Assembly (NCBI RefSeq): GCF_003851885.1
Contig: NZ_BHZE01000013.1
Location: 1-64,000, forward strand
Direction of reading: 5' to 3'
DNA length: 64,000 nucleotides
Origin: Thermaurantimonas aggregans
GTDB taxonomy: Bacteria; Bacteroidota; Bacteroidia; Flavobacteriales; Schleiferiaceae
Shown here: positions 1-64,000 of the stretch, in pieces
How positions within the stretch are numbered: position 1 is the stretch's first letter
How the letters are laid out: each line of letters begins with the position of its first letter
The notes under the pieces: model-generated
Told to the model about the DNA's origin: nothing
Seen by the model: only the letters and a program-made list of their open reading frames with translations
Databases searched by the model: none
Program-made: the position numbers and the translations under genes

Positions 1-91
1 TTCAAAAATCAATTTTTTGAAATATCACTACCAAAAACCTGCTTTAAGTCTAATTCATTTTTTGTAACATTAAATACCATTTAAAAACTGA

Positions 92-123
92 TAAAAAAAA
101 GCTGCCCTCTTTTAGGACAGCTT
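92..123 (-). terminator. Rho-independent terminator of tRNA-Phe
   Basis: Read on the minus strand, an 8-bp stem (AGCTGTCC with GGGCAGCT, one G-U pair) and a 7-nt loop are followed by a run of eight T. It lies just downstream of the tRNA-Phe gene. Confidence 0.8.
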
Positions 124-130
124 CTTCACG

Positions 131-203
<73 letters not shown>

Positions 204-214
204 ATTTTTTCGGG

Positions 215-244
215 CTGCAAAGGTATTTCGACTAACTAATTTTG
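215..244 (+). promoter_or_regulatory. Bacteroidota-type promoter of coaX operon
   Basis: CTG (215-217), a 19-bp spacer and TAATTTTG (237-244) match the Bacteroidota -33/-7 consensus. Transcription would begin about 7 nt later, only about 10 nt before the TTG start of coaX, so the leader is very short. The -33 element touches the -7 box of the opposing tRNA-Phe promoter, and the reverse is also true. Confidence 0.6.
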
Positions 245-247
245 CAA
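218..247 (-). promoter_or_regulatory. Bacteroidota-type promoter of tRNA-Phe
   Basis: On the minus strand a TTG (245-247) is followed after 19 bp by TACCTTTG (218-225), a full match to the Bacteroidota -33/-7 consensus. It interlocks with the plus-strand coaX promoter. Confidence 0.75.
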
Positions 248-260
248 AAAAAATTTTCAC

Positions 261-1025
261 TTGACAAAAAAAAATTTCTTGCTCGCTGATGTAGGCAATA
301 CTTACACAAAAGTAGAAGTTCATTATGGCGTTGAAATTCAGCAAATAGCATTTAATAGTTTTACTGACGACAGAAATTTTCCGCGCGACCAATGGCAGCA
401 CATCATTAAAGAATACGATGTACAAGACGTTTTCTACAGTTCTGTAATTCCTGCTTTTCATTCTGAAATTGAGCAGCTTAACGTATCAGGTCGTATTATG
501 AGGGTACATTCAGAGCTTCGTTTGCCCTTTACCATAGCATACTGTACGCCTTTCACTTTAGGCTCTGATAGAATTTGTGTAGTATCTGCAGCCGCTCAAA
601 GGAAGTCATCTGCCAGTTTGATTATAAGTGCCGGTACGTGCATTACTTTCGATGTTTTAGTAGGCACTACCTACATCGGTGGTAGTATATCGCCCGGAGT
701 AAAGATGCGAGCAAAAGCCATGCATCATTTCACGCAAGCCTTGCCCGAAGTAGATGTTTTTAAATTCAATGCTCTTTGGAAGGAAGAAAATCCCCTTTTT
801 GTGGGTAAGACAACCGAAGAGTGCCTTTTGGCTGGAAGTGTACAGGGGGCAGCCTTTGAAATAAATGAATACATCAATCGTTTATCTCAAATGCATGAAA
901 ATTTAAATATTTATTTAACAGGTGGTGATGCTATTACTTTGGAAAAATTGATAAAATCGGACATCTTTGCGCGTCCAAATATGTGTCTGGAAGGTTTAAA
1001 CATTCTTTACAAACTCAATGCATAA
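261..1025 (+). CDS. coaX: Type III pantothenate kinase
   Basis: Catalyses the first step of coenzyme A synthesis, the phosphorylation of pantothenate, in the cytoplasm. The 254-residue length suits the family. Visible motifs are the phosphate-binding DVGNT at residues 10-14, GSDR at 101-104 carrying the pantothenate-contacting Asp, GTCITFD at 125-131, and TGGD near residue 216. All belong to the ASKHA fold of type III kinases. The start is TTG: no ATG is available before the DVGNT motif, and the promoter sits about 10 nt upstream. It is the first gene of an operon and overlaps the next gene by 8 nt. CoaX is followed by this same envelope gene set in many Bacteroidota. Confidence 0.95.
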   Translation: MTKKNFLLADVGNTYTKVEVHYGVEIQQIAFNSFTDDRNFPRDQWQHIIKEYDVQDVFYSSVIPAFHSEIEQLNVSGRIMRVHSELRLPFTIAYCTPFTLGSDRICVVSAAAQRKSSASLIISAGTCITFDVLVGTTYIGGSISPGVKMRAKAMHHFTQALPEVDVFKFNALWKEENPLFVGKTTEECLLAGSVQGAAFEINEYINRLSQMHENLNIYLTGGDAITLEKLIKSDIFARPNMCLEGLNILYKLNA

Positions 1026-2337
1026 AGTCGCAGCCCTTGTAGGCCTCTTAATTATAAATGCAATATCGCTTTTCGGTCAAAAAAATTCAGTATCTGCCTA
1101 TTCGCAGTACGGCTTAGGCGATTTGCAGTGGATTACTAATGGAAGAAGCTTTGCTCTGGGCGGCATGACCCTTGGTCAATACAACCCTCTGTTCTTTAAC
1201 ATCGACAATCCAGCTACACTTAGTGCGCTAGACCTTACAACTTTCGACTTCGGTCTAAACACAGCAGTTTACAACATTTCAAACCAGCAGAATCCGTCAG
1301 GCCTTCGGAATTATTCGACCAATTTTTCGCATTTAAAGTTTGCTATTCCAGTGTATAAAGGGCAAACAATTTCCTTTGGATATATTCCCTATTCATTTAT
1401 AGGATACGATATACGCACGGTAGAAGAAAACCAAGATCCTTTGCCCAAAGTGTTGTACCGATTTACCGGATCAGGCGGGTTTAACCAGGCTTTTTTTGCT
1501 GTGGGTTCTAAACCAGTTAAAGGTTTATCTATTGGTTTAACGCTCAAATATCTCTTTGGCGATAAAGAAAGATTGAATTACGTAATTCCTGACTTATCGA
1601 ATGCGCTGAATACGCGCCAGAAAAGCATTGTGCGAATCGACGGATTTGTGTATAACGCAGGCCTCACATATCAACTGAAACTGGCTGAGCGCAAAGAACT
1701 GGTAATTGCAGGCACATTTTCCCCTACCATTCAAGTAGCTGCCGAATATACCGACGTGCAGTACAGCCATTCAGGCGGTGATTTTGGAAATCCAGTAGAT
1801 ACCTTTAGCCAATCTGGTGCAGAAACCACTGTGAGATACCCAATGCAATGGGGTGGAGCAATTACCTATCAACAATATTCAACGAGCCACGTAATACCAG
1901 TTTTCACAGCTGGAGTTGAAGTGCGTTATATCAATGGCAGTGAATTGATCATGCCTGTAGAAGGTAGCACCTGGCAGAACAGTCTGCGCTATGCTGCAGG
2001 TGTAAGTATGCTGCCGCGCTTTTTCTTCCCCGATCTTGAGAGGAGCACAAATTATTTTAATCGATTGGAATACAGACTTGGAGGCTTTTATGAGACAGGA
2101 ATCGTCAATATTCAGAATCAAAACATTTCTCAACTTGGCATGACTTTTGGCCTCGCTCTACCGCTGCGAATCCGAGGCTTGGCACCAGGCGAAGTGAAAT
2201 ACAACCACATAAACATCGGTGTAGTCGCAGGCCGCCGAGGTACAACCTCAGGTAATCTGATTCAAGAAGATTTTCTCAGGTTTCACTTCGGTGTCACACT
2301 AAACGACAAATGGTTTATTAAATACAAATACAGATAA
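1018..2337 (+). CDS. Outer-membrane beta-barrel protein of the coaX-lptC operon
   Basis: A 439-residue protein with an N-terminal signal peptide (hydrophobic residues about 5-18, cleavage probably after FGQ). The rest is built of alternating amphipathic, aromatic-rich strands and ends in an aromatic/basic strand (WFIKYKYR). This suggests an outer-membrane barrel resembling the FadL/PorV-like proteins of Bacteroidota. It overlaps coaX by 8 nt and the TPR gene by 1 nt (TAATG), so it is cotranscribed with lptC. I cannot assign a substrate. A role in envelope assembly or lipid handling is inferred from its neighbours only. Confidence 0.7.
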   Translation: MHKVAALVGLLIINAISLFGQKNSVSAYSQYGLGDLQWITNGRSFALGGMTLGQYNPLFFNIDNPATLSALDLTTFDFGLNTAVYNISNQQNPSGLRNYSTNFSHLKFAIPVYKGQTISFGYIPYSFIGYDIRTVEENQDPLPKVLYRFTGSGGFNQAFFAVGSKPVKGLSIGLTLKYLFGDKERLNYVIPDLSNALNTRQKSIVRIDGFVYNAGLTYQLKLAERKELVIAGTFSPTIQVAAEYTDVQYSHSGGDFGNPVDTFSQSGAETTVRYPMQWGGAITYQQYSTSHVIPVFTAGVEVRYINGSELIMPVEGSTWQNSLRYAAGVSMLPRFFFPDLERSTNYFNRLEYRLGGFYETGIVNIQNQNISQLGMTFGLALPLRIRGLAPGEVKYNHINIGVVAGRRGTTSGNLIQEDFLRFHFGVTLNDKWFIKYKYR

Positions 2338-3770
2338 TGATGAAAACAAAAAACATCTCTCTGATTGTGTTTTTTGCTTTGGCATTCTACCAGTGGGCTT
2401 TTGCACAGGGGGGATTTCAGAATGCTTCAGAAGATTGTAAAAACAACTATTCCATTTTTTACGAATTATACAAAACACGTAATTACGTAGAGGCTTTCGA
2501 AGGTTGGAAATACACCTTCGACAACTGTAAGGAAATGACCAAAAACATCTATATTTATGGTCCTACCATTGTAAAGGCTAAAATCGATGCGGAAAAAGAT
2601 CAAGCCAAAAAAAGAGAACTCACACAATTGCTCTACAGAATCTACGACGACCGAAACAAATACTTTCCTGAAAAAGAAGGCTATGTGATCGGGCTAAAAG
2701 CAATGGATATGATGACCTATGAGCCTGAATCTGAAATGGAAACTGTATTTAACACCTTTCAAAAAGCTTTGGAGCTTGAAACCTTTGAGCACAGTGCTGC
2801 ATTTTTTAACAACTACTTTATTATGGTGATACGCATGTATCAGAAAGATAGTAAAAAATTTGGTTTGGACAAAGTTTTTGAAACGTTTAACCTTATTAGC
2901 GAGGCACTAGAAAAAAACAATAACAATTACAACCGACAAATAGAAGAAATACAACAAAAGATAGATCTTAATCAAGCCACTGATAAAGATTTGAAAACCA
3001 AAGAAAGACTTGAAAAAGAACTTGAGAATTACACAAAGGTAGAGACCAATATCGAGCTCCAAATTGCCAAAATAGCTACTTGCGACAGACTGACTGTACT
3101 GTACAACGACGAAACCTTTAATGCCAATAAAAACGATATCAACTGGCTAAGGAGAGCTGCAAAACTGCTGCAAAAAGAGCGTGAAAACGAAGATGGAGAA
3201 CGCGAGAGCTGTATCACCCTTCCCATTTTCTTGAAAATTGCCAACGAACTTAATAAGCTCGAGCCTAGCGCTACATCATCGCGTTCATTAGGTAAGATCG
3301 CCTTGTACAATAAAGATTACAACCTCGCCTTCGAATCCTTTAAGAAAGCAGCCGAGCTGGAGGCTGACCCCGTAAAGCGCGCAGACGACTGGCGCAGGGC
3401 AGGTGAGGCTATGCTGAGAAAAGGTCAACTCGAAGCCGCAAAAGCAGCAGCCTTGAAGAGCATTCAGATAAATTCCAAGTCTGGAGAAGGATATATTCTG
3501 CTGGCACAGGTGTATGCCGCTGCCGAAGGTGTTTGTGGAAACAATGTGTTTGAAAAGAAAGCCGTGTACTGGGCTGCCATCGACAAACTTCGCGCAGCCA
3601 TTAACACTGATCCTAACGTGGCAAACAAAGCCAGAAAGCTCATTGCAGAATACAGCCGTAGATTGCCAGATAAGGGTATCTCTTTCCAATTCAACTGGAA
3701 GCAAGGCGATAAATACACGATCGGCTGTTGGATAAATGAAACAATAACAGTGGATTTTGACATCAAATAA
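2337..3770 (+). CDS. Secreted tetratricopeptide-repeat protein
   Basis: A 477-residue protein with a signal peptide (hydrophobic core about residues 8-22, AFAQ cleavage site). A charged coiled-coil-prone segment lies at about 190-260. TPR-like helical pairs occupy about 310-415 and include SLGKIALYNKDYNLAFESF. It is probably periplasmic or attached to a membrane as a scaffold. It starts one base before the previous gene ends (TAATG), and lptC begins in the same way at its own end, so translation is likely coupled. The partner is not evident from sequence. Confidence 0.75.
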   Translation: MMKTKNISLIVFFALAFYQWAFAQGGFQNASEDCKNNYSIFYELYKTRNYVEAFEGWKYTFDNCKEMTKNIYIYGPTIVKAKIDAEKDQAKKRELTQLLYRIYDDRNKYFPEKEGYVIGLKAMDMMTYEPESEMETVFNTFQKALELETFEHSAAFFNNYFIMVIRMYQKDSKKFGLDKVFETFNLISEALEKNNNNYNRQIEEIQQKIDLNQATDKDLKTKERLEKELENYTKVETNIELQIAKIATCDRLTVLYNDETFNANKNDINWLRRAAKLLQKERENEDGERESCITLPIFLKIANELNKLEPSATSSRSLGKIALYNKDYNLAFESFKKAAELEADPVKRADDWRRAGEAMLRKGQLEAAKAAALKSIQINSKSGEGYILLAQVYAAAEGVCGNNVFEKKAVYWAAIDKLRAAINTDPNVANKARKLIAEYSRRLPDKGISFQFNWKQGDKYTIGCWINETITVDFDIK

Positions 3771-4333
3771 TGTCCCATAAGTTTTTGAAAACAGGCACTG
3801 CAGCATCCGTTGTAGTGCTTTTTTTATTTGTCGGGTGCAGAAATAATCCAGAAGTAGTACGGCAGATCAATCAGGTAGATACTCTACCTGTAGAGCAGCG
3901 AGAGAATGTACATCTCGTTTATACCGATAGCGGTTACAAACGCTTTGAAATGAAAGCGCCAGTGGCTGCCTTTTACAACGACCTACAAAATCCGAAGCTG
4001 GAATTTTCAAGAGGTATTCATGTGTGGTTTTATGACTATTATGGCCAGGTAGAAAGTGAACTTTCAGCCGGATACGCAGTGCGCTTTCCTGCCTTAAACC
4101 GCTGGGAAGCAATGTATAACGTTATATTTGTCAGCAAAAAAGGAGAAAAATTGGAAACTGACCATCTCATTTGGGATGAAGCTGCTGAAAAAATTTTTTC
4201 AGACAAAAAAGTTACCGTCACTACAGGTAGAGAAATCATAATAGGAGAAGGTTTTGAAGCAGATCAGTATTTCAATACCTATAAAATACAGAAAATCACA
4301 GGAGAAATTCTTCTAGAAGATGAAAATCAGTGA
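3770..4333 (+). CDS. lptC: LPS export protein LptC (lipoprotein form)
   Basis: A 187-residue protein. LptC bridges the inner-membrane LptBFG complex to the periplasmic LptA in lipopolysaccharide transport. Here the N-terminus is a lipoprotein signal: a hydrophobic stretch ends in a lipobox FVGC with the lipidated Cys at residue 23. Bacteroidota LptC is commonly a lipoprotein, unlike the membrane-anchored E. coli form. The body is OstA/LptC-like beta strand (segments such as VYTDSGYKRFEMKAP and KGEKLETDHLIWD). It overlaps the TPR gene by 1 nt and the following small gene by 14 nt. Confidence 0.85.
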   Translation: MSHKFLKTGTAASVVVLFLFVGCRNNPEVVRQINQVDTLPVEQRENVHLVYTDSGYKRFEMKAPVAAFYNDLQNPKLEFSRGIHVWFYDYYGQVESELSAGYAVRFPALNRWEAMYNVIFVSKKGEKLETDHLIWDEAAEKIFSDKKVTVTTGREIIIGEGFEADQYFNTYKIQKITGEILLEDENQ

Positions 4334-4538
4334 CACACTAAGAATTGTAGAAATTGCATGGCTGGTAGTCATTACAATATGCGTTTTTGAAATAGTACGT
4401 GCAATCGCCACAGATTCAGGTACAAACATTTCGATATACATCGTGGTAGGCATTGGGGCTACCATTATGTTTTTTCTAAGACGAACACAGAGAAAACGCT
4501 ACCTTAGACGAGATAATAACGCTCATCATCAGAAATGA
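4320..4538 (+). CDS. 72-aa two-helix membrane protein of unknown function
   Basis: Two hydrophobic helices (about residues 9-29 and 38-54) are separated by a short polar loop, followed by a strongly basic tail (RRTQRKRYLRRDN). The gene overlaps lptC by 14 nt and the next gene by 4 nt (ATGA). That tight packing is the main argument that it is real. I do not recognise the family. The position between lptC and the CNNM-type protein suggests an inner-membrane accessory role, which is inference only. Confidence 0.65.
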   Translation: MKISDTLRIVEIAWLVVITICVFEIVRAIATDSGTNISIYIVVGIGATIMFFLRRTQRKRYLRRDNNAHHQK

Positions 4539-5800
4539 GTGCATATACGTTTGTGATCGTATCGCTGCTGCTGTCAGCACTATTCTCAGGTTTAGAAATT
4601 GCCTTTTTGAGTGCTGACCGTTTTTTCGTTGAAGTTGAGCAAAAAAAAGGTTCTTTCGCTTTTAAAATCGTTTCCTTTCTCAGCCGAAAGCAAGGGATGC
4701 TACTTGCTGCACTTTTGCTCGGCAACAATATTGCCTTAGTACTTTATGGCATTTTTATACCCGATTTGTTAAGTCCACTCTTTGCAGGCATTCCTGCTGG
4801 TTATACGCTCTTAGCATTACAAAGTATCGTCTCTACCTTTATCATTTTGGTGTTAGCTGAATTTTTGCCAAAGAGCGTGTTTCAGAGTCGTCCGCACACC
4901 ATGCTGCAGCGCTTTGCGGTTTTTGCCTGGTTGTTTTACATCTTGTTATGGCCTTTTACGTACGTTTTAGTAAAATTTAGCAATGGCATCCTTCGATTGC
5001 TTTTTAAAAAGCACCACATCGAAAACGAAGAAAATATTCTCTTTACAAGGCACGATTTGGCGCATTTCTTCAAAGAGAAGTACGAAAACAGCACCACTGC
5101 CGCCCGCGAAGAAAACGAGATCGAGATTTTCAAAAACGCTATTCAAATGGAAACCCGGCGGTTACGCGAATTCATCATCCCGCGTACCGAGTTGATTGCA
5201 CTACCCATTACCGCTGGCATCCAAGAATTAAAAAAACTTTTCGAAGAATCAAATCTCAGCAAGATTCTCATCTACCGCGGCACTATAGACAATCTGCTCG
5301 GATATGTACATGTATACGACCTTATTAATGCTCCTAAAGACATCACTTCCATCTTACGTCCGATACGCTTTGTGCCTGAAAGCATGACTGCAAGCGAAGT
5401 GCTGCGCCTTATGACCAAAGAAAACCGCAGCATACTGGCAGTGTACGACGAGTTTGGCGCGCTTTCGGGAATTGTTACCATTGAAGATGTAGTGGAAGAA
5501 CTCTTTGGCGATATCGAAGACGAGCACGATACAGCCGAAAACGACAATCAGGAAATAGTGGAAGATGGAAAAGATATAGTGGCCAGTGGTAGAGTAGAAA
5601 TCAATCGTCTGAACGAAGTATATGAAATGCATTTGCCCGAAGACGAAAATTACAGCACATTGTCCGGGCTTATTTTTCATCGCCTTGAGCGCATTCCGAA
5701 TGCAGGTGAACTTGTTGAAATTGAAGGATATAAATTAAAAATTGAACATATAGAACAAACCCGCATTCAAAAAGTGCGCATACTTGAGGCAATCAAATAA
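4535..5800 (+). CDS. CNNM/CorC-family membrane protein (hemolysin-like)
   Basis: A 421-residue protein with three parts. An N-terminal DUF21 (CNNM) transmembrane domain covers about residues 1-180. A CBS pair at about 200-325 includes FIIPRTELIALP and AVYDEFGALSGIVTIEDVVEELFGDI. A C-terminal CorC_HlyC domain at about 335-418 contains a typical EVYEMHLPEDENYSTLSG segment. Family members take part in magnesium or other divalent-cation transport; some annotations still call them hemolysins or, in gliding Bacteroidota, GldE. It overlaps the 72-aa gene by ATGA and ends the coaX operon. Confidence 0.88.
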   Translation: MSAYTFVIVSLLLSALFSGLEIAFLSADRFFVEVEQKKGSFAFKIVSFLSRKQGMLLAALLLGNNIALVLYGIFIPDLLSPLFAGIPAGYTLLALQSIVSTFIILVLAEFLPKSVFQSRPHTMLQRFAVFAWLFYILLWPFTYVLVKFSNGILRLLFKKHHIENEENILFTRHDLAHFFKEKYENSTTAAREENEIEIFKNAIQMETRRLREFIIPRTELIALPITAGIQELKKLFEESNLSKILIYRGTIDNLLGYVHVYDLINAPKDITSILRPIRFVPESMTASEVLRLMTKENRSILAVYDEFGALSGIVTIEDVVEELFGDIEDEHDTAENDNQEIVEDGKDIVASGRVEINRLNEVYEMHLPEDENYSTLSGLIFHRLERIPNAGELVEIEGYKLKIEHIEQTRIQKVRILEAIK

Positions 5801-5808
5801 CAGAGCTT

Positions 5809-5838
5809 TTGCCTGGCTTAAGGCTTATTGTATATTCG
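5809..5838 (+). promoter_or_regulatory. Bacteroidota-type promoter of the PpiD-like gene
   Basis: TTG (5809-5811), a 19-bp spacer and TATATTCG (5831-5838; one mismatch to TAnnTTTG) are followed by CAGCC. It lies in the 83-nt gap before the foldase gene, which therefore can be transcribed separately from the coaX operon. Confidence 0.55.
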
Positions 5839-5883
5839 CAGCCTGATTTTTAAAACCTAAATCACTACAACAAAAGGAAATAC

Positions 5884-8067
5884 ATGGCGACATTAGAAAA
5901 AATCCGCAAGCGCTCTGGTTTGCTCATCATCATGGTAGGTTTGGCCTTAGTGGTCTTTATCCTTACAGATTTATTGTCATCGGGCAATTCACTGCTGAGA
6001 GGCGATGCTGTAAACGTAGGAAAAATCAACAGAGAGGCCATTGATGTCATGACGTTTAACAGCCTTGTGGACGAACGCATCGAAATCTACAAACAACAGA
6101 GTGGCGACTATTCTCTTCAAAATGCTTCGCGCAAAGATTTCGCTGATGTAATCTGGGATGAGCTCATCCGCGAAAAAGTTTGGGGCAGCTACATGCAAAA
6201 ACTTGGCATCGTTGTAACCCCTGAAGAGCTCTACCAGCGCTTGAAAAGCGACCCAAACATTCAGCAAGCGCCAGTCTTTAAAGATCAGATGACCGGAATG
6301 TTCTCCGATGCGCTTTTTCAAAACTACATTCAGCAGCTACAAGACAATCAAAACAACGACCAAGAGAGTCGCGAACGCTGGCGCCAGTGGCTTAACTTCG
6401 AAAAAGCCATTCGCGAACAAACTGCTCAGCAGAAGTACATTAAGGCTGTAGAGCTCGCCATTTATGTGCCTAAAGCTTTTGGAAAAATGGAGCTCTACAA
6501 CAACAATCAGTACTTTAACGTGGAGCTCGTAGCTAAAACCTATGAATCCATTCCCGACTCGGCTGTGGTAGTAAAAGATTCTGATATCAACGCCTGGTAT
6601 CGCAAAAACAAGCAAAAATTCAAGCTCGAAGAGCCTATTCGCTCGATTCTGTATGCCAGCTTTTCAGTGACTCCTTCAGCTGAAGACGAAGAAAATGTGC
6701 GCAAAGAATTGATTAGCTATACCATCCCTTCTGAAAAAGTAAATCCTGACGGCACCATAGAGCCGATCGAATCTTTCCTTGAGGCTGAAGACGACTCAGC
6801 CTATGTAGCAACACGCAGCGATGTGCCTTTTAAAAGAGAATTTATTCGCGAATCGCAGCTCAAGGATCAAGACACGATTTTCAAAGGGAAAAATCCCGGA
6901 TTTATTCACGGGCCTTATTTAGTTGACAATGAGTACAAGCTTACTAAGGTAAGCAAGGTGAAATTTTTGCCTGATTCGGTAAATGCCCGTCACATTCTGA
7001 TTTCTTTTGCTGGGGCTCAGGGCAGCCAATCTACTCGCCAACCTATGGAAGCCAAGGAAATGGCCGATTCCCTACTTGCCTATTTAAAAGAAAACCGCAA
7101 TCAGTTCGACAGTTTGGCGCGTACGCTCAGCGATGATAAAGGTTCTGCCGTAGAAGGCGGTAATCTGAACTGGTTTGGCCCTGATAAAATGGTAAAACCC
7201 TTCTCAGAGTTCTGTTTTACGAATAATAAAGGTGAAATTGGATTAGTACTCTCTGAGTTTGGTTTCCACATCATTGAAATTCTCGATCAAAAAGGTTCTG
7301 AACGCGCCCTTCAGCTTGCCACTATCGTTCGTGAATTGCAGCCCAGCGAGAAAACCCTCGAAGAAGTTTATGCAAAAGCCTCACGCCTGGCTTCAGTAGC
7401 TAGCGATCCCCTTAAGTTTGAACAAGAGGCCGCTGCTTTAGGTACCGTAATTCGTCCCGTAAACGACATTACACCAATGCAGGAATTCATCGTTGGTCTT
7501 GGTAGAAACAGAGATATTGTTCGCTGGGCCTTCAATGAAGACCGAAAAGTAGGCGACATAGATATCAATACATCCGAAGGCAAATCGTATGTGGTAGTAA
7601 AACTCACTCAGATTGAAGACGGCAAATACCGCTCACTCGAGTCAGTAAAAGACCAAGTAAAAGAGGCAGTACTAAAAGAAAAGAAGGCCAAAATGGCCCT
7701 AAAAGAACTTGAAGACGCTGTAAAGGGGGCCTCTGACCTGAAGACAATAGCTGATAAATTAAAAGTAGGAGTAACCAACGCTCGTGTTAATTTTACTTCT
7801 AATATTATACCCGGTATAGGTAACGACCCGAAGGCAGTCGGTTACATCTGCGGTTTACAAGCTGGTCTGAACCTAAAACCTTACGAAGGAGAAGTAGCCG
7901 CCATTGTAGTGAATGTAAAATCCATTGAACCTGTAAGTGATACTGGTGAGTACGACAATTACACCAAAGGCCTTGAAAATGCCGTTAAGCCTTTTGTACG
8001 CTCTCAAATTTTTGAATCGCTGAAGAAATCGGCTAACATTGTAGATCAAAGATATCGATTCTTCTAA
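5884..8067 (+). CDS. PpiD-like periplasmic peptidyl-prolyl isomerase/chaperone
   Basis: A 727-residue foldase anchored by one N-terminal transmembrane helix (about residues 13-32), with the rest in the periplasm. It has SurA_N-like helical arms at about 60-230. A parvulin domain follows at about 355-465, opening VNARHILISF and including NWFGPDKMVKPF. A second, degenerate region lies near 500-620 and a helical C-terminus follows. The size and layout fit the Bacteroidota PpiD/SurA-like family, thought to help outer-membrane proteins fold. It has its own promoter and ends in a strong terminator. Confidence 0.9.
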   Translation: MATLEKIRKRSGLLIIMVGLALVVFILTDLLSSGNSLLRGDAVNVGKINREAIDVMTFNSLVDERIEIYKQQSGDYSLQNASRKDFADVIWDELIREKVWGSYMQKLGIVVTPEELYQRLKSDPNIQQAPVFKDQMTGMFSDALFQNYIQQLQDNQNNDQESRERWRQWLNFEKAIREQTAQQKYIKAVELAIYVPKAFGKMELYNNNQYFNVELVAKTYESIPDSAVVVKDSDINAWYRKNKQKFKLEEPIRSILYASFSVTPSAEDEENVRKELISYTIPSEKVNPDGTIEPIESFLEAEDDSAYVATRSDVPFKREFIRESQLKDQDTIFKGKNPGFIHGPYLVDNEYKLTKVSKVKFLPDSVNARHILISFAGAQGSQSTRQPMEAKEMADSLLAYLKENRNQFDSLARTLSDDKGSAVEGGNLNWFGPDKMVKPFSEFCFTNNKGEIGLVLSEFGFHIIEILDQKGSERALQLATIVRELQPSEKTLEEVYAKASRLASVASDPLKFEQEAAALGTVIRPVNDITPMQEFIVGLGRNRDIVRWAFNEDRKVGDIDINTSEGKSYVVVKLTQIEDGKYRSLESVKDQVKEAVLKEKKAKMALKELEDAVKGASDLKTIADKLKVGVTNARVNFTSNIIPGIGNDPKAVGYICGLQAGLNLKPYEGEVAAIVVNVKSIEPVSDTGEYDNYTKGLENAVKPFVRSQIFESLKKSANIVDQRYRFF

Positions 8068-8077
8068 TTGATTAAAA

Positions 8078-8111
8078 TAAAAAAAGCCGGCCATGCGTGC
8101 CGGCTTTTTTT
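8078..8111. terminator. Bidirectional terminator between ppiD-like gene and trxB
   Basis: A perfect 7-bp GC-rich stem (AGCCGGC with GCCGGCT, 8085-8091 and 8099-8105) is flanked by A7 on one side and T7 on the other. It can stop both converging transcripts. Confidence 0.9.
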
Positions 8112-8128
8112 ATTTGATAAACAGCGGA

Positions 8129-9070
8129 TTATGCTTCCTCGATTTCAGCTAAATAGCGCTCAGCGTCCAGCGCGCCCATACAACCTGAACCGGCGGCTGT
8201 CACTGCCTGACGATATACTTTGTCTTGCACATCACCCACAGCAAATACGCCTGGTAGATTCGTTTTACTGGTACCTGGAATGGTTTTAATGTATCCGGTT
8301 TCATCCATGTCGATCTGTCCTTTGAAAATGTCAGTATTAGGCTTGTGACCGATGGCTACAAAGAACCCATAAGCTGGAATCACATATTCACGGTTTTCTT
8401 TTTTTGAGAGCACTTTAACCCCTTCTACAGCATGATCTCCGATAAGATCTATTGTTTCTGTGTTGAAGAGTACCTCGATGTTTGGAGTTTTAAACACTCG
8501 CTCTTGCATGATTTTGGAGGCGCGCATCTTATCACTGCGGACGAGCATGGTTACTTTCGGACAGAGCTTCGATAGATAGATAGCTTCTTCGCAAGCGGCA
8601 TCACCACCGCCCACTAGTACTACTTCCTTGCCCTTATAAAAAAAGCCGTCGCAAACCGCACAGGCTGATACACCGTGACCCATAAGCCGTTTTTCGCTCT
8701 CGAGGCCGAGATACTTGGCTGAAGCTCCTGTGGCGATGATTACTGTTCTGGCTTGTATTTGTTTTTCGTCGTCGATAGTCAGGGTATGCCAGCCGCCTTT
8801 TTCAGTTGAAAATTCGACCTTTGTTACCATACCAAAGCGAACGTCAGTATGAAATCTCTCAGCTTGTCGCTTGAGATCTTCCATCATTTGAGGGCCCATT
8901 ACGCCATCAGGATATCCCGGAAAGTTTTCTACCTCGGTGGTGGTGGTGAGCTGTCCGCCTACCTCCAGACCGGTGTACATAATGGGTTTTAGATTGGCTC
9001 TTGCTGCATAAATGGCGGCTGTGTATCCCGCAGGTCCACTGCCTATGATTACACATTTGTGTTGTTCCAT
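8129..9070 (-). CDS. trxB: Thioredoxin reductase (NADPH)
   Basis: A 313-residue FAD enzyme that passes electrons from NADPH to thioredoxin in the cytoplasm. Motifs: FAD-binding GSGPAGYTAAIYAARA at residues 10-25, the redox-active CAVC at 137-140, NADPH-binding VGGGDAACEEA after residue 150, and the C-terminal FAD motif (GVFAVGDV) near 280. The length matches low-molecular-weight TrxB. It is transcribed alone from a promoter at 9099-9128 and stops at a shared terminator. Confidence 0.97.
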   Translation of the reverse strand: MEQHKCVIIGSGPAGYTAAIYAARANLKPIMYTGLEVGGQLTTTTEVENFPGYPDGVMGPQMMEDLKRQAERFHTDVRFGMVTKVEFSTEKGGWHTLTIDDEKQIQARTVIIATGASAKYLGLESEKRLMGHGVSACAVCDGFFYKGKEVVLVGGGDAACEEAIYLSKLCPKVTMLVRSDKMRASKIMQERVFKTPNIEVLFNTETIDLIGDHAVEGVKVLSKKENREYVIPAYGFFVAIGHKPNTDIFKGQIDMDETGYIKTIPGTSKTNLPGVFAVGDVQDKVYRQAVTAAGSGCMGALDAERYLAEIEEA

Positions 9071-9098
9071 TCTTTTAGGAGATTTTAAAATTAGGCTG

Positions 9099-9128
9099 CA
9101 AAGGTAGCCTGCCTATTGCCGATTACAG
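9099..9128 (-). promoter_or_regulatory. Bacteroidota-type promoter of trxB
   Basis: On the minus strand CTG (9126-9128), a 19-bp spacer and TACCTTTG (9099-9106) are followed by CAGCC. The -7 box lies 29 nt upstream of the trxB ATG. Confidence 0.7.
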
Positions 9129-9179
9129 TGTGATTTATGTAATGTTTTATCGATGTAACAAATTAATAATAAAATTAGA

Positions 9180-9234
9180 TAATAAAAATCTATAATGCAA
9201 AGGCGCATCAGAATAAAAATTGACACGCCTTGCG
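9180..9234 (-). terminator. Possible terminator after ftsZ
   Basis: On the minus strand GCAAGGCG (9226-9233) can pair with CGCCTTTGC (9197-9205) with one bulged base across a long loop. An AT-rich stretch with a T5 run follows. It is imperfect and only suggestive, but it lies where the dcw transcript should end. Confidence 0.35.
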
Positions 9235-9255
9235 AAAAGATATATGTTTGAAAGA

Positions 9256-11133
9256 TTAATCTACATTATCGTGTAAAAAAGAATTATTTGTTCGCAACTC
9301 TGTATTATTTCCTTTTCCAGAAACAGTGAATCTGCTTTCACTGTTTTTTTTTGAATACAATTCTTTTTCAATATTAATCCCTCTACGCTTATATGCTGGT
9401 TCTGCATGCATTTCGTCGATCTGGTGCTTTTTGTTTCTGAAAATGTGGTTATATTTTCTTAAATTTTCTCTACGAGATTTACTCAAATTATTTAATGCGT
9501 ATTCGATGGGTTTGTCGAAGAAATCTTCTTCTTCTGTTACTTCTTTTTTATTAGATTTTTTAGGTAGTGATGGAACTTCATTTTTTACTTTAATTTCAAA
9601 TTCCAAAGTTTCATCCTCACTTTCAAACTGTGCAGCAACTTTCTGTACTTGTTTTTCCTCTTCATCCATGAGCTCAAATACCTTTACTCCACTGTCATAA
9701 GTTGCTGTTATTTTTTCTTCAACCGGAGTTTGTGTAGCGACTTCCTGGGTGTTTGAAGAAAAAATTTCATTCAAGGGTTTTTCGAAGTCAAACTCTACCA
9801 CCTGGGCCGACTCATCGTTATCTGTTATATAGGTAATCTGAATTTCTTCATTTTCGTCTTCTAAGGTAAAGCGAATTTCTTCATCTGAATTTTCAGATAT
9901 TTTTATTTCTTTTACTGTTGGATTTTGAGGTTTAACTTGTTCTAATGTGTTTGATGGAATTTCTTGTTTTTCGTTTTCTAATTTTTTATCAGAAGTTTCT
10001 TCAATATCAAGCAATGAGGGTTGAATTACTTTTGGAGTAGATTCTTGTGCTTTGGTAGGTAGAGGTGTTTTTTCCGCTGGTTTTGGAGCAGGACTTTGCA
10101 CCTCATCAGTTGTTAGGAAGTGTACTTTTTTTTCGGGTTCTTCAGTTATGAGGCGAGTATTGTCGCGATTAAATCCTGTAGCGATAACAGTTACGGAAAT
10201 TTCCTGTCCTAAAGACTCATCTTCACCCAAGCCCATGATGATGTTTGCATTTCCACCAGCTTGATCTTGTATGTAATCGTTGATTTCGCCGATCTCATCA
10301 ATGGTTACATCGCTTGATCCATTAATGAGCAACAAGACATTAGTGGCTCCGTGAATGTGGTTGTCGTTAAGTAGAGGGGAGTCGAGAGCGAGCTTAACAG
10401 CCTTTGATGCGCGATCGGTACCGCTGGCGCGGCCACTGCCCATGATTGCGGTACCGCTGTTAGACAGTACGGTCTTTACATCGCGCAGGTCGATGTTGAT
10501 GTTAAAGTTCCTGGTAATAACTTCAGCAATCGAACGTGCAGCGGTGGCCACTACTTCGTCTGCTTTGGCAAAGCCATCTTTCCAGTAGAGGTTTCCGAAT
10601 ATTTCTCTGAGTTTATTATTGTTAATGATTATAAGTGAATCGGTATGCTTCTTCATTTCAGCTATGCCAGCTTCGGCCTGTTGAAGCCGTAATCTGCCCT
10701 CAAATCCGAAAGGCGTAGTAACGATGCCCACAGTTAATATTCCGAGTGCTCTTGCAATTTCTGCAATTACTGGCGCTGCTCCAGTACCTGTTCCTCCACC
10801 CATACCTGCTGTAATAAAGACCATTTTTGTGTCTTGAGCGAGCAGTTTTTCGATTTCAGCACGGCTTTCTTCGGCTGCGGCTCTACCTACGCTGGGATTT
10901 GCTCCGGCACCAAGCCCTTCAGTGATGTTTGCACCTAATTGCAGTTTAATAGGTACGGGGCTGTTTTCTAAATGTTGGCGATCAGTATTACAGATGGCAT
11001 AGTCCACACCTTTGATGCCGAGGGAGTACATATAATTGACGGCATTGCCACCGCCACCGCCTACACCGATTACTTTTATGATAGATGACTTGTTTTTAGG
11101 CAGGTCAAAGTTGAGAATTTCGCTCGTTTCCAT
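9256..11133 (-). CDS. ftsZ: Cell division protein FtsZ with long acidic linker
   Basis: A tubulin-like GTPase that forms the division ring. The GTPase core spans about residues 15-330. It includes GGGGGN at 25-30, the signature GGGTGTG at 112-118, and the synergy-loop region ([15 protein letters not shown]) near 208-222. An unusually long, Glu/Lys/Thr-rich low-complexity linker covers about 345-580. The conserved partner-binding peptide appears as [12 protein letters not shown] near 585-600, followed by about 30 further residues. At 625 aa it is far longer than E. coli FtsZ (383), although long linkers are known in Bacteroidota. It is the last gene of the dcw cluster, 13 nt after ftsA. Confidence 0.97.
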
Positions 11134-11146
11134 GTTGTCTATGGTT

Positions 11147-12532
11147 TTAAGTATTCACGTCGTTGTTTAAAAATTCTATTATTTTTTTGGTCCAGCGCTC
11201 AAAGATGCTTGATCGTTTTTTGGACAGGTCAAAAGAAGAGTTCGAATCTTCTGAGGCAGTGATTTCTTGAGAGGTGTTTTCAGCTTGAATTTTGTCTGAT
11301 GGATTGTTATTGCTTTCTGTTTCAGCCGAAGTTTCAGTTTTAGCCTTTTGTTTTTTCTTTTCTTCGAGTTCTTGTGATTCAAGCCCTTTCATTACTAAGC
11401 CGATTGCCGTAGCGTAAGCAGGCGATGCCAGCTCGCTGTACTCTGATTGGGCAAGGTGTTCGTTGGGATATCCGATGCGGGTATCCATGCCTGTGATGTA
11501 GGCCACTAATTGCTTTAGATGTTTTAGCTGTGCACCCCCTCCGGTGAGCACTATGCCTGCTATGAGGCGTTTGCGGGGTTCGTTGTATCCGTAGTTTTTT
11601 ATTTCGATGTGAACTTGTTCGATAATTTCAGATACGCGAGCATGAATGATTTTAGAGAGGGTTTTCAGTGATATTTCTTTCGGATCTCTGCCACGCAAAC
11701 CGGGAATGGATACGATTTCATTTTCCTTGTTTTCACCTGGCCATGCCGATCCGAATTTGATTTTTAGCAATTCAGCTTGTTTTTCGATAATTGAGCAGCC
11801 TTCTTTGATGTCTTCGGTGATGATGTTTCCGCCAAACGGTATAACGGCTGTGTGGCGAATAATGCCGTTTTTGAAGATGGCCACATCTGTAGTTCCGCCT
11901 CCTATATCGACCAGTACTACGCCAGCTTCTTTTTCTTCTTCAGTGAGTACTGCTTCGGCCGACGCAATGGGTTCGAGGGTAATTTGTGAGAGTTTTAATC
12001 CTGATTCGATTATGCAGCGGCCAATGTTTTTAATGGATGCCATATCACCAATCACGATATGGAAGCTCGCCTCGAGCCGAGAGCCATACATACCGCGGGG
12101 TTCGGTAGTTTCAATTTTACCGTCGATTTTGTACTCTTGAGGTATGATGTGAATGATTTCATCGCCGGGCAGCATATTCATCTTCTGCACGTTGGATATC
12201 AATTTTTCGATATCCTCTTCCTCGATTACTTCTTCCGGATTTTCGCGCACGATGTAGTCTCTGTGCTGCTGCGAGCGGATGTGTTGGCCTGCCACGCCTG
12301 CTACTACATGAGATATTTGAAGCCCTGAGCGCGCCTCAGCCTCCGATACTGCCTGCCTAATGGCTTCGATGGTTTGAGTAATATTCGTTACTACACCTCG
12401 ACTTACGCCCATGGATTTAGCGCGACCCATCCCAAGGATTTCTATTTTTCCATGTTCATTTTTTCGACCGATTACGGCCACAATTTTTGTAGTACCTATA
12501 TCGAGCCCTACGGCGATTTTTTCACTGCTCAT
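11147..12532 (-). CDS. ftsA: Cell division protein FtsA
   Basis: An actin-like ATPase that tethers FtsZ to the inner membrane, 461 aa. Nucleotide-binding motifs are visible: GLDIGTTKIVAVIG near residues 9-22 and VDIGGGTTDVAIF near 203-215. A later TGGGAQLKHL segment matches the adenosine motif. After residue 390 comes a charged low-complexity linker, then a C-terminal amphipathic helix (SIFERWTKKIIEFL) suited to membrane docking. It overlaps ftsQ by 11 nt and precedes ftsZ by 13 nt. Confidence 0.96.
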   Translation of the reverse strand: MSSEKIAVGLDIGTTKIVAVIGRKNEHGKIEILGMGRAKSMGVSRGVVTNITQTIEAIRQAVSEAEARSGLQISHVVAGVAGQHIRSQQHRDYIVRENPEEVIEEEDIEKLISNVQKMNMLPGDEIIHIIPQEYKIDGKIETTEPRGMYGSRLEASFHIVIGDMASIKNIGRCIIESGLKLSQITLEPIASAEAVLTEEEKEAGVVLVDIGGGTTDVAIFKNGIIRHTAVIPFGGNIITEDIKEGCSIIEKQAELLKIKFGSAWPGENKENEIVSIPGLRGRDPKEISLKTLSKIIHARVSEIIEQVHIEIKNYGYNEPRKRLIAGIVLTGGGAQLKHLKQLVAYITGMDTRIGYPNEHLAQSEYSELASPAYATAIGLVMKGLESQELEEKKKQKAKTETSAETESNNNPSDKIQAENTSQEITASEDSNSSFDLSKKRSSIFERWTKKIIEFLNNDVNT

Positions 12533-13259
12533 ACTCGCAAATTACTTGTTTGCCAAAGGTTAAATTGATGGTTTTAATTTTTTTGTTTTCCAAGGTGGGA
12601 TATATATACCTGTAGAATGCTTTCAATCGAAGTAATTTTTCTTCGAGTTGTTCGCTTTTCCCGATAAAAATAACTTCGTCGTATCTCGAACTAAATGCTG
12701 TTATCTCATGACGCTCTGATACAAAAAATCCGCTGAAGAAATGATTGAAAAAGTCGTCACCTTCTGATTTTTGTAATACGGAAACAATTTTTTCAAGTAT
12801 TTCATCATTGATGGCACCGTCTATCACGGGTACATGGGCTGAGAAATAGGGTGAAAGTGGAAATGCAATACAATGGTTATCAATGTAATAATTTTTGCTT
12901 GAACTTAGTACGCGCAACAAGGGATATCTCGGTTTCACTTGGATATGCAATTCACCGCTTAGTGTGAAAAATATTTCTGATTTTTCAATGGTTTTTTGAT
13001 TATCTAATAATTCTTCTAACAATTTTATGTTGATACTTTTTCGTCCTAATGCTCTACTTTTTTGTTCTTCCAGTGAACTCAATTTCAATATTTCATCTTT
13101 ACTGATGAGATACTTATCGTGATAGCGTTCGATGTCGATAGAAATACGATCAATAGTTGAGCTTTCGAGTTTGTGCTTTGCAAAGCCCGAAATGACTAAA
13201 TATCCTATCGTAAGGCTGATCAAAATAAGTAGTCGAAATAAATTATTTTTTCTTTTCAT
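12522..13259 (-). CDS. ftsQ: Cell division protein FtsQ/DivIB
   Basis: A 245-residue bitopic membrane protein of the divisome that joins FtsL and FtsB-like partners. It has a short basic cytoplasmic tail (MKRKNNLF), one helix at about residues 8-24 and a periplasmic POTRA-like region (DRISIDIERYHDKYLISKDEIL). I place the start at 13259, not the longer 13292, because MKRKNN directly precedes the membrane helix and this leaves a 17-nt overlap with murC. Sequence similarity in this family is low, so the assignment rests partly on its place between murC and ftsA. Confidence 0.85.
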   Translation of the reverse strand: MKRKNNLFRLLILISLTIGYLVISGFAKHKLESSTIDRISIDIERYHDKYLISKDEILKLSSLEEQKSRALGRKSINIKLLEELLDNQKTIEKSEIFFTLSGELHIQVKPRYPLLRVLSSSKNYYIDNHCIAFPLSPYFSAHVPVIDGAINDEILEKIVSVLQKSEGDDFFNHFFSGFFVSERHEITAFSSRYDEVIFIGKSEQLEEKLLRLKAFYRYIYPTLENKKIKTINLTFGKQVICEYEQ

Positions 13260-14616
13260 AGAGGATGTTTTTAATGCCTTCAACAGCATCACTTATGTTG
13301 CCAGCCCCTGCAGTGATGATTACGTCATTTTGCAATCGAATTTTTTTTACAAAATCCATCAATTCGCCCAGAAAGACGATGTCTTTTTCAGCACAGGTAA
13401 GGTGTTTATAGATGAGTTCTTCTGTTACACCTTCAATTTTTTCTTCACGTGCCGGATATATGTCGAGCAATACTACACGATCAGCTATACTTAGACTTTC
13501 TGCAAATTCTTGGTGAAAATCGCGTGTGCGGCTGTACAAGTGCGGTTGGAAGATGATGGTAATCTTTCTGTCGGGATATAAAAGCCTGGCTGATTTCAAC
13601 AGAGCTTCGAGCTCTGCCGGATGATGGGCATAATCGTCGATAAACGCGAGATTGGGCAACTGCAGAATGATTTCAAAACGCCTTTTTACTCCTTTAAACG
13701 TCTTAATGCCTTCGGCGATTTGAGTCGGAGTAAGTCCATAAATATGGCATAGCCCAGCAGCTGCCACGGCATTCTCAACGTTGTGTATGCCAGGTACTTG
13801 GCAGCTTGTGGATATCTTCTCTCCGTTTGGAAAAGAAAGGGTATAATGAAATTGCCTGTTTTGAATCTGTATATCTTCAGCGTAATAATGCGCATTTTTA
13901 TTTAAACCGTACGAAAAATCGCCCGAGACAGGTAGATTGATTTTTGTGAGAAGTTTTCCAAATTTTTTGGCTATTCGGGCAAATTCTAAGAAAGCCTCTC
14001 GCACGCCCTCTTGGTCTTTGTAAATGTCGAGGTGGTCGGGGTCTGTTGATGTAATTACAGCCAGTGATGGCTCAAGCCGAAGAAAGGATCTGTCAAATTC
14101 ATCGGCTTCGATTACCATTGTATTGCTATTTCCATAGAGAAAGTTTGTATTGTAATTGGCGCTGATGCCACCAATAAATGCACTTACATCTATGTTGTTG
14201 TGCTTTAAAATATGAGCAACCAAGGCTGTGGTGGTCGTTTTGCCATGTGTGCCTGCCACGGCTATGCTACGCGACGACTTCGTAATCAAACCCAGCACCT
14301 GGGCTCGTTTCATAAGGGTAAAATTTCGCTCTCGAAACCATATCATCTGTTGATTGCTCTGGGGCACAGCGGGTGTATACACTACTAGGGTATCGGCAGG
14401 TGTACCAATCCTGCGCATCGGTAGAGCGTCGATTGTATCTGAATAAGTGATGGCTATGCCTTCGGCTTCAAGTTCAGTAGTAAGCGTTGTACGCTCTCTA
14501 TCAAAGCCAGAAACTATGGCTTTTTTCAAATTGAAATACCTGGCCAAGGCACTCATTCCGATGCCTCCTATACCAATGAAATAAAAATATTTGTATGTAT
14601 CGATGGGTCGGTTCAT
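13243..14616 (-). CDS. murC: UDP-N-acetylmuramate--L-alanine ligase
   Basis: Adds L-alanine to UDP-MurNAc, the first amino-acid step in peptidoglycan precursor synthesis. The 457-aa protein has the Mur ligase order: Rossmann-like N-terminus (YFIGIGGIGMSALARYF), central ATP-binding AGTHGKTTTT near residues 120-129, and a C-terminal domain with DDYAHHP (about 333-339). It overlaps murG by 4 nt (ATGA) and ftsQ by 17 nt. Confidence 0.97.
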   Translation of the reverse strand: MNRPIDTYKYFYFIGIGGIGMSALARYFNLKKAIVSGFDRERTTLTTELEAEGIAITYSDTIDALPMRRIGTPADTLVVYTPAVPQSNQQMIWFRERNFTLMKRAQVLGLITKSSRSIAVAGTHGKTTTTALVAHILKHNNIDVSAFIGGISANYNTNFLYGNSNTMVIEADEFDRSFLRLEPSLAVITSTDPDHLDIYKDQEGVREAFLEFARIAKKFGKLLTKINLPVSGDFSYGLNKNAHYYAEDIQIQNRQFHYTLSFPNGEKISTSCQVPGIHNVENAVAAAGLCHIYGLTPTQIAEGIKTFKGVKRRFEIILQLPNLAFIDDYAHHPAELEALLKSARLLYPDRKITIIFQPHLYSRTRDFHQEFAESLSIADRVVLLDIYPAREEKIEGVTEELIYKHLTCAEKDIVFLGELMDFVKKIRLQNDVIITAGAGNISDAVEGIKNILYEKKK

Positions 14617-15713
14617 GCGATTACGGCTTTTAGTATTTCATCTGCTATTTTTTGAGTGGCATCTGGTTTGGCCAGGAGTTTAATGTTCTGTTCGAGTTGT
14701 ACTCTCGCTTCTGCTGAGGTAAGTAGCATCATCAAGGTGTCTTTTAGTGATGAAAGGTTTTTTTCCTCGATCACGATGGCTGCTTTTTTCTCGGCAAAAG
14801 CCTTGGCATTTTTAAGCTGATGATTTTCTGCCACATTAGGCGAGGGAATTAATATGCAAGCCTTGCCAGCTGCAGAAAGCTCTGAAAGCGTACCTGCCCC
14901 GGCGCGTGAAATAACTATTTCAGCCCAGGGATATACTTCGTATAAATCAGCTGCAAAGGCGTCGAGGTAAAATCTGCTTTTGTTTATCGGATATTTTTTT
15001 CGGTATGTATCGAAATAGATTTTGCCACAAATCCAAACCAGATTCGCTTTCTCCTGAATTTCATTAACCAGGGAATCAATAGCTTGATTTATAGAACGTG
15101 CACCCAAACTTCCACCAACGACAAGAACAGTTGGTTTCGAAGGGTCGATCAGGAATTTCGCTGCTACTTTAGGGTCTTTTTGTTTAGTAGTGACTATTTC
15201 TGCTCGAATCGGATTACCGGTGATTAGAATTTTTTCGGCGGGCAGATATTTGTCCATGCCTTCGTAAGCTACAAAAATTTTGCGCGCAAAGCGACCCGCC
15301 CATCTGTTCACTATTCCGGGATAAGAGTTTTGCTCTTGAAGAAAAACGGGGATATTGAGTAAACCTGCCGCCATTACAAGGGGGCCACTGGCAAATCCGC
15401 CTGTACCAATAACTGCGTTTGGCTTAAAGTGTCGTAGTAAAGCTATGGATTTTACGATGCTGTAAAGGAGTTTAAAAGGTACTAAAAAGTTTTTTAACGA
15501 AAAGGAACGTTGAAGGCCTGTGATGGGCAGACCGACGATCTCATAGCCAGCATTAGGAATTTGAGTCATTTCCATTCGTCCCAGAGCTCCCACAAATAGA
15601 AATTTTGCCTCCGGTAGCCTTCGTTTAAGTTCGTCGGCTATGGAGAGAGCAGGAAAAATATGGCCTCCTGTTCCACCTCCGCTAAGCATAAATTTCATTG
15701 GCTTCCTGCTCAT
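14613..15713 (-). CDS. murG: UDP-GlcNAc:lipid I N-acetylglucosaminyltransferase
   Basis: Makes lipid II at the cytoplasmic face of the inner membrane. The glycine-rich donor-site loop LSGGGTGGHIFPALS opens the protein, and a second nucleotide-binding region (VVGGSLGARSIN, then ISRAGAGTLSEL) lies in the C-terminal half. I chose ATG 15713 (MSRKPMKF), giving 366 aa. ATG 15698 (MKFMLS) is also credible and has an AGGA-like sequence upstream; the longer 15773 start would run deep into ftsW. It overlaps the end of ftsW by about 32 nt and murC by ATGA. Confidence 0.95.
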   Translation of the reverse strand: MSRKPMKFMLSGGGTGGHIFPALSIADELKRRLPEAKFLFVGALGRMEMTQIPNAGYEIVGLPITGLQRSFSLKNFLVPFKLLYSIVKSIALLRHFKPNAVIGTGGFASGPLVMAAGLLNIPVFLQEQNSYPGIVNRWAGRFARKIFVAYEGMDKYLPAEKILITGNPIRAEIVTTKQKDPKVAAKFLIDPSKPTVLVVGGSLGARSINQAIDSLVNEIQEKANLVWICGKIYFDTYRKKYPINKSRFYLDAFAADLYEVYPWAEIVISRAGAGTLSELSAAGKACILIPSPNVAENHQLKNAKAFAEKKAAIVIEEKNLSSLKDTLMMLLTSAEARVQLEQNIKLLAKPDATQKIADEILKAVIA

Positions 15714-16914
15714 GAGTTTCTGTTGTTTGGTTTGAAACAGCGGCCTTATCGTCGCTGCTTTTGTCATCTTCATTGAGGTTTTCAGTAGAGTAGCGGCTCA
15801 CCGATTGCACAATGCCGATGGCTGCACAAATGGTCCAAATGGAGCTGCCGCCCGCACTTAGCAGCGGAAGAGTCTGACCGGTGACGGGCAATAGATTGAC
15901 GGCTACACCCATATTGATAAGTGCCTGGATAATGATTCCAAAGCCTGCCGCCACTACTAAGAGACTGCCAAATAATGACTTAGCTCGCGTGGCTACCATT
16001 AAAAACCTTACAAGCAATAAAAAGTACAAGAACAGCACCGACACTGCTCCTACAAATCCGTACTCTTCAGTGATGATGCTGAAGATGAAATCGCTAGACG
16101 ATTGAGGTAAGAAGTATTTCTGAGTGCTCTTACCCGGCCCTGTGCCTAAGAGTCCGCCATTGGCTATTGCCATCTTTGAGCGCTCTACCTGATAATTGTT
16201 ATCGGCATCGCCGTTTATAAAATTTTCAATTCTCGCTTTCCAGGTATCTACTCTATTGGGCATTAAATCGGGGAAGGTGACCACTGCTGCGATGAATAAT
16301 GCCAAGCCGGCAGCTATTGCGCCTATGGTGTAGAAAACGTATTTGTTAGGAAAAGGCGCGATAATCATGAGCAGCACAGCCTGTGCGAAGATGATGGCGG
16401 CTGTAGAGAAATTGGCTGGGAAGATCAATCCACACACGAGAAAAATCGGTGCAAGTATTTGCCAAAAAACCATCTTAAAGGTCCATTCAGCCGGGTTTTC
16501 TCTTTTCGACAGCGTTCGGGCCAAATACACCATCAACACCAATCCAGCAATTACGCTACTCTGAATGGTGATGCCGAGCATTGGGATTTGTATCCATCGA
16601 CTTGCATTCGCGTTGCCAATCGTGTAGCCTTGTGAGAGCGTGTAGAGCAATAAAATTACTGCCGGTACCAACAAAATGACCGAAACAGGTGCGAAGTAGC
16701 GGTAATGGATGTTGTGAAGCATCCATATGATGAGCCAACCCATCAGTACATGCATAGCATGCCTGAGCAGCAGTGCGAAGGCGCTTATCTTGCCATACGT
16801 CCACTGTAGATTGCTGCCCGCGCTGTAAATGCTTAAAAAGGAGAAAAGCGATAGCAGAAACACTACTATCCAGATGACTTTGTCTCCTTTAAGCTTGAGT
16901 TGGCTGCTAATCAT
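15682..16914 (-). CDS. ftsW: Peptidoglycan glycosyltransferase FtsW (SEDS family)
   Basis: A polytopic SEDS protein, 410 aa from ATG 16914, which polymerises lipid II at the septum together with FtsI. About ten hydrophobic segments are visible. The conserved extracellular region GLLGTGPGKSTQKYFLPQSSSDFIFSI-EEYGF is present, split here for length. The start at 16914 lies 4 nt after the murD stop and directly before MISSQLKLKGDKVIW and the first helix; the longer frame to 17016 would lie inside murD. Its partner ftsI lies in the same cluster. Confidence 0.95.
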   Translation of the reverse strand: MISSQLKLKGDKVIWIVVFLLSLFSFLSIYSAGSNLQWTYGKISAFALLLRHAMHVLMGWLIIWMLHNIHYRYFAPVSVILLVPAVILLLYTLSQGYTIGNANASRWIQIPMLGITIQSSVIAGLVLMVYLARTLSKRENPAEWTFKMVFWQILAPIFLVCGLIFPANFSTAAIIFAQAVLLMIIAPFPNKYVFYTIGAIAAGLALFIAAVVTFPDLMPNRVDTWKARIENFINGDADNNYQVERSKMAIANGGLLGTGPGKSTQKYFLPQSSSDFIFSIITEEYGFVGAVSVLFLYFLLLVRFLMVATRAKSLFGSLLVVAAGFGIIIQALINMGVAVNLLPVTGQTLPLLSAGGSSIWTICAAIGIVQSVSRYSTENLNEDDKSSDDKAAVSNQTTETHEQEANEIYA

Positions 16915-16918
16915 GCGA

Positions 16919-18271
16919 TCACAGTTGGCGTACCCAGTACTTAAATTGATTGCCTCGGTCTTCGTAGTTTTCAAACAGGTCGAAGCTAGCACAGGCCGGT
17001 GAAAGCAAAACCACATCGCCCTTTGATGCCAGACTGTAGGCAGTTTTTACAGCTTGCTCCATGCTGTGTGTGTCGGCAATTACATTCACCATTCCGGTAA
17101 ATTCATCCAGCAGTTTTGAATTGTCTTTACCCAGACAAACAATGGCCTTTACGCGTTCTTTAACCAAGGGATGCAAGGCGGAGTAGTCATTGCCCTTGTC
17201 CACACCACCGGCAATCCACACTATGGGTCGTTTGATGCTTCCCAGAGCGTAAAGTACCGAATTCACATTAGTGGCTTTTGAGTCGTTGATGAAGTCGATT
17301 CCGCCAATAGTACCTGCATGCTCTAATCGATGCTCGACGCCTTCGAAATCGGAGAAGGCTTCTTTGATTTTTTCCTGGCGAATTTCGTGGATGCGTGCAG
17401 CAATGGCTGCTGCCATGCTGTTGTAGGCGTTGTGTGTGCCTTTAAGCTTAAACTCCTTGATTACCATCGTTTCCATATTCTTTATTTTTACAATGAATTC
17501 GATTTCTTTTACCAGATAAGCGCCCTCTTCGGGTTCTACTTGTGCACTGAAGGGTATTTTGCGAGCCCTGATGAGAAATTTGGGCATGTAAGTCACCGTT
17601 ACAGGATCGTCAGCACAGTACACAAATACTTGGTCTTCGCGTTGTGCCTGAGTTATCCGAAATTTGGATGCTATGTAGTTTTCAAACTTGTAATCATACC
17701 TATCTAGGTGGTCGGGGGTGATGTTGGTGAGAATTGCTACATCAGGCGCAAACGTGTAGCAGCCATCGAGTTGAAAGCTGCTCACCTCGAGTACGTAGGC
17801 TTCGTAGAGGTGATCATCGATTACCAGTTCGGCAAAGCTTTTTCCGATATTTCCCCCGATTCCTGTTTTTACTCCACCTTTTAAAAAGATATGTCCAGTA
17901 AGTGAGGTTGTTGTAGTCTTTCCGTTAGTGCCGGTAATGGCTACGATAGGCTTGTGAGTATATAATGAGGCAAATTCAATTTCTGAAATTACTTTCTTGC
18001 CGGCCACCAGCGCTTTTTTAACTACAGGAGCCTTGTCAGGCACTCCGGGGCTTTTAATCACCACATCGGCCGCTAGTATTCTGTCAAGATCATGACGACC
18101 TTCTTCGAAATCAATTTGTGCATTTCTGAGCTTAGAGGCGTATTTTTCAGATACCTTACCCGCGTCGCTCAAATACACATCCAAACCCAAATGCTTGCCG
18201 AGTAAGGCAGCTCCTGTGCCGCTCTCGCCGGCTCCTATAATGGCAATTTTTTTAAATTCTGTGTCTCTCAT
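16919..18271 (-). CDS. murD: UDP-N-acetylmuramoyl-L-alanine--D-glutamate ligase
   Basis: Adds D-glutamate in peptidoglycan precursor synthesis; cytoplasmic, 450 aa. Motifs: N-terminal IIGAGESGTGAA, ATP loop [20 protein letters not shown], and the C-terminal HRLEHAG-NDSKATN segment. The start is ATG 18271, giving [15 protein letters not shown] and a 1-nt overlap with the mraY stop (TAATG). The 19 extra N-terminal codons of the longer frame overlap mraY and lack family resemblance. Confidence 0.96.
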   Translation of the reverse strand: MRDTEFKKIAIIGAGESGTGAALLGKHLGLDVYLSDAGKVSEKYASKLRNAQIDFEEGRHDLDRILAADVVIKSPGVPDKAPVVKKALVAGKKVISEIEFASLYTHKPIVAITGTNGKTTTTSLTGHIFLKGGVKTGIGGNIGKSFAELVIDDHLYEAYVLEVSSFQLDGCYTFAPDVAILTNITPDHLDRYDYKFENYIASKFRITQAQREDQVFVYCADDPVTVTYMPKFLIRARKIPFSAQVEPEEGAYLVKEIEFIVKIKNMETMVIKEFKLKGTHNAYNSMAAAIAARIHEIRQEKIKEAFSDFEGVEHRLEHAGTIGGIDFINDSKATNVNSVLYALGSIKRPIVWIAGGVDKGNDYSALHPLVKERVKAIVCLGKDNSKLLDEFTGMVNVIADTHSMEQAVKTAYSLASKGDVVLLSPACASFDLFENYEDRGNQFKYWVRQL

Positions 18272-19509
18272 TACCGGATTTTTAGCGTTACAAAGGCTAC
18301 TACGGCCAGTATGATGCCTACGATCCAAAACCGGGTTACGATTTTGGCTTCGTGATATCCTTTTTTCTGGTAATGGTGGTGTAGGGGAGACATCAAAAAG
18401 ATTCTGCGACCTTCGCCGTACTTCTTCTTTGTGTATTTGAAATAGCTGACTTGAAGAACTACAGAAAGATTTTCAACCAGGAAAATGCCACACACGATAG
18501 GAATAAGCAATTCTTTTCGAACGGCTATGGCCAGCGTAGCCAATATACCGCCCAGTGCTAGCGAGCCAGTATCGCCCATAAATACTTGTGCTGGGTAGGT
18601 ATTGTACCAAAGAAAACCCACACAAGCTCCGATCAGGGCAGCTACAAACACTACCATTTCCCCAGAGTTGGGGATGTACATGATGTTTAGATAGTCGGCG
18701 AAAATGATGGAACCCGATACATAGGCAAAGATTCCTAGCGCCACTGAACTGATGGCCGAAGTTCCTGTAGCCAATCCGTCGAGGCCGTCAGTAAGATTAG
18801 CTCCATTAGAAACTGCTGTGATAATGAAAATTACAATGGGGATATAGACGAGCCAACCCCACTTTTGGCCGTCGAGTCCGAACCATTGCACGACTTCAGA
18901 ATAGTCTAATTCATTGTTTTTTAAAAAAGGAATAGTTGATTTAATGCTCTTTTTCGCTTCGCCAAAGACGGGCTTTTTACCTTGATCAATTTGAGCGGTG
19001 AGAGTGTGAATACGCGACTCGGTTTCTTTTTCTTTAATGGTTACCTCGGGATGAAAATACAACGTGGTACCTACGATGAGGCCAAGGCCTACTTGCCCGA
19101 GCACTTTGAACTTGCCTCTAAGTCCTTTTTTGTCTTTTTTAAATACTTTGATGTAATCGTCAATAAATCCGATTAACCCCATCCATACAGTGGTGATGAG
19201 GAGGAGTATCACGTAAACGTTGTCGAGACGTGCAAAGAGGAGAACGGGTATCAAAATTCCTCCTAGAATGATGATACCGCCCATCGTAGGTGTACCTGCT
19301 TTTAGGTTTTCACCTGCGAGACCCAAATTCCGAACGGTTTCACCTACTTGTTTTTTGCGCAAAAAGACGATAACGCGCTTTCCGTAAACGAGCGTTATAA
19401 AAAGAGCGAAGATGATCGCCATCGATGCCCTAAACGTTATGTATTGAAACATTCCCGCTCCGGGGAGGTCGTACACTGAGTTGAGGTATGAAAAGAGGTG
19501 GTAAAGCAT
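18271..19509 (-). CDS. mraY: Phospho-N-acetylmuramoyl-pentapeptide transferase
   Basis: An integral membrane enzyme that moves phospho-MurNAc-pentapeptide onto undecaprenyl phosphate to make lipid I. At 412 aa it is longer than the E. coli enzyme (360) because of an insertion at about residues 150-205 that includes [12 protein letters not shown] and is typical of Bacteroidota MraY. Conserved Asp motifs are visible: [26 protein letters not shown] and [13 protein letters not shown], then [12 protein letters not shown] near the C-terminus. It lies 4 nt downstream of murE. Confidence 0.97.
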
Positions 19510-19513
19510 TCGA

Positions 19514-20977
19514 TTATAATTGATTGTAGTAGTCTAGGATTACTTGTTTGTCATCAAATGGATGTTTTACACCCTTGATTTCCTGATATTTCTCGTGCCC
19601 CTTCCCGGCCACAAGTACCACATCTCCTTTCCGGGCGAGGCTTAAGGCCATGCGGATGGCTTCGCGCCTATCCGTGATTTTGTGGCATTTCCGCCGTTGG
19701 TGCAGTTCGATGCCAGCTTCTATTTCTGCTATGATCTGCTCGGGATCTTCAGAGCGCGGATTGTCAGAAGTGATGATGACACGGTCGCTCCAGTCGGCAG
19801 CGATCTTACCCATCTCAGGTCGCTTAGCCTTATCACGATCGCCACCACAGCCAAATACTGTGATAATTTGCTGGTCGTGCTTTCGCGACTCGTGCAGGGT
19901 TTTCAAAACGTTTAGCAATGCATCGGGGGTGTGTGCGTAATCGACAATGGCTATTTGACCCGTCGGACCAGTAAGGGTCTCAAATCTGCCTTCCACAGGC
20001 CTAAGAGAGCTTATGGCCATAAGTGCCAGACTTTCATCAACCCCAAGCAACACTGCTACAGCATAAACAGCAAGGAGGTTATATGCATTAAATTCGCCAG
20101 TAAGAGCTGTGTACACATCGGCTCCACCTATGCGCAGCGTAAGGCCACCAATGTTGTTTTCAATGATCTTGCAGTGAAAATCGGCCATTTGCTTCAGAGC
20201 GTAGGAGTATTTTTTGGCCTTTGTGTTCTGCACCATTACTTGGCCGTTTCTATCGTCGGCATTGTAGAGGGCAAAAGCCTTTGAGGGCAATTCGTTAAAG
20301 AGCTTTTGCTTGGCAGCTATGTAATTGGCAAATGTTTTATGGTAGTCTAAATGATCGTGCGTAATGTTAGTAAAAACAGCGCCGGCGATGTCAGTACCTG
20401 CCAGGCGCTCTTGATGAATGCCGTGGCTGCTGGCCTCCATAAAGCAGTATTGAACACCTGCATCTGCCATGGCAGCCAGATGCTTCTGAAGCGAAAGTGC
20501 ATCAGGTGTAGTGTGAGTGGCTGGCAATTCCTCGTCGTGTATTATCACACGTACGGTCGAAATCAATCCGGTGCGAAAGCCGATTTTTTTGAAAACTTCA
20601 TAGAGCTGGGTAGTTACTGTAGTTTTCCCATTCGTTCCTGTTACTGCTACGATTTTCAGCTTTTCTGAAGGGTTTCCGTAGAAATTTGAGGCAATGACTC
20701 CTAATGCTCGAGCGCTGTTTTCTACGTATATGAAAGATATTTCGGGATATTTTTCGCTTAGATTGTTATCGTGCTCGCACACTATGGCCATAGCTCCGGA
20801 GTTTATAGCTTGCTCTATGTAGTTATGACCATCTGAGTTGGTGCCTGCTACTGCCACAAAGAGCGATTGATTTACCACCTTGCGTGAGTCAAACGCCACT
20901 TCTGAAACCGTTTGGTTCAGATTGCCGCGTACTCCCTTGAGATTAACTTTATAGAGAATGTCTTTTAATACCTTCAT
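19514..20977 (-). CDS. murE: UDP-MurNAc-tripeptide ligase, meso-DAP type
   Basis: Adds the third peptide residue in peptidoglycan synthesis, 487 aa. Motifs: [28 protein letters not shown] and the specificity motif DNPR (in [10 protein letters not shown]). DNPR is the mark of meso-diaminopimelate-adding enzymes, so the wall should contain DAP. The start is ATG 20977 ([11 protein letters not shown]), overlapping the ftsI stop by 4 nt (ATGA); the longer frame runs into ftsI. The usual next gene murF is absent, and mraY follows directly. Confidence 0.96.
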
Positions 20978-22995
20978 CGATTGTAGCTTTTTAGTTCGAC
21001 CATCATGGTCTTTGAAATAGCTGTCTGTGGAGTGGGGTACTGCCATGCTATGCGACCTGCGCCTGTGGCACTCACGCGGTAGCCTTCGTTTTCGAGCGTA
21101 GATAGGGCCAGGGAGATAGGCATTCCCGTTAAATCAGGCATTCGCCCCTTGCGCAATTCCTGAAGGATGTGCTCGTACTTTGGCTGCATTTTTTGAGGCG
21201 AAGCTGCTTCAGTTGTGATAGGGGTATAGATAAGCTCTCGTGGTTTAGTAGGACTTAAGCTCATTACAGCGAGCGCAGTGCGTGCAGCTACAGGTGCAGC
21301 CACTCGACTACCGTAATACGCCTTTTCGGCATTGGGCTTATCTACCACCACTATGACGCTGTACTGAGGATTGTCGGCAGGGAAAAAGCCTGCAAACGAG
21401 GCTCTGTATTTTCGGCTGCCTTTCTCCTTCCAGTAGTCGAGCTTAGCTGTACCTGTTTTACCGGCGAGCTTTATTTGAGGATTGTACAAGTGCTTTGCAG
21501 TGCCTTGTTTTACTACATTGGATAATAGTACTTTAAGTTTATCGAGTGTCTTTTGGCTGCAAATGGATGGATTCAATACGGCTGGCTCAAATCGGCGAAC
21601 GGTTTTCTTGTTTTTGCGGATTTCTTCTACGATATAGGGTTTTACCATTACGCCATTGTTGGCCACAGCGTTATAAACGGTAAGTAGTTGAAGTGGTGTA
21701 AAGCTGGTTTGATAGCCGAAAGCCATCCACGGTAGGGTGATGCCACTCCACTGTTCGCGGTCGTCGGGATGAGGTATTTTTGGGGGAGTTTCGCCTTTTA
21801 TTTCAAAATTTAAAGGTTTGTGTAGGCCAATTTTGTACAGTTTATCGACAAACTGGGCCGGATTATCGCGGTAATTGTCAAAAACCAACCTTGCAAAGGC
21901 TACGTTCGACGACTGCTCGAAGGCTCTAGCCAGCGTAATTGTACCGAAATTTTCCGAAGCGCCTTTTTCGCTGAAGTTTGATTCGGTCACTACTCGGTCG
22001 TAAAAAGTCCAAGAGCCATTAGCTATGTCAATGGTAGTTGAAGTATCGGCTTTGTTGTCTTCGAGTAGGATGAGGGTAGTTAGCAGTTTAAAAGTGCTAC
22101 CAGGCTCAGTGCTTTCCCAAATGGCGTAGTTTAGAATTTCTCCATAGTTGCCGTTTTCGGTGCGTCCTAGGTTTACCATGGCTTTGATCTTGCCGGTTTT
22201 TACCTCCATGAGTACTGCAGTGCCGTGATCGGCCTCGTAGTATTGTAGGGTAGAAAGTAGCTCGTGATGTAATATGTCTTGCATACGGGTATCAATGGTC
22301 GATACCACGTCATAGCCGTTTTCAGGGTCTTCGTCCCATCCGTTGTTGATTGGCTTCCAATGGCCTTTAGCCATCATTTGCATCCATCGCTTGCCTTCTT
22401 TGCCCTTTAGCCAAGTGTCGAAAGCACCTTCTAAGCCGGTTTGTCCTCGGTGGGCATTGCTGTAGCCTATGGTGCGTTCGGCTACTCCGCTCATAGGCAT
22501 TTTGCGAAAGCTCTGCTGCTCGACTATAAGCCCCCCTTTAAATTTTCCATGTCTGAAGACAGGGAAATTTTTTATTTGCTGTACGTCTGAAAAAGCAATA
22601 TTGTCGAGCAGTTTTACGTATCGGTGCTTTGCATTTCGGCTACTGTTCAGTAGGGTAAGCCACTCTCTCTTTGAGCGGCCGAATCTCGATAGTTTCTCGG
22701 CTAGGGCATCGATTTCATTGCTCCAGATTTCTCTGCTCACTGATAGTGGGTCGAAGTAGATATCAAAAAGTGGCATCGAAGTAGCCAAGAGCTTTTGGTC
22801 GGAACTGTAGATGTTTCCCCTCACCGGCGGAATGGTATGGTAGCGAATGATTTGTTTTTCGATAGAGGCTTTTAGTTCAGGACCTTCCACCCATTGAAGC
22901 ACTATCAGCTTGTAGAGAATGGCGCCAAAGGGCACCATCAGCAGCAGTGCTGTGAGGTACAGTCGGATGTATAAATTTTTCTTTGGGTCCTTCAC
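20974..22995 (-). CDS. ftsI: Septal penicillin-binding protein FtsI (PBP3) with PASTA domain
   Basis: A monofunctional transpeptidase that crosslinks septal peptidoglycan, 673 aa. One N-terminal membrane helix lies at about residues 12-32. The PBP dimerisation region follows (PPVRGNIYSSD near 57-67). The transpeptidase has catalytic S300-T-F-K303, SSN (in EQSSNVAFARL) and KTG (in LAGKTGTAKLDYW). A C-terminal PASTA-like domain begins near 605 (MPDLTGMPISLALSTLENEGY). PASTA on FtsI is common in Bacteroidota but absent from E. coli PBP3. It overlaps ftsL by 4 nt and murE by 4 nt. Confidence 0.95.
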   Translation of the reverse strand: MKDPKKNLYIRLYLTALLLMVPFGAILYKLIVLQWVEGPELKASIEKQIIRYHTIPPVRGNIYSSDQKLLATSMPLFDIYFDPLSVSREIWSNEIDALAEKLSRFGRSKREWLTLLNSSRNAKHRYVKLLDNIAFSDVQQIKNFPVFRHGKFKGGLIVEQQSFRKMPMSGVAERTIGYSNAHRGQTGLEGAFDTWLKGKEGKRWMQMMAKGHWKPINNGWDEDPENGYDVVSTIDTRMQDILHHELLSTLQYYEADHGTAVLMEVKTGKIKAMVNLGRTENGNYGEILNYAIWESTEPGSTFKLLTTLILLEDNKADTSTTIDIANGSWTFYDRVVTESNFSEKGASENFGTITLARAFEQSSNVAFARLVFDNYRDNPAQFVDKLYKIGLHKPLNFEIKGETPPKIPHPDDREQWSGITLPWMAFGYQTSFTPLQLLTVYNAVANNGVMVKPYIVEEIRKNKKTVRRFEPAVLNPSICSQKTLDKLKVLLSNVVKQGTAKHLYNPQIKLAGKTGTAKLDYWKEKGSRKYRASFAGFFPADNPQYSVIVVVDKPNAEKAYYGSRVAAPVAARTALAVMSLSPTKPRELIYTPITTEAASPQKMQPKYEHILQELRKGRMPDLTGMPISLALSTLENEGYRVSATGAGRIAWQYPTPQTAISKTMMVELKSYNR

Positions 22996-23342
22996 TTTTC
23001 GTCTTGCTTTACGAGTCTTCCTTTTTTATCCACTACTATCATCAGCGGAGGTTCTTTGCTCTCTACTAGCCCTACAGCTTCAGCCCTTTGTTTTATTTTG
23101 CTTCGCATACTCAGCTTCATCAGGCGCGAGCGCGTTTCGGTAAATTCGGAATTCAGGTCTTTCATTTCCGATTGCAGAGCTGACAGTATCAGTACTTTGC
23201 GCTCCACCATATGTCCGCTGAAGATGCTCAGCAAGGCCAGCAGAGCTAGCCATAGCACAAAGAGGCGGTGGCGATTCCACCGGCTATCGGCCAAAAAACT
23301 GCCTTTAATGATTTCCGATATTTTTACCTCTTTTGCTTTCAT
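22992..23342 (-). CDS. ftsL: FtsL-like cell division protein
   Basis: A 116-aa bitopic membrane protein: a cytoplasmic tail of about 26 residues, one helix (about 27-45), then a periplasmic coiled-coil-like segment (MKDLNSEFTETRSRLMKL). This is the layout of FtsL, which forms a complex with FtsQ and an FtsB-like partner. Primary sequence is poorly conserved; the call rests on topology and its location between rsmH and ftsI. Confidence 0.8.
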   Translation of the reverse strand: MKAKEVKISEIIKGSFLADSRWNRHRLFVLWLALLALLSIFSGHMVERKVLILSALQSEMKDLNSEFTETRSRLMKLSMRSKIKQRAEAVGLVESKEPPLMIVVDKKGRLVKQDEK

Positions 23343-23347
23343 ATCCT

Positions 23348-24256
23348 TTACTTTCGTTCAGCAGCTCGCAGTCGGGCACTGCGCGAGCGAGTGTTAGTAG
23401 CTATTTCTTCTTCTTTTGGTTCTATGGCTTTTTTGGTCAGAGGCTTCCAAGGCGAGAGGTCGTTGCCATAAAAGTCCTTTTCGGTGCGATCTTCAAAGTT
23501 TCCAGATCGCATGAAGACCTTCACCAGCCGATCTTCGAGCGAATGGTAGGAGATAACCACCAGCCTTCCACCTGGTTTTACCAAGTCTGTAGCTTGCATT
23601 AGCATTTCTTTAAGGGCTTCCAGCTCCTGGTTTACCTCTATGCGCAGGGCTTGATAGATACGCGCCAGGGTTTGATGTTCGCGATCCTTGCGGCAGTAGG
23701 GCTGGCACACTTCGTTGAGCCTACCGGTGGTAAGTATTGGTTCAGTGGCGCGAGCCTTACAGATGGCGCGTGCAATTCGGCGGCTGTGGGGCAGCTCGCC
23801 ATAGCGCTGCAGTAGATCGGCAATGGCATCTTCAGGCCAATCGTTTACAATGTCAGCCGCTGTGAGTGAAATCTCTGGATTCATCCGCATGTCGAGTGGG
23901 GCGTCAAACCGCAGTGAAAACCCCCGTTCAGCTGTATCAAACTGGTGCGACGACACACCCAAATCAGCTAAAATGCCATCGACAGCGCGTATGCCTTCTA
24001 AGCGCAAGAAGCGCTTAATGTATCTAAAATTTTCCTCAATCAGCTTAAAGCGCGGGTCGTCAGGGGCATTAGCTGCAGCGTCAGGATCCTGGTCGAAGGC
24101 AAATAACTTGCCCTCATCGCCCAGCTGTTCCAGTATCGCCCGGCTGTGCCCACCTCCTCCGAAGGTGCAGTCCACATACACCCCGTTCTGCTTTACAGCG
24201 AGCAGTTCCAGGGTGTCTTGCAGAAGCACCGGTATGTGGTAAGCAGGCACAGTCAT
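23348..24256 (-). CDS. rsmH: 16S rRNA (cytosine(1402)-N(4))-methyltransferase
   Basis: An SAM-dependent methyltransferase of 16S rRNA (MraW), 302 aa. The N-terminal HIPVLLQDTLELL, SAM loop DCTFGGGGHS, LADLGVSSHQFD, ERGFSLRFDAPLDMRM and late VVISYHSLEDRLVK segments are all diagnostic. The C-terminus is basic (RSRSARLRAAERK). It lies 11 nt downstream of mraZ and 5 nt upstream of ftsL. Confidence 0.97.
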   Translation of the reverse strand: MTVPAYHIPVLLQDTLELLAVKQNGVYVDCTFGGGGHSRAILEQLGDEGKLFAFDQDPDAAANAPDDPRFKLIEENFRYIKRFLRLEGIRAVDGILADLGVSSHQFDTAERGFSLRFDAPLDMRMNPEISLTAADIVNDWPEDAIADLLQRYGELPHSRRIARAICKARATEPILTTGRLNEVCQPYCRKDREHQTLARIYQALRIEVNQELEALKEMLMQATDLVKPGGRLVVISYHSLEDRLVKVFMRSGNFEDRTEKDFYGNDLSPWKPLTKKAIEPKEEEIATNTRSRSARLRAAERK

Positions 24257-24267
24257 TTGTATTGAGC

Positions 24268-24732
24268 TTAATTACTATCAGTGTCATCCAAATGGCCCAT
24301 CACTTCTTCAGCCAGCGCAGCAAAATCGACATCCGGATTGTTCACCACTGCCTCATAAGCCTCTTTGTTCCAGATTTCGATCCAGCTGCCCATAGCATTG
24401 AGCACGATATCGCCCTGTATTCCAGCGAAGTTCACCAGGTCTCTCGGGATGAGCAGTCTTCCATTGCCATCGATCTCTACCATGCGCACACCAGCGGTGT
24501 ACATGCGAATGAAGTCGTTGTTCTTCTTTACAAACCGGTTTAGCTTATTCAGTTTGTTCATGATTTGATTCCACTCGCGCATGGGGTACAGCTCAAGGCA
24601 CTTCTGAAAGACACTTCGCTTCAGCACAAATCCTTCTTCCAGTAGGGGCAGTAGCTGCTTTTTAAGCGCTGATGGCAATAGTATCCGCGCCTTTTCGTCA
24701 GCTTTTAACTCGTGTACCCCTATCAGATTCAA
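24268..24732 (-). CDS. mraZ: Transcriptional regulator MraZ
   Basis: A 154-aa DNA-binding protein with two SpoVT/AbrB-like halves, each with the DxxxR signature: D12-R16 (LKADEKARILLP) and a second copy in VEIDGNGRLLIPR. In other bacteria MraZ binds direct repeats of TGGGN-type boxes before its own gene and represses the dcw cluster. The start is TTG at 24732, as no ATG precedes the first motif. It heads the dcw operon here. TGG-type boxes with 10-bp period lie upstream. Confidence 0.95.
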   Translation of the reverse strand: MNLIGVHELKADEKARILLPSALKKQLLPLLEEGFVLKRSVFQKCLELYPMREWNQIMNKLNKLNRFVKKNNDFIRMYTAGVRMVEIDGNGRLLIPRDLVNFAGIQGDIVLNAMGSWIEIWNKEAYEAVVNNPDVDFAALAEEVMGHLDDTDSN

Positions 24733-24760
24733 GGATTTTCGCTTTTATGTTTCTGATGTT

Positions 24761-24768
24761 CAAAGGTA
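24761..24768 (-). promoter_or_regulatory. -7 element of the dcw (mraZ) promoter
   Basis: TACCTTTG on the minus strand, 29 nt upstream of the mraZ TTG. No TTG is found at the expected -33 position; that region is occupied by the TGGNN boxes at 24779-24793. Confidence 0.55.
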
Positions 24769-24778
24769 AAAACATTTT

Positions 24779-24793
24779 TCCCACATTTTTCCA
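24779..24793 (-). promoter_or_regulatory. Putative MraZ boxes upstream of mraZ
   Basis: On the minus strand TGGAA (24789-24793) and TGGGA (24779-24783) repeat with a 10-bp period, both followed by A/T-rich spacers. They cover the expected -33 region of the mraZ promoter. The arrangement matches known MraZ operators (TGGGN repeated every 10 bp). Confidence 0.55.
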
Positions 24794-24877
24794 CTTAATT
24801 CCTTGATTGTTGAAAAGTTTTTCTCTTTAAAACTTTTTGAGAGGAAAAACGCTTTGATTTTCTGCTAATTTTTTAGG

Positions 24878-24892
24878 TGGTAAAAAGTGGTA
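24878..24892 (+). promoter_or_regulatory. Second pair of TGG boxes, plus strand
   Basis: TGGTA at 24878-24882 and again at 24888-24892, with an exact 10-bp period and the spacer AAAAG, in the opposite orientation to the mraZ-proximal pair. This is a possible distal MraZ site. Confidence 0.4.
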
Positions 24893-25248
24893 TAAACATA
24901 TGAACCTGATTTTCCAAAAATCGAGTTTTATCAGCTTCTTTACTTTCAAGCCTTACCCTCTTTTTTTCACTTTCCGTCTGAAAGCGTTTCATTTGCAAAC
25001 CGATGAGAAGTTTTTATCCTGTACTTACGTAAGAATTGTTCTCAGAACTTTTTTTAATGCCATAAGCACACCTTTGAAAAATTGCTACAAAACCTCATCA
25101 CCTGCGCTTCTAACCCCACTGTGCATTTATCCGTTCAAACAAGTTGAGCTTTACACCTGTATCATGTTGTGATTCTTGGCTTTTTAAAAAGGAACTTTGC
25201 TTTCGATACCAAAAGCCATACTTTCTGCAGTCCACTATTTGTAAACAC

Positions 25249-27063
25249 ATGGAGATAAGCGAACACATAACCAATCTGCTCAAAACCCTTCCCGAAAAAC
25301 CGGGAGTCTATCAACACCTCGACAAAGAGGGAAATATCCTATACATCGGCAAGGCCAAAAACCTTAAAAAACGCGTTTCTTCTTACTTCCAAAAAGAGCA
25401 CACTAGCGGCCGCCTGGCCATGCTTGTGCGAAAAGTGGCTGATATTCAGGTGATCGTAACCGAAACTGAATTTGACGCCTTATTACTTGAAAACAACCTT
25501 ATCAAAAAATACCAACCGCGCTACAACATTAACTTAAAAGACGACAAAACCTATCCTTGGATCTGCATTACAAACGAAGACTTCCCCAGAATTTTTCCGA
25601 CCCGCAAAAAGGTGAATGACGGCTCCTCCTACTACGGTCCATATGCCTCTGTCAAAGTAATGCGCACCGTGCTTGAACTGATACGCACTCTGTATCCGGT
25701 GCGCACCTGTAAAATGCCCATGACCGTAGCCGGAGTACAAGCTGGCAAGTACAAAGTGTGCCTCGAGTATCACATGGGCAACTGTCGTGGGCCATGCGAA
25801 GGCCTGCAATCGAAAGAAGACTACCAGCGTGAGATTGAAGGCGCTCGCCACATCATCAAAGGCCATCTTAACATCGTAAAGCAAATACTCATCGACCAAA
25901 TGCAGGCACTCGCTGCTGAAATGCGCTTCGAAGAAGCTCAAAAAACTAAAGAAAAACTAGACGCTCTGCTCAAGTACCAAGCGAAATCGAGCGTTGTTGA
26001 TTTTAACATCAAAGAAGCTGACGTATTCGGTGCCGTGAGCGATGCTGAATTTTGTTATGTAAACTACCTAAAAATCGTAGATGGTGGAATAATAAACAGT
26101 TTTTCAGAAGAATTCCGAAAGAAAATTGACGAAACCGAGAGCGAAATACTCGAGCTTGCCATTCCGCACTTTCGCAAGCTCTTCGAGTCGGAGGCGCGCG
26201 AGATTTACACTTCGCACTCGGTAGAGCTCGAAATTCCAAACGTCAAAATCCACACTCCTACTCGTGGCGAAAAGCGCGACCTCGTGGAGCTCAGCGTCAA
26301 AAATGCCGGCTATCACCGGCTTGAACGCCTGAAAAACCTCCAAATTACAGACCCCGATCGCCATGTCAATCGCCTCATGCAGCAGATGAAGGCCGACCTC
26401 GGCATCGATCAAGAGCCGCGCCACATTGAGTGCTTCGACAATTCCAACATCATGGGCACCAATCCCGTAAGCGCTTGCGTCGTTTTTCGCGACGGAAAAC
26501 CCAGCAAAAAGGAATACCGACACTTTAATGTAAAAACCGTAGAAGGTCCCGACGACTTTGCCACCATGCGCGAGGTAGTGTACCGCCGATACCGACGCAT
26601 GCTCGACGAAGGGCAGCCTCTGCCTCAGCTCATCGTAATAGACGGCGGAAAAGGTCAACTCAACGCAGCCCTCCAAAGCCTCAGAGAGCTCGGGATTGAC
26701 CAGCAAATGCGCATACTTGGCATAGCCAAGCGACTGGAAGAACTTTACTTCCCAAACGATCCGCTGCCTTTGATGCTCAACAAAAAATCTGAAACCCTCA
26801 AAGTCCTTCAGCACATTCGCGATGAGGCGCACCGATTTGGACTCACGCACCATCGCAAGCGCCGAACCTCATCGGCCCTGAAAACCGAATTGACCAAAAT
26901 CGACGGCATTGGAGAAGCCACTGCTGAAGCTCTCATCAAAAAATTTGGCAGCGTGAAAAAAATTAAAACCTTAACCCTCGATCAGCTCGCCGAGGTGATC
27001 GGTAAATCCAAAGCTCAAAAGATTTTTTCATATTTTCATCGCGAAAATGTGACCAAATCTTGA
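25249..27063 (+). CDS. uvrC: UvrABC excinuclease subunit C
   Basis: Makes both incisions in nucleotide excision repair, 604 aa. N-terminal GIY-YIG nuclease at about residues 15-95 (KPGVYQHL, then ILYIGKAKNLKKRVSSYF). A UVR motif lies near 205-235 (MRFEEAQKTKEKLDALL). The C-terminal RNase H-like nuclease includes HIECFDNSNIMGT and VIDGGKGQLN. Tandem HhH follows at the end (LTKIDGIGEATAEALIKKFGSV). The start is ATG 25249 (MEISEHITNLL); the 35 upstream codons of the longer frame do not resemble UvrC. Its last bases overlap the TTG of the next gene. Confidence 0.97.
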   Translation: MEISEHITNLLKTLPEKPGVYQHLDKEGNILYIGKAKNLKKRVSSYFQKEHTSGRLAMLVRKVADIQVIVTETEFDALLLENNLIKKYQPRYNINLKDDKTYPWICITNEDFPRIFPTRKKVNDGSSYYGPYASVKVMRTVLELIRTLYPVRTCKMPMTVAGVQAGKYKVCLEYHMGNCRGPCEGLQSKEDYQREIEGARHIIKGHLNIVKQILIDQMQALAAEMRFEEAQKTKEKLDALLKYQAKSSVVDFNIKEADVFGAVSDAEFCYVNYLKIVDGGIINSFSEEFRKKIDETESEILELAIPHFRKLFESEAREIYTSHSVELEIPNVKIHTPTRGEKRDLVELSVKNAGYHRLERLKNLQITDPDRHVNRLMQQMKADLGIDQEPRHIECFDNSNIMGTNPVSACVVFRDGKPSKKEYRHFNVKTVEGPDDFATMREVVYRRYRRMLDEGQPLPQLIVIDGGKGQLNAALQSLRELGIDQQMRILGIAKRLEELYFPNDPLPLMLNKKSETLKVLQHIRDEAHRFGLTHHRKRRTSSALKTELTKIDGIGEATAEALIKKFGSVKKIKTLTLDQLAEVIGKSKAQKIFSYFHRENVTKS

Positions 27064-29219
27064 ATACTCGCCGTGCGCTACATATGCTGCTGATTTGCTT
27101 TAACGGGCTGCTGTGTCTTGCCCAGCCCAAGGGAATTGGGCTGGTGCTTAGCGGTGGCGGGGCACGCGCTATGGCACATGTAGGCGTTTTGCAAATCATA
27201 GACTCAGCAGGCCTACAGGTGAGCTACATAGCCGGTACAAGCATGGGCGCAGTAGTAGGTGCCTTTTACGCCATGGGTTACTCCGGTAAGCAGATCGAAG
27301 CCATCATGCGCTCGGTCGATTGGCAAGCTGTGAGCGACAATCGCATCCAGCGCAAAAAGCTTTCATACTTCGATCGCAAGCAAACCGACAAATACCTCTT
27401 GAGCTTGCCAATTACTGACAAGGGAATTTCTATACCCGCCGGCATCAATTATGGATACTACATATTGCAAACGCTTTCAAGGCTTACTGTACATTATCCT
27501 GGATATCAAGATTTTAGAAAGTTTCCAATTCCATTTGTATGTACTGGCACCGACATCGAAAATGGAATTCTCAAAGAATTCGATGAAGGCATCATCAGCG
27601 ATATTCTTCGGGCTACAACAGCCTTTCCAAGTATTTTTTCGCCTTACGAAGTCGATGGAAGGCTGTACGTAGATGGTGGAGTAATGGACAATCTGCCCAT
27701 CAGCTTGCTCAAAAAAAGGGGTGTGCAGTTCATCTTAGCCTCCGACGTACAAAATGCTGCTTACACCAAAGAAGAACTTAACTCTATAAACAAAATCCTT
27801 GAACAGGCGGCAACCTTCGCCAGTATACGCGCCTATCAAGATTACATCTGCGAGGCTCAAATGCTCTTACAACCCAAAGTGCCAGAGGCGGGTCTGCTGA
27901 GTTTTGAGCTCATGGATAGAGTAATTCAAGAAGGTAGAAATGTTGCCCTGAGGTATTGGGATACGCTTGTAGCCCTTGCTAAAATCTATCCGCGCGCGGT
28001 GCCGTATCAAAGAGAACTTCCTCCGAACGATGTAATAGTCTCTAACATACGAGTATCAGGTTCGGCTGATGTAGATGAAAATTACATCACGGCTAAACTG
28101 GGCTTTAGGAAAAACACCGCACTTTCTTTTGACAAAATCCACGACCTTATGGATCAAATCTATGGTCGAAAAAATCACGAAATCATCAAATACGATTTGT
28201 TTCCAATCACTGACACATCCCATGCTCTCAATTTTTATTTTAAACCTTTTAAATACAATCAATATTTGCGCTTAGGTCTTCACTTCGATACTGATTTTGG
28301 CAGCGCATTTTTATTTTCATATTACAACAAAAATTTGATTTTTAGAAATTCGTTTTTAAATATAGATCTTGTTTTGGGTGATAACCCGCGTGGAAATTTT
28401 ACTTACTTTATCGATCGTGGTGTTATTCCTATGTTGGGGATTAGGGGCAGATTTAACACTTTTCGTTCAGCACTTTGGAGCAATGAAAGACCGATAAATT
28501 TTATTAATTATACAGATCTGAGTAGCGATATTTTTATTCAATCCATTTTGACAAAATCTATATCGGTTACAGGCGGGGTTCAGACAGAATTTTTTAACTT
28601 AATTCCTACTCAACTCGACAATCCTCTGATTCGAAATAATCTTGCGTATTTAAACTATTTTGGTCAACTGCATTTTGACAATTTAGACCAACTCTTTAAA
28701 CCGCAAAAAGGCGCTAAAGTAGAAATAATAGCCCGTGTTTTATCACGTACAGAGAGGTATCAAGTTTTCATTAAACCCACTACGGTAATAAGTGGATACT
28801 ACATGCAAGCACTCGGCTATGGAAGGGTGGGAATGAATTTGTCCTTTCAGTCAACCATATCTCTGGGTAACAACCAGTTTTTTCCTTACCGAGTATTTCT
28901 AGGTGGTCTGGGCAACAATTATTTTCAGCACATACACAAGTTTGCGGGTTATCGTTTTCTCGAATTATCTGGTCGGCAAAATGCTGTCTTGCGCGGTGAA
29001 TTTTTCTTCCGTACCTTTCCGAATCAGTACTTTACTTTTACTTACAACGTAGGTAAAATTGGCGAGGAAATTCCTGAATTAATTACCAATGAGATCATCG
29101 ATGGCTATGCCATTACCTACAGTGTTAATACGCTACTGGGTCCTATCGAATTAAGTTTGATGGGCAATAGTAATTCATCGCGAATTTTGGGGTATATTTC
29201 TGTAGGATATTGGTTTTAA
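27060..29219 (+). CDS. Patatin-like phospholipase fused to POTRA and outer-membrane barrel
   Basis: A 719-aa protein: signal peptide (about 1-21, starting with an RR-containing n-region), patatin domain (about 25-310), POTRA-like segment (about 325-390, VSNIRVSGSADVDENYITAKL) and a C-terminal BamA/TpsB-like 16-strand-type barrel (about 400-719, ending GYWF). The lipase has oxyanion loop SGGGARA at 31-37, nucleophile Ser61 in GTSMG, and Asp205 in DGG, so the catalytic dyad is intact. This resembles type Vd patatin autotransporters (PlpD-like). The TTG start overlaps the uvrC stop; it is preferred over ATG 27084 because it gives a charged signal peptide. Confidence 0.88.
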   Translation: MNTRRALHMLLICFNGLLCLAQPKGIGLVLSGGGARAMAHVGVLQIIDSAGLQVSYIAGTSMGAVVGAFYAMGYSGKQIEAIMRSVDWQAVSDNRIQRKKLSYFDRKQTDKYLLSLPITDKGISIPAGINYGYYILQTLSRLTVHYPGYQDFRKFPIPFVCTGTDIENGILKEFDEGIISDILRATTAFPSIFSPYEVDGRLYVDGGVMDNLPISLLKKRGVQFILASDVQNAAYTKEELNSINKILEQAATFASIRAYQDYICEAQMLLQPKVPEAGLLSFELMDRVIQEGRNVALRYWDTLVALAKIYPRAVPYQRELPPNDVIVSNIRVSGSADVDENYITAKLGFRKNTALSFDKIHDLMDQIYGRKNHEIIKYDLFPITDTSHALNFYFKPFKYNQYLRLGLHFDTDFGSAFLFSYYNKNLIFRNSFLNIDLVLGDNPRGNFTYFIDRGVIPMLGIRGRFNTFRSALWSNERPINFINYTDLSSDIFIQSILTKSISVTGGVQTEFFNLIPTQLDNPLIRNNLAYLNYFGQLHFDNLDQLFKPQKGAKVEIIARVLSRTERYQVFIKPTTVISGYYMQALGYGRVGMNLSFQSTISLGNNQFFPYRVFLGGLGNNYFQHIHKFAGYRFLELSGRQNAVLRGEFFFRTFPNQYFTFTYNVGKIGEEIPELITNEIIDGYAITYSVNTLLGPIELSLMGNSNSSRILGYISVGYWF

Positions 29220-29230
29220 AATTAAGTTTT

Positions 29231-29773
29231 ATGAATACTTCTTTTGTAAAAAATATCTACTTTTTTTATATAAGATTTTTAATTATGTTCTTTTTTGGAA
29301 TTTATGCTCTCTATATACGATTTAATAATCCAGATTTCTTAATAAAATTGTTTGGAATAATTTGGTTTTTTCTGGGAATTATTACATTTCTTATGTTCAT
29401 ATTAAAAATTTTAAAAAAGGAATCAAATGTTTCATACATTCTGCATGCTTCTGCAGATATCTTAATATCAATATTACTTTATTTTAATTCAACATACATA
29501 TCAAAACATTTTTCAATTTTCATTGGAATATTCGCCATTTTTATTGCAATATCTCTGCTTTTTTACCGATCTAATCAAAAGAGCAATTATCTTCTATATT
29601 TAATCATTACATTAATGATAATATTTGGAATATTTATGTTTTTTGAATCTATAATTTCAGACGTTGTAATCTCTTACATGATAGCTATTTTTTTTACGTT
29701 TACAGGTTTGATTGGCTTAATTTTCAATACTTCCTATCACTTTAAAGCAATTAGTAAGAAAAGGAGTAAATAA
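29231..29773 (+). CDS. AT-rich polytopic membrane protein, possibly HdeD/DUF308-like
   Basis: 180 aa from ATG 29231, with about six hydrophobic helices paired by short loops and a basic C-terminus (KAISKKRSK). The repeating pattern of Gly and aromatic residues in the helices (FGIIWFFLGIITF, IIFGIFMFF) recalls the DUF308/HdeD repeat, but identification is weak. The region is visibly richer in A and T than its neighbours and codons favour ATA/TTT. It follows the patatin gene by 11 nt. No function can be given. Confidence 0.6.
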   Translation: MNTSFVKNIYFFYIRFLIMFFFGIYALYIRFNNPDFLIKLFGIIWFFLGIITFLMFILKILKKESNVSYILHASADILISILLYFNSTYISKHFSIFIGIFAIFIAISLLFYRSNQKSNYLLYLIITLMIIFGIFMFFESIISDVVISYMIAIFFTFTGLIGLIFNTSYHFKAISKKRSK

Positions 29774-29788
29774 TTCTTCTTTTAAGGC

Positions 29789-29820
29789 TTGGTGTTTAAT
29801 TATCAATGGGGTTACTTTTG
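29789..29820 (+). promoter_or_regulatory. Bacteroidota-type promoter of the DUF1599 gene
   Basis: TTG (29789-29791), a 21-bp spacer and TACTTTTG (29813-29820), 25 nt before the ATG of the DUF1599 gene. Full match to the -7 consensus. Confidence 0.65.
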
Positions 29821-29845
29821 GCCTTTTAGAGATGATACTTAAACT

Positions 29846-30406
29846 ATGCATTATTTACGCACCCGGCAACAAGCAGAAGAAGTAGTAACAGATTGTTTTC
29901 AACTATTTTCCAAAAAACTCAAAGATTACGGTACTGCCTGGCGAATTCTGCGCTTACCCTCGCTAACTGACCAAATATTTATCAAAGTGCAACGCATTCG
30001 TACCATCGAAGAGAAAAAGCAACAGATGGTACAAGACAGCATTGAAAATGAATACGTTGGCATTATCAATTACGCTATAATGGCACTGATACAATTAGAT
30101 CTCGGAGTTTCTGACAAACCTGATATTGATATAGCTCAAGCTGAAAATTTATATCAGAAAAAGGCCCGTGAAATACTCGCGCTGATGGACCGCAAAAACC
30201 ACGACTACGGCGAGGCATGGCGCGACATGCGCATCTCGAGCTACACTGATTTGATTCTTCAGAAGCTGCTGCGCATCAAGCAGATAGAAGATAATCAAGG
30301 CGCGACCCTCGTGTCAGAGGGCATAGATGCCAACTACATGGATATAGTGAACTACGCTATTTTTGCTTTAATACGTTTAAAAGAAGAAAAAACTACTAAA
30401 TCATGA
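29846..30406 (+). CDS. DUF1599 protein with internal duplication
   Basis: A 186-aa cytoplasmic protein formed by two copies of one helical unit. Copy one (about residues 25-82) has KDYGTAWRILRLPSLTDQIF and YVGIINYAIMALIQL; copy two (about 112-180) has HDYGEAWRDMRISSYTDLIL and YMDIVNYAIFALIRL. This is the DUF1599 layout, also called nucleotide-modification-associated domain 1 in comparative studies; the biochemical role is unproven. The conserved DYG-AWR and TD residues could bind metal or phosphate (inference). It overlaps the DoxX gene by 4 nt (ATGA). Confidence 0.85.
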   Translation: MHYLRTRQQAEEVVTDCFQLFSKKLKDYGTAWRILRLPSLTDQIFIKVQRIRTIEEKKQQMVQDSIENEYVGIINYAIMALIQLDLGVSDKPDIDIAQAENLYQKKAREILALMDRKNHDYGEAWRDMRISSYTDLILQKLLRIKQIEDNQGATLVSEGIDANYMDIVNYAIFALIRLKEEKTTKS

Positions 30407-31551
30407 AGTGGGTTGTTTGGATTGTTCGAGTACTTGTAGGAGGACTGTTTGTGTTTTCCGGTTTGGTGAAGCTCAACGATCCTATGGGCTTTGCCTTTAA
30501 GCTGGAAGACTATTTTGCCGCTGATGTTCTGAACCTTCCCTTTTTAACCCCAATTGCCTTACCGTTAGCCATAGCTATTGTTACTGTCGAGATTGTTTTG
30601 GGCGTTATGCTTTTACTCGGTTTTCGAGCGAGGCTTACGCTGAATTTGCTCTTGGCCATGATCGTATTCTTTACCTTCCTTACTTTTTATTCAGCCTATT
30701 TCAATAAAGTAACCGATTGTGGTTGCTTTGGCGATGCTATTCCCCTTACGCCTTGGCAGTCGTTCACCAAAGATGTAGTGTTGTTGGTTTTAATCCTTTT
30801 TCTTTTAATCTACAGAGATGCTATTAAGCCTATACTCTCTGACAGGGTTTCATTGGGGATCGTATTTGTTTCAGTGATTGCCTGCCTCATCTTAGCTCGC
30901 CATGTTTTGTACCACTTGCCTTTCATTGACTTCCGGCCCTATGCTGTGGGAAAGAGCATTGTTGAAGGCATGAAGACTGCCGAGGAGCTCGGCTTAGAGT
31001 CGCCTAAATACATGACGATTTACACTTTAAAAAATACCAGAACAGGAGAAACGCGCGAGGTAAACAGCGACGAATACCTCGCCGAGAGGTGGTGGGAGAG
31101 AGAAGAATGGGAAATTCAAAGCGACAAGACGCGCACTGTAAAAGTGCGCAAAGGGTATGAACCCCCGATTCACGACTTTAAAATAGTGCTCGACGGCGAA
31201 GACATAACGCAAGATGTCCTTTCAGCCGACAAGGTGATGCTCGTGATCATGTACAACATTCACAAAACAGATCTTCGTAATTTTTCGAAAATCAATGCCC
31301 TTGCTGATTTAGCAGAGCGCAAAGGAGCTAAAGTGTATGGCGTGACTGGCAGTTCACAGTCTGATTTCGAACCCATTCGCCATGAGGTGCAGGCTGCCTA
31401 TCCGTGGGCTACATGTGATATGACTACTCTGAAAACCATGATTCGCTCGAATCCTGGCGTTGTAATACTCGGTAAAGGTACTGTAAAGGCCATGTTTAGC
31501 CATCGCGATGTGCCTTCAGCCGACGAGGCTATAGCCGCTCAACTTTTTTAA
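30403..31551 (+). CDS. DoxX/MauE-like membrane protein with C-terminal thioredoxin-like region
   Basis: 382 aa. The N-terminal half has four helices (about residues 4-22, 45-72, 78-98, 120-137) and a Cys pair in TDCGCFGD (C106, C108), as in the MauE/DoxX_6 branch that handles electrons at the membrane. A fifth helix (about 148-170) leads to a soluble C-terminal part. Its end (VMLVIMYNIHK, KVYGVTGSS, NPGVVILGKGTV) reads like a thioredoxin/TlpA fold but lacks CxxC. It corresponds to the BT_3928 family of Bacteroidota. Translation is coupled to the DUF1599 gene. A redox role is inferred. Confidence 0.75.
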   Translation: MKWVVWIVRVLVGGLFVFSGLVKLNDPMGFAFKLEDYFAADVLNLPFLTPIALPLAIAIVTVEIVLGVMLLLGFRARLTLNLLLAMIVFFTFLTFYSAYFNKVTDCGCFGDAIPLTPWQSFTKDVVLLVLILFLLIYRDAIKPILSDRVSLGIVFVSVIACLILARHVLYHLPFIDFRPYAVGKSIVEGMKTAEELGLESPKYMTIYTLKNTRTGETREVNSDEYLAERWWEREEWEIQSDKTRTVKVRKGYEPPIHDFKIVLDGEDITQDVLSADKVMLVIMYNIHKTDLRNFSKINALADLAERKGAKVYGVTGSSQSDFEPIRHEVQAAYPWATCDMTTLKTMIRSNPGVVILGKGTVKAMFSHRDVPSADEAIAAQLF

Positions 31552-31555
31552 GAGG

Positions 31556-32638
31556 ATGGTTCGTCGGCTTTTTTGGCAGCTTGGGTACAGTCTTTTGATT
31601 TTTTTGGGCGTAGCCACTCTCATTTTCAATCTCTTTTACTTATTGCCTGCCGATCCGGCTCGAATGCTTACTGACCAGCGCGAGGATGAGAATCAACTAA
31701 AAGCCATAAGGCAACAATATGGACTTAATTTGCCCATTCCTGTTCAATACCTGCTCTTTATCAACGATTTATCACCATTAAGCTATTACAACAATCAGTC
31801 GAATATTTCACTTCTGAGAGCTTCAGAACGCGGAATACATTCAGTAAAGCTCATGGAATTTGGCAACAATGCTTATGTGGGCATTAAGTGGCCATATCTC
31901 CGTCAAAGCTTTCAATATAAGGGAGTTGAAGTCGCATCTTTAATTAAAACGCGATTTTTTAACACCTTAATTCTGGCCCTTTCGGCCTTTACAATTGCTT
32001 TTTCGTTAGGAGTTATCATGGGTTTATTCGCGGGTATATATCAAAATACATGGATTGACAAGGCGATAACGTTAATATCCACTGCCGGTATGGGGTTGCC
32101 ATCGTTTGTGAGTGCTATTTTAGCTGCATGGATTTTTGCCTTTTTACTTCATTCCTACACTGGTCTAAACATTACAGGAAATCTTTGGGAATGGGACGAC
32201 CTGGGTGAAGCTCGAACAATACGCTGGAAAAATCTTATTCTGCCTGCTCTTACTCTTGGTATAAGGCCTCTCAGTGTCATTACTCAAATGATGCGCAGTT
32301 CGTATCTCGAGCAATCGACCATGCCATACGTGCTGACAGCTATTAGCAAAGGACTAACATATCGGACCATAGCTCTTAAGCACATTCTGCCCAATGCTTT
32401 AAATCCAGTAGTCTCTGTATCGTCTTCGTGGATGGCTTCAATGCTGGCAGGTAGTGTGTTTGTGGAATATATCTTTGGTTGGAATGGTATAGGTAAGTTG
32501 GTCGTAGAGTCGGCTACTACGCTCGATCTACCTGTGTTAATGGGTTGTGTTTTGACATTTTCAGCAGTTTTTATTGTAGTGAATGTGCTCACTGATCTTT
32601 TATATCGCTGGTTAGATCCCACGATATCAAGTGATTAG
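31556..32638 (+). CDS. Orphan DppB-like ABC transporter permease
   Basis: 360 aa with a binding-protein-dependent transport inner-membrane domain. The N-terminal helix and YLLPADPARM segment are typical of DppB/OppB. The EAA loop is present as VLTAISKGLTYRTIALKHILPNAL, split here as VLTAISKGL and IALKHILPNAL. It would form a channel with a DppC-like partner and ATPases for peptide or nickel uptake, but no partner gene is adjacent. A long periplasmic insertion sits between the first two helices (about 60-120). It follows the DoxX gene by 4 nt and converges with the next gene, overlapping by 4 nt. Confidence 0.85.
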   Translation: MVRRLFWQLGYSLLIFLGVATLIFNLFYLLPADPARMLTDQREDENQLKAIRQQYGLNLPIPVQYLLFINDLSPLSYYNNQSNISLLRASERGIHSVKLMEFGNNAYVGIKWPYLRQSFQYKGVEVASLIKTRFFNTLILALSAFTIAFSLGVIMGLFAGIYQNTWIDKAITLISTAGMGLPSFVSAILAAWIFAFLLHSYTGLNITGNLWEWDDLGEARTIRWKNLILPALTLGIRPLSVITQMMRSSYLEQSTMPYVLTAISKGLTYRTIALKHILPNALNPVVSVSSSWMASMLAGSVFVEYIFGWNGIGKLVVESATTLDLPVLMGCVLTFSAVFIVVNVLTDLLYRWLDPTISSD

Positions 32639-33627
32639 TGATGTCTTTTTCGTCCTGCCCAGAGAAAGCTACCAATCAAAGCAGGCAAAGCCACGTTGGC
32701 CGTCCACACCAATGTAACGGAGGTAAAAATGGCCCAATCGCTCAAGTGCAATTGCTTTAACAACAAGATGCCTACTGCACCTTTTACAATGGGATCAAAT
32801 ACTAATATGGTAGGCATATATGAGGCAAGAGAATAATAAAAAGCCACATACAACCAGACGATAAAGAAGTGAGCATCGGATGAGCCTATCGATAGAAGTA
32901 ATATGGAAAGCTGTGAGGTGTATATGATGAATTTTACAGCTGATAGACTAATCCATTTAATCTTGTCAATAGCAGAAATACGTATGCGTAAAAAAGACTG
33001 AAAGTAATTTTTGCCTTGTATGCTAATATTTGTTATAAAAGGCAAAAAATTTTCAATATACCAATAAAACAAAAAGTGAGTAAGTACTAAGAAAAAGAAG
33101 AGATATAAGTGCCATTTTTTTAAAAAAGATTCGGTCGTGTAGAACAACAGAAATGTGGCAAAAAGTCCGAGAAGATTTCTTGCAACAGTCTTTACTGTGC
33201 GAAAGTGAAATGCCAGAAAAAAACCTTTTAGCTTGGCCAGGGGAGCTTTGAATTGACGCATTTTTCCCCCGTATTCCCCAATGTTATTGGGAGTAATAAA
33301 ACCAAGAGACATCGAGATGAGGTGATGCCTTGCGTAGTGCCAAAACCGAAGTTTGTGACTGCCTTTAGAAATCAATGACCACAACAGTACATCGAGAAAA
33401 AAATTTGCCAACGAGAGTGAAATGAAAAGTGGTATATTGTGAAGAAAATTAGCCTGATTAAAAATAAATTCGGGCTTAAAATAGGATTTAGAAAGACGTT
33501 GAAAAAGAACAAAAAAACAGACGATAATTACAGCATATTTTATAGCACTGTTTATTGCTGGAGTTCGAAAAGCAGAATATGCTTTTTGAGCAAAGGTTAC
33601 ATATTTTTCTGCGATTTTCAGCTTCAC
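32635..33627 (-). CDS. Flippase-like integral membrane protein (LPG synthase TM region family)
   Basis: 330 aa with about eight hydrophobic segments. The region HYARHHLISMSLGFITPNNIGEYGGKMRQFK, here shortened to SLGFITPNNIGEYGGK, matches the PF03706 family (UPF0104; membrane half of MprF). The aminoacyl transferase half of MprF is absent, so this is not a lysyl-PG synthase. Relatives are proposed to flip lipids or glycolipids. The start is GTG 33627, 10 nt after menD, so it ends the menaquinone operon. The substrate is unknown. Confidence 0.75.
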   Translation of the reverse strand: MKLKIAEKYVTFAQKAYSAFRTPAINSAIKYAVIIVCFFVLFQRLSKSYFKPEFIFNQANFLHNIPLFISLSLANFFLDVLLWSLISKGSHKLRFWHYARHHLISMSLGFITPNNIGEYGGKMRQFKAPLAKLKGFFLAFHFRTVKTVARNLLGLFATFLLFYTTESFLKKWHLYLFFFLVLTHFLFYWYIENFLPFITNISIQGKNYFQSFLRIRISAIDKIKWISLSAVKFIIYTSQLSILLLSIGSSDAHFFIVWLYVAFYYSLASYMPTILVFDPIVKGAVGILLLKQLHLSDWAIFTSVTLVWTANVALPALIGSFLWAGRKRHH

Positions 33628-33637
33628 TTTTTTCTGT

Positions 33638-35194
33638 TTATGTCAAAGAAATTTCAACAATTGTGTTGCTTAAATCGGTTTCAAAAAGTTTGTCGTCTTC
33701 GCCGTTCCAAAGTACATAGTTCATTGAAAAGTGTTTTGCCAAGTGGTTGCAAGTGAAAGAGTGAGGAGTTGTTTGTAGGGCATAAATTTCTGGGAAATCA
33801 CCAGGTCCGGCGATCATCTCGAAAATTTTTCCGCGCTTATTGTTGAAGACAAAAACTGTGAGATTTTTAGGCATTGGATTTTGCCAAAGAGCATTTATGT
33901 CGTAAAAAAAAGAAAGATCACCTAAAAGGCACCAAACCGGAGCATCGGAAGCCATAGCCATACCTACTGCCGTCGATAGACTGCCGTCGATACCTGCTGT
34001 TCCTCTGTTGCCATAGATATTTTGCTGCCATATGCCGGGTAATTTAAAGAATTGGCGAATTACAGCGCTGTTGCCTAACACCACTTTCGCCTTTCTATTC
34101 TGGGCTGCTTTGGCAATCGGGGCATAAAACTTTTTGATTTCTTCATTTTTCAAGTATGCTTCTGTATAAGAGCGATCTGTGGTATACCAGGTTTGCGAAA
34201 AAGAGTTGTCAAGATACACAGGTAAGTCAGCTAATCTTTTAAGAAATTCAGAAGCATCAGTCGGAATGAGTCGTACACCTTTGCCGAAGGTGTCTGGCGG
34301 ATATGGAATGTCTTCGACGTGCCAATGTGTAAGTGTGGGAATTGAACGCAAGTATTTTTTTAAATTCTTGTGAGTGATTTCTCCACCTACCGTAATGACC
34401 AATTCCGGTTCAGGTAAAGTAGTGTAGTCAAATTCATTCACGTGGTAGATGGCTAAATCGGGGTGTAAGTTGCTTAACCCTCCGCTTACTAAAGGATATC
34501 CTTTGTCATTAAGGAATTGCTGAGTGTGTTTGGATATATAACCGGGTCGGCACTGACCGACAACAATCATTATTTTTCGAAAACCCGATAGATCAATGGG
34601 TTTGTTCCAGTTTTTTGGGCGTTGCGGTTCGGTCAAGGAAAACGGCGGCTCAACGAGATCTTTCCATCGGTACAGAGGCTCTTCGTAATGTACATTGATG
34701 TGAATGGGTCTTCGCTGATGTATAATATGTAGATAAATGTCCCGAAGATTTTCAATAAGTGAAGCTGCCGACAAATTTTCTGAAAGATACCAAAAGGCAT
34801 CTACATGTCGGCCGTAGAGGTGATGTTGAAAGATGGTTTGGCCATCGCGGGCCGTGGTGAGATGAATAGGGCGGTCGGCAGTAATCACAATTAGTGGTAC
34901 AGACCGAAACCAAGCTTCGCACACGGCTGGCAGATAGTTGGCTGCAGCAGTCCCCGATGTGCAGATGAGGGCTACGGGCTTCTGAGTTACATCAGCAATT
35001 CCAATGGCCTTAAAACCAGCCGAGCGCTCATCGACCACCGAGTGCAGTTTAAAATTGGGGAAATGCTTAATTAGCGCGATCATTAGAGGCGCATTGCGCG
35101 AGCCGGGACTAATTATAATATCCTCAATTCCCGCTTTTGTGAGGACATGAAGCAGCCAATTGGTGTAATCAAACTGATCGAACGTCGTTGTCAC
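33638..35194 (-). CDS. menD: SEPHCHC synthase (menaquinone synthesis)
   Basis: A thiamine-diphosphate enzyme joining 2-oxoglutarate and isochorismate in menaquinone synthesis, 518 aa. Motifs: SPGSRNAPLMIAL near residues 29-41, the cofactor-activating Glu region (VVDERSAGFKAIG near 53-65), TSGTAAANYLPAV, and the ThDP/Mg motif GDLSFFYDINAL near 438-449. The start is GTG 35194, overlapping the menF stop (GTGA). Slightly shorter than the E. coli enzyme, as usual in Bacteroidota. Confidence 0.95.
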   Translation of the reverse strand: MTTTFDQFDYTNWLLHVLTKAGIEDIIISPGSRNAPLMIALIKHFPNFKLHSVVDERSAGFKAIGIADVTQKPVALICTSGTAAANYLPAVCEAWFRSVPLIVITADRPIHLTTARDGQTIFQHHLYGRHVDAFWYLSENLSAASLIENLRDIYLHIIHQRRPIHINVHYEEPLYRWKDLVEPPFSLTEPQRPKNWNKPIDLSGFRKIMIVVGQCRPGYISKHTQQFLNDKGYPLVSGGLSNLHPDLAIYHVNEFDYTTLPEPELVITVGGEITHKNLKKYLRSIPTLTHWHVEDIPYPPDTFGKGVRLIPTDASEFLKRLADLPVYLDNSFSQTWYTTDRSYTEAYLKNEEIKKFYAPIAKAAQNRKAKVVLGNSAVIRQFFKLPGIWQQNIYGNRGTAGIDGSLSTAVGMAMASDAPVWCLLGDLSFFYDINALWQNPMPKNLTVFVFNNKRGKIFEMIAGPGDFPEIYALQTTPHSFTCNHLAKHFSMNYVLWNGEDDKLFETDLSNTIVEISLT

Positions 35195-36198
35195 ACCAAC
35201 ACACTTAAAAGAGTTTGCATTTTTAATTCGGTTTCACGCCATTCAGATTCAGCATCTGATCCAGCTGTAATTCCAGCCCCGGCATAGAGTATGACCTGAT
35301 CGTCAAAGACTTGCATACTTCTCAGATTTACGTAAAAGTCGGCACTGTCGAAGTTCCAGAACCCGAAGAAACCCGTATAGTAGGAGCGATCGTATCCTTC
35401 GTATTTTTTTATAAATTCCTTAGCCTTGGTGTGATGACTGCCCAGCACTGCCGGGGTAGGGTGGAGCTGCAAGGCTAATTGTAACCAGTGTGGCATTACA
35501 GGCAAAGTACCGCTAATGTCGGTGCGCAAGTGTTTCACCGGACCGGCAGTTACTTCGTATGGACCGTTTTTTTTGATCGAAATGGTGTGATATGTTGAGC
35601 TGAATACTTCTTCGATGTATGCGGTTACAATTTTTTGCTCTTCTAATTCCTTATCAGCCCATGGAGTAGGATCTATCGTAAGTCGTGTACCGGCCAAACT
35701 CATACTGTGAATCTCTTTGTTATCGCCATAGAGCAATCGCTCAGGTGTAGCTCCCATCCAGCAGCCGGTTTCCGGACTGTACATCAGAAAAACCATGGTG
35801 TCAGGGTATCTCCTGCTTAATTCGGCAAATGTTGATAAGTACGATATACCTTTTGCCGGATATGTGGCGCGTCTCGATAAAACTACTTTGGTAAATACGG
35901 TTGTGTCAAAGTTTTTAATGGCTGATTCTACGGCGTTTAAATAGTGTTTTTTTGAATCCGCTGAGATTTCAGGAGCTAAGGTGAGGTTTTTTTTTAACAC
36001 AGCGTCAACATCTTTGATGTCTGTTTCACCCCGAGCATTTGTCATCCTGAAAAGGTGCAGCCGCACATCCGCTTCAAAACCTGCAAAAACAAAAAGTGGT
36101 TGATCGGGAGTAGGAACAGTCTGTGCATCCACGGCACTTAAGAGTACCATCTCCGAATGTTGATAGCCTGGTTTGCGATAGAGCAGAAAGGAATGCAC
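35191..36198 (-). CDS. menF: Isochorismate synthase
   Basis: 335 aa, a chorismate-binding enzyme that converts chorismate to isochorismate, the first committed step to menaquinone. Diagnostic segments are TKVVLSRRA, FLMYSPETGCWMGATPERL, SLAGTRL, LHPTPAVLG and the C-terminal YYTGFFGFWNFDSADFYVNLRS. The call as MenF, not another chorismate enzyme, rests on the directly overlapping menD. The start is GTG at 36198, 7 nt after the PaaG-like gene. Confidence 0.92.
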   Translation of the reverse strand: MHSFLLYRKPGYQHSEMVLLSAVDAQTVPTPDQPLFVFAGFEADVRLHLFRMTNARGETDIKDVDAVLKKNLTLAPEISADSKKHYLNAVESAIKNFDTTVFTKVVLSRRATYPAKGISYLSTFAELSRRYPDTMVFLMYSPETGCWMGATPERLLYGDNKEIHSMSLAGTRLTIDPTPWADKELEEQKIVTAYIEEVFSSTYHTISIKKNGPYEVTAGPVKHLRTDISGTLPVMPHWLQLALQLHPTPAVLGSHHTKAKEFIKKYEGYDRSYYTGFFGFWNFDSADFYVNLRSMQVFDDQVILYAGAGITAGSDAESEWRETELKMQTLLSVLV

Positions 36199-36205
36199 TG
36201 CCTTT

Positions 36206-36985
36206 TTACTTACCTATAAATTTTGGAGTACGTTTTTCTAAAAATGCTGTTACACCCTCTTTGTAATCGTGAGTATTTCCGGCTTGAGTTTGCAGTTCGT
36301 CTTCGAGTTTTAGCTGAGTGATGAGGTCGTTGGAAGCCGATTTGTTGAGCGCTTTTTTTGTGAGTGCGAGGCCTTTAGTGGGCATCTGAGCCAGAGTTTT
36401 GGCAATGTTGTAGGAGGCTGTTGCAAATTCAACATCGTCAAAGACTTTATAAATCATTCCCATACGCTCTGCTTCGTCGGCTGTTACCTTGTCACCTAAC
36501 ATCATTAGTGCTGATGCTTTGCCAAAGCCGATGAGGCGAGGAAGGGTGTAGGTACCTCCACTGTCAGGTATTAGCCCTATTTTACTGAAAGCCTGTATAA
36601 AAGTCGCAGAACGAGCAGCTACCACTACATCACCGGCCAGAGCAATGTTGGCTCCAGCTCCGGCGGCTACACCATTTACTGCTACCACGATGGGCTTCAT
36701 GCACTGGCGCATTTTTATGATGATAGGGTTGTAGTGTTCGCTTACGATACGGGTCAGTTCAGGCCCGTTTGGGTCAATGGCTTCCGCTAAATCCTGCCCT
36801 GAGCAAAACGCTTTACCTCGACCACTAATGTATACTGCTCGTACGGAGGCATCTGCATCAGCTCGATTGAGTTCCTCTTGAAAAGCCAAAGCCATCTCCC
36901 GTATAAAGGCGTTGTACTTTTCAGTTCTATTTAAATAGATGGAGAGCACGCCATCGCTGAATCCGGATTGAATGAAAGCTGACAT
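36206..36985 (-). CDS. Enoyl-CoA hydratase/isomerase, PaaG-like
   Basis: A 259-aa crotonase-fold enzyme. The oxyanion-hole segments FCSGQDLAEAIDP and GVAAGAGANIALAGDVVVAA are clear. The active-site stretch GLIPDSGGTYTLPRLIG matches 1,2-epoxyphenylacetyl-CoA isomerase (PaaG) better than MenB, which has a different loop. It sits between fabD and menF, but no other phenylacetate genes are in the window, so the in vivo substrate may be another acyl-CoA. Confidence 0.8.
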   Translation of the reverse strand: MSAFIQSGFSDGVLSIYLNRTEKYNAFIREMALAFQEELNRADADASVRAVYISGRGKAFCSGQDLAEAIDPNGPELTRIVSEHYNPIIIKMRQCMKPIVVAVNGVAAGAGANIALAGDVVVAARSATFIQAFSKIGLIPDSGGTYTLPRLIGFGKASALMMLGDKVTADEAERMGMIYKVFDDVEFATASYNIAKTLAQMPTKGLALTKKALNKSASNDLITQLKLEDELQTQAGNTHDYKEGVTAFLEKRTPKFIGK

Positions 36986-37005
36986 GTTCAGTGTGGTTTT
37001 ACGAA

Positions 37006-37884
37006 TTATTGAATACCGTTAACCTCTACTTCAGGCGCTATTTTCCTCACCAGCCCTTGAAGTACTTTGCCTGGTCCAACTTCTGTGAAGACAGTTGCGC
37101 CATCAGCCACCATATTTTTTACGGTTTGCGTCCAGCGCACAGGCCCGGTGAGCTGTGCCATCAGGTTTGCTTTTATCTCTTCCGGATCGGTATGGGGTCG
37201 AGCTGTCACATTTTGGTAAATTGGGCAAATAGGTGTATTAAAATGAGTGGCTGCAATGGCTTTTCCCAGCTGTTCGGAGGCAGGCTGCATCAGAGGCGAG
37301 TGAAAGGCTCCGCCTACAGGCAGAGGCAGTGCTCTTTTGGCGCCGGCAGCTTTTAAGGCATCACAAGCCTTCTGCACAGCCTCTTTTTCGCCTGAAATTA
37401 CGAGCTGTCCGGGGCAGTTGTAGTTGGCTGCCACTACTATTCCATCTATTTGTTTACAAATTTCTTCCACTTTTTCATCGTCGAGACCAAGAACAGCAGC
37501 CATAGTAGAGGGCACAGCATCGCAGGCCTCTTGCATGGCCATCGCACGGGCATATACCAGCTTTAGGCCATCTTCAAATCGAAGAGCTCTGGCTGCCACC
37601 AGAGCTGAGAACTCTCCCAGCGAGTGGCCTGCAACCATATCAGGAGCGAAATTTTCTAAAGTAAGGGCGAGCACTACGCTGTGTAAAAAGATGGCTGGTT
37701 GTGTTACCTTGGTTTGTTTTAATTCTTCTTCAGTGCCCGAAAACATTACGTCGGTTATCCGAAACCCAAGAATTTCATTAGCCTGTTCGAAGAGGTTCAT
37801 GGCATCCGGATGGCTGCGGTACAATTCTGCTGCCATCCCTGGAAACTGCGACCCCTGACCAGGAAAAACGTAAGCTTTTTTCAT
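37006..37884 (-). CDS. fabD: Malonyl-CoA:ACP transacylase
   Basis: Loads malonyl onto acyl carrier protein for fatty-acid synthesis, 292 aa, cytoplasmic. N-terminal FPGQGSQFPGMA, nucleophile elbow GHSLGEFSAL near residues 87-96, later GAFHSPLM with the catalytic His, and YQNVTARPH are all canonical. It lies 20 nt upstream of the PaaG-like gene and 34 nt downstream of the pterin synthase gene. Location away from other fab genes is common in Bacteroidota. Confidence 0.96.
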   Translation of the reverse strand: MKKAYVFPGQGSQFPGMAAELYRSHPDAMNLFEQANEILGFRITDVMFSGTEEELKQTKVTQPAIFLHSVVLALTLENFAPDMVAGHSLGEFSALVAARALRFEDGLKLVYARAMAMQEACDAVPSTMAAVLGLDDEKVEEICKQIDGIVVAANYNCPGQLVISGEKEAVQKACDALKAAGAKRALPLPVGGAFHSPLMQPASEQLGKAIAATHFNTPICPIYQNVTARPHTDPEEIKANLMAQLTGPVRWTQTVKNMVADGATVFTEVGPGKVLQGLVRKIAPEVEVNGIQ

Positions 37885-37918
37885 GTTGGCAATTTTATCG
37901 GTGGCGAAATTAAGGAAA

Positions 37919-38332
37919 TTATTCGCCGTAATATTCTACAGAGTTGTTCTCTGTTTCATCGAGTCGCACACAGTGCAGCGTGGCACCTCTCTCAGCAATA
38001 AGGGGCTGTAAAATTTTCCAGATTTCTATAGCGATGATTTCTGTGCTACACATCTTGCCGCGCAGAAAATCTACATCCAGGTTCAGATTTTTATGGTCAA
38101 GTCGATCAATTACATGTGTGCGAATGAGTTCCTTTAGGTCAGTGAGATTCATTACGAATCCGGTATCCGGATGGATTTCGCCCTTTACTGTTACAGTGAG
38201 TGTAAAATTATGTCCGTGAAAATTTCGATTAGCACATTTGCCAAATACTTCATCGTTCTTCTCCTCGCTCCAGTTGGGATTGTACAACTGATGGGCTGCG
38301 CTAAAGCGCTCTTTACGCTGTATGTAAATCAT
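37919..38332 (-). CDS. 6-pyruvoyltetrahydropterin/6-carboxytetrahydropterin synthase family
   Basis: 137 aa. Zinc-binding His residues appear in FSAAHQL and NFHGHNF, and the catalytic Cys in GKCANRNFHGHN. The spacing from Cys to the HGH is that of the mammalian PTPS type, with one more residue than in typical E. coli QueD. It may make 6-carboxytetrahydropterin for queuosine or act on another dihydroneopterin product; no queC/E/F genes are in the window to decide. First gene of the fabD-men operon. Confidence 0.85.
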   Translation of the reverse strand: MIYIQRKERFSAAHQLYNPNWSEEKNDEVFGKCANRNFHGHNFTLTVTVKGEIHPDTGFVMNLTDLKELIRTHVIDRLDHKNLNLDVDFLRGKMCSTEIIAIEIWKILQPLIAERGATLHCVRLDETENNSVEYYGE

Positions 38333-38360
38333 TTATCTTTTCTTACCTCATTTATAGCGG

Positions 38361-38368
38361 CAAAGGTA
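38361..38368 (-). promoter_or_regulatory. -7 element upstream of the pterin synthase operon
   Basis: TACCTTTG on the minus strand, 29 nt upstream of the ATG at 38332. No clear -33 TTG at 19-21 bp, so only half of the promoter is recognisable. Confidence 0.45.
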
Positions 38369-38418
38369 CGTTTTGGGTATCTAAAAGTTTTTGAAAACCA
38401 TCTATCCAATTTATTACC

Positions 38419-38462
38419 CTAAGAATAAAAAATCCCGGTCACCTTTACAGGTTTAACCGGGA
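38419..38462 (-). terminator. Terminator of the TonB-dependent receptor gene
   Basis: A 7-bp stem TCCCGGT/ACCGGGA (38433-38439 with 38456-38462) around a 16-nt loop, followed on the minus strand by T6 and further AT-rich sequence. It lies 31 nt after the receptor stop. Confidence 0.8.
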
Positions 38463-38493
38463 GAAGTCATTCTGAGTATCTGCAAAACGATTT

Positions 38494-40908
38494 TTAAAAC
38501 CCGATAGTGATGTTTAACAACCAATTTCGAGTGGCTTGAGGGAAGATAAAAGCCACACCTTCGTAAACATAACCATTAGATGCGTAGAGGGAAGAGAAGA
38601 GATTGTTTACAAAGAGGTTTATTGACAGCTCTTTACACCATTTGGCGGGAATTTGTGCTGTGATGCGGGCATCTGTCACTTGATAGGGATTCAGGCTTAA
38701 GGCTCTATTTCCGGTGTTGTCGAGATATTGACGGCCTACGAAGCGATGAATAAGAGATGCGGATATGCCTTTAACGAGGTGATAGGTTAGTCCGGCTTGT
38801 ACGATCTCGCCCGCTGAAAGGGCAATAGGTGTATTACCTAAAGCTATTATGGTCGTATCGTTGAAGGCTTCCTTCCAATCGATGTTTTTGTGCTGTGAAA
38901 GGCTTGCGTTAGCAAAGGCTTCCCAATTGCCTTTTTTGTAAGTGGTTGCCAATTCAACACCTGTGCGATAGCTGCGGCCCACATTTCTGCGCAGTGCGAA
39001 GCCCACGTCGGTAAGTTCGCCAGTCACTACGAGCTGATTGTAGTAATCCATGTAAAAGGCATTAGCCTCCATGTAAAAAGTACCTGACTGCCAGCGAGCA
39101 CCGAGTTCGTAGTCAATGAGTTGCTCTGGTTTTGGTAATTCGGTATTCTCTAGGTAGTCGCGACGCGCGGGTTCTCTATGCGCTACAGCTACCGAACCGT
39201 ACACATCCAAGCCTTTTGCCATCTTGTAGTACAGACCAGCCTTAGGATTAAAAAAGGGAAGTCTATCATTTACATTGATGACGTTTTGGTTGCGGTCGAT
39301 CCCTTGTCCGGTGTAGGTCACCAGGCGATATTGTAGGTCGCCATAGAGAAACCATTTGTCATTTAATTGATAATCAGTTCTTACAAAGGCAGTATAATCG
39401 CGTTTACGGGCATCGTTGAAATAGAAGCGTTGATAGGGATTGAGCACTCCGCTATAGCGTGCCCAAATAATTTCGCCGAAGTGGTCGCCCAAATAATCGT
39501 AGTATGACAGACCGCCTACTACATTCCAACCGGCATTTTCATATCTCAAAGTAGCTGAGGCAACATACAAGTCGTTGTCAAGCCAAAGTCTGCGCACGAG
39601 GTCAGTTCTGTGCACGGTATCTGCACCCATGAGCATAGGAGGCAGATTGTAGCGCGAGAGGCGATCGTTTTGCCGAAACTGTTCGTAAAAGCCTGCTCCT
39701 CTGGTGTAGTTGGCTGTAAAGTGCGCCGACCAGGTATCGTTGAAGGCATGGCGCACGTGCAGCTGATAGTGTTGCTGGCGGTAGTTGTCCACCTCATCGC
39801 GGTAGAAGTCTACCGGTTCCCATTGGTCGTTGTATTTAACTCCGGCGAAGTTGAATTTTCGTCCATAAAGACCAATAGAGGCACTGTCAATGCCGTACCA
39901 AGCTTGGTAGGTGATTTCCTGACCTCCAAAAGACACAAGACGCACCGACGTTTTTTCGCCTAGCCAATGGAGATTAAACATCCACGCTTGCAGGTTACTC
40001 GTGGCGCGATCGATGTAACCATTGCTCTGAATACGCGATATTCTGCCGTCTAATACCCAACGATCCTTTAGTACTCCAGTGCCGAATTTGGCAGTCAAAC
40101 GACGTGTGTTAAAGCTGCCGGCTCCAAGAATACCTTCGGCATACGCCTCACGGCGAGGTTGATCGGTTTCGATGTTGATACTTGCACCAAAGGCTCCCGG
40201 ACCATTGACCGATGTTCCAACCCCTCGCTGAATTTGAGCCGATTGTGCAGAACTGATCAAATCAGGCATGTTTACCCAAAAAACTCCTTGACTCTCAGCG
40301 TCATTGATGGTAACCCCGTTTACAGTGACATTGATACGAGTAGGGTCGCTGCCGCGTATTCGAAGGCCTGTGTATCCAATGCCCGCTCCTGCGTCAGAAA
40401 ACGAAACAACACCGGGTACGTTTTCGAGCACTACAGGTATGTCGCGACCGTCGTTCAGCTTTGTGAGTTCAGCTTTTTCTATTCGGGTCTGAGCTACAGG
40501 AGTCGTACTCAGAGCTCGGTAAGCTGAAACATCTACCGCGCTTAGGTACTCCATCAAAGGTGTCATCAGTAGCTGAATGTTTGATTTTGACCACGTGATT
40601 TGAGTTGTTAATACCCTATACCCGTCAGCCTCGAGAATTACCTGTGCCGTGCGAAAGACTTTGTTTAGACAGGCCTTGCCCTCATAATCAGAGGGCAATC
40701 GCTCACCCGTAGATGGCACAAAGACAGATACGCCCTCTAATGGACGACCATTAGCAGCATCCCGAATCACCAAACACAGTCCTGATTGAGCTGAGGCTGT
40801 GGAGAAGAATCCAAAAAAGGCCATTGTAAAGGCCCACGCCCTACCGAAAAGGGCCACAGCAGATATACCTGATAGCTGCTGCACACTGTACCGTTGTACT
40901 TTTCTCAT
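38494..40908 (-). CDS. TPP-riboswitch-controlled TonB-dependent receptor, probably thiamine uptake
   Basis: About 804 aa. Signal peptide to about residue 41 (STASAQ), then a carboxypeptidase-regulatory-like domain (about 43-115), the plug (about 140-250: IPVVLENVPGVVSFSDAG, then GLRIRGSDPTRINVTVNGV) and a 22-strand-type barrel ending in an aromatic strand (LLNITIGF). It imports a ligand across the outer membrane using TonB-ExbB-ExbD energy. A clear TPP riboswitch upstream shows thiamine control, so thiamine or a precursor is the likely ligand; comparable thiamine-regulated receptors of Bacteroidota have been called Omr1. I prefer ATG 40908 over GTG 40929. It is a single-gene unit. Confidence 0.9.
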   Translation of the reverse strand: MRKVQRYSVQQLSGISAVALFGRAWAFTMAFFGFFSTASAQSGLCLVIRDAANGRPLEGVSVFVPSTGERLPSDYEGKACLNKVFRTAQVILEADGYRVLTTQITWSKSNIQLLMTPLMEYLSAVDVSAYRALSTTPVAQTRIEKAELTKLNDGRDIPVVLENVPGVVSFSDAGAGIGYTGLRIRGSDPTRINVTVNGVTINDAESQGVFWVNMPDLISSAQSAQIQRGVGTSVNGPGAFGASINIETDQPRREAYAEGILGAGSFNTRRLTAKFGTGVLKDRWVLDGRISRIQSNGYIDRATSNLQAWMFNLHWLGEKTSVRLVSFGGQEITYQAWYGIDSASIGLYGRKFNFAGVKYNDQWEPVDFYRDEVDNYRQQHYQLHVRHAFNDTWSAHFTANYTRGAGFYEQFRQNDRLSRYNLPPMLMGADTVHRTDLVRRLWLDNDLYVASATLRYENAGWNVVGGLSYYDYLGDHFGEIIWARYSGVLNPYQRFYFNDARKRDYTAFVRTDYQLNDKWFLYGDLQYRLVTYTGQGIDRNQNVINVNDRLPFFNPKAGLYYKMAKGLDVYGSVAVAHREPARRDYLENTELPKPEQLIDYELGARWQSGTFYMEANAFYMDYYNQLVVTGELTDVGFALRRNVGRSYRTGVELATTYKKGNWEAFANASLSQHKNIDWKEAFNDTTIIALGNTPIALSAGEIVQAGLTYHLVKGISASLIHRFVGRQYLDNTGNRALSLNPYQVTDARITAQIPAKWCKELSINLFVNNLFSSLYASNGYVYEGVAFIFPQATRNWLLNITIGF

Positions 40909-40926
40909 GATTAACTGATGGTTAAT
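40902..40926 (-). repeat. Inverted repeat across the receptor start codon
   Basis: TGATTAAC and GTTAATCA form a perfect 8-bp stem with a 5-nt loop; the final A of the stem is the A of the ATG at 40908. It could fold over the ribosome landing site when the riboswitch is occupied. Confidence 0.5.
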
Positions 40927-40976
40927 CACAAGTAACAGGGGCGGTTACCCGTGTGCATTAAACAATGTAAAGAGCC

Positions 40977-41066
40977 ATCTCATCCCTTGGCGGCATTACC
41001 CGCCCAGGTTCAATGGGTGTAATCTCAGCCGGAGCATCGCGCGCCTACTCCAGCACCCCTTGAGAT
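40977..41066 (-). ncRNA. TPP riboswitch (THI element)
   Basis: Read on the minus strand, P1 is ATCTC (41062-41066) pairing with GAGAT (40977-40981). Inside are the invariant pieces in order: GGGGTGC, GGCTGAGA, ACACCC, TGAACCTG, GGTAATGCC, AAGGGA. This is the full thiamine-pyrophosphate aptamer. It lies 68 nt upstream of the receptor ATG; the intervening sequence can form small hairpins that could act as the expression platform. Confidence 0.95.
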
Positions 41067-41072
41067 CGATGG

Positions 41073-41080
41073 CAAAGGTA
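41073..41080 (-). promoter_or_regulatory. -7 element upstream of the TPP riboswitch
   Basis: TACCTTTG on the minus strand, 6 nt before the first base of the aptamer P1 stem. A TTG occurs at 41104-41106 but with a 23-bp spacer, longer than usual. Confidence 0.6.
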
Positions 41081-41127
41081 TTGCGTTTTTCTTTTTATAA
41101 AAGCAAAGTTCAGTAAATGAAAACTGT

Positions 41128-42123
41128 TTAAAAATTCACCATCAGGTTACAACCGCGCGCTTCGGCATGGTCGTAACGGCCCAATACATCGAATTTACCA
41201 TCGGGTTGTACCCGCCCTACATCCTGAGTGGCAATAAAAGAACAGCTATATACATTCGCCAAATCGATTACATGCAAGAGTCCGGTGTTGTTATACGTGA
41301 AGGACCCGAGCGGGTCGTTGATGTTTCGAGCTAAAACACGCATCCAGGGAACGGTAGCAAAGGGCAAGGAGCCAATTTTGTAAGCTTGTGAGAGCAGTTC
41401 GGTCATTCCGTATTCTGAGTCAATGCGCAGAGGGTGAAGCCGATCGGTCAAAATACGATGTACCTCTTCGCGAATCATTTCTCGCCTTCGCCCTTTCATT
41501 CCGCCTGTTTCGAGAAGTATAGTACTCGGAAGTTCTAATGTGTAGCTATCGGCTAAATCGAGTAGAGCGAAGGTTACACCTACCAACAGAGTTTTCTGGT
41601 TTTCTCTATGTAAAATTTTTAATCGGCGCACAAGTTCCTCATATTCATTTAAGAAAAACCCGTTCAACGGATGTGCACTCAGTTTCATCAAGTGATTTAC
41701 CATATACACCAATGAGGAATCCTGGCGCTCGAGATAGGAAGGCAAAAGGCCTAAGATGCAAAATTCTTCAGGCTCTCCGTAAAAAAGCCGAAATCCGGCC
41801 GTTAAACTCTTTTCGTACCAATCAAGGTCAGCTATATAATGACTCGAGGGCACTGAACCAGTAGTGGTACTGCTTCTAAAAATGGTTTGATAGGTATTAT
41901 TTTCGGTAAGAATTCGAAATTTTTTAAACATTTCGATTGGCAGAAAGGGTATTTGCTCTACACTTTTGACGGATGAGGCATTAATGCCCAACCCTTCCAC
42001 AAACATTCGATAAACTTCGCAATGGGCATATTGAAAATCAAAAACTTTCAATGCCTTTTCGATGAATAATTCGTCTGTAAGCTCTGTTATAATTTCTGAC
42101 GGTGTGAAAAATGACGCTTCCAA
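41128..42123 (-). CDS. LuxE-like acyl-protein synthetase / acyltransferase
   Basis: 331 aa, resembling the LuxE domain of long-chain fatty acid-protein ligases (adenylate-forming superfamily). Visible segments: PFLPIEMFKKFRI, the T/S-rich loop FRSSTTTGSVPSSHY, LLETGGMKGRRREM, DSEYGMTELLSQAY (motif like the A5 YGMTE) and GRYDHAEARGCNL. The Cys at residue 325, six from the end, is placed like the acyl-accepting Cys near the C-terminus of LuxE. No luxCDAB genes are near. Only TTG (42123) is available as a start, since an in-frame stop lies just upstream. Its substrate is unknown, perhaps an acyl group for cell-surface polymers. Confidence 0.75.
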   Translation of the reverse strand: MEASFFTPSEIITELTDELFIEKALKVFDFQYAHCEVYRMFVEGLGINASSVKSVEQIPFLPIEMFKKFRILTENNTYQTIFRSSTTTGSVPSSHYIADLDWYEKSLTAGFRLFYGEPEEFCILGLLPSYLERQDSSLVYMVNHLMKLSAHPLNGFFLNEYEELVRRLKILHRENQKTLLVGVTFALLDLADSYTLELPSTILLETGGMKGRRREMIREEVHRILTDRLHPLRIDSEYGMTELLSQAYKIGSLPFATVPWMRVLARNINDPLGSFTYNNTGLLHVIDLANVYSCSFIATQDVGRVQPDGKFDVLGRYDHAEARGCNLMVNF

Positions 42124-42155
42124 TGAAGTACCTTAGCAAAGATTATGATGAAACT

Positions 42156-42656
42156 ATGGCAAAAGTACGTCTGCCATTTTTTTGGATACTCTCAATAGCT
42201 TTACTCATAGGCGCATGCCGAAAGTTCAAATCCTTTGATCCGATTCCCGTAATAGAGTATAAAAGCCACAATTTCAAGCGTTCACAACCTCTTGGTTTAC
42301 ATATGCTTCACCTCGAAATGACTTTTCGCGACGGCGATGGCGACATCGGCCTTAACGATGGCGACACGCTGCCTCCCTTTGATATCTCCAGTCCTTTTTA
42401 CCACAATTTGTGGATTGAGCTTTTTACTGTTCAAAATTCCTTCATCGTCGATACCTTTAATTTTAATGCACGAATTCCCAACATTACTCCTCCCGGACAG
42501 GTTAAAAGCCTGGAAGGCGAAATCCAATACGAGATTCCCATCGATGGACTTGCTGAGGGCGATTCCATCAGAGTGGGAATACGGCTGGTAGATAGAGCAT
42601 TAAACGTGTCTGCCCGGTCTTTTTCTCCCGACATAGTTGTAAAAAGACCGCAGTAG
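42156..42656 (+). CDS. Putative lipoprotein of unknown function
   Basis: 166 aa from ATG 42156. The signal sequence ends in a lipobox LIGAC, so the protein is lipidated on Cys22 and exported. The mature part contains an acidic DGDGDIGLNDGDTLPP stretch resembling a calcium-binding loop, then beta-rich sequence to the end. No family recognised. It is divergent from the LuxE-like gene (32 nt apart) and followed by tatD after 31 nt. Confidence 0.7.
   Translation: MAKVRLPFFWILSIALLIGACRKFKSFDPIPVIEYKSHNFKRSQPLGLHMLHLEMTFRDGDGDIGLNDGDTLPPFDISSPFYHNLWIELFTVQNSFIVDTFNFNARIPNITPPGQVKSLEGEIQYEIPIDGLAEGDSIRVGIRLVDRALNVSARSFSPDIVVKRPQ
42160..42167 (-). promoter_or_regulatory. -7 element upstream of the LuxE-like gene
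   Basis: TACTTTTG on the minus strand, 36 nt upstream of the TTG start and inside the first codons of the divergent lipoprotein gene. The -33 element is not clear. Confidence 0.35.
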
Positions 42657-42667
42657 GCGTTCCTTTG
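42637..42667 (+). promoter_or_regulatory. Possible promoter of tatD
   Basis: TTG (42637-42639), a 20-bp spacer and TTCCTTTG (42660-42667, one mismatch), 20 nt before ATG 42688. It overlaps the end of the lipoprotein gene. Confidence 0.4.
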
Positions 42668-42687
42668 AGCCCGTTTTATTGCATTTC

Positions 42688-43470
42688 ATGAAAATTGTTG
42701 ATACCCACACACATATTTACTTAGAAGATTTTAATTCGGATTTCGATCAAATGGTACAGAGAGCCATGGATGCTGGTGTAGAGCGGATGCTCTTGCCAAA
42801 TATTGAACTTTCTACATGGCCGGCTCTCCGTAAAGCTGTTGAACGCTATCCTTCAAAGCTTTTTCCCATGATTGGGCTTCATCCCTCATCGGTAAAAGAA
42901 GGTTTCGAAGAGCAACTCTCTGAGCTGAAGAATCTTTTGAATGAAAATCTAAAAGAAATAGTAGCCATCGGCGAAACGGGCATCGATCTCTATTGGGATG
43001 TTTCTACGCTCGACCTTCAGATTCAATCGTTTGATCAACACATTCAATGGGCATTGGAGTTTGGCTTGCCTATTGTGATTCATAGCCGAAATGCTTTTGA
43101 AGCCATTTTTAAAGCCCTTGAACCGTATCGAGCCAGAGGTCTTAAGGGAGTATTTCACTGTTTTACAGGTACCTTAAAAGAGGCCCAATGGATTGTAGAT
43201 TTTGATTTCTATTTGGGAATAGGAGGTGTACTTACATATAAAAAATCAGAATTACCTGAAATCTTGCCGCATCTTCCTAAAGAGCGAATAATACTCGAAA
43301 CAGATGCACCATATTTGAGTCCCATTCCCTACAGAGGTAAGCGAAATGAGCCCGCTTACATGTTACACACACTTGCTAAGTTGGCCGAGGTCTGGAAGAC
43401 TACTGTAAGCGATGCTGCTGAAATCACTTATGCCAATTCAAAAAAATTATTTCCAAAAGCCTGGAAATGA
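42688..43470 (+). CDS. TatD-family metal-dependent hydrolase (DNase)
   Basis: 260 aa with a TIM-barrel amidohydrolase fold. Metal ligands are recognisable: DTHTHI (D5, H7, H9), GETGIDLYW, VIHSRNAFEAI, GVFHCFTGT and LETDAPYLSP. TatD proteins act as 3'-5' DNases or as D-aminoacyl hydrolases depending on the branch. ATG 42688 is preferred to TTG 42679 as it gives the usual start close to DTHTH. It overlaps the asparaginase by 4 nt (ATGA). Confidence 0.92.
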   Translation: MKIVDTHTHIYLEDFNSDFDQMVQRAMDAGVERMLLPNIELSTWPALRKAVERYPSKLFPMIGLHPSSVKEGFEEQLSELKNLLNENLKEIVAIGETGIDLYWDVSTLDLQIQSFDQHIQWALEFGLPIVIHSRNAFEAIFKALEPYRARGLKGVFHCFTGTLKEAQWIVDFDFYLGIGGVLTYKKSELPEILPHLPKERIILETDAPYLSPIPYRGKRNEPAYMLHTLAKLAEVWKTTVSDAAEITYANSKKLFPKAWK

Positions 43471-44495
43471 AAAAAATACTTGTCATTTATACCGGAGGTA
43501 CCATCGGAATGGCACGCCAAGGTAGCGATGGTGCTCTGGTACCTGTTGAATTTGAAAAACTCTATGCCCTAATTCCGGAGCTGCAGGAACTACCCGCTGA
43601 AATCCACTTTCAGTCGTGGGAAAAACCCATTGACTCTACCGAAATGACTCCCGATCACTGGGTAAGGCTCGCTCATCAGATTTTTGAGAACTATGCCTTT
43701 TTCGATGGCTTTGTGGTGCTTCATGGCAGCGATACCATGGCCTTTACGGCCTCTGCCTTGAGTTTTATGCTTCGCCATTTAAAAAAGCCTGTTATTCTCA
43801 CCGGCTCTCAATTGCCCATTAACATTATTCGAACCGACGGAAAGGAAAATCTGCTCACCAGCATTGAGATCGCCATGCTTAGCGATGAAAAAGGTGACCC
43901 CCTGGTGAGAGAGGTATGCATCTATTTCGAATATAAACTTTACAGAGGCAATCGAACGTATAAACACTCATCGGAATCCTTTAAAGCCTACAAAAGCCCG
44001 AATTATCCTTTACTCGGCGAAGCAGGTCTTGAAATCAAAATTTATCGGCAAAACCTACTACCTTCTTCAGACTCTCCAGTACAACTCTCTACTGCTTACG
44101 AGTCAAACATCCTAAACATTAGTCTCTTTCCTGGTATCAATTTTCAGTGGATGCGAAGTGCTTTAGAAAATGCACACCATCTGAAAGCCCTCATCCTATT
44201 GACCTATGGTGCAGGGAATGCACCGAAAAACCCTGAGCTGAAATCGCTGCTCAAAATGATGAACGATAGGAAAATTCCTGTTATAAACATTTCACAGTGT
44301 AAGGCTGGTTCCGTTGCTATGGGTAAATACGAAGTGAGTCATTGGCTCTTGGATTACGATGTGATTAGTGGATATGACATGACGCGCGAAGCTGCCATCA
44401 CAAAAGCCATGTGCACCCTGCCCATTGCTAAAGACATTACAGAGTTCAAAAAGTTGTTTCAAAGCCCTCTCGCTGGTGAATTAACCATAAAATAA
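43467..44495 (+). CDS. ansA: Type I L-asparaginase (cytoplasmic)
   Basis: 342 aa, hydrolyses asparagine to aspartate and ammonia. The first catalytic motif YTGGTIGM holds Thr12. The second, HGSDTM at 86-91, holds the second Thr/Asp pair. The Lys appears later in RTDGKENLLTS. No signal peptide, consistent with the cytoplasmic type I enzyme. Translation is coupled to tatD by an ATGA overlap. Confidence 0.93.
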   Translation: MKKILVIYTGGTIGMARQGSDGALVPVEFEKLYALIPELQELPAEIHFQSWEKPIDSTEMTPDHWVRLAHQIFENYAFFDGFVVLHGSDTMAFTASALSFMLRHLKKPVILTGSQLPINIIRTDGKENLLTSIEIAMLSDEKGDPLVREVCIYFEYKLYRGNRTYKHSSESFKAYKSPNYPLLGEAGLEIKIYRQNLLPSSDSPVQLSTAYESNILNISLFPGINFQWMRSALENAHHLKALILLTYGAGNAPKNPELKSLLKMMNDRKIPVINISQCKAGSVAMGKYEVSHWLLDYDVISGYDMTREAAITKAMCTLPIAKDITEFKKLFQSPLAGELTIK

Positions 44496-44564
44496 TTTTC
44501 ATTTTTTCATGCGAATGAAATTTTGTTAAATTGCGCGCGTTTTTTCAAATAAAAAACGAGGTTC

Positions 44565-44652
44565 GGAGAGGTGTCCGAGTGGCTGAAGGAACACGCCTGG
44601 AAAGCGTGTATACCCCTAAAGGGTATCAAGGGTTCGAATCCCTTTCTCTCCG
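44565..44652 (+). tRNA. tRNA-Ser (GGA)
   Basis: An 88-nt class II tRNA with a long variable arm (ATACCCCTAAAGGGTAT). Acceptor GGAGAGG pairs with TCTCTCC, discriminator G. Anticodon loop CTGGAAA gives GGA, reading UCC/UCU serine codons. T-loop TTCGAAT. It precedes exbB by 39 nt and may be cotranscribed with it. Confidence 0.96.
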
Positions 44653-44691
44653 CTGATTAACTGTAAATTAACCTAAAAACCAACATCAAGT

Positions 44692-45513
44692 ATGAGAAAA
44701 GCGCTCTCTATTTTGACACTCTCAGCTGGTATGCTGATGTTTACTTTCAATGCTTCTTACGCTCAAGAAGACACCGCTAAAACAGAGCAAACTGAGCAGA
44801 CAGAGCAGACATCGACAGCATCCGCACCTCAAACCGAAACAGCCTCTGAAGAAGCTACAGCTGAAGACACTAAGACTTTCCACCAAATTATTAAAGAAAA
44901 ATTTATAGAAGGTGGTCCAGAGTTCATGGGAATTGTATTGATTTCACTGATTCTTGGTCTGGCCATCAGCATCGAAAGAATCATATATCTCAACCTTGCT
45001 AATACAAACAATGAAAAACTGATTGCCAACGTAGAGCAAGCTCTGAACAGCGGAGGTATCGATAAGGCAAAAGAAGTCTGCCGCAATACTCGTGGTCCGG
45101 TTGCTTCAATCTTCTATCAAGGTCTTGACAGATATCATGAAGGTATCGACATCGTAGAGAAATCAATTGTATCGTACGGTGGAGTGATGATGGGTCAGCT
45201 CGAAAGAGGTGTATCTTGGATTTCGCTCTTTATCGCTCTTGCCCCAATGCTTGGGTTCATGGGTACGGTAATCGGTATGATTCAGGCATTCGACGCCATC
45301 GAAGCTGCAGGTGACATTTCTCCGTCACTGGTAGCAGGTGGTATCAAGGTGGCTCTTTTGACCACAGTATTTGGTCTTATAGTAGCAATGATTCTTCAGA
45401 TATTCTATAACTACATCATTGCTAAAATTGACAGCATCACCAACTCAATGGAAGAAGCTTCCATCTCATTGATCGATTTACTTGTGAAGTACAATCACAA
45501 GCATGGTAAATAA
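44692..45513 (+). CDS. exbB: MotA/TolQ/ExbB proton channel protein
   Basis: 273 aa. A signal-like first helix (about 7-24) and a low-complexity Glu/Thr segment (TEQTEQTEQTSTA) precede the family domain. Helices lie at about 78-98, 178-198 and 222-245. The conserved SLFIALAPMLGFMGTVIGMI and GGIKVALLTTVFGLIVA segments line the proton path. It works with the two ExbD proteins downstream to energise TonB receptors such as the one at 38.5 kb. The N-terminal extension is common in Bacteroidota. Confidence 0.92.
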   Translation: MRKALSILTLSAGMLMFTFNASYAQEDTAKTEQTEQTEQTSTASAPQTETASEEATAEDTKTFHQIIKEKFIEGGPEFMGIVLISLILGLAISIERIIYLNLANTNNEKLIANVEQALNSGGIDKAKEVCRNTRGPVASIFYQGLDRYHEGIDIVEKSIVSYGGVMMGQLERGVSWISLFIALAPMLGFMGTVIGMIQAFDAIEAAGDISPSLVAGGIKVALLTTVFGLIVAMILQIFYNYIIAKIDSITNSMEEASISLIDLLVKYNHKHGK

Positions 45514-45530
45514 TTAAAAAAATTTGACTT

Positions 45531-45851
45531 ATGATCGACACCGGAATCATACTCACATATATCATGATTGGTATATGTGTGGCCGCCATAGTAGGTTTTG
45601 CAGTTTCTAAGGTGTTTACGCACTTCAGCAAGGTAAAAAATGCACTTATCGGAATAGCTGTATTGCTCGTAATCTTTTTGATTGGCTACTCAATAGCCGA
45701 TGGCAGCGATTACGTAAACTATCCAGCTTCCATGGGCATTACCGAAGCAAAATCAAAAATGGTAGGTACAGGGCTTACTACTTTTTACGTTCTTGCCCTT
45801 CTTTCAGTACTTTCAATTTTGTACGTAGAAGTTTCAAAAATTTTCAAATAA
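45531..45851 (+). CDS. Small three-helix membrane protein between exbB and exbD
   Basis: 106 aa with three hydrophobic segments (about 4-24, 35-54, 80-100). I know of no function. It lies 17 nt after exbB and 1 nt before exbD and is therefore surely translated with them. It occupies a place where Bacteroidota Exb operons often carry an uncharacterised gene. A structural or assembly role in the proton channel is inferred. Confidence 0.75.
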   Translation: MIDTGIILTYIMIGICVAAIVGFAVSKVFTHFSKVKNALIGIAVLLVIFLIGYSIADGSDYVNYPASMGITEAKSKMVGTGLTTFYVLALLSVLSILYVEVSKIFK

Positions 45852-45852
45852 A

Positions 45853-46386
45853 ATGGCCAGAAGAGCAGCCCCGGAGATCAATGCAGGTTCGATGGCAGAT
45901 ATAGCCTTCTTGCTGTTGATTTTCTTCCTCGTTACTACTACAATGGACGTGGACTCTGGTATTTCTCGCAAGCTTCCTCCTTACGATGAGCGTGAACCAC
46001 CAGAAATGCCACCCATTAAGGAGCGCAACATCTTGCGTGTGCTGGTCAATAGCCAAGACCTACTTCTTGTGGACGACCAGTACATGAAACTGGAGGACTT
46101 AAAGGAATACGCCAAAAGACACATCGCTAACTTCGGCAAAGAAGAGAACCTCTCTGAAAGCCCTGAAAAGCACGTGATTTCTTTGCAAAACGATAGAGGT
46201 ACATCATACGAAATGTACATCGCCGTGCAAAATGAATTGACAGCTGCCTACAATGAGCTCAGAGACGAAGAAGCGATGAAGCGCTTCGGACGTAAATTCA
46301 ACCTTCTCGACGAAGCCAGCGCTAAAGAAATAGCCGACTATTACCCGTTGAAAATCTCTGAAGCTGAACCTGTAAAACTCAAATAA
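45853..46386 (+). CDS. exbD: Biopolymer transport protein ExbD/TolR (first copy)
   Basis: 177 aa. One N-terminal helix with the pattern INAGSMADIAFLLLIFFLVTT, where the Asp at residue 16 is the conserved protonatable residue of ExbD. A periplasmic domain of about 140 residues follows, longer than in E. coli ExbD. It begins 1 nt after the 106-aa gene and ends 1 nt before the second exbD. Forms the channel with ExbB. Confidence 0.9.
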   Translation: MARRAAPEINAGSMADIAFLLLIFFLVTTTMDVDSGISRKLPPYDEREPPEMPPIKERNILRVLVNSQDLLLVDDQYMKLEDLKEYAKRHIANFGKEENLSESPEKHVISLQNDRGTSYEMYIAVQNELTAAYNELRDEEAMKRFGRKFNLLDEASAKEIADYYPLKISEAEPVKLK

Positions 46387-46387
46387 T

Positions 46388-46867
46388 ATGTCAAAATTTA
46401 AACGCAAAACAGGTAAAAGCCAGCCCGCCATATCAACAGCATCACTGCCTGACATAGTTTTCATGCTTCTGTTCTTCTTCATGGTTACTACCGTAATGCG
46501 TGAAGTTACCCTTCTGGTGCAGAACAGAAAGCCCTTTGCCACAGAGGTAGTGAAGCTTGAGCGCAGATCGCTGGTTTCGTACATTTATGTTGGTCCTCCG
46601 ATCAAATCGCTCCAAGCACAATTTGGTACTGAGCCACGCATACAGCTCAACGACCAATTTGCCACACTCAACGATATAGGTCCCTATATTACAGACGAAA
46701 GAGAGCGCAGAAATGAGGCTGAAAGACCGCTTATGACCGTGTCTATTAAAGCCGACAAGACTGTAAAAATGGGATTGATAACCGACCTAAAATTTGAATT
46801 GCGCAGAGCTCAAGCCCTTAAGATTAACTATTCAACAGTGAAAGGTAAACCCTTCGGGGATAATTAG
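46388..46867 (+). CDS. exbD: Biopolymer transport protein ExbD/TolR (second copy)
   Basis: 159 aa with a basic N-terminus (KFKRKTGK) and a single helix with TASLPDIVFMLLFFFMVTT; Asp22 is the conserved channel residue. The periplasmic part is distinct from the first copy, so the pair may form a mixed dimer in the ExbB pore. It starts one base after the first copy. A terminator lies 20 nt after the stop. Confidence 0.9.
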   Translation: MSKFKRKTGKSQPAISTASLPDIVFMLLFFFMVTTVMREVTLLVQNRKPFATEVVKLERRSLVSYIYVGPPIKSLQAQFGTEPRIQLNDQFATLNDIGPYITDERERRNEAERPLMTVSIKADKTVKMGLITDLKFELRRAQALKINYSTVKGKPFGDN

Positions 46868-46886
46868 TATTGCATCGATTATGCTT

Positions 46887-46924
46887 TAAAAAGCTGTCCG
46901 AAAAATGGGCAGCTTTTTTTATTT
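46887..46924 (+). terminator. Terminator of the Exb operon
   Basis: An 8-bp stem AGCTGTCC/GGGCAGCT (one G-U pair; 46892-46899 and 46907-46914) followed by a T-rich run. Confidence 0.85.
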
Positions 46925-47050
46925 TTTGAAAAACCTTTTTTTTGCGCAAAAGGCTTATTAAGGCTTAACACAAGAGCATTCATTTTTAAACAACCAAATT
47001 GAAGGGTTAAGCTTTAAAGCAATGGTCGAAGACCATTACACTCGATATAA

Positions 47051-47084
47051 AATAAAAATCCGTTGCTGTGTAGAGCAACGGATT
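47051..47084 (-). terminator. Terminator of tsf
   Basis: A 10-bp perfect stem AATCCGTTGC/GCAACGGATT (47057-47066 and 47075-47084) with an 8-nt loop, followed on the minus strand by T5 and AT-rich sequence. It lies 20 nt beyond the tsf stop. Confidence 0.85.
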
Positions 47085-47104
47085 CTTACATGTTAAGCCA
47101 GTAA

Positions 47105-47929
47105 TTAACCTAAGGCTACTCTTCTAAAACCAGTAACCTTAAGACCTTTCTGAACGGAATCAAGATATTGAGCGACGCTCAGTTTAGGCTCCTTAATAAA
47201 CTCTTGTTCGACCAGAGTATTTTCCTTGAAGAATTTGCCTAAACGGCCTTGAGCAATTTTGTCGATCATGTTTTCAGGCTTTCCTTCCTGGCGAGCGAGC
47301 TCACGACCTATTTCTAGTTCTCTTTCAATTATTTCTTGAGATACCGAGTCTTTATCAAGTGCAATTGGGTTCATAGCGGCTACCTGCATGGCCACGTCTT
47401 TACCAGCCTCAGGAGCTACAGCTGAAAGGGCCACCAGAGTAGCGATCTTTTTGTTTGAGTGAATGTAGTAGGTCACAAATGTACCTTCGAGGGTAGTGTA
47501 CCCAGCAATGTCGATTTTCTCGCCAATTACACCGGTTTGTTCGATCAATTTTTCACCTACTGTGAGGCTTCCTTGGAATGGAAGTGCCTTCAGCGCTTCG
47601 ATATCGGCTGGTTTGTGCTCAAGGGCAATGTCGAGAATAGCTTGATTGAGCGCTATGAAACCTTCATTTTTAGCCACAAAATCTGTTTCGCAGGCAAGGG
47701 CTACGATTACGCCATAAGTGTTTTCACTGTTAGTAAGAGCTAGTGCGCAACCTTCGGTAGTAGCGCGATCTGCGCGATTAGCTGCGATTTTTTGCCCTTT
47801 CTTTCTGAGGATGTCAATAGCTTTTTCTACATCACCATCGGCTTCTGCAAGAGCTTTCTTGCAGTCCATCATACCTGCTCCGGTTATTTTTCTTAAGTTG
47901 TTTACTTCAGCTGCTGTGATATTAGCCAT
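47105..47929 (-). CDS. tsf: Translation elongation factor Ts
   Basis: 274 aa, exchanges GDP for GTP on EF-Tu. The N-terminal UBA-like domain (ITAAEVNNLRKITGAGMMDCKKAL) and the segment ACETDFVAKNEGF are diagnostic. Cytoplasmic. It lies 99 nt downstream of rpsB with a strong inverted repeat between them, and it ends the ribosomal operon. Confidence 0.97.
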   Translation of the reverse strand: MANITAAEVNNLRKITGAGMMDCKKALAEADGDVEKAIDILRKKGQKIAANRADRATTEGCALALTNSENTYGVIVALACETDFVAKNEGFIALNQAILDIALEHKPADIEALKALPFQGSLTVGEKLIEQTGVIGEKIDIAGYTTLEGTFVTYYIHSNKKIATLVALSAVAPEAGKDVAMQVAAMNPIALDKDSVSQEIIERELEIGRELARQEGKPENMIDKIAQGRLGKFFKENTLVEQEFIKEPKLSVAQYLDSVQKGLKVTGFRRVALG

Positions 47930-47960
47930 ATTAATCGATTGATTTTTAGGTTATTATTTA

Positions 47961-47994
47961 AATAAACAAGGGCAAAATTACACTTTTGCCCTTG
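47961..47994 (-). terminator. Inverted repeat / possible attenuator between rpsB and tsf
   Basis: A perfect 11-bp stem CAAGGGCAAAA/TTTTGCCCTTG (47967-47977 and 47984-47994) with a 6-nt loop. On the minus strand a short TTTATTT run follows. This could reduce read-through into tsf or protect the rpsB 3' end. Confidence 0.55.
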
Positions 47995-48028
47995 CTGAGT
48001 ATGTTACGTGAATATTAAGGTTACTTCA

Positions 48029-48799
48029 TTACTCTTCACCTTCGTCAGCTGTAGCCATTTTTGCGGCTTTTTTAGCCACTTTTTCAGTGTTGCCTTTGTC
48101 TTTTTCGCTACGGCGATCGTTCATTCCCTCGAGGAGGAATCCTCTTACGTATTCAAGAATTTTAGCAATAGACTTCGATGAGTCGTCATTACCGGGAATG
48201 GGGAAATCAACGTCGTAAGGATTCGTATTGGTATCGACGATGGCAAACACTGGAATGTTGAGCTTGTGAGCTTCTTTAACGGCGATATGCTCTCGATTGA
48301 TGTCTACTACAAAAAGAGCTGCAGGCAGACGGCTCATATCGGCAATAGAGCCTAAGTTTTTCTCTAGTTTTGCACGCAAGCGCTCTACTTGTAGTTTTTC
48401 TCTCTTTGAGAGCGTATCGAAGGTACCATCAGCCTTCATGCGGTCGATGTTGGTCATTTTTTTTACCGCCTTGCGGATGGTCACAAAGTTTGTAAGCATA
48501 CCTCCAGGCCAACGCTCTGTAATGTAAGGCATGTTGAGCTCTTGAGCCAAGTTGGCAACTACGTCTTTTGCCTGTTTTTTGGTAGCTACAAATAAAATCT
48601 TTTTACCGCTGCCTGCTAACTTTTTAAGAGCTTCACCAGCCTGCTCAAGCTTTTGAGCGGTTTTGTAAAGATCGATGATGTGGATGCCATTGCGCTCCAT
48701 AAAAATGTAAGGAGCCATTGCAGGATTCCACTTGCGAGTGAGGTGGCCGAAGTGAACACCAGCTTCGAGCAACTCTTTTACTACTTCTTCGTGATTCAT
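48029..48799 (-). CDS. rpsB: 30S ribosomal protein S2
   Basis: 256 aa. N-terminal LLEAGVHFGHLTRKWNP, IIDLYKTAQ, ERWPGGMLTNF and VDTNTNPYDVDFPIPGNDDSSKSI are all S2 signatures. The C-terminus adds a Lys/Ala-rich tail. It is preceded by a 112-nt leader that can form a multi-tier hairpin, suggesting autoregulation. Confidence 0.98.
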   Translation of the reverse strand: MNHEEVVKELLEAGVHFGHLTRKWNPAMAPYIFMERNGIHIIDLYKTAQKLEQAGEALKKLAGSGKKILFVATKKQAKDVVANLAQELNMPYITERWPGGMLTNFVTIRKAVKKMTNIDRMKADGTFDTLSKREKLQVERLRAKLEKNLGSIADMSRLPAALFVVDINREHIAVKEAHKLNIPVFAIVDTNTNPYDVDFPIPGNDDSSKSIAKILEYVRGFLLEGMNDRRSEKDKGNTEKVAKKAAKMATADEGEE

Positions 48800-48848
48800 G
48801 TATTGAGGTTAAGTTGGTTCTTTACTTTCCTTTTACTAAGCTGCTGAC

Positions 48849-48903
48849 TTAGCAACCGACAGGTAGCGAGAGGTTAACTCGATCCTATCGGTTTGGATGC
48901 TAA
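48849..48903 (-). promoter_or_regulatory. Structured leader upstream of rpsB
   Basis: On the minus strand three nested stems can form: TTAGCA with TGCTAA, AACCGATAGG with CCTGTCGGTT (one G-U pair), and CGAG with CTCG. The structure spans about 55 nt and ends 50 nt before the rpsB ATG. A candidate S2-binding autoregulatory leader; no promoter-like sequence is obvious, so it lies within the rplM-rpsI-rpsB transcript or its processed end. Confidence 0.55.
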
Positions 48904-48911
48904 ATACACCA

Positions 48912-49298
48912 TTAGCGCTTAGAGAATTGAAATCTCTTGCGAGCTTTTTTACGACCGTACTTTTTGCGCTCTACCATACGTGGGTCGCGGGTCAGGAGAC
49001 CTTCGGCCTTAAGAGTCGGGCGATATTCAGCATTCACTAAACACAATGCGCGGCTAAAAGCATGGCGAATAGCCTCTGCTTGACCAGTGATACCACCGCC
49101 TTGAACATTTACTTTGATATCGAAAGCGCCTTCGGTTCCAGTGAGTTTCAGTGGTTGAAGCACTTTTGACTGAAGAATGCCTGTAGAGAAGTACGATTTG
49201 AAGTCGCGGCCATTAATGGTGATGTTGCCACTTCCTTCTTTAAAGAAAACTCGGGCTACAGCGGTCTTTCTGCGGCCTATGGCGTGTGTTATTGACAT
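48912..49298 (-). CDS. rpsI: 30S ribosomal protein S9
   Basis: 128 aa from ATG 49298. Signatures: HAIGRRKTAVARVFF at the start, VQGGGITGQAEAIRHAFSRAL in the middle, and the basic C-terminal tail GRKKARKRFQFSKR that reaches the decoding centre. The start is set 1 nt after the rplM stop; five further upstream codons are possible but not expected. Confidence 0.97.
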   Translation of the reverse strand: MSITHAIGRRKTAVARVFFKEGSGNITINGRDFKSYFSTGILQSKVLQPLKLTGTEGAFDIKVNVQGGGITGQAEAIRHAFSRALCLVNAEYRPTLKAEGLLTRDPRMVERKKYGRKKARKRFQFSKR

Positions 49299-49299
49299 A

Positions 49300-49755
49300 T
49301 TATATCCATTCATTTATGTTCAACACTTCTGGCTTTTGTGCTTCGTGCTCATGAGTGGGGCCTGCATATACGCGCACATTACGGAAGAGGTCTCTTCCCA
49401 ATTTGTTTTTTGGCAGCATACCTTTAATAGCTAATTCTACCACTCTTTCTGGTCTTTTTGCCATGATCTCGCGTGGAGTCCTGTGGTATTGACCACCGGG
49501 ATAACCGGTGTGAAATACGTATTGCTTATCGGTCAGCTTGTTACCACTCAAAGCTACTTTTTCCGCATTGATCACAATCACGTGATCACCACAGTTGATG
49601 TTTGGGCTAAAATAGGGCTTGTGTTTTCCACGGGCGATCTTAGCCACTACAGATGCAAGTCTTCCGAGCGTCACGCCTGTTGCATCTACTACGTACCACT
49701 TCTTCTCCACCATTGCGGGAGTGGCTGAAATGGTCTTATAACTTATTGTATCCAC
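49300..49755 (-). CDS. rplM: 50S ribosomal protein L13
   Basis: 151 aa. Conserved [48 protein letters not shown] and the [22 protein letters not shown] region mark L13; the last two are given shortened. First gene of the rplM-rpsI-rpsB-tsf operon, with a well-formed promoter 60 nt upstream. Confidence 0.98.
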
Positions 49756-49815
49756 AGTTGTCGTAATTATAATTGTTTGAACAATATTGTTTTACAATGG
49801 CCGAAAATTGGGCTG

Positions 49816-49845
49816 CAAAAGTACATTAAATTTTCAATTCTTCAA
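49816..49845 (-). promoter_or_regulatory. Bacteroidota-type promoter of the rplM operon
   Basis: On the minus strand TTG (49843-49845), exactly 19 bp, then TACTTTTG (49816-49823) and CAGCCC. A full match to the -33/-7 consensus, fitting a highly expressed ribosomal operon. Confidence 0.8.
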
Positions 49846-49849
49846 TCTG

Positions 49850-50354
49850 AACAGCATTTTTTATTCAAAGATTACTCTTTTAAGAACTTTTAAATAGTTA
49901 TCCAGCTGGTTTATTAATTTTACTCTATTGGATGCGCACTGTGAATGATTAATTGTGTGTTGACTTTTGTGTTCATTTAAAATGTAAGTATTCTGAGATT
50001 TTGACTAAATGTATGATGAGTAATACATACAAAATCAGAAGAACACGGAAAAGTCTTTTCCAATGCATTTGCATGCAGAGTTGGGCCAATGTGTTTAAAA
50101 CTTGTAGATCTTACTTTTTAGCAGCTAGAGAGCACAAGTATTTAGGTAGATAAGGGATTTTGGGAAGAAAATTGAGTGTTTCACTGATGGATTGTCGTTA
50201 AGTGTTTTTAAAGTAAAAAATGTTGAAAATCAAGATTTAAAACAAATTTTCAATTTTTCGAAAATCATAAGTCAGGGGCATTCTGAATTTTGTGCGTCTT
50301 TCACACTGTAGAAACATCTTTTTAACTTTACGTGAAATTTTAAACCTCCTAAAA
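49850..50354. other. AT-rich intergenic region without a convincing gene
   Basis: About 500 nt between the divergent rplM operon and a lipoprotein gene. It contains an inverted repeat TTGAAAAT/ATTTTCAA near 50222-50258 and little else. A 66-codon frame at 49953-50153 has no family features and an atypical Cys-rich composition; I do not believe it is a gene. A small RNA cannot be excluded. Confidence 0.5.
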
Positions 50355-50864
50355 ATGAAAAAGTACAAAAATTTTGTCTTATTAGCTTTGTTTACAGCTT
50401 CTGCCCTTGTGGGCTGTCAAAAACAAGACGATAACAACGACGACAACACCAATCAACTCGTTGGCATTCAGGGAAAGTGGCAATCTTCGAAGTCAAACGT
50501 TGCACCACTTTTGGTAACACTCTTTCAAATAGACTCGATCTATGCAGAATTTAATACCAATAACACTTATGAAGTAAGACAATGGAACCGCGATGGTGTA
50601 CAATTGCCAACATTGACCGGAACATATACTCAGACCAAAAGCAATGTGGGCAATATCTGGACAATACGCGTAGAGCAAACAGCGCCATCAGCATTAATCA
50701 GCGAGGGAATTTTTGAAATCACGGGCAATACGATGAAATACGAAATCGTACAAACTCAGCCCGATATTCAGGCCGTACCACCCACACCACAAGGTGGATT
50801 CGGAAGCACAAATGGTGGGGCACTTGGTCAGGCTAACGTGCAGACCTACGTTAGAGTACCTTAA
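50355..50864 (+). CDS. Lipoprotein, possibly lipocalin-like
   Basis: 169 aa from ATG 50355: signal sequence MKKYKNFVLLALFTAS and lipobox LVGC, then a polar Asp/Asn-rich linker (QDDNNDDNTNQ). The mature domain is beta-rich, with GIQGKWQSSKS at its start and FEITGNTMKYEIV later, a pattern common in Bacteroidota lipocalin-like surface lipoproteins. It ends in a Pro/Gly-rich tail. The longer frame from 50292 adds residues that do not form a signal. Monocistronic, followed by a strong terminator. Confidence 0.75.
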   Translation: MKKYKNFVLLALFTASALVGCQKQDDNNDDNTNQLVGIQGKWQSSKSNVAPLLVTLFQIDSIYAEFNTNNTYEVRQWNRDGVQLPTLTGTYTQTKSNVGNIWTIRVEQTAPSALISEGIFEITGNTMKYEIVQTQPDIQAVPPTPQGGFGSTNGGALGQANVQTYVRVP

Positions 50865-50878
50865 TTGAAGTGCATCGG

Positions 50879-50920
50879 AGCTGATAAGATGCCCTGTAAG
50901 GCAGCTTATCAGCTTTTTTT
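50879..50920 (+). terminator. Strong terminator after the lipoprotein gene
   Basis: A 10-bp perfect stem AGCTGATAAG/CTTATCAGCT, extended inward by TGCC/GGCA, followed by T7. Confidence 0.92.
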
Positions 50921-50943
50921 ATGCCCAAAATTTACCTGGATGT

Positions 50944-52509
50944 ATGAAAAAAGGGATATTACTTGCCACTTGCCTGCTTGCTGTTTTACATGCAATGTCG
51001 CAAGTGCAGGCACCCACTTTGCGCGAACTTGACAGGGCCATTCCCAAAAAAGCAGACCGTGAGTTACAGGTCTTCGCCCTGTTTTACAACCAATACGTTA
51101 CGGGCAATTACTTTCCCACAAACGACTTTTTGAGAGGACAAATCTTCGGTCGCCTCTTCGGTCAAAATACTACGAATACTTCGAATGAGCTGACCGCCAC
51201 ATATTTTGAGCAAAGGCTTCTGCCATTTTTGATCTATACTCCTAAGTTATTGAACGGCAAAGCCATTCTGCGTACTTCGTTTGAAATAGATTATACCTGG
51301 GGAGATGTGGCCTATGGAGTGGGCGGAAATTTCGGTGGAGGGCTCTCAGCTGATCAGGTCAATATTCAGACTCAAAACATTCAATTGGAACTTCTTCCGT
51401 TTAAAAGATGGTCTGTACTTTTAGGACTACAGCGCATGTTTGACCATCCGGGCAACGCATACCGCACCCTTTTCGACCAATTGACCAATACAGGTTACAG
51501 GCTTTTTTACTGGGGGACGGATGCTTCGGGTATCAATGTGCGCTACGATGGCGACTTCGAACGTATGAAAGTGGGTTTTTGGCAGTTTTACGAAAACAAC
51601 CCACAGGAAGATGACGATGTGCAGCGTTTTGAGTGGATGTATGAGCGTGAAGTGGCCCGACTGTGGCGCGTAGGGCTAAGTGCTGACTATGTACGCGACC
51701 GCGGAAATGGCGAAGGGGGGCCGTCTATTTTGGGTCAAGGTTTGAATTCGGTTTTAAACGAATACAACGGTACCTATCGCTTTCCTTTGGGTAGTGCTTA
51801 TAGAGCAGATATCGGCTGGGTGGGTACAATTGTGAATTACAATGCCGATCACGCTATGGGGCCTTGGACGTTCAACGGCTTTTTCAACTACAATTTTGGT
51901 CGAGTCGATACGCTTTCTCCTGCTCAAAGTTTTCACAAGCGTACCTCTATCGGTGGCTTTGGCTCCAATATTCGCCTTGCTTATAAATATGGACAAACCC
52001 TTGGAGACATAATTCACTTAGATGCCGTTTACACCAGTGGCGATGCTAATTCGCTGGCAGATAGTAAATATTCCGGCGTCCTTACGGGAAATACCTGGGG
52101 CTCGCCTGTAAGCTTATACATAAGCCACGGTGCCTATATCCTCTTTCCACACGGCAATGTAGTAAACCGATTTGTTGCCGCGGTGACCGATCCATCGAAT
52201 TTGGGTTTCGGGGTTACAGGTTTGGTGCTGAATGTTCATAGAGATTTTATACCTCATAAATTTAATGGAAAGATCGGTGCAGCCTCGGCCATCAGCAATG
52301 TTGCACCTTCAGGGGGCGGATTTCTAATAGGCAATGAATTGAACTTCAGGATACAGTATACACCTCAGGTTTTTATGAACATTGAACTGCACGGAGCTTA
52401 TCTGTGGCTTGGTGACTTTTACAACAGCTCACTTGTAAATGGAGGCGTCAATACCCGTCCTGTAAATCCTTGGACGGTATTTCTGGTGTACAGATGGCTA
52501 TTGTTTTAA
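50944..52509 (+). CDS. Outer-membrane beta-barrel protein, porin-like, unknown substrate
   Basis: 521 aa with a signal peptide (about 1-20, AMSQ cleavage). The mature protein is made of long alternating strands rich in Tyr, Trp and Phe with turns of Asn/Gly/Asp, ending in VYRWLLF with the C-terminal Phe typical of barrels. It resembles alginate-export-type porins in general shape (motifs such as RLFYWGTDASGINVRYDG and SLYISHGAYILFP), but I do not recognise the family. It is followed by a secreted alpha/beta hydrolase 27 nt later, so the two may act together. Confidence 0.65.
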   Translation: MKKGILLATCLLAVLHAMSQVQAPTLRELDRAIPKKADRELQVFALFYNQYVTGNYFPTNDFLRGQIFGRLFGQNTTNTSNELTATYFEQRLLPFLIYTPKLLNGKAILRTSFEIDYTWGDVAYGVGGNFGGGLSADQVNIQTQNIQLELLPFKRWSVLLGLQRMFDHPGNAYRTLFDQLTNTGYRLFYWGTDASGINVRYDGDFERMKVGFWQFYENNPQEDDDVQRFEWMYEREVARLWRVGLSADYVRDRGNGEGGPSILGQGLNSVLNEYNGTYRFPLGSAYRADIGWVGTIVNYNADHAMGPWTFNGFFNYNFGRVDTLSPAQSFHKRTSIGGFGSNIRLAYKYGQTLGDIIHLDAVYTSGDANSLADSKYSGVLTGNTWGSPVSLYISHGAYILFPHGNVVNRFVAAVTDPSNLGFGVTGLVLNVHRDFIPHKFNGKIGAASAISNVAPSGGGFLIGNELNFRIQYTPQVFMNIELHGAYLWLGDFYNSSLVNGGVNTRPVNPWTVFLVYRWLLF

Positions 52510-52536
52510 AAATCACGATTAAAAAGCTTTTAAACA

Positions 52537-53520
52537 ATGAAAAAAATCGGGTTGATTCTGATGCTTTTCTCGTGGATGTCGATTATAAAAGCACAAATAC
52601 TGATGACTCCTATGGATGATTACCCGCGTATTTCGACCTTCGACGAGCTGCAATATCCATTTGAAACCAAGAAAATACAGCTTTCTAACGAAATAACTGT
52701 GGCCTATGCCGATGAAGGCAAAGGCAGCGAAACCATTATTTTCATCCACGGATTAGGAAGTTACCTGCCAGCGTGGAAAAAAAATGTAGAAGTACTTCGC
52801 CAGTATTACCGATGCATTGCCATTGATTTACCGGGCTACGGTAAATCTTCGAAAGGCGATTATGAGGGCTCGATGGAATTCTTTTCCGATGTGGTCATTC
52901 AGTTTGCTGATAAATTAGGGCTCAAACAATTTGTTCTAGCAGGTCATTCGATGGGCGGGCAAATTTCGATTGTCACAGCCTTGAGGTACCCTCAGCGTAT
53001 AAAAGCTTTAATACTGGCAGCACCTGCCGGATTTGAAACTTTCAACGAGGGTCAGAAACAGTGGTTCCGAGAGGTGGTAACTGCACGAAGTACGGCACTA
53101 ACCCCAGCCCAAACCGTACAGACCAATTTTGGTTTTAACTTCTACAAATTTCCCAAAGATGCTGACTTTATGATACGCGATCGATTGGCCATGCGATTTG
53201 CTGCTGATTTTGACGGGTATTGCTATATCATTCCGAAAAGTGTACAAGGCATGGTTAATCAGCCAGTCTTTAACCTGCTCGACAAGTTGACTCAGCCCAC
53301 ATTGATCTTATTTGGCAAGAACGACAATTTGATTCCCAACCGTTTTCTAAATCCTGGACGCACCAGCGATGTTGCCATGGCCGGATATAACAAAATACCC
53401 AAAGCATCCCTGATATTGATTCCAAAGTGCGGACATTTTGTGCAATGGGAAGGTGCCGAAACTTTTAACAACGAAGTCAAAAAATTTATTGATTCGGGTT
53501 TTATAACAGAAAAGAAATAG
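52537..53520 (+). CDS. Secreted alpha/beta hydrolase
   Basis: 327 aa. An N-terminal hydrophobic segment (about 4-18, IIKAQ) suggests export. The fold is the alpha/beta hydrolase: oxyanion HG at 71-72, nucleophile Ser138 in GHSMGG (136-141), acidic residue in LILFGKNDNLIP and catalytic His in KCGHFVQWE. The substrate is unknown; esterase, lipase or haloalkane-like activities are all possible. Located 27 nt after the barrel gene. Confidence 0.85.
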   Translation: MKKIGLILMLFSWMSIIKAQILMTPMDDYPRISTFDELQYPFETKKIQLSNEITVAYADEGKGSETIIFIHGLGSYLPAWKKNVEVLRQYYRCIAIDLPGYGKSSKGDYEGSMEFFSDVVIQFADKLGLKQFVLAGHSMGGQISIVTALRYPQRIKALILAAPAGFETFNEGQKQWFREVVTARSTALTPAQTVQTNFGFNFYKFPKDADFMIRDRLAMRFAADFDGYCYIIPKSVQGMVNQPVFNLLDKLTQPTLILFGKNDNLIPNRFLNPGRTSDVAMAGYNKIPKASLILIPKCGHFVQWEGAETFNNEVKKFIDSGFITEKK

Positions 53521-53549
53521 CGATAAAAAACTCTGATCAACAGGATAGC

Positions 53550-53579
53550 CTGAATCGGTTGTTATGGCCTGTACTTTTG
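53550..53579 (+). promoter_or_regulatory. Bacteroidota-type promoter of the nucleoside phosphorylase gene
   Basis: CTG (53550-53552), a 19-bp spacer and TACTTTTG (53572-53579), 27 nt before ATG 53607. Its presence also argues for that start over the longer frame at 53559. Confidence 0.65.
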
Positions 53580-53606
53580 TGTGCAATAAAAGTAAATGAT
53601 GCCATT

Positions 53607-54431
53607 ATGCAAAATCTGGCCGAAATAATTTTAAATGACGATGGTTCTATCTATCATCTTCACTTAAAACCAGAAGAGATAACTGAGATCGTCATCACCG
53701 TGGGCGATCCTGACAGGGTAGACAAAGTGGCCGGATTCTTTGAATCAGTAAAACTAACACGTCAACACAGAGAGTTTCGCACAATAACCGGTACTTATCG
53801 AGGACGACCGATCACTGTAGTGTCCACAGGCATTGGAACGGATAATGTCGATATTGTGCTCAACGAATTAGACATGTTAGCCAATGTGCTTTTACCGGAG
53901 CGCGTGGCACATCCCTTTCCTAAGAGTTTGATCATCTGCCGAATGGGTACATCAGGTGCCATAAGGCCTGATATCAAAGTAGGAACATTACTGGTAAGTG
54001 AAGAAGCCTGGGGCATCGATGGCTTGCATGCCGGCTATGACTTCGGACCTTTAACCGAGATTCAGCCTGGCATTTATGCGTATCACACTCGGGGCGATGC
54101 AGGTTTGATTTCCGAGTTTCAGAAAGCCGGATTTACAAAGGGAATTACACTTACTACTTCCGGATTTTATGGCCCACAAGGCAGAAGCATACGGATACCT
54201 TCGGCACTTAGCTGGTTGAGATCAGAAAGTGGTTTTGTAGCTGAAAAGGGCCTTACAAACCTCGAAATGGAAACAGCCGGTATCTACGCGCTGAGTGCAC
54301 TTCTGGGTCATCGGGCTATTTCGCTCAACGCCATCTTAGCCAATCGTATCACGGGCGAATTTTCTCCCCATCCGGATGCAGTAATGGAGGAACTAATCCT
54401 CAGGGGATTGGATGTGCTCAGCAGATTGTGA
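53607..54431 (+). CDS. Nucleoside phosphorylase (uridine-phosphorylase-like)
   Basis: 274 aa, PNP/UDP phosphorylase family, salvages nucleosides by phosphorolysis in the cytoplasm. Segments: VGDPDRVDKVA with the phosphate-binding Asp-Arg, VVSTGIGTDNVDIVL, CRMGTSGAI (phosphate loop) and NLEMETAGIYALSALLG with the ribose-binding Glu-Met-Glu. The exact nucleoside is not certain. Its end overlaps the convergent yidD gene by 39 nt. Confidence 0.88.
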   Translation: MQNLAEIILNDDGSIYHLHLKPEEITEIVITVGDPDRVDKVAGFFESVKLTRQHREFRTITGTYRGRPITVVSTGIGTDNVDIVLNELDMLANVLLPERVAHPFPKSLIICRMGTSGAIRPDIKVGTLLVSEEAWGIDGLHAGYDFGPLTEIQPGIYAYHTRGDAGLISEFQKAGFTKGITLTTSGFYGPQGRSIRIPSALSWLRSESGFVAEKGLTNLEMETAGIYALSALLGHRAISLNAILANRITGEFSPHPDAVMEELILRGLDVLSRL

Positions 54432-54692
54432 TTTTTGTGCAGCAGAATCAGGTCTGGGCACAGGATCGTAACCATAGGTGCCCCAGGGGTGACAGCGCGA
54501 CAATCGCTTCAGTCCTAACCAGGTGCCCTTAAAAAGCCCCCACACTTGAACCGCTTCAATCATGTATTCTGAGCAAGAGGGTGTGTGCCTGCAGACTTTT
54601 GGGAAGAATGGGGATATAATGTATTGATATGCTCTGACGGGCAAGATGATTAGGTAGCCCGTCAGTCTTTTTAAAGCTTTTAAAAGTCCCAT
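54393..54692 (-). CDS. yidD: Membrane protein insertion efficiency factor YidD
   Basis: 99 aa. The family core is clear: LIILPVRAYQYIISPFFPKVCRHTPSCSEYMIEAV, shortened here as PVRAYQYIISPF and CRHTPSCSEY, then WGLFKGTWLGLKRLSRCHPWG and GYDPVP. An N-terminal amphipathic helix binds the inner membrane, where the protein helps YidC. The polar C-terminal tail (about 20 residues) overlaps the convergent phosphorylase gene. It starts on the last base of the cysS stop codon. Confidence 0.93.
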   Translation of the reverse strand: MGLLKALKRLTGYLIILPVRAYQYIISPFFPKVCRHTPSCSEYMIEAVQVWGLFKGTWLGLKRLSRCHPWGTYGYDPVPRPDSAAQKSQSAEHIQSPED

Positions 54693-56173
54693 TACAAGAG
54701 GGTGTAGGTGGTGCCTTCTTTGGTGTCTTTTAGCTGAATTCCAGCCTTCAACAATTGATCGCGAATTTGATCGGAAAGAGCAAAATTCCGATCGGCACGC
54801 GCCTTCTGTCGCATTTCGATTAATATTTGAATGACTGCATCCAGCTTGCTGGTATCAGTAGTTGCACGAGTGTCGTCTTCAAGGCCAAGTACATCGTGCA
54901 CCAGGGCTTTTACACGCTCTGATAAGTATAGCAAATCAGAGGCAGTCAAAGACTCCTGGCCAGTGTTCATCAGATTGATAATGCGTACGATTTCAAAAAG
55001 CTCAGCTATGGCTATGGGGGTATTAAAGTCGTCGTTCAGAGCATCGTACACCTTTTGTACGGCAGCACGTACATCGAAGGTAGATTTTTCAGCAGCCTTC
55101 AGCTCTGGCAAGAGCGCAACAGCATCCATCAGGCGCCGGAATCCCTTTTCAGCCGCGGCCAATGCTTCGTCGCTGATGTCGAGTGTGCTGCGGTAATGGG
55201 CTTGAAGCATAAAGAAGCGCACCACTGCCGGGCTGTAGGGCTTTGAGAGGAAAGGATTTTGCCCGCTAAAGATTTCTTGCGGCAGCAGGGTGTTTCCCGT
55301 GCTCTTACTCATTCGCTTGCCGTTGAGCGTAAGCATATTGGCATGCATCCAATAGCGCACGGGTTTCTTATGGTGGGCGGCAGTGCACTGGGCTATTTCG
55401 CACTCGTGGTGCGGAAATTTCAAATCCATCCCACCGCCGTGTATGTCGAATACTTCGCCTAAATACTTGGTGCTCATCACAGAACATTCGAGATGCCAAC
55501 CCGGAAAGCCCTCGCCCCAGGGCGATTCCCAGCGCATGATGTGCGTGGGTGAGGCTTTCTTCCAAAGAGCAAAGTCCAGAGGATTGCGCTTCTCGCTCTG
55601 ACCTTCGAGCTCGCGTGAACCTGCGATCAATTCATCCACATTCCGGCCGCTCAGTTCGCCATAAGGTTCTTTCTCCATGTATTTTTTAACATCGAAGTAA
55701 ATCGAGCCATTTACTTCATATGCAAGCCCTTCGTCGAGAATTTTTTTGATCATTTGAATCTGTTCCACAATGTGTCCTGTGGCCGTAGGCTCGATGGAAG
55801 GAGGTAGTACGTTAAAGCGCTCCATGATGCGATGAAAGCCCACAGTATAGCGCTGCACCACTTCCATGGGCTCGAGCTGTTCCAGACGTGCTTTTTTGGC
55901 AATTTTGTCTTCACCTTCGTCGGCATCGTTTTCCAAATGGCCGGCATCTGTAATGTTTCGCACATAGCGCACTTTGTAGCCGATGTGTTGCAAATACCTG
56001 AACACCACATCAAAAGATATAAAGGTGCGGCAGTTGCCCAGGTGTACGTCATTGTATACAGTGGGTCCGCACACATACATACCTACGAAGGGGGGATTTA
56101 AAGGCTCAAATTTTTCTTTTTCACCTGAAAGAGTATTGTATATGTAAATCTCTTTTGTTTCGCCGGGTTTCAT
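54692..56173 (-). CDS. cysS: Cysteinyl-tRNA synthetase
   Basis: 493 aa class I synthetase. Zinc ligand region [10 protein letters not shown] followed by the HIGH-like HLGN, KMSKS motif as [19 protein letters not shown] with a second zinc Cys, and [10 protein letters not shown]-terminal DALR-type helical domain follows. Cytoplasmic. Coupled to yidD by one shared base. Confidence 0.97.
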
Positions 56174-56493
56174 CTATTAGTGGTTGACGCTCCAAATTTC
56201 GGCAGAATTAATGTACTATTTTTTCAATAAAATCAAAAAGGTTTTTCAAAATTCGATATTTGACAAACCAAGAAGACAATGTTGCTACTTAAAAAAATAA
56301 TTAAATCGCTCAAAATAAAAATGTACCAAAACCATCAGTCAGAAAAAGTTATCACATCATATAAATGAACTTTTTTGAGAAGAGGGGCAAAAACCACGAA
56401 TATTTTATCTTGAGAAAATAGATGTAAAGCAGCGAGAAAAAGCGATTTTTAAAATAAAAAAGCTGCCCAACGTCGAACAGCTTTTTCACTTTG
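56174..56493. other. Non-coding stretch between cysS and tRNA-Leu
   Basis: About 320 nt, AT-rich, with the tRNA-Leu terminator at its distal end. I see no coding sequence or clear cysS promoter. A T-box is not expected here and none of its motifs is visible. Confidence 0.5.
56449..56486 (-). terminator. Terminator of tRNA-Leu
   Basis: A 9-bp stem AAAAAGCTG/CAGCTTTTT (56456-56464 and 56478-56486) with T-rich sequence after it on the minus strand. Confidence 0.75.
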
Positions 56494-56575
56494 TACCGAA
56501 GGTGGGACTCGAACCCACACGGATTACTCCACACGCCCCTGAAACGTGCGTGTCTACCAATTCCACCACTTCGGC
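56494..56575 (-). tRNA. tRNA-Leu (CAG)
   Basis: An 82-nt class II tRNA on the minus strand. Acceptor GCCGAAG pairs with CTTCGGT (G-U at the end), discriminator A, no encoded CCA. Anticodon loop TTCAGGG in stem CACGT/GCGTG gives CAG. T-loop TTCGAGT. Confidence 0.95.
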
Positions 56576-56587
56576 ATTTCAGGGCTG

Positions 56588-56595
56588 CAAAAATA
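56588..56595 (-). promoter_or_regulatory. -7 element of the tRNA-Leu promoter
   Basis: TATTTTTG on the minus strand followed by CAGCCC, 12 nt before the tRNA 5' end, the same spacing and sequence context as at tRNA-Phe. The -33 TTG is not evident. Confidence 0.5.
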
Positions 56596-56626
56596 GATAT
56601 CTGAGAAAATAAATAAAGTATAAAAT

Positions 56627-57103
56627 TTACGCAGATGCTTTGCGCTTGCGAAATTCGATTTCTTCGCGAATGTATTTGGGATGAATAAAGAGCATTCCAT
56701 AGCTCTCCCCCGGATTTTTTACCAAATGTTTATGATGCATCTTGTGCGCGCGCAAGATGGCAGCGAAGTACAGGTTTTTAGAAGGCTTTAGCCATTTAAA
56801 GCGCTGGTGGATATACACTTCATGAACGATGAAGTAAGCAATGCCGTACAAAGCAATACCTGCACCTACGCTCACTGACCAATTGTTTGAATACATCAGG
56901 CCAAGCATGATGCACAGCCAAGAAGGTATGGCGAAAATCAGAAAGAAAGCATCGTTTTTCTCAAAAAATCCGGGTTTTTTAACATGATGATCGCGATGTA
57001 ATACCCATAGAGGCCCGTGCATCAGATACTTATGTGCGGCCCATGCTACATATTCCATCGCTACAAAAGTGACTAACGCTACAAGGATGTAAGCCCAAAT
57101 CAT
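56627..57103 (-). CDS. crtZ: Beta-carotene hydroxylase, CrtZ-like
   Basis: 158 aa from ATG 57103, a di-iron membrane hydroxylase that adds the 3-OH to a beta-ionone ring. The four histidine clusters are present: HKYLMH, HRDHH, HEVYIHQ and HKMHH. Four hydrophobic stretches surround them. The start overlaps the stop of the CruF-like gene (ATGA), which excludes the longer frame to 57154. Together with its two neighbours it points to a xanthophyll. Confidence 0.92.
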
Positions 57104-57753
57104 ATCCACAAGTTTTGAAACATAAAAAACAATACAAAGATAGAAACAACCCAAAGGGCATTTTTGGTCACAACCACTGATTTAAAAAACTTGTAATACA
57201 TAAGATACATGCCAAGGGATACGCCAAACCAGCCCATGTAATTTTCAACAGGTGGTAAACCTTTGTCCCAAGTCCAAAACTCAAGAGAAATAGCCACTGG
57301 CTCTATCAAATAATCAGCTGCCGTCATAAGTGTGGCACCTAAAAGTGCTTTAATAATAATTGGTAGTCGAATAAGTTCAACGGCATTTAAGATACCTGAA
57401 AACATGATAAACCAATTGACGCCAATGATGATGGGGGTTTCCCAGACTTTAGGACCGAGAACGCTGCCGTACTCATATTCTCCAAAGGGAAAACCTGTAT
57501 TAACTCCAATAGCTTCGATGAAAAATCCCAATAAATAGATGGCAAATGCAAGTGCGAAGACAGACAGAGTATGTCCTCGATAACTTTTAAAAACCACAAA
57601 ACCGCTTAGGAGCAGATTCAATGGCGTTAGAGGAAGGAATATACTCCGGAGGGTAGGTTGGTTAAAGGCTACCAGAGCCCAAGCGTGCATTACAATGAGC
57701 AGCACAAGTAGGGACTGTTCCAGATTTTTGAAGAGGTCTTTTAAGTCTTTCAT
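57100..57753 (-). CDS. Carotenoid biosynthesis protein, CruF-like 1',2'-hydratase family
   Basis: 217 aa, about seven membrane helices. It matches the Caro_synth family (PF04240) that contains CruF, which adds water to the psi end of gamma-carotene or similar carotenoids. Recognisable segments: EAIGVNTGFPFGEYEYG, NWFIMFSGIL, AADYLIEPVAIS and ENYMGWFGVSLGM. ATG 57753 overlaps the desaturase stop (ATGA); a TTG three bases upstream is less likely. Function is inferred from family and neighbours. Confidence 0.82.
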   Translation of the reverse strand: MKDLKDLFKNLEQSLLVLLIVMHAWALVAFNQPTLRSIFLPLTPLNLLLSGFVVFKSYRGHTLSVFALAFAIYLLGFFIEAIGVNTGFPFGEYEYGSVLGPKVWETPIIIGVNWFIMFSGILNAVELIRLPIIIKALLGATLMTAADYLIEPVAISLEFWTWDKGLPPVENYMGWFGVSLGMYLMYYKFFKSVVVTKNALWVVSIFVLFFMFQNLWI

Positions 57754-59231
57754 CAAGGTGTTTCAATTAAATCGGAGACAATTCGGGCTGAGAGAAGGCA
57801 AAGAGGTATTCCCCCTCCCGGATGAACGCTTCCTCCGCAAAAGTAGAGATTTCGGATTTTTCTGCTAAAATTCGGATGGCGGGCAAAAGCTGAGAACATA
57901 TCATTGCTGCCCGCTCCATAAAGGCTTCCTTGATAGGAGAAAGTTTTGCTCTCAATACTTCTGGGGTCTAGGGTTGCCTCGGCTTCAATCAGTGGTTCAA
58001 TAGCAGTGCCAAGTCTTTTGCTGAGCTTACTGAGTACGTTTTCACGCGTTTGTTGCAAGAGCTCGTCCCAATTCTGTCCAGTATTGCCAGGGACATTTAC
58101 CATTACAAACCAATTGTCACAGCCTTCGGGGGCGTCGCCGGCATTCCAGCGCGAGGTGATGTTGATGTACACTGTCGGGTCGTGATAAATAGTTTTTTTT
58201 CGGAAAATGTGTTCGAATTCAGCTTTGTAATCGTTTGAAAAGAAAATGTTGTGCATATCCAGCTCCGAAAATTGATGTTTCACTCCCCAATAAAAGATTA
58301 ATGCGGAACTGCTTCTCGGATAACTCAAAATTTTTTCTGGTTGAGGGGCGTCGGGCAAGAGATATTTGTAGGTAGGCACCACGTCCATGTTTGAGACGAT
58401 CAGGTCAAAGGGTTGAAAATCTCCATCGGTAACTACACCTTTAGCCACATTGCCTTCCCAGCGAATTTTATCGACTTGCGTGTTAAAGTGAAATTTAACG
58501 CCCAGGTCAGTGGCAGCCTTGTACAGCGCTTGAGTGATGGCGTGCATGCCGCCGATCGGGAAAAAGGTGCCAACGTTATGCTCAAAATGTGGGATGATGT
58601 GCATAATGCCTGGCGTTTGATAAGGATCAGATCCATTGTAAGTAGCGAAGCGATCAAAGAGCTGCACCAGTTTAGGATGCTCCAGCCACTTTTCATTTAC
58701 GCGGTGTAGGGTAGTGGTGATTTGGTAGCGGGGCAAATGCGCAATCGCTTTTAGCGTTTCGGTTGTAAGCCAGGTTCCTAATTTGTGTAGCGACTTCTCC
58801 AAAAAGATTCTCCCTGTTTTTTCGTATGTAAAACGAGCATTTTCGAGATATTCAATAACTCGATTTTTCGGAACTTGTAAAATTTCTTCCACCTTAGCGG
58901 CAAATTCGTTCAGATTGCCAGAGGCGGGAAGAAAAGTGCCATCGTCCCAAAAATAATGGCAGGCAGTAGGGTGCTTGACGTATAAAAAATAATCTGCAAG
59001 GCGCAAACCGGCTGCTGTAAAGGTGTCTTCCAGATACTGTGGCATGGTAAAGAGCGATGGACCAGCGTCGAATCGATAATTCCCGACTTGAATTTCTGAA
59101 AGCTTTCCGCCCGGATAAGAATTCTTTTCAAATACATGCACATCAAATCCTTTTGCCGATAGGCGAATTGCCGAAGCAAGGCCGGCTACGCCTGAGCCTA
59201 TGATGGCAGCAGTGAGTTTCTTGGTTTTCAT
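57753..59231 (-). CDS. Carotenoid desaturase of the CrtI/CrtD family
   Basis: 492 aa FAD-dependent desaturase. The N-terminal dinucleotide motif AAIIGSGVAGLASAIRLSAKG and FEKNSYPGGKLSE, the central FPIGGMHAITQAL and the C-terminal FCGGSVHPGGGIPLCLLSA are typical of CrtI-type enzymes. Because it is paired with CruF- and CrtZ-like genes and no phytoene synthase is adjacent, I favour CrtD (1-hydroxycarotenoid 3,4-desaturase) over phytoene desaturase, but sequence alone does not settle this. The start is ATG 59231. Confidence 0.85.
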   Translation of the reverse strand: MKTKKLTAAIIGSGVAGLASAIRLSAKGFDVHVFEKNSYPGGKLSEIQVGNYRFDAGPSLFTMPQYLEDTFTAAGLRLADYFLYVKHPTACHYFWDDGTFLPASGNLNEFAAKVEEILQVPKNRVIEYLENARFTYEKTGRIFLEKSLHKLGTWLTTETLKAIAHLPRYQITTTLHRVNEKWLEHPKLVQLFDRFATYNGSDPYQTPGIMHIIPHFEHNVGTFFPIGGMHAITQALYKAATDLGVKFHFNTQVDKIRWEGNVAKGVVTDGDFQPFDLIVSNMDVVPTYKYLLPDAPQPEKILSYPRSSSALIFYWGVKHQFSELDMHNIFFSNDYKAEFEHIFRKKTIYHDPTVYINITSRWNAGDAPEGCDNWFVMVNVPGNTGQNWDELLQQTRENVLSKLSKRLGTAIEPLIEAEATLDPRSIESKTFSYQGSLYGAGSNDMFSAFARHPNFSRKIRNLYFCGGSVHPGGGIPLCLLSARIVSDLIETP

Positions 59232-59297
59232 TTTCTTTAAAAATACGCGGGGTACAAAGGTTAAGTTTATTTTCGCCTGCTTAAAAAGCACTTTTTA

Positions 59298-60839
59298 ATG
59301 ACAAAATCTTCGCGCGTTGATCGTTTTTTGGCTTTAATCGAGCGTGCAGGCAATGCCTTGCCGCATCCTGCTACGTTGTTTTTCCTTTTTGCTGTGTTTG
59401 TTGTGGTGCTGTCGGCAGTCGTCAGTTTTTTTCATATCGAAGTCGTGCATCCTGGCAATGGGTCTATCATTAAGCCGGTAAATCTGATCTCGAGGGAGGG
59501 ATTAGACATGATCCTGACGAAAATGGTCACCAACTTTACGGGCTTTGCTCCATTGGGCACGGTGCTCGTGGCCTTGCTGGGAATAGGTATAGCAGAAGGC
59601 AGCGGATTGATTGGCGTGGTGTTGAGAAAAATTGTTTTGTCCTCGCCCCCTAAGTTGCTCACGTTTGTAGTCGTTTTTGCGGGAGTGTTGAGCAATACGG
59701 CCAGCGAAGTTGGCTATGTGCTGTTGGTGCCGTTGGCAGCCATCATTTTTCAAGCTGCAGGCCGTCATCCGCTGGCAGGTCTTGCAGCTGCTTTTGCCGG
59801 TGTATCGGGTGGGTACAGTGCTAATTTGCTTCTTGGAACGATTGATCCCCTGCTGGCGGGGCTCTCAGAAGAGGCAGCACGCATCATCGATAAGGATTAC
59901 TTGGTGAATCCTGCCTGCAATTATTACTTTATGGCTTTTTCCACGATTTTGATATCTTTTTTAGGAACTTTTGTTACGGAAAAAATTGTAGAACCCCGGC
60001 TCGGGAAAGATTATTTGGTTCAAAATCAGGATAAAATCGAACAGCTTAATTCATCGGAACGCAGGGGGTTGATATATGCTTTGGTAACTTTTTTGGCTTT
60101 CACAGCATTGATTCTTATTGGTATTATACCAGAAAATGGAGTGTTGCGAGGGGCGGATGGCAGTGTGCTGAAGTCGCCCTTTATGCATGGCATTGTTGCG
60201 CTTGTGTTTCTGAGTGCGGGTCTTATGGGAATAGCTTATGGAATTGGTGCCGGGACTATAAAAAACGATTCCGATGTGATGAAAGGCATGTCAAAATCCA
60301 TGGAGACACTTGGGTCCTACATTGTTCTCGTTTTTTTTGCAGCGCAGTTTGTCGCGTATTTCAATTGGACAAATTTGGGCTTAATTTCAGCGGTTAAAGG
60401 AGCTGAAGGACTCAAAGCCATTATCGGATCTCTAGGTTTGGAAAACAAGTTACTCATGGCAGTTTTTATCATGATACCCTTCATCTTACTATCAGCCTTG
60501 ATCAATCTGGTGATGGGTTCTGCTTCTGCCAAATGGGCCATTATGGCTCCGGTTTTTATACCGATGCTCATGTTGTTGGGGTATTCTCCTGAGTTTACGC
60601 AGGTTGCTTATCGCATTGGCGACTCAGTTACCAATATCATTAGTCCGATGATGAGCTATTTTGCCCTAATTGTGGCCTTCATACAGCGCTATCAGCCCAA
60701 AGCCGGAATCGGAACGGTTATATCGCTCATGCTACCGTATTCTGTGTTGTTTTTAATTGGCTGGGTTCTGCTCTTGATTGTGTGGATCGCCATAGACTTG
60801 CCGATTGGTCCGGGAGTTTCCCTGTATTACACTCCATAA
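59298..60839 (+). CDS. AbgT-family transporter
   Basis: 513 aa with about eleven to thirteen hydrophobic segments. Family features: [18 protein letters not shown] at the start, [41 protein letters not shown] and [19 protein letters not shown]. The AbgT family carries p-aminobenzoyl-glutamate uptake proteins and sulfonamide-efflux proteins such as MtrF; which applies here cannot be told. It is divergent from the carotenoid genes (66 nt). Confidence 0.92.
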
Positions 60840-60861
60840 TTCTCTAACCTTAAAAAAACAT

Positions 60862-60869
60862 TACTTTTG
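60862..60869 (+). promoter_or_regulatory. -7 element upstream of the FecR-like gene
   Basis: TACTTTTG, preceded at 19 bp by TTC (60840-60842) in place of TTG. It lies 61 nt before ATG 60931, directly after the AbgT stop codon. Confidence 0.45.
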
Positions 60870-60930
60870 GCGGCAAAAGTCAAACACTTACAAGCTCTAC
60901 CCACTCTTTAACTCATTACCTCAAACACAC

Positions 60931-62205
60931 ATGAAAAGACTTGTAAGTTTTTTAGCCGTTCTCATTTTAGTAATTGCTATAGGTTTTGGAATTTATTGGT
61001 ACTTCTACCTGCGTAAACCCAAAGAGCCCGTTAGCCTAATCAATCTGAAAACCACCCTTGTTTGCAATTCAGATGCGGTGGAGGTATTGCGCTCAAACAA
61101 AGAAAATTGGGAACCTGCTCGCAATGGCGACGAGATCTATTGGGGAGATCGCATTCGCATACCGGCTGGTACAGAGGCAGCATTGGTAATTAATCCAAAA
61201 AGCAAGATCGAGCTTATCGACGAATGTGAAGTTTGGCTCGAGCAGACCAACGACGGTAAAGGCGCTTTATATCTGATAAAAGGAGATGTGCGCTATACCC
61301 TTGATGCCGACTTAGCATTTTCAACAGGAAAAATCAAATACAGCGGTGGCGAAGTGTTGCTCCAATCCAACAAAGCAGCAGTACCTTACATCGAAACAGG
61401 TATCACGCAAAAGTCAGGTGGCGAATCAACCTTGTTTTCGAGTTATGCTGGTGATCATACCTTGAAAAATGCCTCTGGCGATTATGTGATTGAAAGTGGA
61501 AAAGCGGCAATTATACCGCCAACTGGCGATGCCCCTCAAATTGTGGATTTGCCTGATCCGCCACAGATAAAAACCCCAAAAAATGGGGAAAAAATCCAAA
61601 AAGCCATTTTGAAAAAAGGCTTTGATGTGATTTGGACTCCAACTTTCGGTGCAGTGAAATATCGCTTAGAGTTTTTGCCGACGAACCAACGCACTGCAGT
61701 GGGTATAAGTTATTACACCAACAACACAGGAATGCGTATTCGCAATATTGAGCCCAATCCCTACCTGGCTCGAGTGTATGCTGAAGACATTAGAGGTCTG
61801 AAGAGCAAATGGAGCGATGGAGTTGAAATAGATATCAACAACAATTACTTCCGTCATTTAGAAAAACAGGCTACTTCACAGGGAATATACGTAGGCTTTA
61901 TGCCTTACAGAGATGTCATGATAGCTGGCGGTTTTATTCGCGGATATTCTCCGGCTGAGCACGATGTAGTGCTTTTTTCGCGTACCGATTATTGGTGGAT
62001 TCAGCCCTTGCTCGACGATTTCAATACACCCATCGATCCGGATGGCTATTTTGAGATTTACACCAATTTGGGCGATGCCTTAGCTGTTTACGTAGTAAAA
62101 AAAGGCTTTAAAAATTTTGCAGATCGCTACCCCGATGGGCAGTTGCCGCCTGTAGATGGGGTTAACATTAAGGCATTTAAGATAGTACCCCGAAATACGT
62201 TCTAA
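60931..62205 (+). CDS. Membrane-anchored FecR-domain-like protein
   Basis: 424 aa from ATG 60931. One N-terminal helix (about 5-26), then a periplasmic FecR-like beta domain (about 40-200: RNGDEIYWGDRIRIPAGTEA, LEQTNDGKGALYLIKGDVRY). A fibronectin-like segment follows (about 225-310: FDVIWTPTFGAVKYRLEFLP, RVYAEDIRGLKSKWSDG). The C-terminal part is of unknown fold. Classic FecR proteins are sigma-factor regulators next to a sigma factor and TonB receptor, but neither is present here, so a sensor or scaffold role is open. The longer frame to 60805 overlaps AbgT. Confidence 0.65.
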   Translation: MKRLVSFLAVLILVIAIGFGIYWYFYLRKPKEPVSLINLKTTLVCNSDAVEVLRSNKENWEPARNGDEIYWGDRIRIPAGTEAALVINPKSKIELIDECEVWLEQTNDGKGALYLIKGDVRYTLDADLAFSTGKIKYSGGEVLLQSNKAAVPYIETGITQKSGGESTLFSSYAGDHTLKNASGDYVIESGKAAIIPPTGDAPQIVDLPDPPQIKTPKNGEKIQKAILKKGFDVIWTPTFGAVKYRLEFLPTNQRTAVGISYYTNNTGMRIRNIEPNPYLARVYAEDIRGLKSKWSDGVEIDINNNYFRHLEKQATSQGIYVGFMPYRDVMIAGGFIRGYSPAEHDVVLFSRTDYWWIQPLLDDFNTPIDPDGYFEIYTNLGDALAVYVVKKGFKNFADRYPDGQLPPVDGVNIKAFKIVPRNTF

Positions 62206-62272
62206 GCTATCTGTGTAAGACTCTATTTAACAAAGCTTGTAAGGGATGGTGTTTTAACAAGCCTTTCTGCAT

Positions 62273-62280
62273 TACATTTG
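62273..62280 (+). promoter_or_regulatory. -7 element of the hppA promoter
   Basis: TACATTTG followed by CAGCCG, 40 nt before the ATG. A full -7 match; the -33 region has no TTG at the standard distance. Confidence 0.5.
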
Positions 62281-62319
62281 CAGCCGTTTTTTTAAGAATG
62301 AATTGAAAATCAGATTATT

Positions 62320-64000
62320 ATGATGCATTCGATACTGTATTTGGTTCCGTTAATGGGCGCTTTAGGGCTCATTGCGATGTTTGTTAAATCTTCTTGGGTC
62401 GAAAAACAAGATGCCGGCGAACAAAAAATGCGCGATTTGGCCGGCTATATTGCCAGCGGAGCAATGGCTTTTCTAAAGGCTGAGTGGAAAATACTCGGCT
62501 ACTTTGCCGCTATTGCTATGCTGCTGCTCGCATGGCTGGGTACGCAAACACACAATTCGAGTCCAGTAATTGCGATTGCGTTTATCATTGGCGCTGTTTT
62601 CTCAGCCACCGCAGGTTACATAGGTATGCGCATAGCTACTAAGGCGAATGTGCGCACTACTCAAGCTGCGCGCAGCGGATTGGCTAAGGCGCTTAAAGTT
62701 TCTTTCACAGGTGGCAGCGTGATGGGTATCGGTGTTGCTAGCCTTGCTGTACTCGGATTAGGTGGTTTGTTTATTGTTTTTTACTATATGTACGTGGTAA
62801 GTGTAGGCGGCAATGTGAACGGTGACGAAATGGCTACTGCCCTTGAGGTGCTTGCCGGTTTTTCTCTCGGTGCCGAGTCAATTGCCCTATTTGCCCGTGT
62901 TGGTGGCGGTATTTACACCAAGGCTGCTGACGTAGGTGCTGACTTAGTAGGTAAAGTAGAAGCTGGCATACCTGAAGACGACGTGCGCAACCCTGCAACC
63001 ATAGCTGACAATGTGGGCGATAACGTAGGCGACGTAGCCGGTATGGGAGCTGACCTCTTTGGTTCTTACGTGGCTACCATTTTGGCTACAATGGTATTAG
63101 GGAGAGAAATTGCATCAAACGATAGCTTCGGAGGAATAGCTCCAGTAATACTTCCGATGATACTTGCCGGTCTTGGACTGATCTTTTCAATTGTAGGTAT
63201 GCAATTGGTGCGCATCTCTGACGATAAGGGCAATGTGCAAAAAGCACTTAATTTAGGAAACTGGGGCTCAATCGTGCTTACAGCTATTGCTTCCTACTTT
63301 GCTGTAATGTATATCTTGCCCGAAAATATGGAAATTCGCGGGTATGCCTTTACAAACATTCAGGTATTTTATTCCATCATTCTCGGTTTGATCGTTGGGG
63401 CTCTTATGAGCATTATTACAGAATATTACACTTCAATGGGCAAGCGTCCTGTGAATTCGATTGTGAAGCAGTCAGCTACCGGACATGCAACCAACATCAT
63501 TGGTGGGCTTTCTGTTGGTATGGAAAGTACCGTTCTGCCGATCATTGTTTTGGCAGCTGGTATTTATGGCTCGTATCAGCTTGCAGGCCTATATGGCGTA
63601 GGAATAGCAGCTGCTGGTATGATGGCAACCACTGCTATGCAGCTGGCCATTGATGCCTTCGGCCCCATTGCTGATAATGCTGGCGGTATAGCTGAAATGA
63701 GCCAGTTACCAGAAGAGGTGCGTCACCGTACTGACATACTTGATGCAGTAGGAAATACCACTGCCGCTACTGGAAAGGGTTTCGCCATAGCTTCTGCTGC
63801 CCTTACCTCGCTAGCCCTGTTTGCTGCTTTTGTTGGTGTAGCAGGTATTGATGCCATCAACATTTACAAAGCTGACGTGCTTGCGGGGCTATTTATCGGC
63901 GGCATGATCCCATTTATCTTTTCTTCACTGGCCATTGCAGCTGTAGGTCGCGCTGCAATGGACATGGTGAACGAAGTGCGCCGTCAGTTCCGCGAAATTC
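62320..64000 (+). CDS. hppA: Membrane-bound pyrophosphatase, K+-dependent type (partial)
   Basis: An ion-pumping pyrophosphatase that couples PPi hydrolysis to H+ or Na+ export; 560 codons are in the window and the 3' end lies beyond it. Substrate motifs are intact: DVGADLVGKVE at residues 204-214 and NPATIADNVGDNVGDVAGMGADLFG after it, split here as NPATIADNVGDNVGD and VAGMGADLFG. At GNTTAATGKG (478-487) the Ala482 and Gly485 are those of K+-dependent members; K+-independent ones have Lys and Thr. Na+ versus H+ specificity cannot be decided here. ATG 62320 is followed by a second ATG. Confidence 0.95.
   Translation, partial: MMHSILYLVPLMGALGLIAMFVKSSWVEKQDAGEQKMRDLAGYIASGAMAFLKAEWKILGYFAAIAMLLLAWLGTQTHNSSPVIAIAFIIGAVFSATAGYIGMRIATKANVRTTQAARSGLAKALKVSFTGGSVMGIGVASLAVLGLGGLFIVFYYMYVVSVGGNVNGDEMATALEVLAGFSLGAESIALFARVGGGIYTKAADVGADLVGKVEAGIPEDDVRNPATIADNVGDNVGDVAGMGADLFGSYVATILATMVLGREIASNDSFGGIAPVILPMILAGLGLIFSIVGMQLVRISDDKGNVQKALNLGNWGSIVLTAIASYFAVMYILPENMEIRGYAFTNIQVFYSIILGLIVGALMSIITEYYTSMGKRPVNSIVKQSATGHATNIIGGLSVGMESTVLPIIVLAAGIYGSYQLAGLYGVGIAAAGMMATTAMQLAIDAFGPIADNAGGIAEMSQLPEEVRHRTDILDAVGNTTAATGKGFAIASAALTSLALFAAFVGVAGIDAINIYKADVLAGLFIGGMIPFIFSSLAIAAVGRAAMDMVNEVRRQFREI

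Follow-up and report, generated by a model that had tools for sequence, protein, structure and literature searches.

A TPP riboswitch with a collapsed J4/5 loop precedes a proposed thiamine receptor gene in Thermaurantimonas aggregans

A TonB-dependent receptor of Thermaurantimonas aggregans would, with a probability of roughly 0.75, be the outer-membrane entry by which a predicted thiamine auxotroph takes up vitamin B1; it would be under a translational riboswitch and feed a PnuT carrier, a NadR-like kinase and ThiL. Its role as a regulated thiamine importer is well supported, the substrate being read from gene context rather than from the binding site. The riboswitch before the gene is a variant of the thiamine pyrophosphate (TPP) aptamer, in which the J4/5 loop is replaced by a covarying base pair. 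The features lie in the window, i.e., the whole stretch of 64,000 nucleotides that was analyzed (contig NZ_BHZE01000013.1, positions 1 to 64,000), and their coordinates are given in Table 1.

Table 1. Features of the receptor gene, its leader and its flanks in the window.
Feature	Position	Strand	Basis
TPP (THI-element) riboswitch aptamer, variant form	40966..41070	(-)	RF00059, 56.0 bits
AGGGGU, P2 5' strand, complementary to the H1 loop	41055..41060	(-)	sequence
P4-P5 with collapsed J4/5, CCU-G-GGCGG-GUAAUG-CCGCC-A-AGG	40985..41008	(-)	sequence and comparison with relatives
H1, proposed anti-sequestor hairpin, loop CGCCCCU	40927..40953	(-)	leader comparison and folding
H2, proposed sequestor hairpin, 3' arm with start codon 40908-40906	40904..40932	(-)	leader comparison and folding
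TonB-dependent receptor, 804 aa, proposed thiamine receptor (OMthi/Omr1-like)	38494..40908	(-)	domains, homologues, model
Bacteroidota sigma-A -7 box TACCTTTG (TAnnTTTG)	41073..41080	(-)	recurrence and consensus (PMC9723704)
Intrinsic terminator 3' of the receptor, TCCCGGT...ACCGGGA then TTTTTT	38427..38462	(-)	sequence

The original prediction placed a TPP riboswitch before the receptor gene, and the Infernal search bore this out. The RF00059 match found by cmscan scored 56.0 bits, above the gathering threshold of 54.3 bits (E = 2.7e-8 in the window search, 2.7e-10 in the genome search), and this receptor-leader element is the one RF00059 match in the whole genome (2.67 Mb, 99.9% complete). 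The receptor start codon lies 57 nt beyond the end of the Rfam match and about 69 nt beyond P1. Besides scoring over the Rfam cut-off, the element resembles the E. coli thiM/thiC riboswitches (RF00059) in having P2, P3, the UGAGA T-loop, P4, P5 and the UAAU of L5, and it keeps the pyrimidine-sensing GGGGUG and UGAGA. On the other hand, it has a base pair in place of the internal AU/CG loop that separates P4 from P5, and its platform is built around the start codon, with an H1 loop complementary to P2. The best RF00059 match was above the gathering threshold in 17 of 79 genomes and below it in most relatives; many such elements fall under the Rfam cut-off and can therefore slip past routine annotation.

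A thiamine receptor controlled by a TPP riboswitch is an already known arrangement, OMthi/Omr1. As in the split operon of B. thetaiotaomicron, which encodes OMthi (BT2390), a lone receptor stands behind a TPP riboswitch and PnuT lies elsewhere (PMC5613172). The window receptor likewise has a plug and a barrel, a riboswitch conserved upstream of its homologues, and PnuT linkage in relatives, a likeness of domains and gene context. The window host differs in being without any thiamine biosynthesis, in having a kinase that is NadR-like rather than Tnr3, and in the collapsed J4/5 of its aptamer. In B. thetaiotaomicron, genetics shows both OMthi and PnuT to be important for growth when thiamine is low, and a biosynthesis mutant needs more thiamine once OMthi is deleted (PMC5613172). 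OMthi transcripts in that species are unchanged with thiamine (PMC5613172), which would fit translational control without proving it.

With a covariance model, a TPP riboswitch was found directly upstream of the receptor in 78 of 80 named Bacteroidota homologue loci (79 riboswitch matches, two of them in one locus). In all such comparisons, genomes of one family are not independent, and some of the search counts are counts among the matches listed. The two loci with no match start 64 and 2 bases before the receptor match. A strict sequence pattern had recovered 35 of 78, and the apparent absence of the riboswitch from named loci was thus an artefact. Most relatives also have the riboswitch followed by a homologous receptor. 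At seven loci (L083, L085, L096, L100, L077, L081 and L082), a second TonB-dependent receptor family (cluster c7) is found near the thiamine receptor.

The receptor itself matches the plug (41.6 bits) and beta-barrel (96.5 bits) domains over the Pfam cut-offs. Plug and CarboxypepD_reg-like domain had both been called intact; the plug stands, and the CarboxypepD_reg-like domain is sub-threshold (19.7 vs 32.2), with an N-terminal all-beta domain at residues 44–115 of the structural model (mean pLDDT 84.5). The overall fold is that of the PqqU/FecA-type TonB-dependent receptors (best match, the PQQ receptor PqqU, 9c4o, TM 0.84 by target length), but identity is 17% over the aligned region, and another ligand is predicted for the window receptor. 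By receptor, the nearest named relative is Schleiferia thermophila (70% identical).

The gene had been credited with its own promoter and terminator, and we located both. TAnnTTTG is the known sigma-A box consensus of Flavobacterium (PMC9723704), and the box in the window implies a transcription start at about 41068, at aptamer P1. Boxes of the TACCTTTG type recur 5–18 nt upstream of the aptamer in 31 of the 38 riboswitches compared. The terminator was missed by a consensus terminator scan owing to the loop limit of that scan. No thiamine gene was recognized among the neighboring genes examined, in agreement with the earlier claim that none is nearby. A LuxE-like acyl-protein synthetase gene (41128–42123, same strand) ends 57 nt upstream of the aptamer, and one ExbB-like and two ExbD-like genes (44692–46867, opposite strand), possibly encoding a TonB energizing complex, lie 4–6 kb from the receptor.

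Searches of the host genome gave no match to ThiC or ThiD, none over the cut-off to ThiE, and none to thiamine pyrophosphokinase with either of two models, and the pyrophosphokinase is missing throughout the host's family. ThiL is retained. The host is consequently predicted, from its gene content, to be a thiamine auxotroph; with ThiC, ThiD, ThiE and the pyrophosphokinase missing and ThiL kept, only intact thiamine or its phosphates would be usable. Uptake of thiamine, a precursor or a degradation product had been predicted. Of these, thiamine import is the well-supported part, on the strength of the riboswitch linkage, the linkage of PnuC and kinase in relatives, and the lost synthesis. Precursor or degradation-product uptake appears unlikely in this genome, YjbQ lying outside the search, since neither ThiE nor ThiD turned up, which would leave the host no means of joining the parts. 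More broadly, a receptor for another vitamin, or for a precursor or breakdown product (HMP, aminopyrimidine, thiazole), would agree with the ThiE-like gene that some relatives keep under a second TPP riboswitch; we judge it very unlikely, given the missing synthesis genes and given that ThiL, the one remaining known step, needs thiamine monophosphate. Four genomes without ThiC (loci L071, L089, L094 and L098 of G003, G019, G024 and G038) have a second TPP riboswitch, of canonical form, which stands before an operon with methyltransferase, AIRS/ThiL-like, ThiE-like and Trm112-like genes.

Which proteins could carry imported thiamine to ThiL? The host genome encodes one PnuC-family carrier (NMN_transporter, G000:C5:89574-90098, 141 bits) and an AAA_28-family kinase. 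Receptor, carrier and kinase lie on three contigs, i.e., the set is dispersed in this genome, and even a permissive search found no riboswitch near the host's own PnuC gene. Among relatives, PnuC lies less than 150 bp from the AAA_28 kinase in 41 genomes. The kinase adjoins PnuC or lies within 8 kb of the riboswitch in 59 compared genomes, a count that is a description and not an independent test, as the kinases counted had been selected by their score and position. Within the host's family, 44 genomes that lack ThiC have both PnuC and the kinase, and the two ThiC-bearing genomes have neither. Furthermore, G003 and G039 (loci L072 and L099) each have a second PnuC gene directly after a TPP riboswitch, with an acyl-CoA-dehydrogenase-like gene behind it.

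A NadR-like kinase together with PnuC is the textbook pair for nicotinamide riboside. The modeled protein has a kinase fold and a P-loop, and its nearest match is the ribosylnicotinamide kinase domain of NadR (AAA_28; best PDB match 8x7f, TM 0.72 by query length, E = 5.5e-13), from which it differs in standing alone, in lying beside PnuC and the thiamine receptor in relatives, and in having thiamine as its proposed substrate. It could be argued that carrier and kinase handle nicotinamide riboside here too and that their linkage to the thiamine receptor is fortuitous, as the nearest solved relatives of the kinase are NadR kinases and PnuC was first known for that compound. We find this unlikely in view of the position of the kinase in the 59 compared genomes, the absence of both genes from the two ThiC-bearing family members, the TPP riboswitch immediately before PnuC in G003 and G039, and the family-wide lack of thiamine pyrophosphokinase. 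Since the pyrophosphokinase is missing and ThiL is present, thiamine kinase is the most economical role for the AAA_28 protein, and the gene context makes it a likely thiamine kinase that feeds ThiL. It would then fill in the missing enzyme of a thiamine-importing family that has no known pyrophosphokinase. Similarly, gene context and phyletic pattern lead us to propose that the PnuC-family carrier is PnuT, specific for thiamine. Apparent PnuC–kinase fusions (L092, L138 and L135) are probably artefacts of start choice, the L092 frame holding only the kinase domain in a Pfam scan. In a relative of another family, a NadR-like kinase is fused to a DUF4301 domain (L144 of G049).

How might the aptamer control the receptor? 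Two hairpins between the aptamer and the start codon, H1 and H2, are common to the receptor leaders, with free energies in the window of −9.7 kcal/mol for H1 and −10.7 kcal/mol for H2. Across 32 leaders, the mean pairing probability of the start codon was 0.81, compared with 0.51 in shuffles and no more than 0.62 in any shuffle set. The covariation scores of H1 and H2 were reached by 0 of 500 shuffles in either case, in counts that relatedness inflates. The two hairpins overlap in bases and therefore compete: when the window was folded with H1 forced, the start codon was paired with a probability of 0.03–0.25, and when H2 was formed, with a probability of 1.0. These results indicate a two-hairpin platform that buries the start codon, i.e., translational control. 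Transcription termination instead of start-codon hiding, common elsewhere among TPP riboswitches, is most improbable here, because no terminator is seen between the window aptamer and the start codon and because the start codon lies inside the conserved platform. The mechanism of Bacteroidetes TPP riboswitches has been regarded as uncertain (PMC5613172), and the conserved start-codon hairpins offer a concrete translational model for it. The CCCC of the H1 loop is complementary to the invariant GGGG of aptamer P2, and we infer a contact between the two that would favor H1 when no ligand is bound; as both sides are nearly invariant, this contact is beyond the reach of covariation. A few Flavobacteriaceae-like leaders (L233 and L257) have an extra hairpin with a T run.

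It is likely, then, that with enough of the sensed B1 metabolite the aptamer folds and holds its GGGG strand in P2, whereupon H2 would form over the start codon and block translation. Under scarcity of that metabolite, GGGG would be able to pair with the CCCC loop of H1, and H1 would then take the 5' arm of H2 and free the start codon. The receptor made in this way would import thiamine, the PnuC-family carrier (PnuT) would move it over the inner membrane, the NadR-like P-loop kinase would make thiamine monophosphate, and ThiL would make TPP. The model joins what was computed, namely the riboswitch and its recurrence before the receptor, the two covarying hairpins, the collapse of J4/5, the absence of biosynthesis genes and the linkage between genes, with a putative substrate, kinase role, ligand and GGGG–CCCC contact.

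TPP riboswitches are a textbook case of an RNA that recognizes the phosphate tail of its ligand. Canonical aptamers have, between P4 and P5, an internal loop of AU opposite CG that includes C77 and G78 of E. coli thiM. These two nucleotides hydrogen-bond the pyrophosphate, and together with G60 they hold its metal (PMC7824784, PMC3764141); both are highly conserved within the class (PMC3764141). The original prediction that all conserved parts of the aptamer are present was wrong on this point, as the pyrophosphate-contacting loop has collapsed: one nucleotide is lost on each side, the remaining ones are paired, and the unpaired C77 and G78 of J5/4 are absent from the window aptamer. Their loss weakens the claim of TPP sensing and leaves the homology to the RF00059 class unaffected.

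The collapsed J4/5 was found by script in 27 of 38 receptor leaders of relatives and in 13 of 78 named ones, with a few intermediates. The remaining receptor leaders are mostly canonical, and many leaders (Dyadobacter, Sphingobacteriales and others) keep the canonical loop before the receptor. All 15 non-receptor TPP riboswitches compared are canonical; they comprise nine thiC elements (two of which, L097 and L011, were scored by eye and not by the script), four before the methyltransferase/ThiL-like/ThiE-like operon, and two before PnuC. Four genomes (G003, G019, G024 and G049) carry both forms. A phylum-wide search, with a pattern that fixes length and flanks and demands no pairing, gave one match each in 35 of 396 genomes and none in the reversed control. 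Among 30 collapsed loci examined, 29 precede the receptor family (E at most 1e-161), and one, L229 of G420, precedes a THI4-like thiazole synthase gene, for which reason we dropped the notion that the collapsed loop is exclusive to receptors. The new J4/5 pair (GC, CG, AU or GU) is formed in 17 of 17 distinct sequences from the phylum search, which serves as a check on a first P5 covariation count that used sequences chosen partly for pairing. A limited literature search found no earlier description of the collapsed J4/5, and a prior description is possible.

Could the loss of this loop have changed what the riboswitch senses? We consider it fairly likely that the element is an ordinary TPP sensor and that the collapsed J4/5 is another structural solution, which binds TPP equally well or more weakly: the window element scores over the Rfam cut-off, the genes under control are thiamine genes, and the same receptor family is served by canonical and collapsed forms in different lineages. 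Against this stand the high conservation of C77 and G78 within the class (PMC3764141) and the fact that they are lost mainly before receptors. A changed ligand, whereby the variant would read thiamine or its monophosphate, or accept them roughly as well as TPP, is a tentative possibility; the receptor would then respond to the vitamin as imported or partly processed, and not to the finished cofactor. Such a change is suggested by the pyrophosphate and metal contacts of the missing nucleotides (PMC7824784, PMC3764141), by the single-nucleotide loss per side with the rest paired in every distinct sequence of a search that demanded no pairing, by the retained GGGGUG, UGAGA and L5 UAAU, and by the canonical form of all non-receptor elements, some of them in the same genomes. 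However, the L229 variant precedes a biosynthesis gene, where TPP feedback is expected, many receptor leaders keep the canonical loop, and the pocket might be rebuilt with a G.A pair and metals. That the receptor-linked element is a separate, pyrophosphate-blind class that senses thiamine or thiamine monophosphate seems rather doubtful; if true, Bacteroidota would use two related RNA sensors, a canonical TPP sensor on synthesis and a phosphate-blind one on uptake. As a natural, conserved form without the phosphate-gripping loop, found mostly before B1 receptors, the variant allows the requirements of the sensor to be tested directly, and it may reveal a new ligand. Five receptor riboswitches with a canonical J4/5 (L070, L085, L096, L100 and L147) have an extra stem between the ACCC and ACCU segments, and most of the receptors behind them are more divergent.
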